The translations under genes and the position numbers were made by a program. A model generated the notes under the pieces. That model was not told the DNA's origin, did not search any database, and was given only the letters and a program-made list of their open reading frames with translations. Below are positions 1 to 64,000 of a stretch of 64,000 bases of DNA, in pieces. Each line of letters opens with the position of its first letter. The first letter of the stretch is position 1. The stretch is from positions 801,982 through 865,981 of the forward strand of contig NC_009976.1 in the NCBI RefSeq assembly GCF_000018585.1. Reading direction: 5' to 3'. The stretch comes from Prochlorococcus marinus str. MIT 9211 (lineage in GTDB: Bacteria > Cyanobacteriota > Cyanobacteriia > PCC-6307 > Cyanobiaceae).

Positions 1-293
1 CCTTGGTTGCCGATTTAAAGAAAGAGATTTCATTGGCTTATAACGTTCTCGACGATGCAGAGGGTGTTGCTTTAAGAGGTCTTTATATCATCGATCCAGA
101 TGGTGTGATCATGCACGCTACTATTAACAACCTACCTGTAGGAAGAAATGTTGATGAGACCTTGAGAGTTCTTCAAGCATTTCAATATGTTCAAGCCAAC
201 CCAGACGAGGTATGTCCTGCCAATTGGACTCCAGGGGAAAAGACAATGAAGCCAGATCCAGAAGGGAGCAAGGAGTATTTCTCAAGTCTATAA
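1..293 (+). CDS. 2-Cys peroxiredoxin, C-terminal part (5' end outside window)
   Basis: Thiol peroxidase that reduces H2O2 and alkyl hydroperoxides, normally re-reduced by thioredoxin. The visible 96 residues are the C-terminal half of a typical AhpC/Prx1-type protein. They include the strand reading [11 protein letters not shown], the helix ending RVLQAFQYV, and the resolving cysteine in VCPANWTPG. The peroxidatic cysteine would lie upstream of the window. The frame is open to the first base, so the gene is 5'-truncated by the window edge and not broken. The stop is followed almost at once by a convergent membrane gene. Confidence 0.9.
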
Positions 294-294
294 T

Positions 295-1086
295 TTAAAA
301 AGTTCCCCAGAAATAGAAGAAGATACTTCCAATAAGTGGAGTTAGCCTATATAGATGCAATATAAACTTCTCTTTGAACTTAGGACAAGTCCAGTCTGAT
401 ATAGATTCTCCATCAAGCAAATATCTCATTAGAGCATGTACTATGTTGAGCAAAATAAAAACTAGAATCACCGTTAAGGGCAATATGCAATGGCTAATTA
501 AGTTGTCAACTTCAATAACAACTTGATTCTGACTATGTCCTCCCTGTAAATATCTCCAATAGTTTAGATAAGCAATAGAAAAGGTCAGCCCACTAACAAA
601 ACTAAGTATTTTAGATGTAAACTTATTTACTAATAAGGCAGATATTAGTATGTAAAGTCCAATTAATAGATCAAGTTTCGGTATATTGTTCCTAGAGTAA
701 TCTAAATAAGTTTTTAGGCTATTACCTTCAATGCCTAATGAATATAAAAATATGAAAAGATTGTTGATAAACAATATAAAGTATGCCAATGTCGAACTTA
801 CTAGATAAATAGTGTAGTTCTTTCTTTTAATGTATGAATTACAGTCTATTATTTTTATTTGAGAATATGTAACAAGTCTCCACTGTTCTTTCCAATAGTT
901 AAGGTAAGCTATTATGAATAATGCAGGCACTATAACTAGGATATCAAGAAGAAGCCCATAAGGTAAATAATCATTCCATGAAAATTGTGTATACCTATAA
1001 ATCTCTATTGTAGAGATTCCTAATATATAGGAACAGGTGAAATATATTAGTAAAGTTGAAGGGTTTTTATAGTTTATTTTAACCAT
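295..1086 (-). CDS. hypothetical polytopic membrane protein
   Basis: A 263-residue protein I do not recognise. It has about seven hydrophobic segments (near residues 12-26, 42-62, 92-118, 138-155, 160-175, 195-217 and 245-263) joined by short polar loops, so it is an integral membrane protein. No catalytic or transport motif is visible. It starts 11 bases after the stop of the ftsH-like gene on the same strand, so the two are probably co-transcribed and it could be a partner of that AAA protein. That link rests on position only. Confidence 0.65.
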   Translation of the reverse strand: MVKINYKNPSTLLIYFTCSYILGISTIEIYRYTQFSWNDYLPYGLLLDILVIVPALFIIAYLNYWKEQWRLVTYSQIKIIDCNSYIKRKNYTIYLVSSTLAYFILFINNLFIFLYSLGIEGNSLKTYLDYSRNNIPKLDLLIGLYILISALLVNKFTSKILSFVSGLTFSIAYLNYWRYLQGGHSQNQVVIEVDNLISHCILPLTVILVFILLNIVHALMRYLLDGESISDWTCPKFKEKFILHLYRLTPLIGSIFFYFWGTF

Positions 1087-1097
1087 CTTAAGAGAGT

Positions 1098-2831
1098 TTA
1101 TATCTCTGAATTTATTTGTGGTTCTATACCTGTTACTTCAGTGAATCTCTCTATTGATACAGTTTCCTCTTCAAGAAGTACGTTAACCATTAAATCCATT
1201 TCATTTATGAATGGTTTTAGTAAATTAATTGCTTTTTCAAGACAATACTTAGACAGTAGGATTACTTCTTGATCAATTGCTGTAATTGTTTTTTGAGCTA
1301 TAGAACTAGACGGACTAATAAGAGATCTGCCAATAAATACTTCTTCTTGATTCATCTCAAGACAAACTGGTCCTAGCTTTGAAAATCCATATTTGGTTAT
1401 CATCTCTCTAGCAAGATCTGTTGCTGCTGATATTTCATTTATCGAAACCTGCGTTATTTCTTGATTACCAAAAACTAGGATTTCAGCTGCTCTACCTGCA
1501 AGCGTTCGTATTAAACGTGATAAAAGGTAGCGCTTTGTTATTAATCCACTATCTAATAACTCTTCATCAGGTGTAAATCGAGTGTAACCACCTAATTTTG
1601 AACTTCTAGGTAGAATAGATACCTTGTCTAACTTCTCTGATGTGGGTATTAAAAAAGAAACCAATGCTTTGCCTACTTCGTTATATGCAATTATTCTTTT
1701 ATTTGATGAATTAGTTAAGGGGTTTCTTATTAAACCCATGGTTAGTTTATCTAGTGCTTGGTTCAACTCAATGTTGCTTATTTTCGTCTTATTTGATCTT
1801 GCTGCAATAATTGCTGACTCATTTAACAAATTACTTAGATCTGCACCAGAAAAACCCGATGTATTTAGAGCAATTGCGTTTAGAGATACATCCTCTGATA
1901 ATGGCTTGGTTCGTGCATGAACAGAGAGGATTTCAAGCCTTCCTTTCCTGTCTGGAAGGCCAATTTCAATTTTTCTATCGAATCGACCAGGCCTTATTAA
2001 GGCGTTATCCAATACGTCTGGCCTATTTGTAGCTGCTATAACTATTACCCCAGAGTTTTCTGCAAATCCGTCTATTTCTGTAAGTAGTTGATTTAAGGTT
2101 TGTTCTCTTTCATCATTGCCTCCGCCTATTCCACTTCCCCTCTTCCTTCCAATAGCATCTATTTCGTCAATAAAGATTATGGAAGGAGATTTTTCCAATG
2201 CTTTTTTGAATAATTGTCTTACTCGACTGGCCCCTACGCCAACAAAGAGCTCTACAAATTCAGAGGCTGATATTGAGAAAAATGGCACATTTGCCTCTCC
2301 TGCAATAGCCCTTGCTAGCAAAGTTTTACCGGTTCCAGGAGGACCAATGAGTAGAAATCCTTTAGGGATTTTTGCTCCCATTTTGGAGAAGACTTGGGGT
2401 GATTTTAAAAATGTGACTATTTCCTTGATGTCTTCTAATGCTTCAGATATACCAGCAACATCATCGAATTTTGTTGTAGGGCCCTCTGCATCGTCTATTG
2501 GATCTTTGCTATTTACAAATCCAAGGGTCTTATTTGCAATACCTGCAGTCCTTTTGAGAATAAATAGAAGTGCCGCAATAAATAGAAAAACTATAGTTAA
2601 ATTCCCAAATAAGGAGGCAACAGCTTGTTCCTGTCTAATATCTTTTACTGTTAACTGTGTTCCACTCTCTTCGGCTAAACGCAATATTTTTTGATCATTT
2701 GGTAGGACTGGGACTTTAGAAGAAGAGCCATCCTTAAAAACTACATATACTTCTCTTCTTGCTGGTACATATATTATAGACCTTATATTTCCTGAGGATA
2801 TGTCTTTTAAAAGATTGCTGTAGCTCGACAT
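1098..2831 (-). CDS. FtsH-like AAA+ ATPase with degenerate zinc-protease site
   Basis: FtsH proteins are membrane-anchored AAA+ zinc proteases that remove damaged photosystem II proteins. The ATPase half looks intact: Walker A GPPGTGKT (residues 163-170), Walker B IIFIDE (218-223) and the second region of homology [20 protein letters not shown]. The protease half has lost the zinc site: the expected HExGH reads NEVGK (384-388), and the usual third ligand Asp is Glu (466). The first membrane helix of normal FtsH is also missing. The protein starts directly in the soluble domain and has one hydrophobic segment (about 77-92). An in-frame stop a few codons upstream rules out a longer N-terminus. 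It is probably an FtsHi-type chaperone or regulatory subunit of an FtsH hetero-oligomer. The assignment to the FtsH fold is secure; the lack of proteolysis is inferred. Confidence 0.92.
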
Positions 2832-2959
2832 GTCATTCTTCTGAACAATTAATTAATTGTTTTAATTAACAGTTGAATATTTATATTATAGATAGCTTTG
2901 CAGTTGGTTTTTATTTATTTCTGATTTGATATGGATACCATTACAAATATAGATTCGAT

Positions 2960-2989
2960 TTGACTTAGGGCCTAACTAGAATGGATTAT
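2960..2989 (+). promoter_or_regulatory. candidate promoter for rpmF
   Basis: A TTGACT (2960-2965) lies 18 bases before GATTAT (2984-2989), about 25 bases ahead of the L32 start. The -35 matches the sigma70 consensus at 5 of 6 positions and the -10 at 4 of 6. In AT-rich DNA such matches arise by chance, so this is only a candidate. Confidence 0.35.
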
Positions 2990-3013
2990 ATTAAAAAGGT
3001 TTGATGATCAGAA

Positions 3014-3190
3014 ATGGCTGTACCAAAGAAAAAGACCTCTAAGGGCAAGAGAAATCAGAGACATTCCATATGGAAAGCCAAGGCAGGCATTGCTGCTCAA
3101 AAGGCTTTGTCTTTAGGTAAGTCAGTTCTGACAGGAAGGTCTCAAGGCTTTGTATACCCTATTGATGAGCAGGAAGAGGCTGAAGAATAG
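3014..3190 (+). CDS. rpmF: 50S ribosomal protein L32
   Basis: A 58-residue basic protein beginning [18 protein letters not shown], the hallmark start of bacterial and plastid L32. It sits on the large ribosomal subunit. There are no CxxC pairs, so this is the zinc-independent form, as in other cyanobacteria. The acidic tail (DEQEEAEE) is typical of cyanobacterial versions. It is a single gene between two minus-strand genes, with its own candidate promoter. Confidence 0.95.
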
Positions 3191-3213
3191 ATACAGATCT
3201 TCTGGCTACTTTT

Positions 3214-3546
3214 TTAAGACCCTAGTTTGAATGCTTCTAAAACAATTGCATAGGTAACTCCTATTCTTATATTATCAATTGAGAGCCAATAGACCTTTAT
3301 TGGCTGTTTAACTATCCTCTTAAGTCTTACTAATAACTCAATAACAATAATTATTAAAGGAACTATCAAGACTCTTTGCCCTGTTCTTTGTAGGTAGTAA
3401 GCGAACAAACTACTTGCTAGATAATAGCCAAAGAGGAGGCTTAGTAGACCTATAGAGCGTTTTCGCCAACTACCGGAAAATGAAGATGCAAATTCGTCGC
3501 TTATACGGTCAATTAATTGGCTATAACCAGTTCTATGTTTAACCAT
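3214..3546 (-). CDS. Ycf20-like (DUF565) membrane protein
   Basis: A 110-residue protein with a polar N-terminus, a hydrophobic pair (about 30-55 and 58-75) containing LLFGYYLASSLFAYYLQRTGQ, and a C-terminal amphipathic stretch. This is the pattern of DUF565/Ycf20, a family shared by cyanobacteria and plastids and linked in algae and plants to photoprotection. It overlaps the start of the upstream HAD gene by 8 bases, so translation is probably coupled. Family assignment is from memory of the motif. Confidence 0.7.
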   Translation of the reverse strand: MVKHRTGYSQLIDRISDEFASSFSGSWRKRSIGLLSLLFGYYLASSLFAYYLQRTGQRVLIVPLIIIVIELLVRLKRIVKQPIKVYWLSIDNIRIGVTYAIVLEAFKLGS

Positions 3547-4288
3547 TTAGTGACTTTTTTAGTAGATTTTCTAAAGTCCTATAATCTATTATAGAAGTTG
3601 AATCTAAACCTTTAAAAATATATGATGGTTTGTTATAGTCTCCCAGATGATCAACTATAATATCTGCAGCTTTATAAAGCGAATCCTTATATTTACTCCA
3701 AGGCGAAAGAGTGACAATACAATTTAAATTAGCCAGGGATGCAGACCTCAACCCTTCAATTGAGTCTTCTATAGCAATTGAATTCCGGGTGGAACTTTTG
3801 CTAAGCTCCAAAGCTTTGATATAGCACTCGGGACTTGGTTTAGCTAATTGGACCAATTCTGAGGTAACATAACCGCTAAAAGTATTAAGTTTATAAGCTT
3901 CTAGCAAAGCCTTTACTGAGGACTTACCACTAGATGTAACGATCCACTGTTTGACATTATTTTCTTTTAACTCCTTCAACAACCTAATAACGCCAGGCCT
4001 TATTTTTATAGACCCTTTCCGAACCAATTCTATGTAATTATACTTTTTAGATTGATGAATACTTTTTATTTGTTCATCGGTAATAGTATGTCCTTTTAGT
4101 AGGGCATATTGTTTGATTCTATTCCTTCCACCAGGGAAATGTAAAAGTTGAATGTATTCGTCTTTGGACCAGTTCCAATCTAAAGAATACTTATTAAATG
4201 CTTGATTAAAAGCTACTCGATGACCTGTTAATTCTGTATCTGCTATAGTTCCATCGAGATCCCAAAATACCGTTTTAAGCTGTTGCAT
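3539..4288 (-). CDS. HAD-superfamily hydrolase, CbbY/beta-phosphoglucomutase-like
   Basis: A 249-residue soluble HAD phosphatase. Motif I is DLDGT near residue 10 (nucleophile and general-acid Asp), followed by an alpha-helical cap. Motif II is the TSS in WIVTSSGKSSV, the motif III Lys lies in AKPSPECY, and motif IV is IEDSIEGL. The length and cap match the CbbY/Gph/beta-PGM subgroup, which act on small sugar phosphates. CbbY of phototrophs degrades xylulose-1,5-bisphosphate, an inhibitor of Rubisco, but the actual substrate cannot be read from sequence. Confidence 0.85.
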   Translation of the reverse strand: MQQLKTVFWDLDGTIADTELTGHRVAFNQAFNKYSLDWNWSKDEYIQLLHFPGGRNRIKQYALLKGHTITDEQIKSIHQSKKYNYIELVRKGSIKIRPGVIRLLKELKENNVKQWIVTSSGKSSVKALLEAYKLNTFSGYVTSELVQLAKPSPECYIKALELSKSSTRNSIAIEDSIEGLRSASLANLNCIVTLSPWSKYKDSLYKAADIIVDHLGDYNKPSYIFKGLDSTSIIDYRTLENLLKKSLNG

Positions 4289-4348
4289 ATAATTTTTAGT
4301 CTATTAGTAAATTAACACCTCATACATCACTACTCTAGCAAGGAACTC

Positions 4349-6226
4349 TTGAGAAATCTAACAGCTAAGTGGATAACACCTCTCCCAGTATGTTTTTCCG
4401 AATCGATTCCTAAAGAGATTCCTCACATAATTAAATCAATTCTTTTAAGGCGAGGACTTACTCATATCAACGATATTAATGATTTAGTTGAGCCCCCCGA
4501 CCTCCCAGATCCAACAGACCATTTCCCAGACTTAGACATAGCATCTGAGAGGATAATTTCTGCTATAAACAATAATGAAAAAATTGCTATATGCGGAGAC
4601 TACGATGCTGATGGTATGACCAGTACGTCATTATTGGTTGATTTTTTGCTTAGGCTTGATGGATCCCCAATTCCATTTATACCATCAAGAAAAGAGGAAG
4701 GATATGGCCTTAACAGAAATATCGTCGAGAAGATTCGACGGGAAGGTATTCGTTTAATTATCACAGTTGATAATGGAGTCTCTGCCATCTATGAAATAGA
4801 ACTAGCTCAGTCATATGGAATAGATGTTATTCTCTCGGATCATCATGAGATAAAAGAGAATCTACCAAATCTATTAGCTTTGATTCATCCAAGTACCATT
4901 CCATACTCATCTCCTTATAAATATTTAGCAGGCGTTGGCTTGGCATATCTAATAGCTCAAACTATTGCTATTAAAAGAAATTCTACAGATAAATTGTCCT
5001 TATCCAAGGATTTGTTTTGTATAGGTACAGTAGCTGATATGGCTAAACTAAAAGGGGCTAATCGTTATTGGTTGAAAAGTTGGACTCCTAATCTTATAAA
5101 TACGAAATCTAAGGGTTTAAAATCACTTTTATCTAAAGCTAAGTTGAATAATAAAAATATAACAACAGAGGATATTGCCTTTAGAATAGCACCTAGAATT
5201 AATTCTGTTGGTAGAATATCTGAACCTTCTTTAATTTTGAAGCTATTTCTAGAGAAGGATCATATTTCTATTCGAGAAATAGTTAATAAGATAGAAAATA
5301 TAAACAAGGAAAGAAAGCTTTTATGTAATCAAACTACTTCAGAAGCTATTTCAATTCTAGAAAGTAATTCTGAAGTACTCAACCCATTTATTGTTCTTGC
5401 TCAGAACCACTGGCATCAAGGTGTTATTGGTATTGTTGCAGCTAAAATCATGGAAAGATACAATCGGCCAACAGCAATACTTGCCAGCGACAAAAACGGT
5501 TTTTTAAGAGCATCTGTCAGATCTCCGAAATCCTTTAATGCATTGGCAGCGCTAAAGAAATGTTCACAGATTTTGCATAAATTTGGCGGCCATTCAGCAG
5601 CTGGAGGCTTTACTATTAAAGCTGAAAAAATATCTCTCCTTCAGTCAAAACTTAATGAATCAGCTAGCCATTGGTTGTCTAATAATTCAAAACCAACTAT
5701 TGAACCAGAATGTTATGTTGAATTTGATCAAATAACTAATCAGATATGTAATTATCTAAAGTTACTTGAACCTTTTGGGCAAGGAAATCCAGCCCCTTTG
5801 TTTTGGACACGTGGATGTACCATATTAAAAAAGGAGACTTTTTATTCTGGTCATCAGTTATTACATCTCAAGCAAGGAAAAAGTATAGTTAAGGCAATAA
5901 ACTGGAACTCTAATAAATTTACTACTTATCCCTCTAGTATAGATATTGCTTTTTATATAGATTATGAGAATTATTTTAATACAGATAAGCACCAAATAAC
6001 TATCTTTTCCTTTAAGGAATATTCTAAGGTAGAAAGCTTTGCACTCATGAATAGGATCTATAAATGCCAATTAGATCCAGAGGGTAATTTACTAATAGAG
6101 AATAGTCTAGGTAAAAAAATATGTTATAAAGGAACTTTTAATGATCAATCAATTAATCAATTTTCCGATAATAAATATATAAGGAGATTGGTATCAATTT
6201 CCGGCGAAATACTTGGAATAGTTTAA
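4349..6226 (+). CDS. recJ: single-stranded-DNA-specific exonuclease RecJ
   Basis: A 5'-3' single-strand DNA exonuclease used in mismatch repair, base excision repair and RecF recombination. DHH-family motifs appear in order: DYDADG (residues 84-89), SDHHE, GTVADMA, PRINSVGR, and the DHHA1 signature FGGHSAAGGF. A C-terminal OB-like region follows (EPFGQGNPAPLF). At 625 residues it is slightly long for the family. The start used is a TTG, since there is no in-frame ATG nearby upstream of the conserved region. It is followed by a strong hairpin. Confidence 0.94.
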   Translation: MRNLTAKWITPLPVCFSESIPKEIPHIIKSILLRRGLTHINDINDLVEPPDLPDPTDHFPDLDIASERIISAINNNEKIAICGDYDADGMTSTSLLVDFLLRLDGSPIPFIPSRKEEGYGLNRNIVEKIRREGIRLIITVDNGVSAIYEIELAQSYGIDVILSDHHEIKENLPNLLALIHPSTIPYSSPYKYLAGVGLAYLIAQTIAIKRNSTDKLSLSKDLFCIGTVADMAKLKGANRYWLKSWTPNLINTKSKGLKSLLSKAKLNNKNITTEDIAFRIAPRINSVGRISEPSLILKLFLEKDHISIREIVNKIENINKERKLLCNQTTSEAISILESNSEVLNPFIVLAQNHWHQGVIGIVAAKIMERYNRPTAILASDKNGFLRASVRSPKSFNALAALKKCSQILHKFGGHSAAGGFTIKAEKISLLQSKLNESASHWLSNNSKPTIEPECYVEFDQITNQICNYLKLLEPFGQGNPAPLFWTRGCTILKKETFYSGHQLLHLKQGKSIVKAINWNSNKFTTYPSSIDIAFYIDYENYFNTDKHQITIFSFKEYSKVESFALMNRIYKCQLDPEGNLLIENSLGKKICYKGTFNDQSINQFSDNKYIRRLVSISGEILGIV

Positions 6227-6231
6227 TTAGA

Positions 6232-6271
6232 AAATTAACCCTATTGATATGACTACCAATAGGGTTAATTT
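6232..6271. terminator. bidirectional intrinsic terminator between recJ and psb30
   Basis: A perfect 15-base inverted repeat (arms 6232-6246 and 6257-6271) with a 10-base loop, bounded by A and T residues on both sides. It lies between the convergent recJ and psb30 genes and could stop transcription from both. Confidence 0.75.
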
Positions 6272-6326
6272 CTAGTTCTTTTGTCTGGGTTGGATCGAGA
6301 GGTTACCCAGTAATGCTAATCAGCAA

Positions 6327-6404
6327 TTATCTTCTATAGAAAATAAGAGCTATTATTGCAGGACCTGCAAGTGCTACAGCAACAAATGGCAATAGATTTC
6401 CCAT
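6327..6404 (-). CDS. psb30: photosystem II protein Psb30 (Ycf12), very short form
   Basis: A 25-residue ORF, MGNLLPFVAVALAGPAIIAL followed by IFYRR, forming a single membrane helix with a positive end. The core ALAGPAIIALI followed by arginines matches the Psb30/Ycf12 pattern (GP motif in the helix, R-rich stromal end). Psb30 is a peripheral one-helix subunit of the PSII core near cytochrome b559. The usual GGNL-type tail is missing and the N-terminus is short. The assignment is by motif likeness. A different one-helix photosynthetic peptide is possible. Confidence 0.6.
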   Translation of the reverse strand: MGNLLPFVAVALAGPAIIALIFYRR

Positions 6405-6532
6405 TTTTTTAGATAGACGTTAGTATTTATACCAAGAGCATAGTTTACTAAAGCATCCTTTGAGAATGAAATATATTTTTTGTAATTTGCTTGTTAACTC
6501 CATAGCACTTAATTCAGATATATTCCTTTAGT

Positions 6533-6898
6533 ATGGCAGCCCAAAAGCTGAGATGGCAGTGTATCAGGGCATGTGGAGCATGTTGTAGACTCGCTCCACA
6601 TGAGAGAGTTGAAGCACTTCAGGCACTTTCTAAAGAACAAACTATTCAGTATTTACGCCTAGTAGCAGATGATGGATGGTGTCGTTTTTATAACAAATCC
6701 ATGAAAACGTGCACTATTTATAATCAGAGGCCTGATTTTTGCAATGTCAAAAATCTTTTAAGTATTTTCAAATTAGATAATACTTCTATAGATACAGTTG
6801 CAATTATGTCTTGTAGGCAACATATTCGGTCCATATATGGAGGCAGGAGTCAAGTCCTAAAACGATTTGAACATACACTCAGAAGCAATTCAACATAA
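6533..6898 (+). CDS. YkgJ-type cysteine-cluster protein
   Basis: A 121-residue soluble protein of the CxxCxxxCC zinc/iron-chelating family (UPF0153/YkgJ). The N-terminal cluster C10, C14, C17, C18 (in CIRACGACC) is followed by GWCRF, CTIYNQRP and DFC, the usual order for the family. These proteins are thought to bind a metal or Fe-S cluster, and their biochemical role is unknown. It stands just upstream of two cation-transporter genes, which may hint at metal handling. Confidence 0.8.
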   Translation: MAAQKLRWQCIRACGACCRLAPHERVEALQALSKEQTIQYLRLVADDGWCRFYNKSMKTCTIYNQRPDFCNVKNLLSIFKLDNTSIDTVAIMSCRQHIRSIYGGRSQVLKRFEHTLRSNST

Positions 6899-6902
6899 GT
6901 CT

Positions 6903-7265
6903 ATGATAAAAAAATATGATTCAACTGTTTCTGAGAATGAATTAAAAGACCAATCTTCTAATAGTTTTGCAATTACCCTCTTTAGCACCTTTACAACTGT
7001 ATTTATAGCTGAGTTGGGAGATAAGACCCAAGTTGCTACGTTACTTCTTTCCGCTGAGTCAGGTAGCCCCTTAATTGTTTTTATAGGAGCTTCTCTTGCT
7101 TTAGTATTATCAAGCCTTTTTGGTGTTCTTCTTGGAAGGTATATATCAAAGCATATACCCCCTAGCCTTTTTAGTTATTTGGCTGGTTCTCTAATGACCC
7201 TTATAGGTCTCTGGTTGTTAATAGAATCCTTAGATAGTAGATTCAATATTATTAATTTCCCATGA
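6903..7265 (+). CDS. GDT1/TMEM165 (UPF0016) family transporter, first half-size gene
   Basis: A 120-residue membrane protein carrying the family signature ELGDKTQ in its first helix, followed by two more hydrophobic segments. UPF0016 proteins export Mn2+ or Ca2+. The cyanobacterial member Mnx moves Mn2+ from cytoplasm to thylakoid lumen. The usual protein carries two such repeats in one chain; here each repeat has its own gene. I start at the ATG at 6903, just after the upstream gene ends, because a start at 6867 would overlap it by 32 bases. Confidence 0.85.
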   Translation: MIKKYDSTVSENELKDQSSNSFAITLFSTFTTVFIAELGDKTQVATLLLSAESGSPLIVFIGASLALVLSSLFGVLLGRYISKHIPPSLFSYLAGSLMTLIGLWLLIESLDSRFNIINFP

Positions 7266-7555
7266 AATTACTAGACCCTATTCTTATATCTACGTTTTCG
7301 ACTATTTTGTTTGCAGAGCTTGGTGATAAAACACAACTTGCAACAGTTGCAATCAGTGGTAAAAGTGACAAACCCATAGCAGTATTTATTGGCTCTTCTA
7401 GTGCACTTGTAATAGCTTGCTTAATTGGTACCCTTGCGGGTGGGTCTATATCTACTTATATCCCATCCTATATTCTAAAATTGGTTGCAGCTATTGGTTT
7501 TTTGTACATTGGCGTAAGTCTTTTGCTTAGTGCATACAGAAGCCAAGAAACTTAG
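7262..7555 (+). CDS. GDT1/TMEM165 (UPF0016) family transporter, second half-size gene
   Basis: A 97-residue partner of the gene before it, overlapping it by four bases (ATGA), which implies translational coupling and equal amounts. It carries its own ELGDKTQ signature near residue 19 and three hydrophobic segments. Two half-size proteins would form a heterodimer equal to the fused Mnx protein of other cyanobacteria. Mn2+ export towards the lumen would fit the needs of photosystem II, but the substrate is inferred from the family. Confidence 0.85.
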   Translation: MKLLDPILISTFSTILFAELGDKTQLATVAISGKSDKPIAVFIGSSSALVIACLIGTLAGGSISTYIPSYILKLVAAIGFLYIGVSLLLSAYRSQET

Positions 7556-7628
7556 TTAATTATTCTTACCCTGTCAAAGTTTTAATAGTTTTGATATTTA
7601 TATCGTATAAAAACACTACGCTTTGAAA

Positions 7629-7634
7629 TATAAT
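7629..7634 (+). promoter_or_regulatory. candidate -10 box upstream of the Zam/RNase R-like gene
   Basis: A perfect TATAAT stands about 50 bases before the ATG of the downstream gene, in the 126-base gap after the transporter pair. No convincing -35 is visible, so this is a weak call. Confidence 0.3.
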
Positions 7635-7681
7635 TCTTGTAGGTTGCTGAATATGAATCAACCAGTAACCATCACTTCATT

Positions 7682-9964
7682 ATGCTCTCAGTAGCCAGAA
7701 TACTTGAATTATTACCCAGCGAAGGGAGTCTAGAAGTTAAGAAGCTTGAGAAAGCTCTTAAGCTAACTAAGAAATTAGAGAGAAATCATCTTGATATAGC
7801 CCTAAAAGCCTTATCTAAATTAGGAATTTTAAGGAAGGATACGTCAGATACTATTCAAAGAGTATTATTAGAATCAACAATTATTGGAAATGTACGCTGC
7901 AGTAGCAAGGGTTATTGCTTTGTTGTAAGAGAAGATGGCGATGATGACATCTATATAAGGGATCAACATTTAAATAATGCATGGCATGGAGACAAAGTTT
8001 TAGTAAGAATTTTAAAAGAGGGCATTAGAAGAAAGTCGCCAGAAGGTACTATTTTGTGTGTTCTTGAGAGAATTAATGAAAATGTCTTAGCATCTTTGGA
8101 TAAAACTGAGACTGGTTATTTAGCAACCCCTTTGGATGAAAGGATCCTATCCAAGGTTGAAATATCTAGTGATAAGAAAATATCAGATAACCTTATTAAT
8201 TCAGATCATATATTTAAAGTAAAAGTAAATAAATACCCAATTGCTCAATATAATGCTTTAGGTGAGATTGTTCAGACACTCAATCTTAATTCTGGAACTC
8301 AAGGAGATTTAGAAATTATTAAAGCCAAACATAATATATCTATGGAAGAAAAACCCCCTAGGGTTTCACTTAAATCCCCAGACGAAAAAAACAGAGTAGA
8401 TTTAACCTCTCAAAACTCATTATTATTAACAAGTTGGGAAAGTGATCAATCACCATTCCTCTTGTCAATATACACTGAACCTTATCATGGAGGAGCTAAG
8501 TTATGGATACATTCCCCAACGGTAGGAGAAAGAATAAATCAAGGTAATAAATTAGATGAGTGGCTATTAGCCAGATCTGAATCTATATGCCTTGGTAGTA
8601 GTTGGATCAATTTACTTCCTACTAACTTATTCAATCAATCTAAATTTGAAGTAGATAAATCTAATCATGCCATTACTCTAGAACTTGATATCGATAAAGA
8701 TGGTAATTATACCAATTGGAATTTTTACCTAAGTAAGATTAAGCCTAAGGCATTAATCACTAGAGAGCATTTAACTACTCTTAATAAGAGAAAACCTCGA
8801 TCTAGAACTATTCCCCAAAAACTTAAGTCAATTAAAGATAGTATTTCCCAATTGGAAACATTGCTATTTGCTTGCCAACTCCTAAAAAATAAATTAATAG
8901 AAGATGCATACCTTGAACTTCCTTCTAAACCTTTAGAGTCAAATAAATTAATTGATCATGATTTTGTCAATCCAGGCAATGCATATAAACCATGGCATGA
9001 TTCATTAGATGAATCGGATCCTAACTCTATAATTAATATAATCACAAGAGCAGCTAATAATATATGGAATATACACCACACTACTTTGAGAATCCCAGGT
9101 ATTTACTTGGAAGAACAACCTCTAGATCTAAATCAATATAATGAAGTAATAAAATCTGCAGTTGTTTTAAACACTAAATTAGAGTTAGACGAAGACGGGT
9201 TGATTTCATTACCAGATTTTGTTCATACCCTTTCTCATAGTAATGATCAACCTATTATCCAAAAATCTCTTAAGAATATTTTGCCTAATAAGGTATTTAA
9301 AATATTTGGACAAGAACAATCGAATGTCAGCCAATTAGAAGGTTCTTTGCAAACCAATACATATAAAGAGTCCCCATGGTGCTCCCCTTCTCTAAGCTAT
9401 TGCGATATTCTCAATCAGTTTATTCTTATTTCTCTTTTGACTGGTACAAAAGGGAATACTAAGTCACGACAAAAGGATTCTCCAAACTTTACTTCTAAAA
9501 TTAATCTTAGAGATTCAAATTTAGATGTCTTTACAGATCAAAAGTTAGCTACTATTCGCCAAAATATTAGCCAAAAGAAGATATCTCATCTAAATTCTAT
9601 TTCTAAGAGAAATTCCCAATTTAAATCTGGATTAATCTCTATTTTAGAGACTAGGGCTGTACAGGCTAAGACAGGTTCTGTTCTAAAAGGCTTAATTACG
9701 GGAGTTCAGAGCTATGGCTTTTTTGTTGAGTTGAATCCCTTTCTGGCCGAAGGACTTGTGCACGTTAGCTCTTTAGATGATGACTGGTATGAATACCGCT
9801 CTAGACAAAATATGCTTATTGGTCGAAAGAATAAACGAACCTATCAACTTGGAGATCAAGTTTTTGTAAAGGTTGTTAGCGTTGATATTCTAAAAAATCA
9901 AATTGATCTAGAAACGAGTACCAAAGATAATATTGCTGCAGATATAGACTCAGAATCCTCATAA
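7682..9964 (+). CDS. Zam/RNase R-like RNB-family protein lacking catalytic residues
   Basis: A 760-residue protein with the layout of RNase R: helical N-terminus (1-60), cold-shock-like OB region (about 62-115), RNB-like region (about 238-640) and a C-terminal S1 domain (about 672-748, GSVLKGLITGVQSYGFFVEL). The signatures that make RNB proteins 3'-5' exonucleases are gone. The aspartate cluster (normally GEDARDFDDA) is replaced by a stretch without those acids near residues 250-262, and TSPIRRY is replaced by CSPSLSY (567-573). It resembles Zam, the cyanobacterial RNB relative linked to acetazolamide resistance. It may bind RNA without cutting it. ubiX follows 27 bases later. Confidence 0.78.
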   Translation: MLSVARILELLPSEGSLEVKKLEKALKLTKKLERNHLDIALKALSKLGILRKDTSDTIQRVLLESTIIGNVRCSSKGYCFVVREDGDDDIYIRDQHLNNAWHGDKVLVRILKEGIRRKSPEGTILCVLERINENVLASLDKTETGYLATPLDERILSKVEISSDKKISDNLINSDHIFKVKVNKYPIAQYNALGEIVQTLNLNSGTQGDLEIIKAKHNISMEEKPPRVSLKSPDEKNRVDLTSQNSLLLTSWESDQSPFLLSIYTEPYHGGAKLWIHSPTVGERINQGNKLDEWLLARSESICLGSSWINLLPTNLFNQSKFEVDKSNHAITLELDIDKDGNYTNWNFYLSKIKPKALITREHLTTLNKRKPRSRTIPQKLKSIKDSISQLETLLFACQLLKNKLIEDAYLELPSKPLESNKLIDHDFVNPGNAYKPWHDSLDESDPNSIINIITRAANNIWNIHHTTLRIPGIYLEEQPLDLNQYNEVIKSAVVLNTKLELDEDGLISLPDFVHTLSHSNDQPIIQKSLKNILPNKVFKIFGQEQSNVSQLEGSLQTNTYKESPWCSPSLSYCDILNQFILISLLTGTKGNTKSRQKDSPNFTSKINLRDSNLDVFTDQKLATIRQNISQKKISHLNSISKRNSQFKSGLISILETRAVQAKTGSVLKGLITGVQSYGFFVELNPFLAEGLVHVSSLDDDWYEYRSRQNMLIGRKNKRTYQLGDQVFVKVVSVDILKNQIDLETSTKDNIAADIDSESS

Positions 9965-9991
9965 TGTGTAAATTAGATAAACTTCATAATC

Positions 9992-10594
9992 ATGACTAAA
10001 ATCGTTCTTGCTGTTACAGGAGCCTCGGCTCAACCTATAGCTGAAAGGTCTTTAGAACTTCTTTTAAAGAATAATCTAGAGGTTCACTTAATTTTAAGTA
10101 AGGGAGCTTATAAAGTCTGGGATGCAGAGGCAAATACAAAGATTCCTTTCGATCCAGCTAGCCAAGAGAAGTTCTGGAGGAATAGATTAAAGATAAATTC
10201 AGGTAAACTAAATTGTTATAAATGGAATGATAATTCAGCAAGTATTGCCAGCGGAAGTGTACATACTGATGGGATGATTATTGTTCCATGTACTATGGGG
10301 ACTATTGGACGAATCTCTAACGGATTTGCCTTAGACTTAATTGAAAGATGTGCGGATGTTCACTTGAAAGAACTCCGAAAACTTGTTATTTCTCCAAGGG
10401 AAAGTCCTTTCAATTTAATACATCTAAGAAACATGACTAAGTTAGCTGAGGCCGGGGCACACATAGTTCCTTGTATTCCAGCATGGTACGGATCACCTAA
10501 TTCTCTAGAGGACATGATTAACTTTCTAGTCGTTAGACTTTTTGATTCTTTTAACCTTGATCTTTTAAAGATCAAGCGGTGGAAGGATTATTAG
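9992..10594 (+). CDS. ubiX: flavin prenyltransferase UbiX
   Basis: Makes prenylated FMN, the cofactor of UbiD-type decarboxylases used in quinone synthesis. The 200-residue protein has the flavodoxin-like start VLAVTGASAQPIAERSLELL and the conserved VPCTMGTIGRISNG (about residues 89-102). It also has ADVHLKELRKLVISPRE and a C-terminal region HIVPCIPAWY, all diagnostic of UbiX/Pad1. It lies in a run from the Zam-like gene towards acsF, and the next gene starts one base after its stop. Confidence 0.95.
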   Translation: MTKIVLAVTGASAQPIAERSLELLLKNNLEVHLILSKGAYKVWDAEANTKIPFDPASQEKFWRNRLKINSGKLNCYKWNDNSASIASGSVHTDGMIIVPCTMGTIGRISNGFALDLIERCADVHLKELRKLVISPRESPFNLIHLRNMTKLAEAGAHIVPCIPAWYGSPNSLEDMINFLVVRLFDSFNLDLLKIKRWKDY

Positions 10595-10595
10595 A

Positions 10596-11159
10596 GTGAA
10601 AAAATTTAACAAGTTCCTACTTTTAGCATCACTTAGCCCATTATTGATTGTATTATTTATATCAGCAATTAATACAAGAGAAAGATTTTCTCTTAGATTT
10701 TTAATTTGGACTTCACCAGAAATTCCTTTATCATCCGCCTTAGCAATAGCTTCAACCTCTAGTTTCTTTATCGGCTACTTGCCTTACTTTTTCCTTACTA
10801 GGTATCATCTTGTAACTAGTAGAACAGTTAAGGTTAAACCTACAAACAACATCTATGAATCGATTGAAAGTCAATTCAACGATTCTGAACCAGAAGCAAA
10901 ATATGAAGGTAACTTTTTTGTAGAAAGAGATGTTAGAGATCCTTCACCTACTTTAACAGTACCTTTTAAGGTTATAAAGAAGTCTGAAGAAAACATTCCA
11001 AAAAATAATTCGTTTGTCGATCTTCATTCTAATCATTTGACTAATAGTTATAGTGATCAAAGTCAATCTTCTGAATCTAGGAATATAGAAGAAAAATATT
11101 CAAATGGTACATACCCTCTAGTTGATGACTGGCTGACAACCTTGGATGAAGACTGGTAA
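10596..11159 (+). CDS. hypothetical membrane-anchored protein, LapA-like N-terminus
   Basis: A 187-residue protein with two hydrophobic segments (about 5-25 and 47-68) and a long polar, Ser/Asn/Glu-rich tail. The two-helix start with WTSPEIPLSSALAIAS between helices recalls LapA/DUF1049 proteins, but the match is loose. It starts with GTG, one base after ubiX, so it is almost certainly co-translated with it. The tail is low in complexity and may be disordered. No function can be given. Confidence 0.6.
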   Translation: MKKFNKFLLLASLSPLLIVLFISAINTRERFSLRFLIWTSPEIPLSSALAIASTSSFFIGYLPYFFLTRYHLVTSRTVKVKPTNNIYESIESQFNDSEPEAKYEGNFFVERDVRDPSPTLTVPFKVIKKSEENIPKNNSFVDLHSNHLTNSYSDQSQSSESRNIEEKYSNGTYPLVDDWLTTLDEDW

Positions 11160-11240
11160 TTATTTTATGATAGTTATAAAAAAAGTTCTTTGATTATTTA
11201 TATAAGTTGCTTATAATGCTTTTATCAATATCTTCAAGCC

Positions 11241-11702
11241 TTGGAAGAATCACATCAAGACCAGATTAAAGGTGATAACAGCCAAGCTTTATCAGAAAGC
11301 TCTAGCAATGTAGTTACTCAAGAAGTAAAGGAAAAACCGCTAAAGATTGAAGAAAAGCCTTTTGATGTTTTTATTCTTGATCATTTCATCCCAGGCCTTA
11401 AGAGTAGTCTTCACAAATTTGGCATTTCTGCACCCGTAATAACACTTAAAGAGGACGAAAGGCCAGTTACAGGCGGAAAATGCTGGATGGTTTATGCAAA
11501 GCTTCCGAAAGATCGCAAGTTTTGGATTTGCTTTTCTACCAATCAAATCTCTTCTTTAAAAAATTTTGCAATATCCGAATCAGGAGCAGAACCAAGTCTT
11601 CTTGAATCTTTTTTGATTGATGAAAGGAAGACTACCTTGCCCTTATTAATTTCTAGAACCCTCCAGAGGTTAAATGGCCAGAAATGGCTTGGAAGGAACT
11701 AG
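11241..11702 (+). CDS. DUF2996 family protein
   Basis: A 153-residue soluble protein with an acidic, variable N-terminus (1-40) and a conserved domain of about 110 residues (DVFILDHFIPGLKSSL, then GGKCWMVYAKLP and KFWICFS). This pattern fits DUF2996, found in cyanobacteria and plants and of unknown function. The TTG at 11241 is taken as start. The conserved domain begins well downstream, so the exact start is uncertain. It lies between the ubiX run and acsF. Confidence 0.7.
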   Translation: MEESHQDQIKGDNSQALSESSSNVVTQEVKEKPLKIEEKPFDVFILDHFIPGLKSSLHKFGISAPVITLKEDERPVTGGKCWMVYAKLPKDRKFWICFSTNQISSLKNFAISESGAEPSLLESFLIDERKTTLPLLISRTLQRLNGQKWLGRN

Positions 11703-11834
11703 CCTTAGAAGTTTTGTTGGTTTCTCTGAGGTTCAATCAAAGTATTTCTTCATACATCAAATAATCAATTACGTGAAGTTTTTGGAAAAATACTTGGTAT
11801 AGAAGTATGATCGTGGCTCTGATATGGAGAGATA

Positions 11835-12884
11835 ATGACTGCAACAGCCTCTGCTTCTAGTGTTTCTGGATCACTGGGTAGGAATGAGTTGCCTCCACAT
11901 CTTGATGAAAACCTTTTAACACCAAGGTTTTATACAACTGAATTCGATAAGGCTGCTAAAACAGATTTAGAAATTGCCAGAAGAGACTTTCAGGCAATGT
12001 TTAATGAAATGGAAGCTGATTATAACCTCAAGCATTTTGATAGGAAAGCTTCATTGGCTCGCCTGAATGAGCTTTCGCCAAAGGATAAATCAGTCTATGA
12101 AAGCTATCTTGTACGCTCAGTAGTATCAGAATTTTCAGGATTTTTACTCTTCAAGGAAATATCCAATAGATTTAAAAAAGCCAAGAGACCAGAACTTGGC
12201 CAATTCTTCCAATTTCTAGCAAGAGATGAAGCAAGGCATGCTGGATTTTTGGGAAGAGCTCTTAAGGAAGAGGGAATAAACATAGATCTTCCAAATTTAC
12301 CCAAAAAAAGAGCTGCCACATTTTTCCCATTGAGTTGGGTCCTTTATTCCCTTTATCTTTCTGAAAAAATCGGATATTGGCGCTATATCCTAATAAATAG
12401 ACACCTAAAAGCCCATCCAGATAAAGCTTGTGCTCCATTATTCGATTTCTTTGAACCATGGTGTCAGGATGAGAACCGTCATGGTGATTGTATAAACATG
12501 ATGATGCGTTGTTGGCCTGGAATGACAAAGGGATTTAGAGGCAAAATTCTTAGCAGATTTTTCCTATGGACAGTCTTTCTTACTCATACCTTAACCGTCT
12601 GTGAAAGAGGAGATTTTTATGAATTACTCGCTATAGATCCTGTTAAATTCGATGAGGAAGTAATTATCCAAACCAATAACACATCTAAAAATGCATTTCC
12701 TTGGGTTTATAATTTTGAAGATGGAAGGTTCTTAGAAATGAGAAAGGAAATATTAAATGCATTTAGATCATGGAGGAAAGCTTCAAAATTATCTAAGCCT
12801 ATACACTTCCTTAAGTTTGTTTCATTGATAGCTCGCCAATTTGCCTTGCCAATGGAGAAGACACAAGCTGTTCGTTATAGTTAA
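11835..12884 (+). CDS. acsF: aerobic Mg-protoporphyrin IX monomethyl ester cyclase AcsF
   Basis: Oxygen-dependent cyclase that forms the fifth ring of chlorophyll. The 349-residue protein has the di-iron carboxylate fold. It shows FNEMEADYN near residue 60, then RDEARHAGFLGRALKE (about 135) and DENRHGDCINMMM (about 213), supplying Glu and His ligands of the two irons. The C-terminal KTQAVRYS is typical of the family. It lies in the same window as chlH, which acts earlier in the same pathway. It has its own upstream gap of about 130 bases. Confidence 0.97.
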   Translation: MTATASASSVSGSLGRNELPPHLDENLLTPRFYTTEFDKAAKTDLEIARRDFQAMFNEMEADYNLKHFDRKASLARLNELSPKDKSVYESYLVRSVVSEFSGFLLFKEISNRFKKAKRPELGQFFQFLARDEARHAGFLGRALKEEGINIDLPNLPKKRAATFFPLSWVLYSLYLSEKIGYWRYILINRHLKAHPDKACAPLFDFFEPWCQDENRHGDCINMMMRCWPGMTKGFRGKILSRFFLWTVFLTHTLTVCERGDFYELLAIDPVKFDEEVIIQTNNTSKNAFPWVYNFEDGRFLEMRKEILNAFRSWRKASKLSKPIHFLKFVSLIARQFALPMEKTQAVRYS

Positions 12885-12946
12885 TATATCTAGTTAAAAG
12901 TCTAGAATAAATTACTTATATTCTATTAATTAACTCTATATATTTA

Positions 12947-13312
12947 TTAAATATCAAAAGGATTACCTGCTTTAGTTCCCATATCGCTTAAAAATTTGCC
13001 AAATTGTTTTTCGTAAACTTCATCTTCATCTTGTGTCTCTACTTCTAATGGTCCAATAGCCTTGGCAATACAAAGCAGAGCATAACCTTTATCTTGCATC
13101 TCTTTTGAAAGACCTATTCCTAGGCTTTGATCTAAGTCCCCAGAAAGAACCTTTACAGCACATGTTGTACAACATCCATTTCTACAAGAAAATGGTAAAT
13201 CTTCACCCTGAGATTCAAAATATCGCAATATGTATTCTCCATGAGGGACTTCAATAGATATTGTTCTATTGATTTGCTTATTGTGTACTATTATTTTGTG
13301 GCTTTTGTTCAT
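12947..13312 (-). CDS. plant-type 2Fe-2S ferredoxin
   Basis: A 121-residue electron-transfer protein with the ferredoxin cluster pattern C43-x4-C48-x2-C51 and a distal C81 (LLCIAKAIGPLEV). An additional Cys47 sits in the cluster loop (CRNGCCTTC), which is unusual beside standard PetF. The C-terminal extension of about 25 residues is longer than in photosynthetic ferredoxin, so this is more likely a specialised low-abundance ferredoxin than the main PSI acceptor. It is co-directional with the unknown gene upstream (23 bases apart). Confidence 0.88.
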   Translation of the reverse strand: MNKSHKIIVHNKQINRTISIEVPHGEYILRYFESQGEDLPFSCRNGCCTTCAVKVLSGDLDQSLGIGLSKEMQDKGYALLCIAKAIGPLEVETQDEDEVYEKQFGKFLSDMGTKAGNPFDI

Positions 13313-13335
13313 AAAATCTTGTGCGTATTTAATAA

Positions 13336-13710
13336 CTAATTAAACACACTAATGTCTCTAACTGTAGGACCTGGAGGAAGTTCCATTGCATTTTGACGTA
13401 ATTGGTTTATATCTAGTTTAATAGTTTTAACTTCACCTCCAAACCGAAGCCTTACCCAATCAATAGCAGTTGGATCATCTGCTATAACAGCTTCTTGGGT
13501 TGATTCAGATAATTTGAACTTTTTCACTAACTCAGGAGAAAGATACCAAAAAGCAACATCCTCTCCTTTTCTATTCCTTCGCTCTGAGACAGTTTCTCTT
13601 AATTGACCATTGCCAGTTAACTGTCCAATAGGGGCAAGCAATGCATATAAATCTCTGATTTCATCCATAAAGACTGGTCTTTTATTGACTATTGCAATAC
13701 TAGATGGCAA
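13336..13710 (-). CDS. conserved cyanobacterial hypothetical protein
   Basis: A 124-residue soluble protein I cannot assign. It contains FMDEIRDLYALLAPIGQLTG near the N-terminus and WVRLRFGGEVKTIKLDINQLRQ in the second half. There is no membrane segment, signal peptide or cysteine motif. It lies immediately upstream of the ferredoxin gene on the same strand, so the two probably form a small operon and it could act with that ferredoxin. Confidence 0.65.
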   Translation of the reverse strand: MPSSIAIVNKRPVFMDEIRDLYALLAPIGQLTGNGQLRETVSERRNRKGEDVAFWYLSPELVKKFKLSESTQEAVIADDPTAIDWVRLRFGGEVKTIKLDINQLRQNAMELPPGPTVRDISVFN

Positions 13711-13800
13711 GGTCTTAAAATTGTTAATTCAAAATAATTTTTTTTTAATAATGAGATTTCGCTTGAGTGTGCGTAATATATAAAGCTAGAAGAAAAATTT

Positions 13801-15246
13801 TTGACTATTACAATCTCAAGTTTAGAAGCTGATTTTCTTGATATTGAATCTTCCATCGAAGGTCTCAAGCAAAATCTAGAAGAGTTACTAGCTTATGGCG
13901 TTTCCTCAGGAGCAGATCTTGTAGAAATTTTCCTTGAACATGTAGATAATTTAGGCGTATTGGCTGAGCAAGACCTTATTACAAGTGTTTCTCCATCATT
14001 TGGCAGAGGAGTTGGCTTGAGAGTTTTTTCTAATGGTAAAGATGGATTTGTGTCTACTAATGATCTGTCAAGGAAAGGCTTAAAAACCGCACTTGACCAG
14101 GCTCTAAGCATGTTGGGTCTGGAGGCTACTTCATTAAATAATTCACGCTTTATTGGCTTAAAAGAACTTTCTGTTTATGGACCCATCAAGTCAGATCTTT
14201 ATCTGAAATGCCCAGGATTAAAAGAAGCAACGCATAAAATTCTCGAAGGGACATCTATGTTAAATAAACTTGGCAAGCATCTTGAAGTACGTCGGGGAAC
14301 ATATTCCAAATCAATTCAAGAAGTATTTGTTGCGGCTAGTGATGGAACATTTGGGAGGGACTTAAGGCTCTATCAATCCATTGGATTGAATGCTTTAGCC
14401 GTAGATAAGCAATATCGTTCGAGCTTAGGCCGACGCTATGGTTCAACTGGGAATCCTTCGCAACTGTCTGAATGGGATGTAGAAGATTCAGCTAGAGATA
14501 TCTCTGAAAGTGCGCAAAAAATGCTATATGCCAAATATGTAGATGCCGGCCAAATGCCAGTAGTTCTTGCGAATAAATTTGGAGGAGTGATTTTTCATGA
14601 AGCATGTGGACATTTACTTGAAACAACTCAGATAGAAAGAGGAACTACACCTTTTATTGGCAAAATAAACAAAAAGATTGCTCATCAAAGCGTTACTGCT
14701 ATAGATGAAGGACTTACTCAGGGTGCATTTGGTTCTATTTCAATGGATGATGAAGGCATGCCCTCTCAATCAAACATACTTATTGAAAATGGAATATTAA
14801 AGCAATTCATTAGTGATAGAGCTGGAGAAATGAGGACTGGCTTTTCTAGAACAGGAAGTGGTCGCAGACAAAGTTATGCTTATCCTGCAGCGAGCAGAAT
14901 GCGCAACACATATATAAGTGCTGGTAAATATTTACCAGAGGATCTCATTCAAAGCATTGATAATGGAATTTATTGCAAATCTATGGGGGGAGGAAGTGTA
15001 GGCGCTACAGGACAGTTTAATTTTTCAGTAGAAGAGGGCTATTTAATTAGAAATGGCAAATTAAAAGAACCGGTTAAGGGAGCAACTCTTATTGGTGAAG
15101 CTAAAGAAATAATGCCCAGGATCTCTATGTGTGCTAATGATCTAGCTTTGGCAGCAGGCTACTGTGGATCCGTTAGTGGAAACATTAATGTAACTGTTGG
15201 ACAACCACACATTAAGGTTGATTCAATTACTGTAGGTGGAAGATAA
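13801..15246 (+). CDS. tldD: metalloprotease subunit TldD
   Basis: TldD and TldE (PmbA) form a heterodimeric zinc protease that trims peptides. TldD supplies the metal site. The 481-residue protein carries HEACGH in FHEACGHLLE (about residues 263-268), the expected HExxxH motif, and the Gly-rich MGGGSVGATGQFNFSV near the C-terminus. The start is a TTG. Its stop overlaps the pmbA start (TAATG), which supports coupled synthesis of the two subunits. Confidence 0.94.
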   Translation: MTITISSLEADFLDIESSIEGLKQNLEELLAYGVSSGADLVEIFLEHVDNLGVLAEQDLITSVSPSFGRGVGLRVFSNGKDGFVSTNDLSRKGLKTALDQALSMLGLEATSLNNSRFIGLKELSVYGPIKSDLYLKCPGLKEATHKILEGTSMLNKLGKHLEVRRGTYSKSIQEVFVAASDGTFGRDLRLYQSIGLNALAVDKQYRSSLGRRYGSTGNPSQLSEWDVEDSARDISESAQKMLYAKYVDAGQMPVVLANKFGGVIFHEACGHLLETTQIERGTTPFIGKINKKIAHQSVTAIDEGLTQGAFGSISMDDEGMPSQSNILIENGILKQFISDRAGEMRTGFSRTGSGRRQSYAYPAASRMRNTYISAGKYLPEDLIQSIDNGIYCKSMGGGSVGATGQFNFSVEEGYLIRNGKLKEPVKGATLIGEAKEIMPRISMCANDLALAAGYCGSVSGNINVTVGQPHIKVDSITVGGR

Positions 15247-16625
15247 TGACTAAAACAACTAATGACGACTTAATTGTACTTAATAAAGCAAATATTAAAG
15301 AAAAAATTGATAAAATATCATCAGAATTAAAAATAGACAAATGGGATATAGGAGTATCCTCAAGTATTGATACCTCTGTTCAGGTATTTAATGGTGAACC
15401 TAAACAGTTAAAATCTTCTCAAAGAAGTTCGATAACTATACGAGTTTGGAATAAGAATTTAGTAGGGATTACAAGTACATCTGATCTTTCTTATAAAGCT
15501 CTTAAACAAGCCTTTACATCAGCATATCAAGCAAGTGAATATGGCAACTCACAGGAATCACCAGACTTTTCACCATTATGTAATGAATTACTTCCTGTTG
15601 TTAACATTCCAATTAGAGATGCTACAGGTGTTAAATATTTGTATGAACGTTTAAAGCAAGCAGAATCAGATCTCTTGAATAAGCATAACAGTATAGATTC
15701 AGTACCCTATAATGGATTTTCAGAGTCTGATTATGAAAGGGTCTATCTAAATAGCAGTGGTTCTTCTCGAGTATTAAGAAATACTCAATCTAGTATATAT
15801 CTTTATGCAAAGGCTCAAGAGAAAGGTAGGAAGCCCAGAAGCGGAGGTTCAATAGTATTAGCTCATGGAAGTAAGGAAATAGATGTTGATAAGTGTGTTG
15901 CTGAAGCAGCAGAAAAGACAATTAGTCACCTTAATTATAAGCCAATCGAAACGGGAAAATATCTTGTTTGCTTTTCACCCGAAGCGTTTCTTGAGCTTTT
16001 AACAGCTTTTAGCAACATCTTTAATGCTAGATCAATATTAGATGGTATTAGTCTTTCTACAAAAAGCACAATAAATACACAAGTTGCCAACCCATTGCTT
16101 ACTTTGCATGATAACGGACTAGATCCATCTAATTTTGGAGCAGTCACATTTGATGGAGAGGGTACACCTACTAAAGATTTATGTTTAATAAAAAATGGGG
16201 TATTAAAGAATCTCATTCACTCAGAAGCAACAGCACGAGAATTTGGTGTACCGCCGTCTGGACATGCTGGTTTAGGAGCAAAGGTTTCAGTTTCTCCTGA
16301 CTGGCTACTTATAAGCAGGAATAAAGAGATCCCTATATCTTCTTCTTTGGACCATCGAACAAACAGAACACAATTTGTCCTAATAGAAGGTTTACAGGCT
16401 TTACATGCAGGTATTAAACCAAGCCAAGGCTCTTTTTCTCTCCCCTTCGATGGTTGGCTTGTAAATAATAGAGAGAAAATCTCTATCGAATCAGCAACAA
16501 TAGCAGGAGACTTTAAAACCTTACTGAAAGAAATAATTGAAATTGAACCAGACGAGATAAAAACGCATGCTGGTGTATCACCTCATGTTTGGGTAGATGG
16601 GTTGTCTATTACAGGTGAAAAGTGA
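15246..16625 (+). CDS. pmbA: TldE/PmbA, partner of TldD
   Basis: A 459-residue relative of TldD without the HExxxH motif, as expected for the TldE subunit. It has the shared fold: an N-terminal region with VQVFNGEPKQLKSS, then FDGEGTPTKDLCLI, then a C-terminal sector ending THAGVSPHVWVDGLSITG. It overlaps tldD by one base and the fmt gene by four bases (GTGA), so tldD-pmbA-fmt is read as one transcript. Confidence 0.93.
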   Translation: MTKTTNDDLIVLNKANIKEKIDKISSELKIDKWDIGVSSSIDTSVQVFNGEPKQLKSSQRSSITIRVWNKNLVGITSTSDLSYKALKQAFTSAYQASEYGNSQESPDFSPLCNELLPVVNIPIRDATGVKYLYERLKQAESDLLNKHNSIDSVPYNGFSESDYERVYLNSSGSSRVLRNTQSSIYLYAKAQEKGRKPRSGGSIVLAHGSKEIDVDKCVAEAAEKTISHLNYKPIETGKYLVCFSPEAFLELLTAFSNIFNARSILDGISLSTKSTINTQVANPLLTLHDNGLDPSNFGAVTFDGEGTPTKDLCLIKNGVLKNLIHSEATAREFGVPPSGHAGLGAKVSVSPDWLLISRNKEIPISSSLDHRTNRTQFVLIEGLQALHAGIKPSQGSFSLPFDGWLVNNREKISIESATIAGDFKTLLKEIIEIEPDEIKTHAGVSPHVWVDGLSITGEK

Positions 16626-17641
16626 AAATTGTTTTTTGGGGCACCCCAGAATTTTCTGTACCTATTCTTGAAGCATTAATTAACTCTGACCATGATGTTG
16701 TCGGTGTTGTGACTCAACCAGATAGAAGGAGGTCTAGAGGTAATAAACTTATACATTCACCTGTAAAGACTGTCGCACTAGAAAATAATATCCCAGTACT
16801 AACTCCTCAAAATATTAGGCAAGAAAGCTTAATCCAACAAAAGATAATTAACTTAAAAGCAGATTTAAACTTAGTAGTAGCTTTTGGGCAAATACTCCCC
16901 TTATTGATTCTGGATTCACCTCCCTTAGGAAGTTGGAATATTCACGCTTCTTTATTACCTAGATGGCGAGGAGCAGCCCCTATTCAACGAGCAATATTGG
17001 AAGGTGACATTTTAACTGGAATTTGTATTATGTTAATGGAAGAAGGATTAGATACGGGTCCCATACTTTTACAAAAGGAATTTCCAATTGATGTATTAAG
17101 AAACTCTTACCAGATATCATCTGATCTAAGTAGTTTGTCCGCCACAACAATTATAGAAGCTCTAGAATTAATAAGGACTTCATCTCACTTTACTAAAAAC
17201 CTTGTAGAAATCTACCCTAAGCTTATAAAGCAAGATGTAGTTAATTGTGATCCAATTTATGCCAAAAGATTAACTAAGAAGGAGTTTCAAATAGACTGGA
17301 AAAGACTAAGTGAAGAAATCCATAGAACTATAATGGGCCTATACCCTGCTGCATATACATCACTTAATGGCAAAAGAATTAAACTTCATAACTCAATACC
17401 TTTAACTCCTAGCTTCTCGACTTATATTTCAAATAATTATGACTCTTATATTATTGATTATATATCAACCTCTTCTTATCCTGGAGAGATTTTAGCTGTT
17501 ATTCCTAAGCTTGGATTTATAGTAGGGACAGCCAGTTATCCAATTCTTATTTTAAATGGTCAAATGGAAGGAAGAAATAGTGTTTCAGCTGATATACTAG
17601 CTAAGCAGATAGACCTATCAATAGGCATAAGATTTGATTAG
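16622..17641 (+). CDS. fmt: methionyl-tRNA formyltransferase
   Basis: Formylates Met-tRNA-fMet for translation initiation. The 339-residue protein begins KIVFWGTPEFSVPILEALI and carries the formyl-folate site NIHASLLPRWRGAAPIQRAI (about residues 108-127) with its catalytic Asn and His and the nearby Asp in GLDTGPILL. The start is GTG, inside the pmbA stop. The C-terminal OB domain is present. The initiator tRNA it acts on is encoded at 42214-42290. Confidence 0.95.
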   Translation: MKIVFWGTPEFSVPILEALINSDHDVVGVVTQPDRRRSRGNKLIHSPVKTVALENNIPVLTPQNIRQESLIQQKIINLKADLNLVVAFGQILPLLILDSPPLGSWNIHASLLPRWRGAAPIQRAILEGDILTGICIMLMEEGLDTGPILLQKEFPIDVLRNSYQISSDLSSLSATTIIEALELIRTSSHFTKNLVEIYPKLIKQDVVNCDPIYAKRLTKKEFQIDWKRLSEEIHRTIMGLYPAAYTSLNGKRIKLHNSIPLTPSFSTYISNNYDSYIIDYISTSSYPGEILAVIPKLGFIVGTASYPILILNGQMEGRNSVSADILAKQIDLSIGIRFD

Positions 17642-17650
17642 AATTTATAT

Positions 17651-18361
17651 TTATTGACTATCTTCTTTCTTAATTTTTCTAGAAAAACCCCATAAGAATA
17701 TAGAGGCTAATATTATAAAGAAATAACTATCAGATATATTTATAGATAAAATAAGTGATTGTACAAATAACTTTAGAGCAACTAGTCCTACAGCGATATA
17801 ACCTGCTGCTTCTAAGTTTACAAAGATTTCTAGCCAACGTATAAAGAAATCTGCTGTAAACCTAAGGGCAATTACTCCAACAACAGTTCCAGTTATTATT
17901 AATAATAATTGGTCGCTAATTGCTACAGCTGCTGTAACACTGTCAATAGAAAATGCTAGATCAGTTATAGCTAACAAAACTACAATTTGTAACATGGAGA
18001 GAGTTTCTTTGCTGCTCGATTCCTTTGTTGTAGAATCCTCAATACTAAGGAAAAAGCGTATTACTAATGTAAAAAGATATATTGATGCAGTAAGTTGGAC
18101 AATAGAGTATCTAATTATATAATTGGCTGTAACTAAGAGGACCATTCTAAGAATTAGAGAAATAAATATGCCAATATTTAAAGCCTTTCGTTGTAATTCT
18201 ATATTTCGTAACTGCCTTGTGATTGAAGCCAATGCGACTGCATTATCTGCGGATAAAACTATCTCCAAAATAATTATCAGAGGTAGTAAAGGAGCTATTT
18301 CTACCCAGCGGTCTATTCCATCAAGTATTGGTGTAAGTGAATCTAATGATGCTGAGTCCAT
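17651..18361 (-). CDS. TerC family integral membrane protein
   Basis: A 236-residue protein with about seven hydrophobic helices and the family marks LEIVLSADNAVALA near residue 37 and TDLAFSIDSVTAAVAI near residue 133, which place paired Asp residues in the membrane. TerC proteins include Mn2+ exporters (MeeF/MeeY type) and the plant thylakoid TerC involved in thylakoid assembly. Metal export or membrane-protein insertion are both possible. It converges on fmt with 9 bases between stops. Confidence 0.85.
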   Translation of the reverse strand: MDSASLDSLTPILDGIDRWVEIAPLLPLIIILEIVLSADNAVALASITRQLRNIELQRKALNIGIFISLILRMVLLVTANYIIRYSIVQLTASIYLFTLVIRFFLSIEDSTTKESSSKETLSMLQIVVLLAITDLAFSIDSVTAAVAISDQLLLIITGTVVGVIALRFTADFFIRWLEIFVNLEAAGYIAVGLVALKLFVQSLILSINISDSYFFIILASIFLWGFSRKIKKEDSQ

Positions 18362-18445
18362 AACTATTAAGTTCTGCTTCTTGTTAGGAGCTACTGTATG
18401 TTATGAATACAATTAAGACTAACATTTATTTAAATATAAGATACT

Positions 18446-19129
18446 ATGCAGTTCCATTCAGAACTATCCTATGCAGATTCTCAGGTTGTCATAGTAAAGG
18501 TTGTAGCAGTGGTTAAAGATCAGAAGATAGGATCCGCTCTAGGCCAGGGACAAACGGCTGAAGAAGCGGAAGATAATGCACTAAAGCGAATAGAATCTAG
18601 GTTAAGAGAGTCAGATGGAATAAAATATAGCCAGATTGGTAAGAACTCCGATTCTTTGAATAACTTAGATAAGACTCCTGACAATTCACAACCCACTAAA
18701 ACTAATATTTCTAGTCATTCAAATAATCAGATTGTACATAATGAAGACTGGAGTAATGAACTGATACAGCTTGATGAAGAGATTAATAGAATTGGTTGGG
18801 ACAAAGAGTCTGAAAGTATATTCCTAAACAATATTCTAGGATTTAACAATAGAAATAAAATTATTGACATTAACGATATGCACTTAATCCTTCAATTATT
18901 AAAAAATGTTAGAACCGGCGAGTCAGTTCAATCTTTTTCACATTTATCTAATAGAGAGCATCTTATTAAAGACTCCAACGAAAAATTAAAGACTTTAAAA
19001 TTAACTCTAGATAAGGCCAGACAACTATTATTTAATAATTTCAATGTATATTCAAGATCCGACCTCAGCAATAAACAACTTCTAATGTTTAACCTAATCC
19101 TCTCTAACGAAAAGAAATTAACTACTTGA
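18446..19129 (+). CDS. hypothetical protein upstream of mfd
   Basis: A 227-residue soluble protein. The N-terminal 55 residues (VVIVKVVAVVKDQKIGSALG, then GQTAEEAEDNALKRI) form a beta-rich unit ending in an amphipathic helix, loosely like the start of Rad52-type domains. The rest is polar and helical with a Ser/Asn-rich linker (about 65-95). No known catalytic motif is seen. It precedes mfd by 36 bases on the same strand, so a repair link is conceivable but not shown. Confidence 0.6.
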   Translation: MQFHSELSYADSQVVIVKVVAVVKDQKIGSALGQGQTAEEAEDNALKRIESRLRESDGIKYSQIGKNSDSLNNLDKTPDNSQPTKTNISSHSNNQIVHNEDWSNELIQLDEEINRIGWDKESESIFLNNILGFNNRNKIIDINDMHLILQLLKNVRTGESVQSFSHLSNREHLIKDSNEKLKTLKLTLDKARQLLFNNFNVYSRSDLSNKQLLMFNLILSNEKKLTT

Positions 19130-19165
19130 ACTAATTATAACAAACCTATATAAAAATTAATTATT

Positions 19166-22100
19166 ATGTCATTAGAACCAATAATTGACAAATTAAAAGA
19201 ATCGTCTTTAACTTCTCAATTAATAGAACGGATACAACGAAATAACAGATTAATCTTAACGGGAGGTTCAAAAACTGCTAAAACTATTATATCAACCACA
19301 ATTTCAAAAGCTGAGAAACTACCACTAATAGTCATTGTTCCAACATTAGAAGAAACAACAAGATGGTATTCAATTCTAAATAATTTCTCTTGGGATTCAC
19401 TTTATATATATCCAACATCAGAAAATTCCCCATATGAATCTATACCACCGACAACTGAGATATTATGGGGACAATTACAAGTTTTGACTGAGCTTTGCTC
19501 TAATGATACTAATAACATCGCCATAGTTACAACAGAAAGAGCTCTTCAACCACATTTACCTCCAAAGGACTCTTTTTTAACATCATGCCTATCTTTAGTT
19601 AAGGAAAATATATTTGATCTAGATAAGTTAGCCATTAATTTAACAAACCTTGGATATTCTAAAACAACTACTACCGAAGAGGAAGGTCAATGGAGTCGAA
19701 GAGGCGATATCTTGGATATTTATCCGGTCAACTATGAATCTCCAATACGGTTAGAATTTTATGGCGATAATATAGATAAAATAAAGGAATTCGACCCAGT
19801 TTCTCAACGTTCTCTTGATGAAATAAATCAGGTAATAATCTCACCGGTCAACTTTGATATATTAATAGCGAATAAGCTATCTTCTTTCACTCCAGAAATT
19901 CTGGCTAAATATTTTGACGCCGACTCTATCGATAAGCTTAAAAATAATATAATACCTTCTGGTATAAGACGTTATCTAGGACTAGCCTGGACAAGCCCTT
20001 CTTCCCTTATAGATTTTATAGATAATTCATCACTAATTATTACAGATGAACCAAATCAATGTAATTCCCATTCAACAGCCTGGACAGAGCATGTCTCAGA
20101 AACCTATCATCAATTAGAAACTAATTTAGAGTTAAATGATAATAATTTAGCTCTTCCTCCAAATAACCTTCATTCTACTTTTACTACTAATTATGACTTG
20201 CTAAATGGATTTTATGGCTTAGATACTACAGATTTTATTGATCAATATAATAGAGAGAATATATTTGATATTTCCTCCAAACAAATTCTTACCTATCCAA
20301 ATCAATTCGGAAGGTTAAGTGAAATGCTCAAGAAATATCAAAATGATAAGTTTAAAATCTTTATTTATTCAGCCCAACCTAGTAGAACTAGCTCTCTGCT
20401 AAATGAACACGATTGTATTTCAGTATTCGTAGAAAATTCTAAAGATAGCTTACGCATTAAGACATTACTAGATCAAAATACACCTGTTGCTCTCAGAAGT
20501 TCATCAAACTTTGATTTAGAAGGGATTAATTTTCTTCCTTGGAAAATACTTCTACTAACAGATAAGGAATTTTATGGACAACAACTTGTCAGTCATAGTG
20601 GTTACGTAAGGAGAAGAAAAAGATCAGCTAGTAAAAGTATTGATCATAATAAATTAAGAACTGGGGACTATGTTGTACATAGAAATCATGGTATAGGTAA
20701 ATTCATTAAAATAGAAAAATTTGTTATCTCTCAAGAAAGTAGAGATTATTTATTAGTCCAGTATCAAGACGGTACTTTACGTGTAGCCGCAGATCAACTT
20801 GGTTCTCTTGGCCGCTATAGATCATCTTCTGACAAATCACCTAGGATTGGAAAGTTAGGAGGTACAGCTTGGCTTAATGCAAAGGAAAAAGCACGAAAAT
20901 CAATTAACAAAGTTGCTATAGATTTAATTAGGCTTTACGCAGAGAGGAATAAAACTGAGGGCTATAGTTTCCCTCCTGATGCTCCTTGGCAATCTGAACT
21001 TGAAGATGCATTCCAATATGAGCCTACTCATGATCAACTCACTGCAATTAAGGATGTCAAAAATGATATGGAAAAACCCAAACCCATGGATAGACTTGTT
21101 TGTGGCGATGTTGGCTATGGAAAAACGGAAGTAGCGATTAGGGCTCTTTTTAAAGCTATTATATCCGGAAAACAAGCAGCATTACTCGCTCCAACAACTA
21201 TCCTATCTCAACAGCATTGGCGTACGTTATCTGATCGATTTGCTCCTTATCCAATTAAAATTGCGCTTTTAAATCGATTCAAGACTTCAAGAGAAAAGAA
21301 TGCAATTGTAGAAGAACTGAAAAGCGGAACTATAGATTTAGTTGTAGGTACCCATTTAATACTTTCCAACAAGGTTTGTTTTAAAGATTTAGGTTTATTA
21401 GTAGTTGATGAAGAGCAACGGTTTGGTGTAAAGCAAAAGGAGCGTATTAAACAATTTAAAAAAAATATAGATGTTCTTACTCTTACTGCTACACCAATTC
21501 CTAGGACTTTGTATATGAGTCTATCGGGAGTTAGAGAAATGAGTCTTATTACTACCCCCCCTCCTCTACGAAGGGCTATTAAAACTCATTTAATTCCCTA
21601 TGAGGAAGAAGCAATCAGAAGTGCTATATGCCAGGAGATTGATAGAGGAGGTCAAATATTTTATGTCGTCCCACGAATTGAAGGTATAACTGATATTGCT
21701 ACAAAATTAAGTAATATGATTCCGAAAATAAGAATATTAATAGCACATGGTCAAATGGATGAAGGTGAATTAGAAAGCTCAATGATAGCTTTTAATGACT
21801 GGGAAGCAGACTTAATGCTTTGTACTACAATAGTTGAGAGCGGTTTAGACATTCCTAGAGTTAATACAATATTAATTGAGGATGCTCAGCAGTTTGGCCT
21901 GTCACAGCTTTATCAATTAAGAGGAAGAGTTGGTCGCAGTGGTGTTCAGGCTCATGCTTGGCTACTTTATCCAAGTAATACGACAATTAATGATAAAGCT
22001 AAGCAACGATTACAAGCAATCCAGGAATTTAGCCAATTAGGAAGTGGGTATCAATTGTCTATGCGTGATATGGAAATAAGAGGGGTTGGAAACTTAATAG

Positions 22101-22675
22101 GCCTACAGCAGAGTGGACAGATGGAAGCAATTGGTTTTGATATGTATATGGAAATGCTACAAGAATGTATTTCAGATCTAGAAGGACATGAAATACCAAA
22201 AGTTGATGAAACTCTTATAGATTTACCAATTAACGCATTTATACCAGGTAATTGGATAGTTGATAACCAAGAAAAAATTTCAGCTTATAAGGCAGCAACT
22301 GATTGCCATACATCAGGAAAACTTATTGAATTGGGTCTTGCATGGTCAGACAGATATGGTGCCTTGCCTAAACCTGTCTCCTCGTTAATGCAAGTAATGC
22401 AAATTAAACTAGTCGGTAAAAGTTTAGGATTTTCCCGTATTCGGCAGATAAAACCAAATATTATTTTAGAAACTAAAATGAAGGAATCTACTTTTAAAGT
22501 TCTTAGGAATGGAATCGATAAGAGCTTACACAGTAGGATACTATATAAGAAAGGCAATTCTTCTTCGGAGGTATTACTTAGAGGACTTGCGAATCAACCC
22601 ATCGAAAAACAGTTGGATATCCTATTTGAATGGCTATCCAAAATGAAGGATGCTACAACAAACCTAGAATTATAA
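19166..22675 (+). CDS. mfd: transcription-repair coupling factor Mfd
   Basis: Removes stalled RNA polymerase at DNA lesions and recruits UvrA. The 1169-residue protein has the UvrB-like N-terminus, then the RNA-polymerase-interacting domain (near 495-570, LRTGDYVVHRNHGIGKF). The RecG-like translocase follows with Walker A GDVGYGKTEVA (about 650) and DEEQ box VVDEEQRFG, then LTLTATPIPRTL and motif VI QLRGRVGRSG. The C-terminal UvrA-interaction region follows. Its stop is one base from the stop of the convergent thioredoxin-like gene, so there is no room for a separate terminator. Confidence 0.97.
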   Translation: MSLEPIIDKLKESSLTSQLIERIQRNNRLILTGGSKTAKTIISTTISKAEKLPLIVIVPTLEETTRWYSILNNFSWDSLYIYPTSENSPYESIPPTTEILWGQLQVLTELCSNDTNNIAIVTTERALQPHLPPKDSFLTSCLSLVKENIFDLDKLAINLTNLGYSKTTTTEEEGQWSRRGDILDIYPVNYESPIRLEFYGDNIDKIKEFDPVSQRSLDEINQVIISPVNFDILIANKLSSFTPEILAKYFDADSIDKLKNNIIPSGIRRYLGLAWTSPSSLIDFIDNSSLIITDEPNQCNSHSTAWTEHVSETYHQLETNLELNDNNLALPPNNLHSTFTTNYDLLNGFYGLDTTDFIDQYNRENIFDISSKQILTYPNQFGRLSEMLKKYQNDKFKIFIYSAQPSRTSSLLNEHDCISVFVENSKDSLRIKTLLDQNTPVALRSSSNFDLEGINFLPWKILLLTDKEFYGQQLVSHSGYVRRRKRSASKSIDHNKLRTGDYVVHRNHGIGKFIKIEKFVISQESRDYLLVQYQDGTLRVAADQLGSLGRYRSSSDKSPRIGKLGGTAWLNAKEKARKSINKVAIDLIRLYAERNKTEGYSFPPDAPWQSELEDAFQYEPTHDQLTAIKDVKNDMEKPKPMDRLVCGDVGYGKTEVAIRALFKAIISGKQAALLAPTTILSQQHWRTLSDRFAPYPIKIALLNRFKTSREKNAIVEELKSGTIDLVVGTHLILSNKVCFKDLGLLVVDEEQRFGVKQKERIKQFKKNIDVLTLTATPIPRTLYMSLSGVREMSLITTPPPLRRAIKTHLIPYEEEAIRSAICQEIDRGGQIFYVVPRIEGITDIATKLSNMIPKIRILIAHGQMDEGELESSMIAFNDWEADLMLCTTIVESGLDIPRVNTILIEDAQQFGLSQLYQLRGRVGRSGVQAHAWLLYPSNTTINDKAKQRLQAIQEFSQLGSGYQLSMRDMEIRGVGNLIGLQQSGQMEAIGFDMYMEMLQECISDLEGHEIPKVDETLIDLPINAFIPGNWIVDNQEKISAYKAATDCHTSGKLIELGLAWSDRYGALPKPVSSLMQVMQIKLVGKSLGFSRIRQIKPNIILETKMKESTFKVLRNGIDKSLHSRILYKKGNSSSEVLLRGLANQPIEKQLDILFEWLSKMKDATTNLEL

Positions 22676-22676
22676 T

Positions 22677-22985
22677 TTACTTTGAAATAATTGCTTTAAG
22701 CTTGCTTCTAAAATCTCCCTTTTGCATTCCACCTTTGATCTCTCCTTTAATAGTAAATTCTTCTTCAGGATTACTCACTATTAAATAAGTTGGCCATCCC
22801 ATTCCTTCCTTATTCGGATATTGTTTTAATAAAATCCTACGATATTTTCTATATACTTGAGTTTCTTGAAGTACAACATTTATGAATTCACATTCAAGTT
22901 CATTCGAGACCTTAGAATCATAGTGACTCATTTTATGACATGTGCCGCAATCCTCTGAGCTAAATTTAATGACTGAGTATTTCAT
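22677..22985 (-). CDS. thioredoxin-like protein
   Basis: A 102-residue protein with a CxxC redox site CGTC (residues 17-20, in SSEDCGTCHKM), placed where thioredoxin has WCGPC. It then has VVLQETQVYRKYR and a cis-Pro strand WPTYLIV. It lacks the tryptophan before the active site and is short at both ends, so it is a thioredoxin-fold variant. There is no signal peptide, so it should be cytoplasmic. Partner unknown. Confidence 0.75.
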   Translation of the reverse strand: MKYSVIKFSSEDCGTCHKMSHYDSKVSNELECEFINVVLQETQVYRKYRRILLKQYPNKEGMGWPTYLIVSNPEEEFTIKGEIKGGMQKGDFRSKLKAIISK

Positions 22986-23068
22986 AAAATTTGGTGTTTT
23001 TTAAATTATATATCTTATATATCAATAGATTATACTTGAAATATAATTTAAAAATTAGTAACTATCTC

Positions 23069-23449
23069 TCATACAAATAATTTCTTGATTAAACCCAACG
23101 AGGAGCCAAAGAGTAATATTGATGATATACACAGAAATATTAGTAGGTCAGTACTTCCTTCGCCAAAAAGAAGAAGAGATATGTTAATTAGTGAAGCAAT
23201 AGAAGACAGTAGAACTATTATTAGAGATAAACTCAATACTATTCTAGTTAAATAAATGGGAATCTGCATAGACCTGGAAAATGATTTAAACTTCTGAAGA
23301 TCATTGGTTATATAAATAAAATTTAATATTAGACATATTCCTAAGGGTACCCATAAAAACGATTGAGCAAGGTATAGATTTATAAAATGAATACTTGATA
23401 ATATTAATGAGAGAATAACTACAATTCTAGAATGGCTATAGTCAACCAT
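23069..23449 (-). CDS. hypothetical four-helix membrane protein
   Basis: A 126-residue protein made almost entirely of four hydrophobic helices (about 8-26, 30-48, 64-88 and 98-118) with a basic loop after the second (NDLQKFKSFSRSM). No motif is recognised. It belongs to a minus-strand run of small membrane and soluble proteins between the thioredoxin-like gene and dapB. Confidence 0.5.
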   Translation of the reverse strand: MVDYSHSRIVVILSLILSSIHFINLYLAQSFLWVPLGICLILNFIYITNDLQKFKSFSRSMQIPIYLTRIVLSLSLIIVLLSSIASLINISLLLFGEGSTDLLIFLCISSILLFGSSLGLIKKLFV

Positions 23450-23573
23450 AGTATTGAGTAGTAAAAAATTGTCAGTTTTACTTTATAGGTTTAATAGAAG
23501 TATTAATTTATAAGAATTATATCTTTTAAAGTAATTTTACAATAATGAGTTACTACCTACTTTATAAGTTCTC

Positions 23574-23954
23574 TTAACTATTATTAATTTTATTTGTATT
23601 TAAAAGCATAATTAGGATTCGAAATAATCGTACTGATCCACCTATTATAAGGATAAGGCTTGTAACTAGTAATAGTAATACGACAAAGGCTCCACTAATC
23701 TTAGCAAATGATTCAACTAGTTGGGTCAAGCTATCAGAGACCTCTTTCCATATTTCTAAAAAGAAGGTTTGTAGATTAAAACCATTGGGAAGTGTATTAA
23801 GGAATAAAATAAGGTTACTGCCAGTAACAAGCATTATTAACGCTTCTATTAAATTTCTAAGTACAGTCTTATTTTTTTTTGCGGACTTGCCTCTGAAAAT
23901 ATATTGTGAGGAGAGCTTCCTTTTTCTTTTTGATCCTGAAGAGGTCATATACAT
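23574..23954 (-). CDS. hypothetical membrane protein with basic N-terminus
   Basis: A 126-residue protein with a strongly basic first 35 residues (KRKRKLSSQ and KSAKKNK), then two hydrophobic helices (about 36-53 and 87-117) around an amphipathic loop. The basic start should face the cytoplasm. An alternative start is the second ATG at residue 3. I recognise no family. The neighbours give no clear clue. Confidence 0.5.
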   Translation of the reverse strand: MYMTSSGSKRKRKLSSQYIFRGKSAKKNKTVLRNLIEALIMLVTGSNLILFLNTLPNGFNLQTFFLEIWKEVSDSLTQLVESFAKISGAFVVLLLLVTSLILIIGGSVRLFRILIMLLNTNKINNS

Positions 23955-24021
23955 CTATATGTTATAGATCTGTTAGATCTCTACAATTTTGACAATTAAA
24001 TAGAAATAGTCAACTTGACGT

Positions 24022-24627
24022 CTATTTCTTAATGTAATTTGTGCCTGATTTTACATTCTCGTATTGTGAGTTTTGATGTTGTAATTCTGGTATTAAAAGA
24101 AAGCTTGTTGAGGATATAACCAATGAAATTACAGCCACAATAGGTGCAGAAAAAAACCTTAGAAGAAGCTTGCTAGAAATAAGCTCGGAAGCATTGAGGC
24201 CCTTTTCCTTTGGAATATCCCAATTAATAAGTACTCTTGAATCTGTTCTGAGTTGATCAAAACATCTTGTTAGATCTGTCAGTTCCGCATCATCGATGAC
24301 TATTTCGACAGGAGATACTCCTTCTTTAGTACTTGTTAGAACAAGTAAATGACCTGAAGAATTATTTGGTGAAATGGTAACGAAATCTCCTTGCTTGCCT
24401 ATCTTCTTCTTGATGCCTGATAAGCGATAACGTGAATATTGCAGGACAGAATTCATAAAGCATTGAAGATGCTCTTTTTTACCTTCTAATTCAGGGCCAC
24501 CAATTAGCTTTAACCTCCATAGTAAAAGTATTGAAATCGTATCTATACTTAAACCTAGGGAAGCATCGGCTATTCCTTCTAGTTCAAGCCTTGCTGAAGC
24601 CTGATCGTACCTGTAATTCTGTTTCAT
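24022..24627 (-). CDS. DUF4335 family protein
   Basis: A 201-residue protein. It opens MKQNYRYDQASARLELEGIA, has a central beta-rich stretch with GHLLVLTSTKEG and a later LTDLTRCFDQLRTDSRV. A single hydrophobic segment near residues 159-178 probably anchors it. This order fits DUF4335, found only in cyanobacteria and nearly always next to DUF3038, as here. The two genes overlap by four bases. No function is known. Confidence 0.7.
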   Translation of the reverse strand: MKQNYRYDQASARLELEGIADASLGLSIDTISILLLWRLKLIGGPELEGKKEHLQCFMNSVLQYSRYRLSGIKKKIGKQGDFVTISPNNSSGHLLVLTSTKEGVSPVEIVIDDAELTDLTRCFDQLRTDSRVLINWDIPKEKGLNASELISSKLLLRFFSAPIVAVISLVISSTSFLLIPELQHQNSQYENVKSGTNYIKK

Positions 24628-25175
24628 GTATTGTCTAGAAGTGATGCTCTAAGCCTATTAATTCCTCCAGGGCCAGAGCTTAGTGCAAGAGAAATTATAA
24701 TATCTCGGTAGAATTCGGTATCGTTGGTATTTAGATACTTTTTTACTGCTCCTTTTCCAAGATTCATCCTCTCTTCAATTAATTCATTAAACCTTTTTTT
24801 AAAGGAAAGCCATCTCTGAGCATTAATTTTCTCTGGTTCTTTAGAGGAAAGAAGGATTCTAATTTTTGGGTAGAAATAATCTGATATAAATGATACTAAT
24901 GAAATCAATGCCTCAGCTGATTCCTGAGTTTGAATGGAGGGCTTAGATGCCCTTCGCATTGGGTTGTTACAGCGGAATTTCCACAGTTCTACTTTATTAG
25001 GAAAAAATCTATCAAGACCTAGTTGATTAGCTGCTGAAATTATTAGCTGAGGACCATTAATATCAATCGACTCAATTGCCAATAATAGAAGATCAAGCCT
25101 CTCGAAACCCTTCCTTGATATAGGACGTTTTGATGCAGGTATTCCTAAACTACTAAAGAAGCTACTAACTTTCAT
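24624..25175 (-). CDS. DUF3038 family protein
   Basis: A 183-residue helical soluble protein with FERLDLLLLAIESIDINGP near residue 24, WKFRCNNPMRR near residue 65 and a helical C-terminus. The pattern fits DUF3038, a cyanobacterial family of unknown role. Its stop overlaps the start of the DUF4335 gene (ATGA), so the pair is translationally coupled and its products probably work together. Confidence 0.72.
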   Translation of the reverse strand: MKVSSFFSSLGIPASKRPISRKGFERLDLLLLAIESIDINGPQLIISAANQLGLDRFFPNKVELWKFRCNNPMRRASKPSIQTQESAEALISLVSFISDYFYPKIRILLSSKEPEKINAQRWLSFKKRFNELIEERMNLGKGAVKKYLNTNDTEFYRDIIISLALSSGPGGINRLRASLLDNT

Positions 25176-25341
25176 GGAACTTATTCATGTGCGGTGAAGA
25201 AAGACTAATTATTAATCCTCGTTTAATGATGACACAGAGATTATAAATTGGTAGTTATGATCTATCAATTTGGAAAGTGAACACAGATTTACAGCACTAT
25301 TGTAAACCTATTATTGTATTTTTTGATCATAACTCTTTAAA

Positions 25342-25551
25342 TTAACTCTGATCCAGCCAATCCAATAGATTTTGGTAGTCTGTTACAGATATGATGCCAT
25401 ACGACCAAAGAATTATTGGAAGTGGAGCATTCTCTTCCTTTGACTTCTTTAAACCTAATTCAATGGCACTATCGCTTATCCCATAGTGACTTTTTAAGTA
25501 TATTAGTAATTTCCTGCTTGGAGGTTTGGATGGCTGACTTGTTATAATCAA
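25342..25551 (-). CDS. DUF2949 family small protein
   Basis: A 69-residue protein with the typical run LLIYLKSHYGISDSAIELGL, then PLPIILWSYGIIS and a C-terminal LLDWLD. This matches DUF2949, a short helical family common in cyanobacteria and without known function. It stands alone between two minus-strand genes, with a 166-base gap upstream in which I see no further gene. Confidence 0.72.
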   Translation of the reverse strand: MIITSQPSKPPSRKLLIYLKSHYGISDSAIELGLKKSKEENAPLPIILWSYGIISVTDYQNLLDWLDQS

Positions 25552-25574
25552 AATAGATAGAGTGTTAGTTAATT

Positions 25575-26720
25575 CTACTTGAACGGTAGCATTTTAAATA
25601 TACCATCTGTCATTAAAGCGAGAGCTACTTTCTTTATTATTCTATATCTATTTAAAATAGCAAAAATAATTATTTTTATTGGATAAAGAAGTTTGTAGTT
25701 ATTTGAGAAAATTACTATCAAAGCATTAGTAATTAGTGAAGTTAAAACAACATCTGGTACTCTGTTCAGATTATAAGAGGTTAGTATGCTGGTATTTGAA
25801 ATAGGAGAACTTTTAGATTTTTGGATTAACTTATAAAAGTATGCTACATCTCGATAGCATAAGTTAAGTCCCTGCCCTCCTACTGGATGGATAGAGTGAG
25901 ATGCTTCACCAATAAGTATTTTTCTATTATTAGTAACTGGAAATGATAATAACAAAGATGTTTTAAACTGTTGAGGAATATCAATGAGTATGTCTGGTTC
26001 TATTCCTGTAGGTAGACAAGTCGATAATAAGTCCAAGAAATGTTGCCTGTCTAATTCAAGTCTTCTTGAATTTATTTGAGCTGGACCGCTCCAAATAATT
26101 TGATAATGATCTCCTCCTAGAGGTAGAATGGCTAGAGGTCCATCCTTAGTAAATATTTCATAAGCTGAACTGGTTCTAGTTCCTCTTAAAATAACCTTAA
26201 ATGTAATACACGTCTGCTTGTATAGCCTTGACATACTTAGGATATTCCAATTTCTGCGTGATAATGAATTTTGACCGTCTGCTGCTATACACAAATCGTA
26301 GCCATCTAACTCTGGTGAAATTTCTTCTTTATTCTTGAACCTGATATTTTCTGAGTTTTGTAATTCAGTAGTTAAGACATTCATTAAATGGCAATGCTCT
26401 ATAATCCAGCCTATAGAGTTGTCTTTTAAATTATCTACTCTTAAATCGCTAAGCCTGAATATAGCCTTCCTATTGATAACAGTATCTTGCACTATAAGAC
26501 TACTAAATGATATTAACTTTGGTTTTAACTTTTCCCATAACCCAAGATCTATTAGAAGGTCTTTGGTGGAATGTGTTAAGGCATATGTTCTTGATCTTTT
26601 ATTAATAGAGGATAACGAATTTAAATCATATAAATCTATATCTAGATTTAATCTAGATAATGCTATTGCCATTAGAATACCTGTTGGCCCTGCTCCTATA
26701 ATTTTTGACGAATTATACAT
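25575..26720 (-). CDS. UbiH/COQ6-like FAD monooxygenase
   Basis: A 381-residue flavoprotein hydroxylase of the UbiH/COQ6 class, which hydroxylates aromatic rings in quinone synthesis. The FAD dinucleotide fold is at the start (IIGAGPTGILMAIALSR), the DG motif reads DLCIAADGQNS (about 135-145), and the second FAD motif reads GEASHSIHPVGGQGLNL (about 267). The first acid of that motif is Glu where most relatives have Asp. In cyanobacteria such enzymes may serve plastoquinone synthesis, in line with the ubiX gene in this window; the substrate is not known. Confidence 0.85.
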   Translation of the reverse strand: MYNSSKIIGAGPTGILMAIALSRLNLDIDLYDLNSLSSINKRSRTYALTHSTKDLLIDLGLWEKLKPKLISFSSLIVQDTVINRKAIFRLSDLRVDNLKDNSIGWIIEHCHLMNVLTTELQNSENIRFKNKEEISPELDGYDLCIAADGQNSLSRRNWNILSMSRLYKQTCITFKVILRGTRTSSAYEIFTKDGPLAILPLGGDHYQIIWSGPAQINSRRLELDRQHFLDLLSTCLPTGIEPDILIDIPQQFKTSLLLSFPVTNNRKILIGEASHSIHPVGGQGLNLCYRDVAYFYKLIQKSKSSPISNTSILTSYNLNRVPDVVLTSLITNALIVIFSNNYKLLYPIKIIIFAILNRYRIIKKVALALMTDGIFKMLPFK

Positions 26721-26755
26721 ATTATTTTATATCTGTTTAAATTTATAGTTTATTA

Positions 26756-27400
26756 TTACCTAAATCTATAGTAGCATAATTCTTCGAAGGCTGGCCTTAA
26801 TAAGTATGGGTAACTTCCAGCCCATAATTTCTCGCGTGGAAACCATGCATCGCTTGTTTTAATTATAGATTCAAACCTACTATTATTGCTAAATATTATC
26901 AATCTTACTAGGGAGCCTGTCCTTATTAACTGATGCTTGCTTTCTAAAGGAAATTTAATTTCAGTCAGGTAACCATCTTCATCGCCTATTTCTAAAAAAA
27001 TCCATGTACGTCTATTCTCAACTAACTCTAATTCACCTTTTTTATTAGCTTGCTCATGTCTATTCTCTATCTTTTCTTTAGTAAAAATATTTATGACTTC
27101 ACCCTCAAATAATGCTGATACTGGTAAACGCCGTACTTCTGCATTTTTTCTACTGGCTTCTAGAATTGGACCCCAGAGTATATAAAGAAGGCAACTTACT
27201 CCTAGTAGCAGCCAGAATGGATAGAATTGACTTGTTACTTGGCTTTGGCTTATCAGTAAGGTTATTACTCCACCAATTGAAGAAACCATTAATCGTTGAA
27301 GTATCTTTCTTGGATCTCCAGAAGCAGCATTAAATTGTTTTCCTGTAGCTACAGCAGGAATTAATTTTTCTAATTCTCCCTTTCTAAGTTTTAAGATCAT
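26756..27400 (-). CDS. conserved cyanobacterial membrane protein of unknown function
   Basis: A 214-residue protein with two hydrophobic helices (about 38-54 and 60-78) and a C-terminal soluble domain that contains WIFLEIGDEDGYLTEIKFPL. Similar proteins in cyanobacteria are sometimes labelled phosphate ABC permease, which nothing in this sequence supports. The stop of dapB touches its start, so the two genes are co-transcribed and likely coupled. Confidence 0.6.
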   Translation of the reverse strand: MILKLRKGELEKLIPAVATGKQFNAASGDPRKILQRLMVSSIGGVITLLISQSQVTSQFYPFWLLLGVSCLLYILWGPILEASRKNAEVRRLPVSALFEGEVINIFTKEKIENRHEQANKKGELELVENRRTWIFLEIGDEDGYLTEIKFPLESKHQLIRTGSLVRLIIFSNNSRFESIIKTSDAWFPREKLWAGSYPYLLRPAFEELCYYRFR

Positions 27401-28251
27401 TATAAAAGCCTTTCTAGCCCATAAACTAGGGTGGTTAGTTCTCTTACTTTAGAGGCTACAAGTTTTACACCGGGCATATAGGCTGCTCTATCAACTGTAT
27501 TGTGACTAAGAACATATGTTTCACCTACTCCACCGAAAATAACTTCCTGTCGGGCGACAATACCTGGTAATCGTATTGAATGAATATTAATGCCACTCTG
27601 CCTCAATCCTCCTCTACAGCCTTCAATTAACTCTTCCTCTTTAACATTTGAGGTGTTGAATTTTTTTCCAGTCTCTTCTATGAGCTCAGCAGTTTTTAGA
27701 CAAGTACCACTAGGAGCATCTTTTTTTTGATTATGATGAGATTCTATTAATTCAATATTTTCGTAAAAGGAGCTGGCAGCCGCTGCAGCTTGTTGAAGTA
27801 GCACTATACCTACAGAAAAGTTTGGAATTATGGCTCCACCAATAGAGGCCTTTCTTGCAAAATCGCTTAAATCTATTATCTGATCTTGGGTTAAGCCAGT
27901 TGTTCCTATTACTGGATGAATGCCATAAGCTATGGCCGAACGTGTATTCTCATAAACAACTGATGGCTGAGTAAAATCTATTAACACTGGTGCATTTGGA
28001 ACTGAACTATCTCTATATTTTTGACTGACTGCACATAAGCTTCCCTCAAGGTCAGAAGTTACTGTCACACCTAAATTACCAATACCTAGAACGTCTCCAA
28101 CATCAAGATCCTCATGACTGGGAGAAGTGTCTATGGCTGCCTCTAATTGAAACTTAGTTGATTGTTGAATGGTTTTAACAACCTCGGAACCCATTTTCCC
28201 CAGTGCTCCAGAGACAAGAACCGGTATTTGGTTCGTAGCAGATGAAGTCAT
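27400..28251 (-). CDS. dapB: 4-hydroxy-tetrahydrodipicolinate reductase DapB
   Basis: NAD(P)H-dependent step of lysine and diaminopimelate synthesis. The 283-residue protein has the nucleotide-binding start VLVSGALGKMGSEVV and IGTTGLT. The active-site motif ESHHNQKKDAPSGT (about residues 169-182) carries the catalytic His and Lys. The length is normal. The gene diverges from chlH, with a 121-base spacer that must hold both promoters. Confidence 0.95.
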   Translation of the reverse strand: MTSSATNQIPVLVSGALGKMGSEVVKTIQQSTKFQLEAAIDTSPSHEDLDVGDVLGIGNLGVTVTSDLEGSLCAVSQKYRDSSVPNAPVLIDFTQPSVVYENTRSAIAYGIHPVIGTTGLTQDQIIDLSDFARKASIGGAIIPNFSVGIVLLQQAAAAASSFYENIELIESHHNQKKDAPSGTCLKTAELIEETGKKFNTSNVKEEELIEGCRGGLRQSGINIHSIRLPGIVARQEVIFGGVGETYVLSHNTVDRAAYMPGVKLVASKVRELTTLVYGLERLL

Positions 28252-28372
28252 TACAAAAAGCTTTTAATGAATCATATGGATTGTTTAGATTAGTTGTAAC
28301 AGCACATAAGTAAAAACCACAGTATCGCCCCTTATAAAAGTAGGCTGTCCCAAGCACATTGTCGAAAGAGCG

Positions 28373-31300
28373 ATGTTTACTCAGGTTCGTTCAGCAAATA
28401 GAAGAGTAGTGCCAAATGATGGTAATAATCACAGTTATATCGTTAAAACTGTCTATGTAGTTCTAGAACCGCAGTACCAAAATGCTCTTACAGAAGCAGC
28501 TAAATCAATAAACTCTATGAATGGTGTAGTAGGTATTGAGTTAAGTGGGTATTTAATTGAAGAATTAAGAAATGATCAAAATTATAAAGATTTTAAATCT
28601 GACATTTCAAATGCAGACATATTTATTGGATCTTTAATATTTATCGAGGATTTAGCAGGAAAGGTCGTAGAGGCAGTAGCTCCTTATAAGGAAAACCTTA
28701 AAGCGTCAGTCGTCTTCCCTTCTATGCCTGAAGTGATGAGATTAAATAAGCTAGGGTCTTTTTCTATGGCACAACTAGGTCAAAGCAAAAGTATAATTGG
28801 GGATTTTATGAAGAAGAAGAAAGAGTCTGGAGGAGCTGGATTTCAAGACTCAATGTTAAAACTATTGAACACTTTGCCATCTATTCTTAAGTACCTACCA
28901 ATTGATAAGGCACAAGATGCTAGAAATTTCATTTTAAGCTTTCAATATTGGCTAGGAGGTACTCCTGACAATCTAAAGAACTTTATGTTAATGCTTGCTA
29001 ATAAATATGTAATTAATATAGATGAGTCCACCGACAATGTACAACTAGAAGTAGATGAACCAGAAGTATTTCCCGATTTAGGTATTTGGCATCCGATGGC
29101 TCCTAGGATGTTTGAAGACATTAAGGAATATCAGAATTGGACAACAAGTAGAAAGGATCTTTCTATTAAATCAAGAGAAGGTCCTGTTATAGGTTTAGTG
29201 CTACAAAGAAGCCACATAGTTACTGGTGATGAAGCCCACTATGTAGCAATTATTCAAGAGCTTGAATTTAGAGGAGCAACGGTAATACCAATTTTTTGTG
29301 GTGGACTTGATTTCTCAAGGCCTGTTGAAACATTCTTTTTTGATCCACTCAATAAAAATAAGCCTTTAGTAGATGGTGTTGTTTCTTTGACTGGATTTGC
29401 ATTAGTAGGAGGTCCAGCACGACAGGATCATCCCAAGGCCATTGAAGCACTTAAGAAATTAAATCGCCCTTATATGGTCGCATTACCTCTCGTTTTCCAA
29501 ACTACTCAAGAATGGGAAGGAAGTGATTTAGGCCTTCATCCAGTACAAGTTGCACTACAAATAGCAATTCCGGAACTTGACGGTGCAATTGAACCAATCG
29601 TTTTATCGGGAAGAGATGACGCTACAGGCAAAGCTCATACACTTCAAGACCGAGTTGATGCTATTGCAGAGAGGGCTATTCGTTGGTCATCCCTCAGAAT
29701 CAAAGAAAGGAAAGATAAAAAACTTGCAATCACTGTATTTAGTTTTCCACCAGATAAAGGAAATGTCGGTACCGCAGCATATTTAGATGTTTTTGGGTCA
29801 ATTTATAGAGTTTTAGAAGAGATGAAGTTAAAAGGCTATCAAGTTAATGATTTACCAAGAAGTCCTAAGGCTTTAATGGAAAGGCTAATAAATGATCCTG
29901 AAGCAATAGAAGGTTCTCCAGAATTATCTATAGCGCACAAAATGACTGTAGATGAATATGAAAGGTTAACTCCATATGCTGATCGCTTAGAAGAAAATTG
30001 GGGTAAACCCCCGGGAAATTTGAATAGTGATGGGCAAAATCTTTTAATTTATGGTCACCATTTTGGCAATGTATTTGTTGGAGTTCAACCAACTTTTGGT
30101 TACGAAGGTGATCCTATGAGGCTTTTATATTCTAAAAGTGCTAGTCCTCATCATGGATTTGCAGCTTATTATACATATCTAGAAAAAGTCTGGAAAGCTG
30201 ATGCCGTACTTCATTTTGGCACTCATGGATCCCTAGAATTTATGCCAGGTAAGCAGATGGGAATGAGTGAATCCTGCTATCCAGATTCTTTAATAGGAGG
30301 ATTGCCTAATCTTTATTACTATGCAGCTAATAATCCATCAGAGGCGACAATAGCAAAGAGAAGAGGATATGCATCAACTATCAGTTATTTAACACCTCCA
30401 GCTGAAAATGCTGGCTTATATAAAGGTCTTAAGGAATTAAGTGAATTAGTTGGTTCATACCAACAACTTAGAGAAAGTTCTCGAGGTATACAAATAGTGA
30501 ATGCAATTGTAGAAACTTCTAGACAATGCAACCTTGATAAAGATGTAGATCTTCCTCAAGTAGATGCATCAGAGTTAGATCAAGAAAAAAGAGATTTAAT
30601 TGTCGGATCTATATATCGGCAATTAATGGAAATAGAAAGTCGATTACTACCATGTGGTTTACATACAATTGGCAAGCCACCTACAGCTGAGGAAGCTATA
30701 GCTAGTTTAGTTAGTATTGCAGCTCTTGAAAGAGAACAAGAGCAAATAAGATCATTGCCTGGTTTATTGGCAGAATCTGTTAATAGAAATATTGAAGAAA
30801 TCTACAAAGGTAATAATGACGGAGTTTTAGCTGATGTTGAATTAAATAATAAAATAACTGAAACAAGTAGAATTGCTGTTAGATCCTTAGTCCTTTCTTT
30901 AACTGGTAAAGGAGGAAGAGTAACTTTAGAAAAAAGTCTTATAACAAGACTCTTAGAGTTCTTGAGTAATCTAGGATTTAGTATATCGAATCCATGGACA
31001 AGAAAATGCCGGCAGAATGGTTTTAGAAAAATCGATTCTAAAGAACTTGATAACCTTTTTGAATATCTTCGTTTTTGCTTAGAACAAATTTGTGCAGACA
31101 AGGAAATGGAAAGTCTCTTAAAGGCTCTAGATGGAGACTATGTCCTACCAGGTCCAGGAGGAGATCCAATTAGGAATCCTTCAGTATTACCTAGCGGCAA
31201 GAATATTCATGCATTGGATCCGCAATCTATCCCAACTACAGCAGCGGTTGCTGCCGCTAAAGGTGTAGTAGACAAGCTTATTGAGAAACAGAAATCCGAT

Positions 31301-32392
31301 GAGGGATCATGGCCAGAAACTATAGCTTGTGTTTTATGGGGAACAGATAATATTAAAACCTATGGTGAGTCACTTGCTCAGATACTTTGGTTTGTAGGGG
31401 TAAAACCTAAGCCAGATTCTGTAGGTAGAGTTAATAAACTTGAATTAATACCCTTAGAGGAATTAGGTAGGCCAAGAATAGATGTAGTTGTTAATTGTTC
31501 TGGTGTATTTAGAGACTTATTTATAAACCAAATGGCATTAATTGACCAAGCTGTGAAAATGGCCGCAGAGGCTGACGAACCATTAGATAATAATTTTGTC
31601 AGGAAACATTCTCTTGAGCAAGCAGAAAGGGAGGGAATCGAGTTAAGAGATGCTGCCTGTAGAGTTTTTTCCAATGCTAGTGGAAGTTATAGCTCAAATG
31701 TAAATTTAGCGGTTGAGAATTCTACCTGGGAAGAAGAGAATGAATTGCAAGAGATGTACCTATCTAGGAAAACATACGCTTTTAATGCAGATAATCCAGG
31801 AGAAATGAATCAGAATAGAAATGTATTTGAATCAGTCATGAAAACAGCAGACGTAACCTTTCAGAACCTTGATTCATCAGAGATTTCATTAACAGATGTT
31901 AGTCACTATTTTGACTCAGACCCTACAAACCTAATAAAAAGTCTAAGAGATGATGGTAAAACGCCCAATAGTTTTATAGCCGACACTACTACAGCTAATG
32001 CACAAGTAAGATCTTTAAGTGAAACTATTAGGCTCGACTCAAGAACGAAACTATTGAATCCAAAATGGTACGAAGGAATGCTAAATTCTGGATATGAAGG
32101 AGTTAGAGAAGTATCAAATAGACTTAATTACACACTTGGATGGAGTGCAACAAGCGGTCAAGTCGATAACTTTGTATACGAGGAGTCCAATGAGACCTTT
32201 ATAAATGATCCCGAAATGAGGAAAAGGTTAATGGATCTTAATCCGCATAGTTTTAGAAGAATAGTTGGCACACTTCTAGAGGTAAATGGAAGGGGATATT
32301 GGGATACATCCGAAGAAAACATAGAACAACTTAAGGAGTTATATCAAGAGGTTGAAGATAAAATAGAAGGTGTTAATACTGAAAATACCTAA
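28373..32392 (+). CDS. chlH: magnesium chelatase subunit H
   Basis: The large porphyrin-binding subunit of Mg-chelatase, which inserts Mg2+ into protoporphyrin IX at the branch point between chlorophyll and heme synthesis. The 1339-residue protein is of the CobN/ChlH family. Visible signatures include the N-terminal [12 protein letters not shown], then [16 protein letters not shown], then [15 protein letters not shown] (about residue 615-629) and the C-terminal [15 protein letters not shown]. The length is as expected. It is transcribed alone, and no second chelatase subunit lies nearby. Confidence 0.98.
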
Positions 32393-32401
32393 TAATATTA
32401 A

Positions 32402-33235
32402 TTACTTCCATAATTCATTGGCTAGGCGAATAGTTTGAATAGTTTCTTTGACATCATGAACTCTGACCATATCCACATTTGACGCAACACATTTACAAAC
32501 AACTGAAATATTACCTGCATTTCTTTTTAATGGGTTTTTCTCATTAATAATCTCCCCAATAAACCTTTTCCTGGAAGCTCCTATTATTAAAGGAAAATTT
32601 CCGCCAGAAAATTTATCAATGTTAGTTAATATCTGAATATTATGTTCTCTGTTTTTAGAAAACCCAATCCCAGGGTCCCAGATAATATTTTTTTCACGAA
32701 TGCCCTTCGAGATTGCATTATCAGTTAATTCGATTAAACTCTGATAAACATCCTCTACTACATTGTTATATTCTGCCTGAGAGTGTATGGTTTTATTGTT
32801 AGACTTGCTATGTGTTAAAACGTAAGGAAAATTTCCACTAGATAATACATCAACCATTCTTTTATCATATTTAGAACCAGTAACATCATTTATCCAGTCT
32901 GCCCCTTCTTCTAAAGCCTTCTCAGCTACACTTGAATGAAATGTATCTACAGATATAATTGAATTAGGTAACTTTGAACGTATAGATTTTAGTATAGGTA
33001 ATAGTCTTTTTAATTCTTCATCTGGGCTAATAATATTTGCACCTGGACGAGTACTTTGGGCCCCTAAGTCAATTACGTCTGCGCCATCTTTAATTGACAT
33101 TAGAGCTCTTTTCAAAGCTTCTTCCTCTATTAAATATTTACCTCCATCACTAAATGAGTCAGGGGTAATATTTATAATTGCCATCACTGCGGTTCTTTGA
33201 CCCCACCCGGACGGCCAGATCGTATTGTTATTCAA
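32402..33235 (-). CDS. folP: dihydropteroate synthase
   Basis: Joins p-aminobenzoate to the pterin pyrophosphate in folate synthesis. Signatures in order: [58 protein letters not shown] and a C-terminal RVHDV. I start at a TTG (33235) that overlaps tpiA by 8 bases. An ATG at 33301 is also in frame but would overlap tpiA by 74 bases and add 22 residues before the first conserved strand. Both starts give the same catalytic domain. Confidence 0.92.
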
Positions 33236-33959
33236 CTTTGTAATTGGAGATCCTTGCGAAACTTTCAGGATCGAGGGAAGCTCCTCCAACGAGAACTCCA
33301 TCTATATCACTCATAGCCATAATCTCGTCTATGTTTCCAGGTTTAACTGAGCCACCATATTGAATTAATATTTCCGGGCAATTGGCCCATTGTCTTATCA
33401 ACCCACAAATTCTGTTTGCCTCATTTGCTTCACATGTTTTACCTGTACCAATTGCCCAAATTGGCTCATAAGCAACAATGAGCTTCTTCTTATCTGTTTC
33501 CTCAAGACCCTGCTCTACCTGTCTTCTTATAACCCTTTCAGCCTCTCCTCTCTCTCTCTGTTCAATAGTCTCACCAACACAAACTATTGGTATTAAGCCA
33601 TTTGCTTGAGCTGATTTAGCTCTTAGATTTATTTGTTTATCACTCTCACTGAAATATTTTCGTGGTTCACTGTGGCCAACTATTGCATATGACACGGAAT
33701 GCTCTAAGAGCATTTTGGGAGATATTTCTGCTGTGAAGGCTCCATTGTCCTCCCAGTGAACGTTTTGACTGGATAAAGATACATTGGATCCTTTTAATAT
33801 TTCAGACAATGTTGATATAGCTGTAAATGGAGGTGCAAGAACTAATTCTCGGCCTTTAGGAACGTTCTTAATCAAAGGAAGGTAGGCAGATATAAAATCT
33901 CTTGCCTGAGCACATGTCATGTGCATTTTCCAGTTGCCTGCGATTACCGTTTTGCTCAC
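33228..33959 (-). CDS. tpiA: triosephosphate isomerase
   Basis: Interconverts glyceraldehyde-3-phosphate and dihydroxyacetone phosphate in glycolysis and the Calvin cycle. The 243-residue barrel has the catalytic Lys in AGNWKMH, catalytic His in [11 protein letters not shown] (about 96), catalytic Glu in [14 protein letters not shown] (about 167) and phosphate-loop YGGSVKPGN. The usual GHSERR reads GHSEPR, a substitution outside the catalytic residues. Its end overlaps the folP start. Confidence 0.96.
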
Positions 33960-33977
33960 GCACCTAACCTGCTGATC

Positions 33978-34187
33978 TCAATTACCCAACTTACGGCCTG
34001 AAGGATCTTCATCCGAAAAGATCTCCTGAATATTGCCAAAAGATACTAAATCACCATGTATAAGTCTCCTACCTCGTCTGGTCTCTATTTGACCATTAAC
34101 ACTTACGGACCCTGTGCTAATAAGGTGTTTAGCTTGTCCACCACTATTGGTTAGACATTTCCATTTAAGAAATTGATATAGTTTCAT
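33978..34187 (-). CDS. S4-domain RNA-binding protein, YbcJ-like
   Basis: A 69-residue protein that is essentially one S4 domain: LYQFLKWKCLTNSGGQAKHLI, then SVSVNGQIETRRGRRL and GDLVSFG. The G-x-AK-x-x-I...V-x-NG-x-x-E-R pattern is that of YbcJ/YaaA-type small S4 proteins, which bind structured RNA, often rRNA. It is 18 bases upstream of tpiA on the same strand and diverges from the ABC exporter gene. Confidence 0.82.
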   Translation of the reverse strand: MKLYQFLKWKCLTNSGGQAKHLISTGSVSVNGQIETRRGRRLIHGDLVSFGNIQEIFSDEDPSGRKLGN

Positions 34188-34226
34188 TTGCAGTACCTTA
34201 CATCTCCTAATTGTTTATTGGATTGA

Positions 34227-35969
34227 ATGATCTCTAAATCTGCTAATAGCTTCCTAAGGTTTCTCCCCAGTTTAATTCCACATTCTAAGGAATTGATTTG
34301 GGGCGGAATCTCAATGCTTATATATGTTATCTGCTGGCCTGTTCTTGCATGGCTTGCAGGGAAATTAATACCAGCGATTGGAATTGGAGATTTGGAATTA
34401 GTAATACAGATAATTATTCAAGCTTTAGTAGTCTTTTTAGTCCAAAAAATAGCTCAATTTAGCCAGGATATACTTTTAGCTGGCCCATCACTAAAAATCA
34501 GTCAGGAGCTTCGTCAAGATCTATTTGCCAAGCTCCAAAGGATAGAAGTTCAATCCCTTGAAAAGTTATCTTCAGGTGATATTGCTTATAGGCTTACAGA
34601 GGATGCAGATAGAGTTGGAGAAGTAATTTATAAAACAATTCAAGACACAACACCTTGTATATTTCAACTTGTCGCAGTATTTGGATATATGCTTTATTTA
34701 GATTACAAATTAGCTTTAGCTACTTTAATTTTAGCTCCTGTCATATCACTACTAGTAGGTAATTTTGGAGAGAGAGTACTTCTAGCCTCAGAAAAAAGCC
34801 AAAAACAAGTAAGTACTCTTGCTGGATTATTGGGAGAAGGTATACAGAGTCTTCCTCTAATAAGAGCCTTTGGCGTAGAGGAATGGTTTCAATCTAAATT
34901 TAATGTACAGGTTCAACAACATAGAAGAGCAAGATACAAATCACTTAAGTTATTAGCTCTACAACATCCAGTAGTTGGCTTTATTGAGGCACTTGGCATC
35001 TTATTGATATTAGCTATTGGAGCCTTCAGAATTCAGAATGGAGGTATTGATTCAGAAGGGTTTAGCAGTTTCTTTGCAGCATTACTTATGTTAATTGATC
35101 CTATAAGTCATTTAACTACGAATTTCAATGAGCTTCAACAAGGCCAAGCATCATTAAAGCGTTTATTAGAAATTGAAACAGAACCAATGGACATTGATAA
35201 TCGTCACATTGGATCAACCCTTATCTCTTCTCAATCAGATATTATATTTGATAATGTATGTTTTTCTTATAGTAATGGTCCACAAGTTATTAATAATATA
35301 AAGTTAAATATAAAGACTGGTAGTATTGTAGCCCTTGTTGGACCCTCTGGATCAGGTAAAAGTACTATATTCTCATTATTACTAAGATTTATTAGACCTA
35401 AACATGGCACGATAACTATTAATAATATAGATCTTCAAGGGATAAAAATAAATGATATCAGAAAAAAAATTTCTATAGTTCCTCAAAGAGTAAACATTTT
35501 ATCTGGAACAATCTCTGAAGCTATTAATTTTGGTAGATCATTTAAAGAGGAAGAGATTATCAATGCAGCAAAATTAGCCAATGCCCATAAATTTATATCA
35601 GAAATGAGTAGCTCATACAACACATTTATAGAAGAAAGAGGAACAAATTTATCAGGGGGCCAGCTACAAAGAATCTCTATAGCAAGAGCTATTCTAGGTA
35701 ATCCTTCTATTCTATTATTAGATGAAGCTACTAGCGCACTTGATGCAGACTCAGAAATAGCAGTTCAAACAGGTTTGTCCCAAGCCATGAAAGGTAGGAC
35801 TGTATTTATAATTGCGCATAGATTATCTACCGTCCAAGAAGCAGATCAAATTGTCTATATTGAAAATGGCAGTATTGTCCAAGTCGGGAGTCATGATGAA
35901 TTAATGAGTAAGAAAGGAAAGTATAGAGACTTATGTGAAAAGCAATTTATAAGAGATTTAGCAGATTGA
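34227..35969 (+). CDS. ABC exporter (fused permease and ATPase), MsbA-like
   Basis: A 580-residue half-transporter that should act as a homodimer. The N-terminal 310 residues hold about six membrane helices. The ATPase follows with Walker A VGPSGSGKSTIF (about 370-381), Q-loop PQR, signature LSGGQLQRISIARAI and Walker B ILLLDEATSALD, then the switch His in IIAHRLSTV. The class includes lipid A/lipid flippases and peptide or drug exporters. The substrate here is unknown. Confidence 0.9.
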   Translation: MISKSANSFLRFLPSLIPHSKELIWGGISMLIYVICWPVLAWLAGKLIPAIGIGDLELVIQIIIQALVVFLVQKIAQFSQDILLAGPSLKISQELRQDLFAKLQRIEVQSLEKLSSGDIAYRLTEDADRVGEVIYKTIQDTTPCIFQLVAVFGYMLYLDYKLALATLILAPVISLLVGNFGERVLLASEKSQKQVSTLAGLLGEGIQSLPLIRAFGVEEWFQSKFNVQVQQHRRARYKSLKLLALQHPVVGFIEALGILLILAIGAFRIQNGGIDSEGFSSFFAALLMLIDPISHLTTNFNELQQGQASLKRLLEIETEPMDIDNRHIGSTLISSQSDIIFDNVCFSYSNGPQVINNIKLNIKTGSIVALVGPSGSGKSTIFSLLLRFIRPKHGTITINNIDLQGIKINDIRKKISIVPQRVNILSGTISEAINFGRSFKEEEIINAAKLANAHKFISEMSSSYNTFIEERGTNLSGGQLQRISIARAILGNPSILLLDEATSALDADSEIAVQTGLSQAMKGRTVFIIAHRLSTVQEADQIVYIENGSIVQVGSHDELMSKKGKYRDLCEKQFIRDLAD

Positions 35970-36024
35970 TAATGTAATTAGCAATATGGGATAGCATATA
36001 TACTCATAAATATATCTACTCATC

Positions 36025-36252
36025 ATGAAGGATCCAACTGTCAATGATCAAGAGCCAGTACTTACATTTGAAGGAAAGAGATACGACATCAAATCATTAC
36101 CAGATAATATTAAAGAATTAATTAAGGGTATGCAAATAGCAGATAATCAACTGAGATTTCATGAAGACACTCTCAAAGTAATTGCTTATGGTAGGCAATC
36201 AATGGCAAAAGAACTAAATGACAAATTAAAATCAGTTACTCCCATAAATTGA
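36025..36252 (+). CDS. small DUF6447-like protein
   Basis: A 75-residue acidic soluble protein: LTFEGKRYDIKSLPDNIKEL, then a helical second half ending KELNDKLKS. The pattern of a short strand plus YDIKSLPDN followed by one long helix matches DUF6447-type proteins, common in marine cyanobacteria and phages and of unknown function. It is 55 bases after the ABC exporter and converges on carB. Confidence 0.6.
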   Translation: MKDPTVNDQEPVLTFEGKRYDIKSLPDNIKELIKGMQIADNQLRFHEDTLKVIAYGRQSMAKELNDKLKSVTPIN

Positions 36253-36261
36253 TGGTAATAA

Positions 36262-39200
36262 TTAATGATGAATGTCTTGTAATGCATTAATTGTTATTTT
36301 GTGATTTTGCAATGCTGTTATAGCTTCGACAGCTGCCTTCGCTCCTGCAACAGTAGTTAATGTAGGCACTGAATAATCAAGAGCTGCTCTTCTTAAATAC
36401 TTATCATCGTGGGCTGCTTGCCTTCCTATAGGAGTATTTATTATTAATTGAATTTGTGCAGATCTTATTAGGTCTTCTATATTTGGTCGTCCCTCATGAA
36501 CTTTTAGAATAGGTTCTACCAATACTCCAGCGTCCATAAGATATTTTGAAGTGCCGAGAGTTGCAGTCAGGGTAAAACCTAAGTCAATCAATGATCTTGC
36601 AATAGGAACGAGGGAAGGTTTATCTCTGTCATGAGTGGATAAAAACACTACCCCACTCGTGGGCAAAGCTTCTCCCGCTGCAAGCTCTGACTTGGCGTAT
36701 GCCATACCGAAATCAGTAGCCGAGCCCATTACCTCACCTGTAGATCTCATTTCTGGTCCTAGAACACTGTCTGATCCTGGAAAGCGCTTAAAGGGCATGA
36801 CTGCCTCTTTTATTGTTTGAAGAGGCGGTATTGGTTCTTTAGTCACTCCAAGTTGATTTAATGTTTTGCCTCCAATTAGACTTGTAGCTATACGTGCCAA
36901 TGGCAAGCCTGTAGCCTTAGAGACGAATGGAACAGTCCTAGATGCTCTTGGATTTGCTTCAATTATAAAAACTTGCTCTATACCTTCAGTATCTATCTGT
37001 ACAGCAAATTGTAGGTTTATTAAACCTTCAACATTTAGTGCTTTAGATAGGGACTCGGTCCATTTTCTTATAGTTAGCTGTGAATCTTTTGATAACGATA
37101 TAGATGGCAAGCAGCAGGCAGAATCTCCAGAGTGAATACCTGCTGGTTCTATATGTTCCATCAAACCGCCAATAACAACATTACCTGTACGATCACAAAG
37201 AGCATCAACATCAACTTCAATTGCATTCTGTAGATATTGATCTATCAATACAGGATGATCTGGCTCAACCTTTACAGCCTCATTCATATATCTAACTAAT
37301 TCCTCATCTTCATAGACAATTTCCATTGCTCGACCCCCTAGTACATAAGATGGACGAACTACTATTGGATATTTAATATCTTGTGCTATAGCTATAGCTT
37401 CACTAATAGATCTTGCTATACCATTTCGAGGTTGTTTAATCTTTAGGTCATTTAAAATTTTATCAAATTGCTCACGATCTTCCGCCTTATCTATAGATAT
37501 AGGAGATGTTCCTAATATTTTTGTTTGGGTTTTGATTCCATCACTAGAATTAAGCCAGTTCATGATTGGTATTGATAACTTTAGTGGTGTCTGACCTCCA
37601 AATTGAACGATTACTCCATTAGGTTGCTCATATTCAATAATATTTAAAATATCCTCTAGAGTTAATGGTTCAAAATAAAGAATATCGCTAGTATCATAGT
37701 CTGTGGAAACAGTTTCAGGATTACTATTAACCATTATAGTTGTGTAACCATCTACCTGAAATTGATATGATGAGTGACAGCAGCAATAATCAAATTCTAT
37801 CCCTTGCCCTATTCTATTTGGCCCTCCACCTAAAATAAGAACTTTATTAGTATAGCTTGCCTCAATTTCTCTATCTAGCTCAATCTTATTAATTGTTCCG
37901 TCTAAATCTATTTTTTTAACTTGTCTTTCATAAGTTGAATAATGGTAGGGAGTGGAGGAGCTAAATTCAGCTGCACAGGTATCCACTGTTTTAAATTTTG
38001 GCAATATATTAAACCGTTTTCTTAGACTCCGGATTTGCAATTCATTCACTCTAAGAGCCCATGCTATTTGTCTATCAGAAAATCCTAGTTGTTTGAGCAA
38101 AAATAATTCCTCTTCATTAACATCCTCTATGTTCTTATCTGTTAGAATTGACTGTTCAGCTATAATAATGTTTCGTAGTTTAGATAAAAACCAGGGGTCA
38201 ATATTAGAAATTCTGTATATATTTTCATCAGACCTACCTTCCAACATTGCAGTTCTAACTGCCATTATTCTTTCTGGTGAAGGTGTCCTCAATAATTTAT
38301 CTAAATCAACTGACTTAATTAATTGATCAGTACCATCACATCCCCATCCTGATAGACCTACTTCTAGGGACCTTAATGCTTTCTGAAATGATTCTTCAAA
38401 AGATCTGCCTATTGCCATAGCTTCTCCTACAGACTTCATTGATGTGTTCAGAACTGCAGGACTTCCACCGAATTTCTCAAATGCAAATCGTGGAATTTTT
38501 GTGACTACATAATCAATTGTTGGCTCAAAGCAAGCTGGTGTTTTACCTGTGATGTCGTTAACAATTTCATCGAGTCTGTAACCAACTGCTAACAATGCTG
38601 CGATCTTTGCTATTGGGAAACCAGTAGCTTTACTTGCCAAAGCTGATGAACGACTAACCCTAGGGTTCATTTCAATAACTATTACTTCACCATCAATAGG
38701 ATTCACTGCAAATTGAATATTGCTCCCTCCAGTTTCTACTCCAATTTCTCTAATTATTTTTATTGAATAATCCCTTAGTCTTTGATATTCACGGTCAGTT
38801 AATGTTTGCGCTGGTGCTACTGTTATAGAATCACCAGTGTGAATACCCATAGGATCGAGATTTTCAATACTGCAAACAATAACTACATTGTCTGAAATAT
38901 CTCTCATTACTTCCAATTCAAACTCCTTCCATCCCAATAAAGACTTTTCAATAAGTATTTGAGAAACTGGACTAGCTTCCAATCCTTGCTTGCAAATAGA
39001 TATAAATTCTTCTTTGTTATATGCAATGCCTCCGCCACTTCCACCAAGGGTAAAGGCAGGTCGGATAATTCTTGGGAAAGTCGATATTGTATTTCCTACA
39101 GAAAGAGACTCCTCAATATTGGATGCAATACCAGATGGACATACATTTACTCCAATATTCTTCATAGAGTCTTTAAATAATTGGCGATCTTCTGCCCTTT

Positions 39201-39570
39201 TTATTGAGGCTAGATCTGCTCCGATAAGTTCTACGCCAAATTTTTTAAGAATTCCTTTCTCAGCAAGTTCTACAGATATGTTTAAAGCCGTTTGACCTCC
39301 CATTGTCGGAAGGAGTGCCTGAGGCCTTTCCACCTCAATAACCTTTTCGATGACATCTGATGTTATTGGTTCTATATAGGTCCTATAGGCAATTTCAGGA
39401 TCTGTCATTATTGAAGCCGGATTAGAATTAACTAATACGACTTCATATCCTTCCTCTTTTAAGGCTTTACAGGCTTGGGTTCCTGAATAATCGAATTCAC
39501 AGGCCTGGCCTATCACAATTGGTCCAGAACCTAGGATGAGAATGCGACGTATATCTTTACGCCGTGGCAT
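36262..39570 (-). CDS. carB: carbamoyl-phosphate synthase large chain
   Basis: Makes carbamoyl phosphate from bicarbonate, ATP and glutamine-derived ammonia for arginine and pyrimidines. The 1102-residue protein shows the two homologous ATP-grasp halves: [21 protein letters not shown] near the start, then [20 protein letters not shown] near residue 573. It also has the allosteric C-terminal MGS domain ([11 protein letters not shown], then [13 protein letters not shown]). The length is full. The small subunit carA is not in this window. Confidence 0.98.
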
Positions 39571-39690
39571 TGGATTTAATAATTTGCTCTAAATCGGTTA
39601 GCTTCACAAAGTACTGATTCAAATCACCCAATGACGAAGCTAGTAACAAATAAATACTAGCTAAGTTGCATAAATTGGAAACCAGAAACC

Positions 39691-40326
39691 ATGAGCGAGC
39701 TACAGCGCTTAAAAGGACTGCTGCCACCTGAGAATCAAAGCTGGGTATTTGTTGAAGCTTCTGCTTCTATTGACCCCCCTTTAATTACTCTTGAGGAAAT
39801 TGGTAGCGATGAAGTAGAAATTCAATTAGATCTAGAGGAATGGGAAAATCTTGCTATTGATCATAGAAATCTACTTTTTTGGCATGAAGTAGGTCGCATT
39901 CAAAACGACACTATTCCAAGGGATGGATGGGAAATGGCAGCATTGGCCATTGGCTTAGGTGGTGCAATAGGTGAATTATGGGTTCAAGATGGCCTTTTAT
40001 TGCTTATGGCTCTTGGCTTATCGGGGTTTGCTGGATATAGGCTTTACTTAAAAAATAATTCGGAGAAAAGGCTTCAGGATGCAATTGCAGCTGATGAAAG
40101 GGCAATAGATTTAGCTTGCAGATTCGGCTACAGCGTTCCAAACGCGTATAAGAGTTTAGGCGGAGCCTTGAAGGAACTAGTCGACAAAACAAGAAAAAAG
40201 AAAAACAGAGCTTTTTTTGAAGATCGATTAGAGGCCTTAAGAAGAAGTGCCGAGAAAGCAAGAGCCGAAATGGCAGATCAACAAGGCTCTGGTCAGTCTA
40301 TAACTAGTGAAAACGTTTATGGATAG
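39691..40326 (+). CDS. DUF3318 family protein
   Basis: A 211-residue protein with a soluble start (LQRLKGLLPPENQSWVFVEAS), the motif LLFWHEVGRIQNDTIPRDGW (about 70-89) and a hydrophobic pair (about 92-125). A basic helical C-terminal half follows. This order fits DUF3318, a cyanobacterial family without known function. It overlaps the start of rsfS, and rsfS in turn overlaps the CGLD27 gene, so the three form an operon. Confidence 0.75.
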   Translation: MSELQRLKGLLPPENQSWVFVEASASIDPPLITLEEIGSDEVEIQLDLEEWENLAIDHRNLLFWHEVGRIQNDTIPRDGWEMAALAIGLGGAIGELWVQDGLLLLMALGLSGFAGYRLYLKNNSEKRLQDAIAADERAIDLACRFGYSVPNAYKSLGGALKELVDKTRKKKNRAFFEDRLEALRRSAEKARAEMADQQGSGQSITSENVYG

Positions 40327-40687
40327 CAGATCGATTGTGGACATTGCAATCCAAGCTTGTGAGGATAAAAAAGCAAGAAATATTCAAGTTATAAATATCG
40401 ATAAGGTGTCAAGCCTTGCAGATTGGATTTTAATAACTGAAGGGTTATCAGATGTTCAAGTCAAAGCAATATCAAAATCAGTGGAGGACCGTCTGGAAGA
40501 AGAAGCTAATTTACTCCCTATACGAAAGGAGGGGACGTCAGAAGGAAAGTGGGCATTACTAGATTATGGAGATGTACTCGTAAATATTTTTCAACCTAAA
40601 GAAAGAAGTTATTATGAACTGGAATCATTTTGGAGTAATGGTGAGAAATTAAATATAGAATCTCCTATATATAGTAATGAAAAATAG
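40319..40687 (+). CDS. rsfS: ribosomal silencing factor RsfS
   Basis: Binds ribosomal protein L14 and blocks subunit joining when nutrients are low. The protein carries the Iojap/RsfS pattern: IQACEDKKARNIQVINID, then SSLADWILITEGLSDVQVKAI, then GKWALLDYGDVLVNIF. I use the ATG at 40319, which gives 122 residues and an 8-base overlap with the upstream gene. A GTG four codons earlier is also possible. Confidence 0.92.
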   Translation: MDSRSIVDIAIQACEDKKARNIQVINIDKVSSLADWILITEGLSDVQVKAISKSVEDRLEEEANLLPIRKEGTSEGKWALLDYGDVLVNIFQPKERSYYELESFWSNGEKLNIESPIYSNEK

Positions 40688-41186
40688 CTTTCCATCACCA
40701 GTTCCTAAGGAACAGATACCACTCAATGAATTTATTGAGATAAAACAATCCTGGTTTTTCAAGCTTCCAGTTTCTCAAAAGCGAGATTTATATCGTTTTA
40801 TACTAATTATATGGATAATATCTATTATTATATCTTATATAATAGCAACCGGAAGTATAATTCTTAATACTCATATAACCCACCTTATAACTGTTGTATT
40901 TTTATCTTCATGTATTATCCCACTTTTACTTATCTCTAGGTTATATCTAGGGTGGTCATATATATATAAGAGATTGCAATCAGATATTGTGGTATACGAA
41001 GAATCAGATTGGCATGATGGTCAGAAGTGGCAAAAAACAGCAGAAATGAAAAAGAGAGATGCCTTAATAGCAGAATTTCAAGTAAAGCCAATAATTAGTT
41101 TTGTCCAGAAATGCTTTCAATTCAATTTTATTATATTACTTATTTCAGTACTAATATACAACTTTCTACCAAGAATAACGAGCTAA
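40677..41186 (+). CDS. CGLD27 / DUF1230 family membrane protein
   Basis: A 169-residue protein conserved in cyanobacteria and green plants. It has the DUF1230 marks PSPVPKEQIPLNEFIEIKQSW, two hydrophobic helices (about 41-63 and 70-90), then GWSYIYKRLQSDIVVYEESD and WHDGQKWQK. A hydrophobic C-terminus follows. The algal homologue CGLD27 is linked to iron-deficiency growth and photosynthesis. It overlaps rsfS by 11 bases. In this window it is distant from the iron-related genes. Confidence 0.85.
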   Translation: MKNSFPSPVPKEQIPLNEFIEIKQSWFFKLPVSQKRDLYRFILIIWIISIIISYIIATGSIILNTHITHLITVVFLSSCIIPLLLISRLYLGWSYIYKRLQSDIVVYEESDWHDGQKWQKTAEMKKRDALIAEFQVKPIISFVQKCFQFNFIILLISVLIYNFLPRITS

Positions 41187-41219
41187 CTGCTTTATCATAA
41201 AGAGAGCGCTTTTAATCCA

Positions 41220-42182
41220 ATGAGCACTACAATTCAACCAATAGAAGTAAGGTTATTACGAGGGTCTATAGTTGAGTCTATCCATAGGGTGCATGCAGTA
41301 GTCTGTGACTCCAAAGGTAGAGTTTTAATGGGTGCAGGTAATACAAATTATGAGACATTTATCCGTTCTGCTTTAAAACCTTTTCAAGTTATTCCTTTTA
41401 TTAATAGTGGAACGGTTGAAAAAACAAGTTGTTCTGATAAATCCATAGCAATTGCTTGTGGCTCTCATTCAGGTACTACTTTGCATGCAAGAGAAGGTTT
41501 TCGAATCCTCTGGAATTCTGAAATTGAAGTTGACGCCTTAAAATGTCCAATACCAGAGGGTAGGAAAAGCAGGTTGGAGCATAATTGTTCTGGAAAACAT
41601 GCAGCCTTTCTCGCTACATGTAAAAAAATGAACTGGCCGCTTGAAAATTACCTAGAAGTTGACCATCCTCTGCAAAAAGAAATTTTTAGAAGAGTCTCTG
41701 ATTTATTACGTATCCCATCTGACGAATTTGTTGTAGCAAGAGATGATTGTGGAGCACCAACCCTGAAACTAAGTATTTCTCAGATGGCTTTGCTTTATGC
41801 ACAATTAAGTAATTCGCAAAATGCGGACTTAGAGCAAGTAAACAGAGCAATTACATCAAATCCAATCCTTTTAGCTGGTAACGAAAGCTTTGATACTGAA
41901 TTGATAATGCGTGCTCATGGTCAACTCATAAGCAAAGGAGGTGCCGAAGGTATTCAATGTTTAGGTCGTAATGGAGAAGGTATGGGCATAGCAATTAAAG
42001 TTGAAGATGGCTCTAAAAGGGCAAAGCATGCTGTTGCTCTACACCTTTTAAAGCAACTTGATTGGCTTACTCCAACAAGACTGCAAGAATTACAAGAGAA
42101 AAACCTATGTCTTAATACTGGAGTACAACTAGAAGTACATGGCGAGTTACGTTTTCAGGAAAACACACTTAACAGTGAATAA
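41220..42182 (+). CDS. L-asparaginase II family protein
   Basis: A 320-residue protein of the asparaginase II family (PF06089 type), distinct from the classical AnsA/AnsB fold. Marks include FIRSALKPFQVIPFI, AIACGSHSGTTLHA, the motif EHNCSGKHAAFLATC (about residues 120-134) and ARDDCGAPTLKLS. It would hydrolyse asparagine to aspartate and ammonia. There is no signal peptide, so it is cytoplasmic. It is followed closely by tRNA-fMet. Confidence 0.88.
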   Translation: MSTTIQPIEVRLLRGSIVESIHRVHAVVCDSKGRVLMGAGNTNYETFIRSALKPFQVIPFINSGTVEKTSCSDKSIAIACGSHSGTTLHAREGFRILWNSEIEVDALKCPIPEGRKSRLEHNCSGKHAAFLATCKKMNWPLENYLEVDHPLQKEIFRRVSDLLRIPSDEFVVARDDCGAPTLKLSISQMALLYAQLSNSQNADLEQVNRAITSNPILLAGNESFDTELIMRAHGQLISKGGAEGIQCLGRNGEGMGIAIKVEDGSKRAKHAVALHLLKQLDWLTPTRLQELQEKNLCLNTGVQLEVHGELRFQENTLNSE

Positions 42183-42213
42183 GTAACAAGTCAGATGTAT
42201 GCTTAGAGAGCAT

Positions 42214-42290
<77 letters not shown>

Positions 42291-42294
42291 ACTA

Positions 42295-42317
42295 AACGCT
42301 AATCACTGACTAGCGTT
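42295..42317 (+). terminator. intrinsic terminator after tRNA-fMet
   Basis: A 7-base stem (42295-42301 with 42311-42317) with a 9-base loop is followed by ATTTTTATTT, five bases beyond the tRNA 3' end. The stem is short but placed as expected. Confidence 0.65.
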
Positions 42318-42539
42318 ATTTTTATTTCTGAAACAAGGATTACCGTATAAATGCCTTTATTAACTAGTATTACTTGAATATTGATAATTCAATTACAATA
42401 AATTTATTGATATCTGTAGACCATTAGATATATATGAAGATAATCAGAGTCCTCCAATTAATGCATGAAGTTCAGGGGGTAAATATACCTATTGCTTTTC
42501 CAGTCAATAAATAGCATTTTTTAAAAAAGCAATTTCTTC

Positions 42540-42719
42540 ATGTCACCACTGCCTCAGCTTGTAATTTCAACACCTCAAGGAGGAACCATTCATAAATATC
42601 AGCTTACAGGAGGCAAAAGATCTTTTCTTAGATATCTTGGATGTTATCTAGGAACATGTAAATTCTGCAACAACCTAGAAGAAGCAACTGATTACGTAGA
42701 ATCAATTGAAGCAAAATAG
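42540..42719 (+). CDS. 59-residue hypothetical protein
   Basis: A short gene in the 620 bases between tRNA-fMet and the Rieske oxygenase. The product begins MSPLPQLVISTPQGGTIHKY, continues LTGGKRSFLRYLGCYLG and has three cysteines, at residues 37, 42 and 45 (GCYLGTCKFCNN). It ends with an acidic helix. No membrane segment is present. The composition is protein-like and the frame is free of rare runs, but no family is recognised. The rest of this gap (42318-42539 and 42720-42909) shows no other gene. Confidence 0.55.
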   Translation: MSPLPQLVISTPQGGTIHKYQLTGGKRSFLRYLGCYLGTCKFCNNLEEATDYVESIEAK

Positions 42720-42884
42720 AGGTATAACGATTTACTTGTAAAAAGAGTTCGAGAGCTGTAGTTAAAACAAATTGAAACATACAGACATATAAATTATCTA
42801 AAAAGATTGAACAACACTACAGAAACAACTGTTTTCTTGGTGATATGACCTTTTATGCTTCAAAAAGGTAGTATTATTTCCTTG

Positions 42885-42907
42885 TTAAAGCTTTTCTCTA
42901 GCTTTAA
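42885..42907 (+). repeat. inverted repeat just upstream of the Rieske oxygenase start
   Basis: TTAAAGC (42885-42891) and GCTTTAA (42901-42907) form a 7-base inverted repeat with a 9-base loop ending two bases before the ATG at 42910. If transcribed it would fold over the ribosome-binding region. It could be an operator or a translational control hairpin, or chance. Confidence 0.4.
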
Positions 42908-42909
42908 TA

Positions 42910-44256
42910 ATGCAGAACGCTATGGAAGATGACAGGTTTCAACAATTTAATAAAGTTAAGTTGAGCAATGGTGCTTCCATAACAAAGAATTTGCTCGAAA
43001 ATACTAGTAATGAGAAAAAGACTCATAAATCTAAACAACCTACCAATCAGTTAAAGAGTGGTCTTCTTGGTTGGTATGCAGTTTGTAGTATTCGAGAAAT
43101 AAGTGGGGATGATCCTTATTTCTTTACTATGTTCAATGAACCGTTGATGATATATAAAGATAAAGATTCAAATTTAAGGTGTATAAAAGATCTATGCCCA
43201 CACAGAGGGGCCTCGTTCCGAGGAGGCCAAATTATAGACGGAGAACTTGTTTGTCCTTACCATGGCGCGAAATTCTCATCTACAGGAAAGTGCACCAATT
43301 TAAGTAGGATAACCTGCAATCATATAGTTGACAGCAATTACAATAATTATGCAACTAAGATACATCTCTATCAGTACTTATGCAAAGAAGTAGGAGACTA
43401 TATATTTATAAATTATACTGGTAGTTCATCTACAAACCTTGAAGAAATAGAAGTTAAAGAAAATATAGATTCAAAAATACTTAACACCTATGGATTTAAA
43501 ACAGAGGAGTATAAATTTGAAGAAGTTATAGTAGATTTTAAATGTGATTGGGCTAGAATAGTTGAGAATCACCTAGACATACTTCACTTATTTTGGGTTC
43601 ATGGAGAAACTATACCTGATGCCGATGTTAACAGAAATGTTATTACAAGTTTCAATCAAGAAATAACACGAGACAGCAATCAAATAGAAAGCAAGTATAA
43701 ATACAAGGAAAAGGATAAAGGTGAATTTATAAGGATCAAATTTCTTCCACCTGGTCGGATTATAATTTACAAGGGTAATCCAGAGGAATCACGGTATATT
43801 CAAGTTCTGGATCATATTCCCCTTGCTAAGAATCAAGCAAGAGTTATAGTTCGGCATTACAGGAAGTTCCTTAAAAATAATTTCTTTAATAGTTTAATTC
43901 TATTTAAAAATCTTCAGCATAGAATATTCTATAAGGTTTTTGCCGAAGACTATATGATTCTAAGGACTCAAACATTTAATGACCAAATGGGATATATAGA
44001 AAAGGACAATGTTAAGCTTTTAGGAGAAGATAAAATGATCCAATATTATTGGGATTGGTACAAAAACTCCCTAAATGAGGATAAGCCATGGGACATACAT
44101 CCAATTAAAAGTGACACAAATAGTGTCCATCAAGAATTAGCTATGTTATACCCTCCTGAGAATAAAATACTAGCAGAAAAAAACAACAGGGAAATTGTGG
44201 TTAAGTTAATAGCTAGGCTAATTATTCCTATAGGGCTCGCATTCTTATTAATCTAA
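42910..44256 (+). CDS. Rieske 2Fe-2S non-heme oxygenase, PaO/CAO/Tic55-like
   Basis: A 448-residue membrane-associated oxygenase. The Rieske centre is CPH (96-98) and CPYH (115-118). The mononuclear iron site is NHLDILHLFWVH (220-231), giving His226, His231 and the bridging Asp223. A hydrophobic C-terminus (about 431-448) probably anchors it. The family includes pheophorbide a oxygenase and chlorophyllide a oxygenase (CAO). Prochlorococcus makes chlorophyll b with a divergent CAO of this general kind, so this gene is a candidate, but sequence alone cannot separate CAO from a chlorophyll-breakdown or other oxygenase. An ABC ATPase gene follows. Confidence 0.85.
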   Translation: MQNAMEDDRFQQFNKVKLSNGASITKNLLENTSNEKKTHKSKQPTNQLKSGLLGWYAVCSIREISGDDPYFFTMFNEPLMIYKDKDSNLRCIKDLCPHRGASFRGGQIIDGELVCPYHGAKFSSTGKCTNLSRITCNHIVDSNYNNYATKIHLYQYLCKEVGDYIFINYTGSSSTNLEEIEVKENIDSKILNTYGFKTEEYKFEEVIVDFKCDWARIVENHLDILHLFWVHGETIPDADVNRNVITSFNQEITRDSNQIESKYKYKEKDKGEFIRIKFLPPGRIIIYKGNPEESRYIQVLDHIPLAKNQARVIVRHYRKFLKNNFFNSLILFKNLQHRIFYKVFAEDYMILRTQTFNDQMGYIEKDNVKLLGEDKMIQYYWDWYKNSLNEDKPWDIHPIKSDTNSVHQELAMLYPPENKILAEKNNREIVVKLIARLIIPIGLAFLLI

Positions 44257-44269
44257 ATAAAGAATAGGT

Positions 44270-44374
44270 ATGTCAAATAATACTCGCCCTGCTTGGCTTA
44301 ATTGGTTATACTTATTAATTTTCGCCTGGTCAAGTTGGCAACTTTACGTAATATGGAGCCAAAGACTCCTATGA
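44270..44374 (+). CDS. 34-residue single-helix membrane peptide
   Basis: A short ORF beginning MSNNTRPAWLNWLYLLIFAW and ending SQRLL. It has a polar start, one tryptophan-rich membrane helix (about 10-29) and a basic end. Its stop overlaps the ATG of the following ABC ATPase by four bases (ATGA), and it begins 13 bases after the Rieske gene. That arrangement is typical of a real coupled gene. No family is recognised. Confidence 0.5.
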   Translation: MSNNTRPAWLNWLYLLIFAWSSWQLYVIWSQRLL

Positions 44375-45159
44375 AGTCTAATTGGTTGCAATTTAAAAAT
44401 GTTGAAATAAGAATAGGCGAAGAGTCAATAATAAAAGATCTATCACTAGAATTAGCTTTGAATGAGCATTGTGCTGTAATAGGTCCTAATGGTTCTGGAA
44501 AATCTACTCTTATTAATACCATTGGTCGTTTATTTTATCCAGTAGTAAAAAATGGCTCATATTTGAAAATATTTGATAATGAGCTTATTAATATTTGGGA
44601 TATGAGGAAGAATGTAGCTTTTGTTAAAAGCGATATTGACTTGCGGATAAGTAGAAGTCAAAAGGTTAAGGATATACTTATATCAGGGTTTTATGGAACT
44701 ATTGGTATAAATAAAAATACAATTCCACTTGATATTTATGAGTCAAAGGCTTCGAAAATATTAGATGAACTCAATCTTGCGCAAATATCACATAAAAAAT
44801 ATTCTGAATTATCTGATGGGCAAAAAAGAAAGGTTCTCATTGCTAGAGCTATTACTAACGATCCAAAGGTTTTGGTACTTGATGAACCGACAGCAATGCT
44901 CGATTTAAAGTCAAGTTACGATATAATAAAGTTATTGAGCAATCTGGCAAATACAAATACTACTCTTCTTTATACGACTAATACATTAGATAATATTATC
45001 CCAGAGACTCAAAGAGTTATTTTTATTAAGCAAGGGGTAATTATTAGCTCTGGTACTCCAGATAAAATGCTAAACTCTGAATCTTTAAGCAAACTATTTG
45101 ATACTAAGATAAAAGTTTATAGACATGATAATTATTGGAGAAGCACCCCTAATTATTAA
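44371..45159 (+). CDS. ABC transporter ATP-binding protein
   Basis: A stand-alone ATPase of about 262 residues. Walker A is GPNGSGKSTLI, the signature is LSDGQKRKVLIARA (Gly replaced by Asp in LSGGQ), and Walker B is VLVLDEPTAMLD. No permease is encoded next to it. A TTG at 44302 would give a longer protein, but the ATG at 44371 fits the conserved start LQFKNVEI and overlaps the upstream peptide's stop. Substrate unknown. It resembles the ModF/YheS-like group of lone ATPases only in layout. Confidence 0.85.
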   Translation: MKSNWLQFKNVEIRIGEESIIKDLSLELALNEHCAVIGPNGSGKSTLINTIGRLFYPVVKNGSYLKIFDNELINIWDMRKNVAFVKSDIDLRISRSQKVKDILISGFYGTIGINKNTIPLDIYESKASKILDELNLAQISHKKYSELSDGQKRKVLIARAITNDPKVLVLDEPTAMLDLKSSYDIIKLLSNLANTNTTLLYTTNTLDNIIPETQRVIFIKQGVIISSGTPDKMLNSESLSKLFDTKIKVYRHDNYWRSTPNY

Positions 45160-45361
45160 TTATTACAATGAGTACAATGATTACAAGCGAAATAAGTGCA
45201 AGAGATGATTTTAGGCCTTTTCCTTTTTTTCTTGATCTTATAAAAAGAGATCTATTTTTAACATATGGCCTGCCACAGTCGGCGCATATTATCTTGCCTG
45301 CTAGTGCTCTATCGGCGATAAGTCTTGCTGAACCACAATAGGTACAATTGTTAAAAGCCAT
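45149..45361 (-). CDS. zinc-ribbon protein with C-terminal membrane helix
   Basis: A 70-residue protein with two CxxC pairs (CTYC near residue 6 and CADC near residue 26) forming a zinc ribbon. A basic linker (KNRSLFIRSRKKGKGLK) and a hydrophobic C-terminal helix (about 53-68) follow. The ribbon would lie in the cytoplasm. Its end overlaps the ABC ATPase tail by 11 bases on the opposite strand. Function unknown. Confidence 0.7.
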   Translation of the reverse strand: MAFNNCTYCGSARLIADRALAGKIICADCGRPYVKNRSLFIRSRKKGKGLKSSLALISLVIIVLIVIINN

Positions 45362-45366
45362 CAGTA

Positions 45367-46098
45367 CTAGTTCTTATTTTTAAGAAAAGATAATGGATTT
45401 GACATTGTTTCAGAATAAGTAAGTAAAGAATTAGATTTGTATTGATATATTAAATCAAGATTATGGTCTAGAAGAAAAGTTGCTGATCGATTTGTGAGGA
45501 AATTATGGTCAAACATATAAATATTCCAATATTTAAACACTTCTATCATGTTTAGAAGCCTAAGAGATGCCAATTCAAATGGCCTCATACAATTCTTATC
45601 TCCTAGTGAATCAAAAACCTTACCTTTAAATTTAATTAATTTAAATAATGAAATTTCATCATCCTCATTAAAAATTCTGCTTGACCTTTTATCTCCTATA
45701 TAACCTCTAAGAACTTCTGCAAGTGTTCCAGGAGAGTTTACTCCTAAACACATCAAAATAAGATTATTCAGATTTCCTATTGGGAGTTTAAGACCATAAC
45801 AAAGCCTTAATTGCTTATGAATCTTGCAATTCTGAAATACTGATAATTTATTAGATGGAAGACCTGTATAAGAGCAAAATTTTCGTTTAGATTCTTCTGT
45901 TCCAATTGCTAAAACCAGCAAATCAATTTTTAGCTCTAACAATTCATCCCATTTCTGCATCAAGGATTGAACATATTCAAAACTATCGAAATCTCCCAAT
46001 AAACCAAGGCATATAATTAATTTTTTGTTTTGCGACTTTGCAATATGATCAAATTGCTTGTTTTCTAGTAGGATTTTTTTAATAGTTGAATTGCACAA
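45367..46098 (-). CDS. peroxiredoxin-like (AhpC/TSA-related) protein
   Basis: A 243-residue protein whose first 150 residues follow the thioredoxin-like fold of the AhpC/TSA group: LIICLGLLGDFDSFEYVQS, then KIDLLVLAIGTEESKRKFCSYTG and LPSNKLSVF. It does not show the PxxxT/SxxC peroxidatic motif, so it may not be a peroxidase. Similar cyanobacterial proteins have no proven role. The gene ends 6 bases from the zinc-ribbon gene, and the 236-base spacer upstream separates it from pcb. Confidence 0.7.
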   Translation of the reverse strand: MCNSTIKKILLENKQFDHIAKSQNKKLIICLGLLGDFDSFEYVQSLMQKWDELLELKIDLLVLAIGTEESKRKFCSYTGLPSNKLSVFQNCKIHKQLRLCYGLKLPIGNLNNLILMCLGVNSPGTLAEVLRGYIGDKRSSRIFNEDDEISLFKLIKFKGKVFDSLGDKNCMRPFELASLRLLNMIEVFKYWNIYMFDHNFLTNRSATFLLDHNLDLIYQYKSNSLLTYSETMSNPLSFLKNKN

Positions 46099-46334
46099 AT
46101 CTCTTTACCTCTTAGGTCTTGGAGCATTTTATAACTGACAAATCGTAGGAACCATCCTACCCCATAGCAAATAAACCACGACAACCTCCAAAAGAGTAAC
46201 AACTATTAAAGTTTGGTGGTAACTATAAATAAGTTTGGTTGTATAAAAAATACAATATTACTAAGCAATGTGAAGGTATTACACGTTTGTTGAAGACTCA
46301 AATATCTTATATACGCCCTTAATAATTATTTCTC

Positions 46335-47393
46335 GTGCAGACCTACGGGAACCCAAACGTTACCTATGACTGGTACGCGGGTAACTCTGGGGTGACAAAC
46401 CGTTCAGGAAAATTCATCGCCGCTCATGCAGCTCATGCAGGTTTGATGATGTTCTGGGCAGGTGCGTTCACTCTTTTCGAACTCGCTCGTTATGACTCAT
46501 CTATTCCGATGGGTAATCAAAACCTTATTTGTTTGCCTCATCTTGCTGGACTTGGCATAGGTGGTGTTTCTAATGGGGTTATTACTGAACCTTATGGCTG
46601 CACAGTAGTAGCTGTATTACACCTCATTTTCTCAGGAGTACTTGGTGCAGGAGGACTCTTGCATTCAATGAGATATGAAGGAGATCTAGGTAATTATCCT
46701 GACTCAGCCAGAGCTAAAAAGTTCGACTTCGAGTGGGACGATCCAGACAGATTGACCTTTATTCTTGGTCACCACCTTATTTTCCTAGGATTAGGCAACA
46801 TTCAGTTCGTTGAATGGGCAAGAATTCATGGAATTTATGATGCTGCCAAAGGTATTACTAGAACTGTTGATTACAACCTAGACCTTGGAATGGTATGGAA
46901 TCACCAAGCTGATTTCCTATCAATATCTAGCCTGGAAGACGTAATGGGTGGTCATGCATTCCTTGCATTCTTCCTAATTACTGGTGGAGCATTCCACATT
47001 GCTACCAAGCAATTTGGTGAATACACCGAATTTAAAGGAAAAGGACTTTTATCAGCAGAGTCAATCCTCTCTTATTCATTAGCTGGTGTTGCATATTGTG
47101 CATTTGTTGCAGCCTTCTGGTGTTCAACAAATACAACTGTTTATCCAACAGACCTTTATGGTGAAGTTCTAAAACTTCAATTCGATTTCGCACCATACTT
47201 TGCAGATACAGCATCTGACTTACCTGCAGATGTACATACTGCAAGAGCTTGGCTTGCTAACTCTCATTTCTTCCTTGGATTCTTCTACCTTCAAGGACAC
47301 CTATGGCATGCCCTTAGAGGAATGGGATTTGACTTTAAGCGTGTAGGTAAAGCGTTTGACAATATGGAGAACGCCAAAATAACAGCTGGATAA
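46335..47393 (+). CDS. pcb: Pcb divinyl-chlorophyll a/b light-harvesting protein
   Basis: The main antenna of Prochlorococcus, replacing phycobilisomes. The 352-residue protein belongs to the CP43/IsiA family, with six membrane helices and the conserved start TYGNPNVTYDWYAGNSG. Chlorophyll-binding His residues lie in AAHAAHAGLMMFW, LGHHLIFLG, GGHAFLAFF and FLQGHLWHALRGMG-like segments. It lacks the large lumenal loop of true CP43. The start is GTG. A strong terminator follows. The 236-base leader contains a short hairpin (46145-46160). Placement beside ferritin and a CRP-type regulator suggests the iron-linked class of Pcb, but the photosystem it serves cannot be read. Confidence 0.96.
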   Translation: MQTYGNPNVTYDWYAGNSGVTNRSGKFIAAHAAHAGLMMFWAGAFTLFELARYDSSIPMGNQNLICLPHLAGLGIGGVSNGVITEPYGCTVVAVLHLIFSGVLGAGGLLHSMRYEGDLGNYPDSARAKKFDFEWDDPDRLTFILGHHLIFLGLGNIQFVEWARIHGIYDAAKGITRTVDYNLDLGMVWNHQADFLSISSLEDVMGGHAFLAFFLITGGAFHIATKQFGEYTEFKGKGLLSAESILSYSLAGVAYCAFVAAFWCSTNTTVYPTDLYGEVLKLQFDFAPYFADTASDLPADVHTARAWLANSHFFLGFFYLQGHLWHALRGMGFDFKRVGKAFDNMENAKITAG

Positions 47394-47457
47394 ATTTCAA
47401 ACGAATTTATCCTTAAAAGTCAAAAGCCATAATTTATGGTTTTCAACTAAGCAACAC

Positions 47458-47488
47458 ACCCACTCATTTATTGAGTGGGTTTTTTTTT
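47458..47488 (+). terminator. intrinsic terminator after pcb
   Basis: A 9-base perfect stem (47458-47466 and 47472-47480) with a 5-base loop is followed by eight T residues, a textbook rho-independent terminator 65 bases beyond the pcb stop. Confidence 0.92.
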
Positions 47489-47632
47489 GGACATACCAAT
47501 TAGCTCTATTCCATAAAATATTTTCAGGAGAAACCTTTTCAAAGTCTTCAAAAACGAACTTTCTCCCCAAATATCGTATAAAAAGTTACATATTAATGGT
47601 AAATATCTTCGCAAACTCTCAATAAAGGTCAT

Positions 47633-47697
47633 GCAATTGAGAATCGGTTGCAAAAAGGAATCTTATTAATGTAGGGTTGAGAGCGATTCTCAATTGC
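47633..47697 (+). promoter_or_regulatory. 14-base inverted repeat upstream of the CRP-type regulator
   Basis: GCAATTGAGAATCG (47633-47646) and its exact reverse complement (47684-47697) are separated by 37 bases, ending 15 bases before the ATG. Each arm contains TGAGAAT or ATTCTCA, half a Fur-box. A 15-base Fur-like palindrome TGAGAGCGATTCTCA (47678-47692) overlaps the right arm. The arms could be paired operators around a promoter, an autoregulatory site, or a long stem in the leader RNA. The remainder of the 319-base gap (47394-47712) holds only the pcb terminator. Confidence 0.6.
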
Positions 47698-47712
47698 AGC
47701 GTTGTTATCTAA

Positions 47713-48306
47713 ATGAATTACAGATTTCTTCCTGATGGGCCAGTCCCAAAAGTAAGGATGACGCCAGGGCAGACAGTACTCATTGACCCGTCTTCGCGTT
47801 CTGAAGGTTCTTGCCTTGAGGTAATAGAAGGAATTGCTCGAGTTTATTGTCCATGTGAAGAGACAGAAGGAATGACTTTGGCCTTTCTTCAATCTGGAGA
47901 TCAACTCAGAACAGCAAGACTCTGCAGTGAAGGTATTTGCGTTGAGGCTTTGACACCTCTCTGCTTTAAAAGTGATGCCGACTCTCTAGAAGCAAACGGA
48001 TATGACCCAGTTAATGAATGGACTCTTCAATTACTTCGCATTAGACATTTAGGCAACGCAGAACAAAGACTTCAAGCTCTATTGGCTTTATTAGTTAATC
48101 GATTGGGAAGAAGATGTGGTAACTGGTGTCAATTGCCATTCAGGCTAACTCACGAAAGGATTGGTGAGTTAATTGGGTCTACCCGAGTTACTTCTACCCG
48201 CCTGATTAGTCGATTAAGGTCTGCTGATTTATTAGTAGTCCCCTCTGGAGAAAGTACTATTAGCCTAGCCCCAGAGTTTGTAGAAGCTGCCCCACTGAGT
48301 ATTTAA
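47713..48306 (+). CDS. CRP/FNR-family transcriptional regulator
   Basis: A 197-residue regulator with a shortened N-terminal cyclic-nucleotide-like beta barrel (about 10-90, GSCLEVIEGIARVYCP). A helical linker follows, and a C-terminal winged helix-turn-helix LTHERIGELIGSTRVTSTRLI (about 147-167) of the CRP/FNR/NtcA type. cAMP-contact residues are not evident, so the ligand is uncertain. It stands between pcb and ferritin, and its own upstream region carries an inverted repeat with Fur-like halves, so iron status may control it. Confidence 0.88.
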   Translation: MNYRFLPDGPVPKVRMTPGQTVLIDPSSRSEGSCLEVIEGIARVYCPCEETEGMTLAFLQSGDQLRTARLCSEGICVEALTPLCFKSDADSLEANGYDPVNEWTLQLLRIRHLGNAEQRLQALLALLVNRLGRRCGNWCQLPFRLTHERIGELIGSTRVTSTRLISRLRSADLLVVPSGESTISLAPEFVEAAPLSI

Positions 48307-48307
48307 A

Positions 48308-48583
48308 ATGAAGGTCTCTTTAGCTACATCTGACTCGCTGATTGCAAGCTTATGTCGAGAAATGGAATATATAAGAAATAGGTACGACATAATCAATAAA
48401 ATGCTCAAGACAGCTAAAGATGTATACCTAATAAAAAGATTAAATGTAGAGATAGATAGACTGATTTCTAGAAAAGATGAATTGATTGCTGTAACTAAAG
48501 GCTTTAAGAGTACTACTGAGGAAGGTAATTTATCAAAATTATTTTTATTAGAGATATGTAAAAGACCATTAAACTGGCATTAG
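48308..48583 (+). CDS. small helical protein downstream of the CRP-type regulator
   Basis: A 91-residue, mostly helical soluble protein (LIASLCREMEYIRNRYDIIN, then IKRLNVEIDRLISRKDEL), with heptad-like spacing of hydrophobic residues that suggests a short coiled coil. It starts one base after the regulator's stop and should be co-translated with it. No family is recognised. It may be a partner of the regulator, which is an inference from position. Confidence 0.6.
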   Translation: MKVSLATSDSLIASLCREMEYIRNRYDIINKMLKTAKDVYLIKRLNVEIDRLISRKDELIAVTKGFKSTTEEGNLSKLFLLEICKRPLNWH

Positions 48584-48590
48584 TAAATTA

Positions 48591-49142
48591 TCAGTTGGTA
48601 GACAATTCATTGTCAATGATTAATAATGCTGGTGGTTGCTCATTGGCAAATCTTACTTTTCCCAAAATGTGGGCGAATTCATCCTCAGATTTAGTTTGAC
48701 TTTCTATAATTGGATCAAGAAAAACATTAGATCTTGTATCGGTCGCCCTCTCCGCTAGAGAATACAATTGATGTAATGAACTAGTTACATCAGCTTCCAT
48801 CTGAAATGCATGACATATTACTGATTCAATAGACTCCCATTGCTGATTTGGTGCTGCTATATCCTGAAGAACAACTGATTGTCCTCTGGCTATTAAATAA
48901 TTAGCAAAATTAGAAGCATGCTCTTGCTCACTTAGTGATTCATGCTTAAAAAATGAAGCAAAACCTCTTAATTCTCTTTCCGCAAACCAGAGTGACATAG
49001 CAAAATATTGCGCGCTAGAATTTCTTTCCATTGTCAAATGTTGATAGAGAGCTTCGACTAAGGAAGTCTCCATAGGTTGAGCCATTGCTCTTCCAGAAGG
49101 CCCTGACATTACTGTCGATGTATTCATGCTGATGTCATTCAT
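48591..49142 (-). CDS. ftn: ferritin (iron storage)
   Basis: Stores iron as a ferric mineral inside a 24-subunit shell. The 183-residue protein has the ferroxidase residues in LTMERNSSAQYFAM, then FASFFKHESLSEQEHASNF (Glu and ExxH, about residues 61-79), then AFQMEADVTSSLHQLYSLA and a later Glu-rich SQTKSEDEFAHI. The length and helix order match bacterial and diatom-like ferritin rather than bacterioferritin (no heme Met). It diverges from the small Cys-rich gene, with a Fur-like site between. Confidence 0.94.
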   Translation of the reverse strand: MNDISMNTSTVMSGPSGRAMAQPMETSLVEALYQHLTMERNSSAQYFAMSLWFAERELRGFASFFKHESLSEQEHASNFANYLIARGQSVVLQDIAAPNQQWESIESVICHAFQMEADVTSSLHQLYSLAERATDTRSNVFLDPIIESQTKSEDEFAHILGKVRFANEQPPALLIIDNELSTN

Positions 49143-49259
49143 GTCAAGTCTCCATGAGTAAAGGGACTAAGGCTTTGAATATTCTTGATACATACAAATG
49201 ATACAAGATAAATATATAAAAAGAAGTTTCTACTAGTAAAAGATGACCTTATTGTAAAA

Positions 49260-49274
49260 TGAGAATGAATATCA
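49260..49274. promoter_or_regulatory. Fur-box-like palindrome between ferritin and the Cys-rich peptide gene
   Basis: TGAGAATGAATATCA agrees with the 7-1-7 Fur consensus TGATAATNATTATCA at 12 of 14 fixed positions. It lies 22 bases before the ATG of the 43-residue gene and 117 bases before the ferritin start on the other strand. Position suggests direct repression of the small gene by Fur-Fe2+. Any effect on ferritin is less clear. Confidence 0.6.
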
Positions 49275-49296
49275 GTTGCTTTTATTCAGCAGTTAC

Positions 49297-49428
49297 ATGA
49301 CACACTTAGATAGTCTGAGAGATAAATTTGATCAAAGCAGTAATGCTTTCTATAAATTAAAGAAGAAGCAATGTAAAAAAAGAAAATGCTCTAACTGGAA
49401 GGGAGGGAAATGTATCTGCGGAAGGTAA
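49297..49428 (+). CDS. 43-residue lysine- and cysteine-rich peptide
   Basis: A short ORF beginning MTHLDSLRDKFDQSSNAFYK, with a helical N-terminal half and a basic tail carrying four cysteines (26, 31, 39, 41; motifs CKKRKC and CICGR). There is no signal peptide or membrane segment. The four cysteines could bind one metal ion or an Fe-S cluster. A Fur-like site lies just upstream. It converges on the FutC-type gene with four bases between stops. Coding status is likely but not certain. Confidence 0.55.
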   Translation: MTHLDSLRDKFDQSSNAFYKLKKKQCKKRKCSNWKGGKCICGR

Positions 49429-49432
49429 CTAG

Positions 49433-50503
49433 CTAATTATTTGCTTTAAGAATACAAGAAACACAGCCTGGATAAAGAAAAGCATATTTACCATTAATAA
49501 ATTTGAGGTCGCATTTATCTCCTATCTTAATATTAGCATCCAATGTTACTGAAACCCTAAGTATATTTTGAGAATCCTGAATTCTACAAATCCATTGAGA
49601 AGCTCGAAACTCTTTGCTTATAATCGTACATTTACCGCAGGGATTTAATGATATAGATAAGGAGTTTTCATCAAACATGAGGACATTTGGCTGTGATTTA
49701 AAAAGATGAGATTGAGCAATGATCGAACCATATGGTGTATTGAAACTATTACCATTTGAGTGTATATTTACTATATTATTTTGAAAGACAAATTTACCTA
49801 CAAAGGATGTAAGTGGCTTTTGTAACATATCGACAGGGGAGGAGCACTGGTGTAAAGAGCCATCCTTTAATACCGCCACTCGATCACAAATGCCTAAGGC
49901 TTCATGTGGGTCATGAGTAACTAATATTGCTGTAGCTGAACAGGATCTAAGTACACTAGTTAGTACATTGCGAAGATTATGTCTTACCTCTACATCTAAG
50001 CTGCAAAAAGGTTCATCTAAAAGCAGTAATGAAGTGCCTGGAGCAAGTGCCCTTGCTAAGGCTAGCCTTTGTTTTTGTCCACCAGATAGTTGATGAGGGT
50101 AACTATCTCGCAAATCAATCAACCCAACGAGTTCTAGTAACCAATTAGCCTTAGCTTTGTCGCTATTTGTGGATAGCCCAAAACAGACATTTCTCCATAC
50201 ATTTAGATGTGGGAATAATGCGTAATCCTGAAAAACCATTCCTATGCCCCTACGTTCAGTTGGCAGAACATGCTCTGGAGAAGAAACTATTCTATTTTCA
50301 ATACAAATATTTCCTTGTGATGGAGACTCTAAACCAGCTATCAGTCGCAAGAGTGTGGTTTTGCCACAACCTGATGGGCCTAAAATACCAAGTAATTCGC
50401 CTCTAATAAGTGATAAATTTATTGATCGTAAGGTAGGTATAGTCTGACTTGAACTGCCATAGTAGTGGCTAAGATTGTTTATATGTAGGTGAATATCAGT
50501 CAA
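49433..50503 (-). CDS. futC: ABC transporter ATP-binding protein, FbpC/FutC type
   Basis: A 356-residue importer ATPase with an extra C-terminal domain. Walker A is GPSGCGKTTLLRLIAG, the signature is LSGGQKQRLALARAL, Walker B is LLLLDEPFCSLD and the switch region is VTHDPHEAL. The C-terminal 120 residues form the regulatory OB-like (TOBE) domain. This layout is shared by Fe3+, spermidine, sulfate and sugar importers. Position beside ferritin and a Fur-like site favours Fe3+ (FutC). No periplasmic or permease subunit is in the window. Confidence 0.8.
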   Translation of the reverse strand: MTDIHLHINNLSHYYGSSSQTIPTLRSINLSLIRGELLGILGPSGCGKTTLLRLIAGLESPSQGNICIENRIVSSPEHVLPTERRGIGMVFQDYALFPHLNVWRNVCFGLSTNSDKAKANWLLELVGLIDLRDSYPHQLSGGQKQRLALARALAPGTSLLLLDEPFCSLDVEVRHNLRNVLTSVLRSCSATAILVTHDPHEALGICDRVAVLKDGSLHQCSSPVDMLQKPLTSFVGKFVFQNNIVNIHSNGNSFNTPYGSIIAQSHLFKSQPNVLMFDENSLSISLNPCGKCTIISKEFRASQWICRIQDSQNILRVSVTLDANIKIGDKCDLKFINGKYAFLYPGCVSCILKANN

Positions 50504-50671
50504 CTATTCTATTTTTTTAGAATTTAGTAAATTTAGACTTACGTCTAATAGGTATAATGTAATTCTAAAGCAACCTTCTGAAAAGCTATTGTTGGTGTTC
50601 TTTCTTTTTTCTTTATAAAAGTGACCAAAGGTGAATCCGTATGATAAATATAAGATTAAATAGCTTTTTAT

Positions 50672-51325
50672 ATGAATAAACGTCAAAGAGCAGATATAAT
50701 TATTAAGAAGCTAGAGTCACTATACCCATCACCTAAAATACCTCTTAGGCATATTAATAGCTTTACATTTTTAATAGCAGTAATGCTTAGTGCACAAAGC
50801 ACTGATAAGAAAGTAAATGAGGTTACTGAGGATTTATTTCCTATTGCATATACCCCTCAACTAATGCATTCTCTAGGGATAGATGGTATATATTCATACA
50901 TAAAGCAATTAGGCCTAGCTAAACAAAAATCAAAATATGCATATCTAATAGCTGAGAAACTTATCCTATCTCACTCTTCAAAAATTCCAGATAGTTTAAA
51001 TAAATTAGAATCTCTTCCTGGTGTAGGACATAAGACTGCTAGTGTTGTTATATCTCAAGTATTTGGCGTACCTTCTTTCCCGGTAGATACACATATTCAT
51101 CGCTTAGCACAAAGATGGGGATTAACTTCAGGAACAAGCGTTAAAACAACAGAAGCCGACCTTAAAATGATATTTCCAAAGTCATTATGGAATAAGCTCC
51201 ATCTGCAAATAATATATTATGGAAGAGAGTATTGTACTGCTAGAGGCTGTAATGGCATGGTTTGTTCCTTGTGTAAACAGCTATATCCCAAAAGAGATAA
51301 AGCTGTCATAACCAAGAAAGCATAA
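50672..51325 (+). CDS. nth: endonuclease III, variant Fe-S loop
   Basis: Bifunctional DNA glycosylase/AP lyase that removes oxidised pyrimidines. The 217-residue protein has the helix-hairpin-helix LPGVGHKTASVV with catalytic Lys121, and catalytic Asp139 in PVDTHIHRLA. The C-terminal 4Fe-4S loop has four cysteines at 188, 193, 198 and 201, spaced x4-x4-x2, where E. coli Nth has x6-x2-x5. The cluster may still form with these four. A TATAAT (50553-50558) lies about 115 bases upstream. Confidence 0.93.
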   Translation: MNKRQRADIIIKKLESLYPSPKIPLRHINSFTFLIAVMLSAQSTDKKVNEVTEDLFPIAYTPQLMHSLGIDGIYSYIKQLGLAKQKSKYAYLIAEKLILSHSSKIPDSLNKLESLPGVGHKTASVVISQVFGVPSFPVDTHIHRLAQRWGLTSGTSVKTTEADLKMIFPKSLWNKLHLQIIYYGREYCTARGCNGMVCSLCKQLYPKRDKAVITKKA

Positions 51326-51387
51326 ACAAGACGATAAAAGTATGATATTTTCTATTAAAGTCTTATAATCAAAGTATTACTAAGCAA

Positions 51388-52053
51388 ATGATGAAAGTTG
51401 CAATTAGCGGAGCATCAGGAAAAACTGGTTATCGGATAGCAGAAGAAGCTATTAAGAAGAAATTTCAGACAAAACTTCTAGTACGAAATTCTTCAATACT
51501 TCCTAAAAGTCTTGAAAATAAAGAAAGGTGTAATGTCTCATTATTCAATCCTTCCAAACTTGACAATGCTCTTAGGGATTGTGATGCCTTAATTATCGCT
51601 ACGGGAGCCAGACCTAGTGCTGACTTAACTGGCCCTTGTAAGATTGACGCTAGAGCCGTCAAACAGCAAGTTGAAAGCTGTCAAAGAGTTGGTTTAAAGA
51701 GGATCATTCTTGTAAGTTCCTTATGCTCAGGAAAATTAATACATCCATTAAATCTATTTGGATTTATTCTCCTATTCAAACGAATAGGTGAAAGAGCTCT
51801 TGAAAATAGCCAATTAGACTGGACAGTAATTAGGCCAGGTGGATTAAATGAAGATGAAGAGAATATAAAAGACGAGTGTGTTCTTTACAGTTCTAAAAAT
51901 ACTCAGGAAGAAGGTTCTATACCTAGAAGACTTGTAGCATCCTCTTGCATAGAGGCATTACAAACAAAAGAATCTATAGGTAAGATTATAGAAATTACAA
52001 GTAGTCCAAATAATAAGCGATTAACAATGCAACAATCAATTGAAGAATTTTAG
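51388..52053 (+). CDS. NmrA/Ycf39-like NAD(P)-binding protein
   Basis: A 221-residue atypical short-chain dehydrogenase. The nucleotide-binding GxxGxxG is at the start (VAISGASGKTGYRIAEEA). ALIIATGARPSADLTGP and RIILVSSLCSGK follow, then WTVIRPGGLNEDEE near residue 148. There is no clear Tyr-x3-Lys catalytic pair, as is usual for the NmrA/HSCARG group, which acts as redox sensor or assembly factor. The plastid and cyanobacterial relative Ycf39 helps deliver chlorophyll to PSII proteins. A specific role here is open. Confidence 0.8.
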   Translation: MMKVAISGASGKTGYRIAEEAIKKKFQTKLLVRNSSILPKSLENKERCNVSLFNPSKLDNALRDCDALIIATGARPSADLTGPCKIDARAVKQQVESCQRVGLKRIILVSSLCSGKLIHPLNLFGFILLFKRIGERALENSQLDWTVIRPGGLNEDEENIKDECVLYSSKNTQEEGSIPRRLVASSCIEALQTKESIGKIIEITSSPNNKRLTMQQSIEEF

Positions 52054-52088
52054 CTATAAGATTATATTATTACAAATAAGTTAAACAG

Positions 52089-52277
52089 ATGAAAACTAAC
52101 GCAAAAATAGATTCTCTACAGTTAATGCTAACTGATCTAAGAACACGTAATGAACATATACGACATAAGGCAGCTTTTAAAGGTTGTCAGCCAGAGTTCC
52201 AATCGTTAGTAAGCAAGCTAATTAATCAACTTGAAGAAGAGCTAAGTCATGAAAAGAAAAATCTAAGAAATATCTAG
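52089..52277 (+). CDS. small helical hypothetical protein
   Basis: A 62-residue highly charged helical protein (SLQLMLTDLRTRNEHIRHKA, then LINQLEEELSHEKK). It has no membrane segment or cysteine pair. It follows the SDR gene by 35 bases on the same strand and ends 31 bases before the convergent GNAT gene. No family is recognised, but its frame is open throughout and its position in the run is gene-like. Confidence 0.5.
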   Translation: MKTNAKIDSLQLMLTDLRTRNEHIRHKAAFKGCQPEFQSLVSKLINQLEEELSHEKKNLRNI

Positions 52278-52308
52278 TTTATTAGTTCCTGTTTAATATT
52301 TATATTAA

Positions 52309-53199
52309 CTATCCTAGTTCTAGGCATGCTAAACCATAAATTTCTTTCATAGAAACTGAAGGTTGGGTTCCCTTGTACATTCGCATTGTATGAGATAAGG
52401 ATTTAAAACCTAGCTCTTTCATTAAGTTATCTGCTAATGGATTTAAACCTGGCGTGTCAATTAGTATCACCCCTGGATGTCGAAGTAAAAGACTTTTAAG
52501 TAAAATAGAAGCCAGCTCTGGGGTATCAGCTATCAATGGGCCAATTCGCCAACCTATTCCTTTCTTTAAAAGGCATTTACGAATACGCCCAAACCCAACA
52601 CAGGAACCTTGGGAGTTAGTTAATGCCAGAACTTTACTCGAGTTATTATTAAATAGCCAATCTGACAAAAAGTGAGGCCTAGGAGTAGGTTCCTTATTCA
52701 TGTCGTAATTCTGAATAACATCCTCAGTAATCTCTGAGTCTTGAAGTAAAATTAGACCTTTAGTATTAGTTGAAGAATGTAGTATTCCTGATTGTTTACC
52801 ATCTCCGATATATTCCCATCTGGTGGTCCTAGAAGAAGGTTGAAAACCCCAAGAGGAATAATCATCAATTCTGTCAGGAGCAGCTTCTAATCCTATACAA
52901 TCTAAATTTGAAAGTTTAAGTAATACGTGCTTCCAAAGAGCTAAGCCAAATCCTCTTCCACGAAATTGTTTATCAACTATAAAAAGGCCTATGAATCCAT
53001 AAAATGAATTATATTTTACTCCTACAATGGACCCTATTAAACTGTCATTCAGACATGCAACCCATAGGCCTTGTCGATCAGTATTTCTATATATGTTTAC
53101 GTCTCCAATACCAGGTGCAAAGCCTTCCTCTTTAGCTAATTCAGTAATTTTTAAAATATCATTGTTTTGTATAGTTCTAATATTAAAATCACGGTCCAT
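52309..53199 (-). CDS. GNAT acetyltransferase with two domains, YitH-like
   Basis: A 296-residue protein. The first half is a GNAT fold: a strand GLWVACLNDSLIGSIVGV, then the acetyl-CoA pyrophosphate loop FRGRGFGLALWKHVL (about residues 80-94). The second half is a GNAT_2/YitH-like acetyltransferase domain (RIGPLIADTPELASILLKSL, then LGFKSLSHTMRMYKG). The substrate is unknown. The small DUF6737-like gene lies just upstream on the same strand. Confidence 0.8.
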   Translation of the reverse strand: MDRDFNIRTIQNNDILKITELAKEEGFAPGIGDVNIYRNTDRQGLWVACLNDSLIGSIVGVKYNSFYGFIGLFIVDKQFRGRGFGLALWKHVLLKLSNLDCIGLEAAPDRIDDYSSWGFQPSSRTTRWEYIGDGKQSGILHSSTNTKGLILLQDSEITEDVIQNYDMNKEPTPRPHFLSDWLFNNNSSKVLALTNSQGSCVGFGRIRKCLLKKGIGWRIGPLIADTPELASILLKSLLLRHPGVILIDTPGLNPLADNLMKELGFKSLSHTMRMYKGTQPSVSMKEIYGLACLELG

Positions 53200-53212
53200 A
53201 TGAATTATTAAA

Positions 53213-53443
53213 TTATTTACTATTTAAATATTCATAATACTGTATAGGTGCTATTACTAAAAAAGTAAACCACCATAAAGTTATTAAGAGTGTCAATAGT
53301 GATATAAGTATTATATTACTAGTAAGAAGCCAGCATAATAACAGTGATAATATACCTGTTATTATGATGCTCCATGGCTGGCACCACAATGGTTTGTCTG
53401 ACCAGTATCTTCTAGAATACTTATAAAAGTTATCTACTTTCAT
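53213..53443 (-). CDS. DUF6737-like small membrane protein
   Basis: A 76-residue protein with a polar start containing WSDKPLWCQPWSI and two hydrophobic helices (about 25-47 and 50-66). The WxxKPxWCQPWSI motif ahead of a helix pair fits DUF6737, seen in cyanobacteria. I take the ATG at 53443, four bases after the stop of the upstream glutaredoxin fusion. A longer frame reaching 53512 would overlap that gene and adds no conserved residues. Confidence 0.62.
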   Translation of the reverse strand: MKVDNFYKYSRRYWSDKPLWCQPWSIIITGILSLLLCWLLTSNIILISLLTLLITLWWFTFLVIAPIQYYEYLNSK

Positions 53444-53447
53444 AGAA

Positions 53448-54056
53448 TTAAAAAAGTTTTCCTGATTTAATGATTTGATTAAACTCCTCATAGCCACCAA
53501 TATATTCATCATCTATAAATATTTGGGGAAAAGTTGAACTACCACTCCTTGATTGTACTAGTTTAAATGAGTCATCACTATTAACTTCCGTTACCCTATA
53601 AGCGATATTACTTGATTTAATCATTCTTAGAGCACGATTAGACCATGGACAATCGGGAATTACTGCAATTTCTAGTCTGAAAGTTTCTTTAGTGTTTTTT
53701 TCACCTTTAATTGTGGAACTATTTACTCCATGATCTAAGGAAGTTAATAGAATGTCAGCTTGTTTTAATACTATAGTCCCTAATTCAAGGTGCCCCCCCC
53801 AGACCTTGCAGTCGGAATCCGAGAAACTTAGATGGAGGTGTACATTGCTGGGTGTAAAGGTTCCATTTAATGTGATAATTTCAAGATTACCTTTTTTTAT
53901 CGTCGGAACATCAATTCCGGGACATTGAAATGCAACTGCAGAAAGATTACCAACAATACCAGTTACGAAACCAGACTCTTTTTTTTGCCGGCCATATTCT
54001 TCTATACTAGCTCTGAGGTCGTCACCTGCCTTTAAGTGAATTTGCCTGCTAAACAT
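53448..54056 (-). CDS. PPC (DUF296) domain fused to a monothiol-type glutaredoxin
   Basis: A 202-residue two-domain protein. Residues 1-118 match PPC/DUF296: metal-binding His in NVHLHLSFSD (73, 75) and KVWGGHLELG (89). Residues 127-202 are a glutaredoxin: active site CPWS (136-139), cis-Pro in STFPQIFID (177) and glutathione loop GGYEE (188-191). The second active-site Cys is Ser, so it is a monothiol-type. PPC domains bind DNA or act as small metal-ion trimers; a fusion with glutaredoxin suggests redox or Fe-S linked control. It contains an 8-base C tract (G on the coding strand) at 53793-53800. Confidence 0.88.
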   Translation of the reverse strand: MFSRQIHLKAGDDLRASIEEYGRQKKESGFVTGIVGNLSAVAFQCPGIDVPTIKKGNLEIITLNGTFTPSNVHLHLSFSDSDCKVWGGHLELGTIVLKQADILLTSLDHGVNSSTIKGEKNTKETFRLEIAVIPDCPWSNRALRMIKSSNIAYRVTEVNSDDSFKLVQSRSGSSTFPQIFIDDEYIGGYEEFNQIIKSGKLF

Positions 54057-54106
54057 GTTTATGCTGAAAGATTTTTGATAAGTATTTATTTGGAATGTAC
54101 GCAGAA

Positions 54107-54187
54107 TTAATTTTGTTCCAATTTACGGACTATAAAGTACATCGCTACGAGAGATCCTACCAGAGTAATCAATAGGAAGGCTGTCAT
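54107..54187 (-). CDS. 26-residue single-helix membrane peptide
   Basis: A short ORF starting MTAFLLITLVGSLVAMYFIV and ending RKLEQN, with a membrane helix and a basic end. Size and layout resemble one-helix subunits of photosynthetic complexes (PetL-, Psb- or Ndh-type), but no specific match is recalled. It stands in the 308-base gap between the PPC-glutaredoxin gene and pgsA. Upstream on the minus strand lies a 7-base inverted repeat (54255-54273). I see nothing else in the gap. Confidence 0.45.
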   Translation of the reverse strand: MTAFLLITLVGSLVAMYFIVRKLEQN

Positions 54188-54364
54188 CTGAAAAACAACT
54201 AAATACAGTATTAATATTCGCACAAATGAATAGCAAAATCAATTGCTAATAGAAATTACACAAATAGTGTAATAGTCTAAAGGTCAAAGCTTAAGCTCAC
54301 ATCTTATACTATATTTATAGTATAATTAACTTTAGTCTTCTTCAAAAAACATTATTATTAACTA

Positions 54365-54916
54365 ATGAATTATATTCTACCAAAATCAATAAGTCTTGCA
54401 GATATATTAACATCAATTAGAATCATAGTTTGCATACCTATTCTAGCTACTTTAATTTACCAAAATCTATTGTTAACATGGATACTTATTATATTAGCTG
54501 GAATAACAGACGTACTAGATGGATATTTCGCCAGGAAAAAAGGTAATGGAACTGTTTTTGGAGCAAAGCTTGATCCATTAGCAGATAAACTTGTAATATT
54601 TACTGTTTTTTTATGGTTAAATCAGCAATCGATAATTCCATTTTGGTCCCTTTGGATTATTGTTACTAGAGAATTATTAATTACAGAGTCAAGATCTACT
54701 AATAATATAGGTCAACCAGCATCTAACTCAGCAAAATTAAAGACTTTATTGCAATTTACTTCTATAGTATTTTTGCTCTTCCCTTTTAAATTACCAGTAT
54801 TAATCTCTGATATTGTTTTTGATTTTGGTTTAACTGCCTACTGGATTTCATTGACACTCTCAATTTATTCAGCCTTCAAATACTCTAGTTCTAAAATAAA
54901 GTATTATCTAAAGTAA
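54365..54916 (+). CDS. pgsA: CDP-diacylglycerol-glycerol-3-phosphate 3-phosphatidyltransferase
   Basis: Makes phosphatidylglycerol phosphate, precursor of the only phospholipid of thylakoids. The 183-residue membrane protein shows the CDP-alcohol phosphotransferase motif DGYFARKKGNGTVFGAKLDP followed by LADK (about residues 48-71), with all four aspartates and the AR pair. About five hydrophobic segments are present. It overlaps the convergent epimerase tail by 26 bases. Confidence 0.94.
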   Translation: MNYILPKSISLADILTSIRIIVCIPILATLIYQNLLLTWILIILAGITDVLDGYFARKKGNGTVFGAKLDPLADKLVIFTVFLWLNQQSIIPFWSLWIIVTRELLITESRSTNNIGQPASNSAKLKTLLQFTSIVFLLFPFKLPVLISDIVFDFGLTAYWISLTLSIYSAFKYSSSKIKYYLK

Positions 54917-55823
54917 AGTCTGGTTTATTATTAACAAGTAAGGTGTAGTCATTTAAGTAACTATCCTCTAACCCTCTTTCAAGACTATATATAGGTTTCC
55001 AATCTAACTCTCTTTGAATTAGAGATGTATCTGTAAAAAAATGTGGCAACCTTAGAGGAAAAGCCTTTCTTGCTTTAGGGTCAAGTTTAGATGTATTAAA
55101 TGAACATAACCGTAGTTCGTCTTTATTACTTCCACTAGCCTTGGCAGCTGCGTAAACAAGGCCTTTAAATGTAATAGCTTTAGCAGAACTACAATTGTAT
55201 ATCTTGTTTTCAGCAATCTTATAATCCAAACTAACTTTAATTGCCCTTGCTAAGTCAGCAACATGTCCAAGTTGGGTAAGCCCCATTCCCTGATCTGGTA
55301 AAGGAATAATTTGTGAATAGGTAATCCGGTCGAAAAACCATTTCTCAATAGGGTTGTAATTAGATGGACCATAAATATAAGTAGGACGAAAGACCGTAAA
55401 AGGTATGCCCTCATTTTTCAACCAACTCTCTGTTTCTGCTTTCCCTATATGTCTACTATTAGGGTCGATGGGACTTGTTTCTTCTACTGGCAGAGATTCC
55501 GAATAAGAATAAATTCCTGCTGAGCTTATATATATAAATCTATGCTCCGGGTAGCCTGTTTTGGCAATTACATCTTCCGTCTCACTAAGATTTCTGCCAG
55601 AGCAGTCGATTATTACATCGAACTTTAATCCTTCTAATTTATCTATATCACTTGTTTTGCGGTCACCCTTAATATGACGTACTCCATTTGGGTAAGGATT
55701 GTTCCCACGAGTAAAGAGAGTGATCTCATGCTTATCTATTAGTAAATGATCCACTATGGCTTTACCTACAAAGCGAGTACCGCCCATTACAAGAATTTTC
55801 AAAGCATTAACGCAAGTGAACAT
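54891..55823 (-). CDS. NAD-dependent epimerase, CSP41-like
   Basis: An extended short-chain dehydrogenase of about 310 residues. It has the nucleotide fold ILVMGGTRFVGKAIVDHLL, RHIKGDRK, an active-site FIYISSAGIYSYSE, TVFRPTYIYGP, and a C-terminal RELDWKPIYSLERGLED. The MGGTRFxG start is typical of plastid CSP41 and its cyanobacterial relatives, which bind RNA and ribosomes as well as sugar-nucleotide epimerases. I start at 55823. A start at 55862 would add 13 residues ahead of the fold. Confidence 0.82.
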   Translation of the reverse strand: MFTCVNALKILVMGGTRFVGKAIVDHLLIDKHEITLFTRGNNPYPNGVRHIKGDRKTSDIDKLEGLKFDVIIDCSGRNLSETEDVIAKTGYPEHRFIYISSAGIYSYSESLPVEETSPIDPNSRHIGKAETESWLKNEGIPFTVFRPTYIYGPSNYNPIEKWFFDRITYSQIIPLPDQGMGLTQLGHVADLARAIKVSLDYKIAENKIYNCSSAKAITFKGLVYAAAKASGSNKDELRLCSFNTSKLDPKARKAFPLRLPHFFTDTSLIQRELDWKPIYSLERGLEDSYLNDYTLLVNNKPDFTLDNTLF

Positions 55824-55897
55824 ATCTATTGAAGCGTGCCGAGGGTTCCACAAAATACACATTCAGGTGGAGGATAAATAAAAGATACTTTTTCAAT

Positions 55898-56665
55898 ATG
55901 GAGCTTATCCCAGCTATAGATTTACTAGAAGGCAATTGTGTAAGGCTAGTTCAAGGTAATTACAATAAGGTAACTAAATTCAACAGCGATCCTGTAAGTC
56001 AAGCCCTTAGATGGGAAGACATGGGTGCAAGCAGATTGCATATAGTCGATCTGGATGCTGCAAGGCAAGGTTTTTCATCTAATGATGATGTAATCAAACA
56101 AATAGCTAAAAGCCTATCTATCCCAATACAAATAGGAGGAGGGATTAGAACAAGTAAAAGGGCTAAAGAATTATTAGATTATGGAATAGATAGAGTGATT
56201 ATTGGTACGGCAGCATTAGAGGATCCAAGGCTTGTAGAGGACCTAGCCTCTGCTTTTCCGAAAAAAATTGTATTAGGAATAGATGCAAAGGAAGGCAAAG
56301 TAGCAACTAGAGGCTGGATAGAACAAAGCGATGTGAGAACTGAAGACCTTATAAAACAATTTTCCAACGCGAAAATAGCTGCAATTATTTCAACAGACAT
56401 TTCTACTGATGGAACTTTAGAAGGTCCAAATTTAAAAAGTTTAACCTCTGTTGCGAAAGTCTCAAATGCACCCGTAATAGCTTCTGGAGGGATAGGCTCT
56501 CTAGCTGACCTAATTTCATTGACAACGCTAGAAAAGGCTGGTGTTACTGGTGTTATAGTAGGTCGAGCGCTTTATGACAACAAATTTTCTTTAGAAGAAG
56601 CTATAAAGGTCTTGTTAAATATTGACCTTCAAGACCAACCTTTTAATGCAAAAAACATAGCCTAA
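55898..56665 (+). CDS. hisA: HisA, histidine biosynthesis isomerase
   Basis: Converts ProFAR to PRFAR in histidine synthesis (phosphoribosylformimino-5-aminoimidazole carboxamide ribotide isomerase). The 255-residue barrel shows MELIPAIDLLEGNCVRLVQG, HIVDLDAA, QIGGGIRTSKRAKELLDYG, STDISTDGTLEGPN and ASGGIGSLADL, with catalytic Asp in IDLL and DIST. The start used is the ATG just before ELIPAIDL. The upstream 69 bases are open but carry no conserved residues. Confidence 0.96.
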   Translation: MELIPAIDLLEGNCVRLVQGNYNKVTKFNSDPVSQALRWEDMGASRLHIVDLDAARQGFSSNDDVIKQIAKSLSIPIQIGGGIRTSKRAKELLDYGIDRVIIGTAALEDPRLVEDLASAFPKKIVLGIDAKEGKVATRGWIEQSDVRTEDLIKQFSNAKIAAIISTDISTDGTLEGPNLKSLTSVAKVSNAPVIASGGIGSLADLISLTTLEKAGVTGVIVGRALYDNKFSLEEAIKVLLNIDLQDQPFNAKNIA

Positions 56666-56738
56666 AAGAAATAAGAATAGCTAATAGGCGATTTCTATTG
56701 ATTTAGGACTGGAAGATTAGGTAAAAGCTAGTTAAGTT

Positions 56739-58394
56739 ATGGAAAACTATATAGAAAAGAAATTGACCGAAGGTGGATACCAACAAATCTTGTTGTTAGC
56801 TCCATCCTTGCTTGGGGAGTCTTTAGCAGCTCAATTGCAATCTGCCAATAAATCCAATGAGATTATATTGCGACAAGAAAATTTAACTAAAGCTCCAGCT
56901 CTTGTTATATGGGCAATTGATAATGTAGTAATTCCATCGACGATTAGATTTGAGCTAAGGACGCTATCCGAAAGATGGGCACCATCGCCAATACTTCTTC
57001 TACTGCCAAGTAAAACATCAATACCTCCTAATGAAATTTTGAATTTTGAAAGTGATGGAATACTCCAAGATCCAGATATAAAGACATTAGTTGACTCTAT
57101 TTCAACAATTCTAGAAGGGGGGAGGGTATTTCAATTAAAACAAGCTCAGAATCCAATAAATAGCACTAGGAAAAGATCAATTGGTATAGGTCAGTATCTT
57201 TTGAAACAAGGGATAGACCAAATTGATATGAAAATTGCTCAATTGGAACCAATTCTTAGCCCTCTACCCATAAACCCCTTTCTGCGTATAGCCATAAACG
57301 GTAGGAAGAGAGAACTAAATAGCGCAAAAAACATATTAATTTGGGTATGGGGACCAATTCATAACATGCCAATAAGTGATATTTCAGCTAAATTAACTTC
57401 AGATATTGATTATATATACGATAATTTTGTAGCAGATATAGTACTCCCCCAAAGGGATTCGAAGGCTGTAATAGAACTCATAATAACTCGCCTGAGAAAA
57501 TCAGTAAGTGATCCTTTATCAAACTCTACAGGGACTATATTTGCCTTACAGGCAATTACTGAATGCAAACAAAAAACACTTTTACTGGAATTGATTACTC
57601 AACTAGAAAAGTTACTATTGCGGTTAATTTCCCTGGATAAGAATGAGTCTAAAATAATAGATACCTGGAATTCATTTCAACTTAACCTTCGCAAAGAGGC
57701 TATCCGCTCAATAGCAGAACCTTATACAACAATAGAATATGAAGGAAACTCTGTACTATTAAGAGATCGTCTAGAGAAACTAACTGAATTAGACGAGATT
57801 GATGAGGATATGCCTAGTCCTAAAAATATTGTTCAAACCCTCATTTTAAATGAATCCTTAAAAGTTGATGACCAATACCTTCCCTACGATCACCCAAAGT
57901 CAGTTATAAGAACGGAAATGATCTTAACTAATTGGCTTATAAGAACAGCTGAAATTATTAGTTCAGAGCTTCTTAATCAAGCATCAATTTGGCCAGACCT
58001 TAGACAATATTTGCTAACTTCAAATCTTATTTCTACAAGAGAACTTGAACGTCTTCGCAATCAATTAAATTCGCAATCTAGAATACAAAGTCTATTTACT
58101 CGTCCTATTCATTTATACGAAAGTAAAAGACTTCTCTACCGTATCAACCAAAGCTCTATTGAATCTTATATATTAACAGAGTTACGAGATAAAGAATTAA
58201 GGGAACTGGGTTGGCTCCAAAAACAAGTTACGTTATTAGTAGAAGCAAGAGATGCATTGGCTCCGCAGATACAATCCCTGGTAAAATATATAGGTAATTT
58301 CATGGTGATACTACTAACTAACGTACTTGGTCGTGCCATTGGTTTAGTTGGCAAAGGAATAGCTCAAGGGATGGGTAGATCTCTATCCAGATAA
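56739..58394 (+). CDS. DUF3685 (Ycf55-like) protein
   Basis: A 551-residue protein of the DUF3685 group, related to plastid Ycf55. The first 130 residues resemble a receiver-like alpha/beta fold without phospho-acceptor motifs (ILLLAPSLLGESLAAQLQ). The middle is helical, and the C-terminus has a hydrophobic patch (about 520-545, IGNFMVILLTNVLGRAIGLV). No catalytic motif is seen. It follows hisA by 73 bases. Confidence 0.72.
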   Translation: MENYIEKKLTEGGYQQILLLAPSLLGESLAAQLQSANKSNEIILRQENLTKAPALVIWAIDNVVIPSTIRFELRTLSERWAPSPILLLLPSKTSIPPNEILNFESDGILQDPDIKTLVDSISTILEGGRVFQLKQAQNPINSTRKRSIGIGQYLLKQGIDQIDMKIAQLEPILSPLPINPFLRIAINGRKRELNSAKNILIWVWGPIHNMPISDISAKLTSDIDYIYDNFVADIVLPQRDSKAVIELIITRLRKSVSDPLSNSTGTIFALQAITECKQKTLLLELITQLEKLLLRLISLDKNESKIIDTWNSFQLNLRKEAIRSIAEPYTTIEYEGNSVLLRDRLEKLTELDEIDEDMPSPKNIVQTLILNESLKVDDQYLPYDHPKSVIRTEMILTNWLIRTAEIISSELLNQASIWPDLRQYLLTSNLISTRELERLRNQLNSQSRIQSLFTRPIHLYESKRLLYRINQSSIESYILTELRDKELRELGWLQKQVTLLVEARDALAPQIQSLVKYIGNFMVILLTNVLGRAIGLVGKGIAQGMGRSLSR

Positions 58395-58419
58395 ACTTTC
58401 TTTATAAACTACTTAAGAA

Positions 58420-58986
58420 ATGAACTTAATTAAGCTTCCAATAACATTCGTTCTAACTCTTTTTATTTTTATATTTACATTAGTCAATCCACTCAATGCA
58501 GCACGAGATACAAATAGTTTTGACGGTAATATATTTCCAATCTATGCAGGTAATGGTTCACTTGTTCCTCCCGCCTCAACACTAAAACAATCATTGGAAA
58601 ACAAACGGACTAGTGTATTAATATTTTATTTAGACGATAATGCCGACAGTAAGCAGTTTGCTCCAGTTGTATCTGGACTTAAACTCTTATGGACTTCAAC
58701 TATTGACTTAATACCATTAACAACCGACGAATTTCAAGATAGAACTTCAGATAACCCGGAAGATGCATCTTATTATTGGCATGGAAATGTTCCGCAAGTT
58801 GTTGTAATTAATGGCCAGGGGCAAGTAATTTTAGATGATGAAGGTCAGGTTTCAATTGAAACCATTAATTCAGCGATCAGCAAAGCAACTGGTCTGGAGC
58901 CTCCAGAATTTACTATTTCAATAAAGAGCTTTAATGAATATAATAGTGATGCCTCTAAGGATGGATATACTGACCCTCGTAAATAA
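58420..58986 (+). CDS. thioredoxin-fold lumenal protein without CxxC
   Basis: A 188-residue protein with a signal peptide (about 1-28, ending LNAA), so it enters the thylakoid lumen or periplasm. The mature part has a thioredoxin fold: TSVLIFYLDDNADSKQFAPV, where the CxxC would be, reads DNAD. VPQVVVINGQGQVILDDEG supplies the cis-Pro strand. Redox-inactive as a result, it may be a binding or assembly factor. Downstream gene is 31 bases away. Confidence 0.75.
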   Translation: MNLIKLPITFVLTLFIFIFTLVNPLNAARDTNSFDGNIFPIYAGNGSLVPPASTLKQSLENKRTSVLIFYLDDNADSKQFAPVVSGLKLLWTSTIDLIPLTTDEFQDRTSDNPEDASYYWHGNVPQVVVINGQGQVILDDEGQVSIETINSAISKATGLEPPEFTISIKSFNEYNSDASKDGYTDPRK

Positions 58987-59017
58987 AAATCTTAAGTTCC
59001 CCTAAAGCTATAAACAT

Positions 59018-60172
59018 ATGCCTTTAATTCTCTCTCTACTTGTATTTTTTCTATTTTTGGAAATAAATCATAACTTTAGAAAGAAGTCAAACCTTAAAAT
59101 AACTCCGATTACATATAATGTAATCCATGCATCGAATAATATATTTATATCAGGAACTCTCCTTATAGAGAATAAGTACAAAAGAATAGAGTTAATGATA
59201 CCTGAAATATCCTTAAAACTTAGCTTATATGGTGAAAAAGACCTAAGCGCACTTACAAAAGAAATTAAGATAATTCCAAAGCATAATGATATGAATAATA
59301 GATCCGATTATAACTGGAAAGCTTATATAGTAAAAAGCAATTCATCTACTGAAGTTGACTTTACTCTTAATATAACCGATCCAAGTTTTGCAGATCTTAC
59401 ATCACATGTGTCCTTAGCTTGGGTAGATGTCTTTTGGATTGATTATGGTCCTTCAGGAAGAAATGCTAATAGGTCTGGATTCTCATTAGCTATAACTAAA
59501 CCGACTCTTACTAAGAATACGGAGAAATCATTTATTGCAAACAGATACTCCAGAATTCTTCCAGTAAAAACACATATACTAGGAGTCCTAGATGATCCCA
59601 TAGAAGTCATTAAAACCTATACTAAAAACATTGTTAACCCTTCCGATATTATAATAATAGGAGAAACACCTCTATCAATTACTCAAGGCAATTACTTTCA
59701 TCCAGCCACTATAGAACCATCTAATTTAGCTAAAATTCTTTGTAGATTTTTTCATCCCACAAGTAGCCTTGCAACAGCGTGTGGGATGCAATCACTAATC
59801 AATGAGGTAGGTCCTTCTAGAGTTACATTTGCATGGATTATTGGAGCTTTATTGAAATTATTCAGAATTAAAGGCTACTTCTATAATTTAGCTGGTAAAC
59901 AGGCAAGGTTAATTGACGACATTACCGGAACGACTCCTCCATATGATCAAACAATTGTTCTAGGTCCCAATCAACCGCAAAGATTTTGTGATGAGGCCTA
60001 TAAAAAACTTGGAATTAATATTGCTGTAGTAGACGCAAATGACTTAGGCAGAGTAAAAGTTCTTGCTTCAAGTAACAAAAAGCTTAACCCCTTACTCGAA
60101 AAAGCGCTTATATCAAACCCAGCTGGTAATGGTGATGAAAAAACACCTATACTAATTCTTAGACCTTATTAG
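59018..60172 (+). CDS. F420-0:gamma-glutamyl ligase-like protein
   Basis: A 384-residue protein with an N-terminal membrane anchor (about 1-15). The C-terminal half resembles CofE-type coenzyme F420 ligase: RYSRILPVKTHILGVLDD, PSDIIIIGETPLSITQGNY, ITGTTPPYDQTIVLGP and a C-terminal ILRPY. Other cyanobacteria carry relatives even where F420 is doubtful, so the real substrate may differ. The N-terminal 170 residues contain a beta-rich domain not present in classical CofE. Confidence 0.72.
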   Translation: MPLILSLLVFFLFLEINHNFRKKSNLKITPITYNVIHASNNIFISGTLLIENKYKRIELMIPEISLKLSLYGEKDLSALTKEIKIIPKHNDMNNRSDYNWKAYIVKSNSSTEVDFTLNITDPSFADLTSHVSLAWVDVFWIDYGPSGRNANRSGFSLAITKPTLTKNTEKSFIANRYSRILPVKTHILGVLDDPIEVIKTYTKNIVNPSDIIIIGETPLSITQGNYFHPATIEPSNLAKILCRFFHPTSSLATACGMQSLINEVGPSRVTFAWIIGALLKLFRIKGYFYNLAGKQARLIDDITGTTPPYDQTIVLGPNQPQRFCDEAYKKLGINIAVVDANDLGRVKVLASSNKKLNPLLEKALISNPAGNGDEKTPILILRPY

Positions 60173-60228
60173 AAAATGCAAGCAAAAGGACTAAAAATAG
60201 ATAGATTTAACTAAGCATCCATACCAAA

Positions 60229-61278
60229 GTGCAAGACGATAATACAAAACCTATTACTGTTGAGTTTTTAAGTTTCAACCACCTTCCATCCATAGGCATG
60301 GAAAAAGATGGAGACACATTTCAGTGGCTTCAACTAATGGTTTTTAAGGGGTTAATTGCAAGGATAGAAGAACGATTTCCCAACTTACTTCCAGCTAAGC
60401 AACCAAGTTGTCTAGTAGCTATACAGTCGAATCAAGTTCTTGGATATATTGCACTTATACCTGTGAATATAAAGGGAACTTGCTGGGCGATTTCAGAACC
60501 TACTCTAAATAGTTCCCTTAAAGAACCTCAAACAAGAAGCATTAAAAGAATTCTCTTCGATAATGCATTGAAGATCAAAGTATTAAATGTAAGAAATTGG
60601 CTAACGATATGTTCTACAGCTAATAGTGATGAATTAACAAATGCAAGATATAATGGGTTTCAACCATTAAAATATATAAATCGTTGGAAGCCCTCTCAAG
60701 AAGGAGATACCCTACAAAACCAAATCACACAAAACAACTCTAGTGCATCAATAAAATGGGAACAAATCAATAAGACAAACTATCTGGACGTTTGGAGACT
60801 AGCTCAATCAAGCGAACCAGTTCATATAAGACAAATTATAGATAGAGATTCAAAGGAAATACTGACCAACAAATCCTCGGTAAATGGAGTGTTAATTTCA
60901 TCTGAAGGTAAGTATAGAAAAGCAATAGCAGCGCTAATTCCTCACTATTTTTCACAGGAGAAGCAAATTTTTAAACTAATTAGAGACGTTGCCTGGGATA
61001 GTCGTCTTAAAATAGAATTATCTATTATTTTAAATAATCTGGCAAGAAGAGAAAAAGAGCTTTATATTGATATTTCTTCAGATGATATTGAGCTAGGCCA
61101 ACTATTTAAGGATATTTCTTGGCAATTAATAGATGAGAAAGTAATACTTGGCAAGACACTTTTAAAACGCGCAGAATTCAAACAATTATTTTCAGAACAA
61201 ATAGGTATAGATTCAATGCTAAAAAAACTTAGACCGCAAAGCCCTCCATTACCATCACCATTAAGAAACATTCACTGA
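60229..61278 (+). CDS. hypothetical GNAT-like protein
   Basis: A 349-residue soluble protein. The first part contains CLVAIQSNQVLGYIALIPVN and a later ARYNGFQPLKYINRW, both like the strands of GNAT acyltransferases. The glycine-rich acetyl-CoA loop (Q/RxxGxG/A) is not clear. The second half (about 170-330) could be a second similar domain. It begins with GTG and its stop is four bases before the ruvX start, so it shares that transcript. Confidence 0.55.
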   Translation: MQDDNTKPITVEFLSFNHLPSIGMEKDGDTFQWLQLMVFKGLIARIEERFPNLLPAKQPSCLVAIQSNQVLGYIALIPVNIKGTCWAISEPTLNSSLKEPQTRSIKRILFDNALKIKVLNVRNWLTICSTANSDELTNARYNGFQPLKYINRWKPSQEGDTLQNQITQNNSSASIKWEQINKTNYLDVWRLAQSSEPVHIRQIIDRDSKEILTNKSSVNGVLISSEGKYRKAIAALIPHYFSQEKQIFKLIRDVAWDSRLKIELSIILNNLARREKELYIDISSDDIELGQLFKDISWQLIDEKVILGKTLLKRAEFKQLFSEQIGIDSMLKKLRPQSPPLPSPLRNIH

Positions 61279-61282
61279 AATT

Positions 61283-61720
61283 GTGTTGCCTGCTATATCA
61301 AAATCTGTACTAAGTCTGGATGTAGGTAAAAGACGCATAGGGATTGCAGGCTGTGACCCCCTTGGTATAACAATTACCCAACTAGAAGCAATAAAAAGAA
61401 CTACATTCAATAATGAAGCTACTCAGCTGAGGCAACTTTGCGATTTAAGGGATGTCAGGGGCATAATTATCGGTTTGCCTCTTAGCGATTTGGGGAAAGA
61501 GACTAAACAATCATCCTATTGCTATACCTATGGAATTAATATTGCAAAAGAGCTTAATTTGCCATTAGCCTGGGTAAACGAACATAGCAGCACCTGGGAG
61601 GCTGGCCAAAGATTCAAACTTCAAAATGATCGCTCTGGGAAACTTGACAGCGCAGCAGCAGCTTTACTTCTCGAGCAATGGCTAACAGAAGGTCCAGAGC
61701 TTGAATTTCTGAAAAACTGA
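61283..61720 (+). CDS. ruvX: Holliday-junction resolvase-like protein YqgF/RuvX
   Basis: Nuclease of the RNase H fold linked to 16S rRNA 5' processing and proposed as a Holliday junction resolvase. The 145-residue protein has VLSLDVGKRRIGIAGCDP (first catalytic Asp), IIIGLPLSDLG and WVNEHSST with Glu. The C-terminal KLDSAAAALLLEQWL carries the last Asp. The start is a TTG, and the length is normal. Confidence 0.9.
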   Translation: MLPAISKSVLSLDVGKRRIGIAGCDPLGITITQLEAIKRTTFNNEATQLRQLCDLRDVRGIIIGLPLSDLGKETKQSSYCYTYGINIAKELNLPLAWVNEHSSTWEAGQRFKLQNDRSGKLDSAAAALLLEQWLTEGPELEFLKN

Positions 61721-61767
61721 AAATCAAACTTCAATCAACTAATTTTTTCCTAGGATACTAAAAACTC

Positions 61768-62304
61768 ATGTCAGATTCAAAAAGTCAACAAAGCAGTGAA
61801 GTTCCAACTCTATTAGTAAGAGACAGTAATAACAGTGAGCTTTTATGTTTTCTAGAACAAATTGTTCCAATTAATAATATTGAATATGTTCTCCTAACAC
61901 CTGTTGACACACCAGTGTGTCTATTCCATCTTTTAGATGAAGGAGATCCTGAACTCATTAAAACAATAGAGAAAAAGGAACCTGTATTAGAAGTTGCTGA
62001 TGTCGTACTACAAGAACATGACCTAAGACTTATAAGATCAGCTGTAACACTAACTGTTTCTGGTGAATTAGAAGAACCAGAGCCTGAAGAGCTAGAGGAA
62101 AAAGATTTCGATGATGAATCAGAAACTTACGAATTGCTAGTTAGTTTTAAGGTAGAAGAAGAAGAATACGGGCTATACATTCCACTAGACCCATTTTTTG
62201 TAGTTGGTAAACTTGAAGATGGTCAAGCTACTGTGGTAGAAGGGGATGAGTTTGATAAAATTCAGCCATTAATTGAAAGTGAGCTAGAAGAAAGAGATAA
62301 CTAA
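61768..62304 (+). CDS. DUF3727 family protein
   Basis: A 178-residue acidic protein. It contains VPTLLVRDSNNSELLCFLEQ, YVLLTPVDTPVCLFHL and a very acidic linker (residues 105-128, EEPEPEELEEKD). A second similar half follows, with YGLYIPLDPFFVVGKL. This fits DUF3727, a cyanobacterial and plant plastid family of unknown function. It leads directly into the YqeG phosphatase gene, five bases away. Confidence 0.75.
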   Translation: MSDSKSQQSSEVPTLLVRDSNNSELLCFLEQIVPINNIEYVLLTPVDTPVCLFHLLDEGDPELIKTIEKKEPVLEVADVVLQEHDLRLIRSAVTLTVSGELEEPEPEELEEKDFDDESETYELLVSFKVEEEEYGLYIPLDPFFVVGKLEDGQATVVEGDEFDKIQPLIESELEERDN

Positions 62305-62308
62305 TAAT

Positions 62309-62818
62309 ATGGTTAATTATTGGCCAAAGCCAAACTGGAATTCTGAAATTATTATTACTAGGATCTCCCCAAAGGAAATTTCCGATAGAGACATAAAGGT
62401 ACTTCTACTAGATGTAGATGGAACTCTTATAGGAGGGAAGGAGACTAAGATAGATCAATCAGTAATAGACTGGGTTGATGAAGCAAAAAAATACTTTCAC
62501 TTACATCTTGTAAGCAATAACCCTTCTAAAGAAAGAATTAAAACTATTGCACAACAAATTGATATTGACTTTACTTATGGAGCACTAAAGCCTAGACGGT
62601 CATCTATACTCAAAGTAATAAAGAATTTAGAAGTCACAAGAAGAAGTATAGGTATAGTAGGAGACAGACTGTTTACAGATATTCTCGCTGGAAACCGACT
62701 TGGAATCTATACAATACTTGTAAAGCCGATGGGCAATAAAGGTGAGATGTCTAAAGATACTAATTTACAAAATTTAGAAATGAAAATTGCAAAGGTATTT
62801 GGTAAAATAATATCATGA
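62309..62818 (+). CDS. YqeG-family HAD phosphatase
   Basis: A 169-residue HAD subfamily IIIA phosphatase. Motif [10 protein letters not shown] (nucleophile and acid/base Asp), [14 protein letters not shown] (motif II with Ser), Lys in LKPRRSSI and motif [18 protein letters not shown] are all present. The YqeG group includes phosphatidylglycerolphosphate phosphatases, which would be the next step after pgsA in this window, but the substrate is not shown. It overlaps proB by four bases. Confidence 0.88.
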
Positions 62819-63909
62819 CACTCTGGGTATTAAAGATAGGGACAAGTTTACTTAGAGGAACAGAAAAGCTATCGACAAAAAAAATAATCCATAACTATTG
62901 TTCCTGTATAGCAGAATCTAAAGCCAGAGGTGATCAACACATAATTGTATCCAGTGGAGCCGTTGGTCTGGGATGTATTCAACTTGGCTTTAAAGATCGT
63001 CCTAATAACATTAATGATCTACAGGCTGCTGCGTCTGTTGGCCAAGTACACCTTATGGACTTATATCAAGAATATATGGCAACTTTTGGGTACAAAGTGG
63101 CTCAAATCTTAATAACCCGTTCGGACTTTAGCTCACGTAATTGTTATAGGAATGCCTCAATGACTCTAAAAAGACTTTTAGATTGGGGAGTACTTCCAAT
63201 AGTCAATGAAAATGACGCAATAGCTAATGAGGAATTACTATATGGGGATAATGATACATTATCTGCGCTTGTTTCTACAGCCATTAATGCTGATCAATTA
63301 GTTCTATTAACCGACATAGATCGTCTTTATTCAACAGACCCAAAAGTTAGTAATGAAGCAAAGCCAATAACAGATGTTCTTAATCCAAACCAATTAAAAG
63401 ATATTGAATCGACCATTCAAAAGCCAACTAATTGGGGTACTGGAGGAATAAAGACAAAACTTGTTGCAGCAAGAATAGCCACTGAAAGTGGTATAAAAGT
63501 TCATCTTGCAGACGGAAGAAAACCAGAAACATTATCTAATATTCTTCAGGGCTCTAGAGGTGGGACGGTATTTCACCCAAGTCCAAAACCTATAGGAAAT
63601 AGAAAAAGCTGGCTGGCACATGCTTTAGATCCAGCGGGAGCTATAGAAGTCGATGAAGGTGCATGTAAAGCAATCCAAAATAATGGAGCATCACTTCTTC
63701 TTGTAGGAATAAGGCAAATACATGGTGAGTTTACTGCCAACCAACCAGTCAAACTAATTAACTCAAAAGGGAAAGAGTTGGCTAGAGGTATTAGTTCATT
63801 AAGTAGTGATTCTCTAGGAAATTCAATTAATAATCCAACAAATAATAAGAATTCACCTGTTGTCATTCATAGAGATGTCCTAGTTTTGACAAGCGACCTC
63901 TTCACGTAG
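62815..63909 (+). CDS. proB: glutamate 5-kinase
   Basis: First enzyme of proline synthesis. The 364-residue protein has the amino-acid kinase fold ([68 protein letters not shown]). A C-terminal PUA domain from about residue 275 ([12 protein letters not shown], then SLLLVGI) is found in the long form of ProB. The ATG overlaps the YqeG gene (ATGA). Proline feedback usually acts on the kinase domain. Confidence 0.95.
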
Positions 63910-63941
63910 AAATTCTAGTCAAATCTTTCATACGAAAAACC

Positions 63942-64000
63942 ATGCAATTCAGCCAATTAATTGACTTCCTGAAAATTGGAGAAGCACATATTCAAGATTT
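63942..64000 (+). CDS. lpxD: start of a lpxD-like gene (cut by window end)
   Basis: The first 19 codons encode MQFSQLIDFLKIGEAHIQD, which matches the usual N-terminus of UDP-3-O-acylglucosamine N-acyltransferase LpxD (lipid A synthesis, hexapeptide-repeat enzyme). Only the first few percent of the gene is present, so the call rests on this short stretch and on its position after proB. Confidence 0.45.
   Translation, partial: MQFSQLIDFLKIGEAHIQD

Follow-up and report, generated by a model that had tools for sequence, protein, structure and literature searches.

The Zam proteins of cyanobacteria form a clade of their own, related to RNase R, in which the RNB active site is degenerate and the OB-fold domains have been kept (Thomas et al. 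2022, PMC9145284). In Synechococcus PCC 7002, cysteines C73 and C79 of the first cold-shock domain (CSD1), a pair described as invariant, are required in vivo: the cysteine mutants phenocopy the deletion, C73S is reported to inactivate the protein, and a redox-controlled interaction of Zam with RNase E was proposed (PMC9145284). CSD/S1-mediated activation of RNase E has been published for Anabaena (PMC9145284, PMC10989914); the redox-dependent in vivo function and the RNase E interaction are published for other strains only (PMC9145284). The purified Zam of PCC 7002 had no nuclease activity and did not bind RNA when given Rnb substrates, but the protein was aggregated (PMC9145284). Since the degenerate site was published in 2022, the headline finding described below was already known. 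What we add is the graded decay of the site, the maintenance of the RNB domain, the fixation of new residues in it, serine variants at C73 and a stripped-down Rnb.

The window, a stretch of 64,000 nucleotides of Prochlorococcus marinus MIT 9211 (a genome of one contig, 1,688,963 bases), contains a zam gene (Table 1). Pfam matches in its product were OB_RNB (residues 69–125), CSD2 (88–134), RNB (238–587, E = 5.5e-37) and S1 (663–745). The RNB match, at 128.2 bits against a curated cut-off of 29.3, places the protein in the RNB fold family, while the best NCBIfam model, the RNase R equivalog TIGR02063, scored 207.8 bits, below its cut-off of 597.85, so that the protein falls outside that equivalog. 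The CSD-CSD-RNB-S1 architecture combined with a degenerate site is that of the Zam pseudonucleases, and both CSD1 cysteines are present (residues 72–79, RCSSKGYC).

Table 1. Features of the zam locus, in window positions unless stated otherwise.
Feature	Position	Strand	Basis and remarks
zam ORF, 760 aa	7682..9964	+	RNase R-architecture pseudonuclease; Pfam OB_RNB, CSD2, RNB, S1
CSD1/OB_RNB domain, residues ~67–133, with C73 and C79	7880..8080	+	Conservation; Cys positions as in PCC 7002 (PMC9145284)
RNB domain, residues ~237–600, predicted catalytically dead	8390..9481	+	Pfam, alignment, AlphaFold2
Former catalytic four-aspartate loop, residues 250–262, TSWESDQSPFLLS	8429..8467	+	Alignment to D201/D207/D209/D210 of E. 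coli RNase II
C303, at the position of the RNase II clamp Y253	8588..8590	+	Alignment
Former TSPIRRY motif, residues 567–573, CSPSLSY	9380..9400	+	Alignment; family consensus CCPxLHY
S1 domain, residues ~659–747, strongly conserved	9656..9922	+	Pfam, conservation
UbiX-like flavoprotein gene, directly downstream of zam (context, separate from Zam)	9992..10594	+	Pfam Flavoprotein
Pair of half-size GDT1 (cation/proton antiporter) genes, immediately upstream of zam	6867–7552
Rnb, 427 aa	L001:1402-2694 (genome C1 ~795,040–796,330, outside the window)		Pfam: RNB alone

The protein was placed in a MAFFT alignment of 120 Zams (60 from the picocyanobacterial family and 60 others), 41 Rnbs, and RNase II and RNase R of E. 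coli. The active site of RNase II comprises D201, D207, D209, D210, R500 and Y253, and the D209N substitution alone abolishes activity (PMC3293843). In the window protein, other residues occupy the positions of all four acidic metal ligands of an active RNase II or R (D201 to T250, D207 to P258, D209 to L260 and D210 to L261), the clamp residue Y253 is replaced by C303, and R500 by L571 within CSPSLSY, which stands in place of TSPIRKY/TSPIRRY and lacks the R500 of a TSPxRRY motif. The 41 Rnb paralogs, aligned together with the Zams, served as a positive control, and every one of them retains the four acidic residues and TSP[IL]RRY. The loss is common to the 60 family members and recurs in a second, separate collection of 43 sequences, all from named contigs and including the window. 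A sequencing error or a local pseudogene could be ruled out, given the intact frame and the same state in 60/60 relatives.

The alignment bears out an earlier note on this DNA, which had reported that both RNB signature motifs are replaced; the residue numbers quoted there (250–262, and CSPSLSY at 567–573) are exact, and its interval 8399–9412 corresponds to residues 240–577, i.e., the RNB domain. The OB/cold-shock and S1 ends are indeed retained, with Pfam matches in both, and conservation within the protein is highest in CSD1 and S1. The suggestion that a nuclease gave rise to an RNA-binding protein agrees with this conservation and with the published model of Zam; RNA binding itself is something we infer, since purified PCC 7002 Zam gave none, though it was aggregated. 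A role other than degradation, which the note had also suggested, is supported by the alignment, the metal ligands being gone with no conserved acidic substitutes in the 250–262 loop. The implied peculiarity to this genome did not hold, the loss having been published family-wide (PMC9145284).

An AlphaFold2 model based on 43 sequences (mean pLDDT 85.7, pTM 0.85) returned a complete RNase R fold, and the ten-residue blocks around the former active site have pLDDT values >90. The top Foldseek matches were RNase R of B. subtilis, Mycoplasma and E. coli (for E. coli RNase R, 5xgu, target-normalised TM = 0.81), and the yeast pseudonuclease Ssd1 (7am1) was also among the matches. The scaffold is therefore predicted to be intact without the catalytic chemistry. 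An intact predicted fold would also be expected if the site had been re-formed with other residues, making Zam still an exonuclease or giving it a new hydrolytic activity. Acidic residues are conserved elsewhere in the RNB domain (D240, E266, E283, D292 and D505), and Alr1240 of Anabaena, identified as Zam (PMC9145284), is reported to be active (PMC10989914). However, the family alignment has no conserved acid in the 250–262 loop, R500 and Y253 are gone as well, and the loss of D209 is in itself enough to abolish RNase II (PMC3293843), so that we give a re-formed site hardly any credence.

The decay of the site is graded across cyanobacteria, which is new in this work. Among the 60 Zams from outside the picocyanobacterial family, there is an acid at position 209 in 97% and at position 201 in 48%, and R500 is kept in 48%. 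In the family, no member (0/60) has an acid at position 207, 209 or 210, none has R500, and position 209 is Leu in 58/60. In a tree built on the OB and S1 columns, the 60 family members formed one clade with a support of 100. The inner branching among the remaining Zams is weakly supported in this tree, and its outgroup is very long. Matches to zam were found in 67 genomes of its own class and in none from other classes of the phylum, in line with the distribution of the Zam pseudonucleases throughout photosynthetic cyanobacteria; the intact Rnb that accompanies them is present in the MIT 9211 genome. The Zams of two distant cyanobacteria (L024:1438-3831 and L026:1492-3894) retain D201, D209, D210 and TSP[LV]RRY, with the D207 position alone changed, and judging from these residues may still be nucleases. 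A divergent Zam of 691 aa (L033:764-2836) has the catalytic loop deleted and lacks both CSD1 cysteines.

These differences bear on a conflict in the literature. The Anabaena RNB protein Alr1240, which was reported to degrade unstructured RNA (PMC10989914), has been identified as Zam (PMC9145284), and its activity is at odds with the view that no Zam is a working nuclease. It could be accounted for by a partly intact site of the kind found in several other Zams. Such partly intact sites differ from the fully erased site of the picocyanobacteria.

The RNB domain of the family is less conserved than its surroundings, with a mean majority-residue frequency of 0.54–0.59, compared to 0.86 for CSD1 and 0.79 for S1. 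This would be expected if the domain were a relic in decay and only the CSD and S1 ends still had a function. However, in eight matched genome pairs, the dN/dS of the Zam RNB domain (0.067–0.238) was close to that of the RNB domain of catalytic Rnb (0.059–0.197), which argues that the domain is maintained rather than decaying; CSD1 and S1 of Zam were lower still (0–0.09). Furthermore, the full-length frame is retained in streamlined genomes, and 28 RNB positions are fixed in the family (the same residue in 95% or more of its members, in 60 genomes), 15 of which differ from the other Zams. We therefore regard a relic as very improbable. In CSD1 and S1 together, 4/68 fixed positions differ from the other Zams (Fisher p = 6e-7 for RNB versus these, a descriptive value, because the positions share one phylogeny).

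The residues E283, R284, W308, N578 and Q579 are invariant in the second set of 43 sequences as well, and K385 and K590 are further lineage-fixed residues of the domain. Position 303 is Cys in 53/60 family members and in 0/60 other Zams. At least two of the three positions corresponding to Y253, T496 and S497 (303, 567 and 568) are Cys in 46/60 family members, in 0/60 others and in 32/43 of the second set. Several Prochlorococcus sequences (e.g., L228, L230 and L238) are without these cysteines, which consequently cannot be essential to all. A further cysteine, C126, does not vary within the family. What is new here is that a seemingly dead RNB domain is still under selection, with new residues fixed, in marine picocyanobacteria. 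The former catalytic cavity might even have been remodelled as a functional site of another kind, with the cysteines at 303, 567 and 568, in a domain where E283, R284, W308 and N578 have become fixed as well. We consider this unlikely, but such a cavity might set RNA turnover, either as an additional redox or metal site or as a ligand pocket.

The newly fixed residues (E283, R284, W308, K385, N578 and K590) would also suit a protein-partner scaffold, in which Zam would serve RNase E or another degradosome protein as an allosteric cofactor, with the RNB domain as its docking surface and RNA binding no longer the main job. Activation of RNase E is published, and the Zam RNB domain is as constrained as that of the live Rnb. 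On the other hand, CSD1 is the most conserved part of the protein, and its RNA-contact loop is kept (PMC9145284). A scaffold of this kind is a possibility to be taken seriously, if not one that we favor.

The site is intact in the Rnb of the same genome (TIDDIDSAEIDDG/TSPLRRY), whose gene shares the strand of zam and precedes it by ≈14 kb (795137–796003 versus 810374). Pfam recognised no N-terminal winged-helix/HTH or S1 domain in this Rnb. The Rnb frames are 398–453 aa long in most of the small, Prochlorococcus-size genomes and ≈676–725 aa in most others, including a genome of 2.41 Mb (G184, 706 aa), and two Synechococcus-type Rnbs have N-terminal winged-helix/HTH matches, some of them just below the curated cut-off; most Synechococcus do not have the short form. 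A search of the MIT 9211 genome for the lost N-terminus found nothing, with a query that in a control detects this N-terminus only in close relatives. In these streamlined cells, the live Rnb has thus been reduced to less than its former domain set, whereas the dead Zam retains its RNA-binding ends. Cooperation between Rnb and Zam is speculation.

C73 is Ser in five genomes, among them that of Synechococcus RCC307 (L219:6001-8247), and a single genome has Ser in place of C79. A C73–C79 disulfide therefore cannot be universal. Besides L219, loci with Ser for Cys in CSD1 are L110, L126, L142, L154, L157 and L158.

The GDT1 genes adjoin zam in 78/89 loci checked, and the order GDT1-GDT1-zam is conserved within the picocyanobacterial family. 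The downstream gene we take to be ubiX-like; beyond the immediate neighbors lie a DUF2996 gene and a gene for a diiron protein that is presumably AcsF-like, the names UbiX and AcsF having been assigned by us from the sequences. In many distant cyanobacteria, too, ubiX directly follows zam, and the linkage is old. In one genome (L036:5602-5946; G123:C6:1830301-1830645), a separate frame of 177 aa, ≈3 kb from zam, includes a stretch 53% identical to the S1 domain of Zam and is possibly an S1-only duplicate.

Taken together, we think it reasonably probable that zam encodes an RNase II/R-family pseudonuclease that tunes RNA decay non-catalytically via its OB and S1 ends. An ancestral cyanobacterial enzyme of the RNase R type lost its metal site, as the sequence shows, whereas the RNB scaffold survives in Zam together with both ends, OB/cold-shock and S1. 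It would then bind RNA and/or RNase E via the CSD and S1 domains without cutting, and thereby adjust mRNA decay, including that of photosynthetic-apparatus mRNAs; the C73/C79 pair would act as a redox switch. Genetics published for PCC 7002 supports this reading. Exonuclease work would be left to the separate Rnb, and an RNase E gene is present in this genome. Counted in favor of the pseudonuclease were the loss of the site, the intact Rnb, the predicted fold, the conservation of CSD1 and S1, the dN/dS of the RNB domain and the published genetics; counted against it were the absence of RNA binding by PCC 7002 Zam, the activity of Alr1240 and the Ser variants at C73. To our knowledge, Prochlorococcus has no phycobilisomes, and the phycocyanin phenotype of Zam is therefore not directly transferable to it.

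The automatic annotation of these genes as exoribonucleases is very likely wrong. Since the site is most completely erased in the marine clade, which belongs to one of the most abundant photosynthetic lineages, a purely non-catalytic role can be tested most cleanly there. Of the results, the possible rebuilding of the site in this lineage most deserves further attention.

The closest described systems, the Zams of Synechococcus PCC 7002 and Synechocystis PCC 6803 (PMC9145284), have the same architecture, the same C73/C79 positions and a degenerate RNB site; they are likewise RNase R-like rather than Rnb-like, with a second RNB protein in the genome. The protein described here differs from them in that all four acidic positions, R500 and Y253 are replaced, and in its new lineage-fixed residues and the cysteines at 303 and 567. 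RNase R itself (E. coli Rnr, 5xgu; B. subtilis, 8cdu) is alike in domain order and fold (target-normalised TM = 0.81 and 0.71, respectively), whereas Zam lacks the catalytic aspartates and R500. The cyanobacterial Rnb (Synechocystis Sll1290, PMC3293843) shares the RNB domain with Zam but is active as an RNase II; in those picocyanobacterial Rnbs that we checked, the site is intact and the N-terminus has winged-helix/HTH matches instead of CSDs. The yeast Ssd1 and fungal Dis3L2 pseudonucleases (7am1; PMC8934651, PMC8097288) resemble Zam in combining the RNase II family fold and a lost site with cold-shock domains that are conserved; the active site has been lost repeatedly, and the function is that of a non-enzymatic RNA-binding protein. 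Their origin is independent and eukaryotic, and the abstracts mention no cysteine redox pair. Zam would be a bacterial counterpart of the fungal Ssd1 pseudonucleases, a decay enzyme turned regulator.
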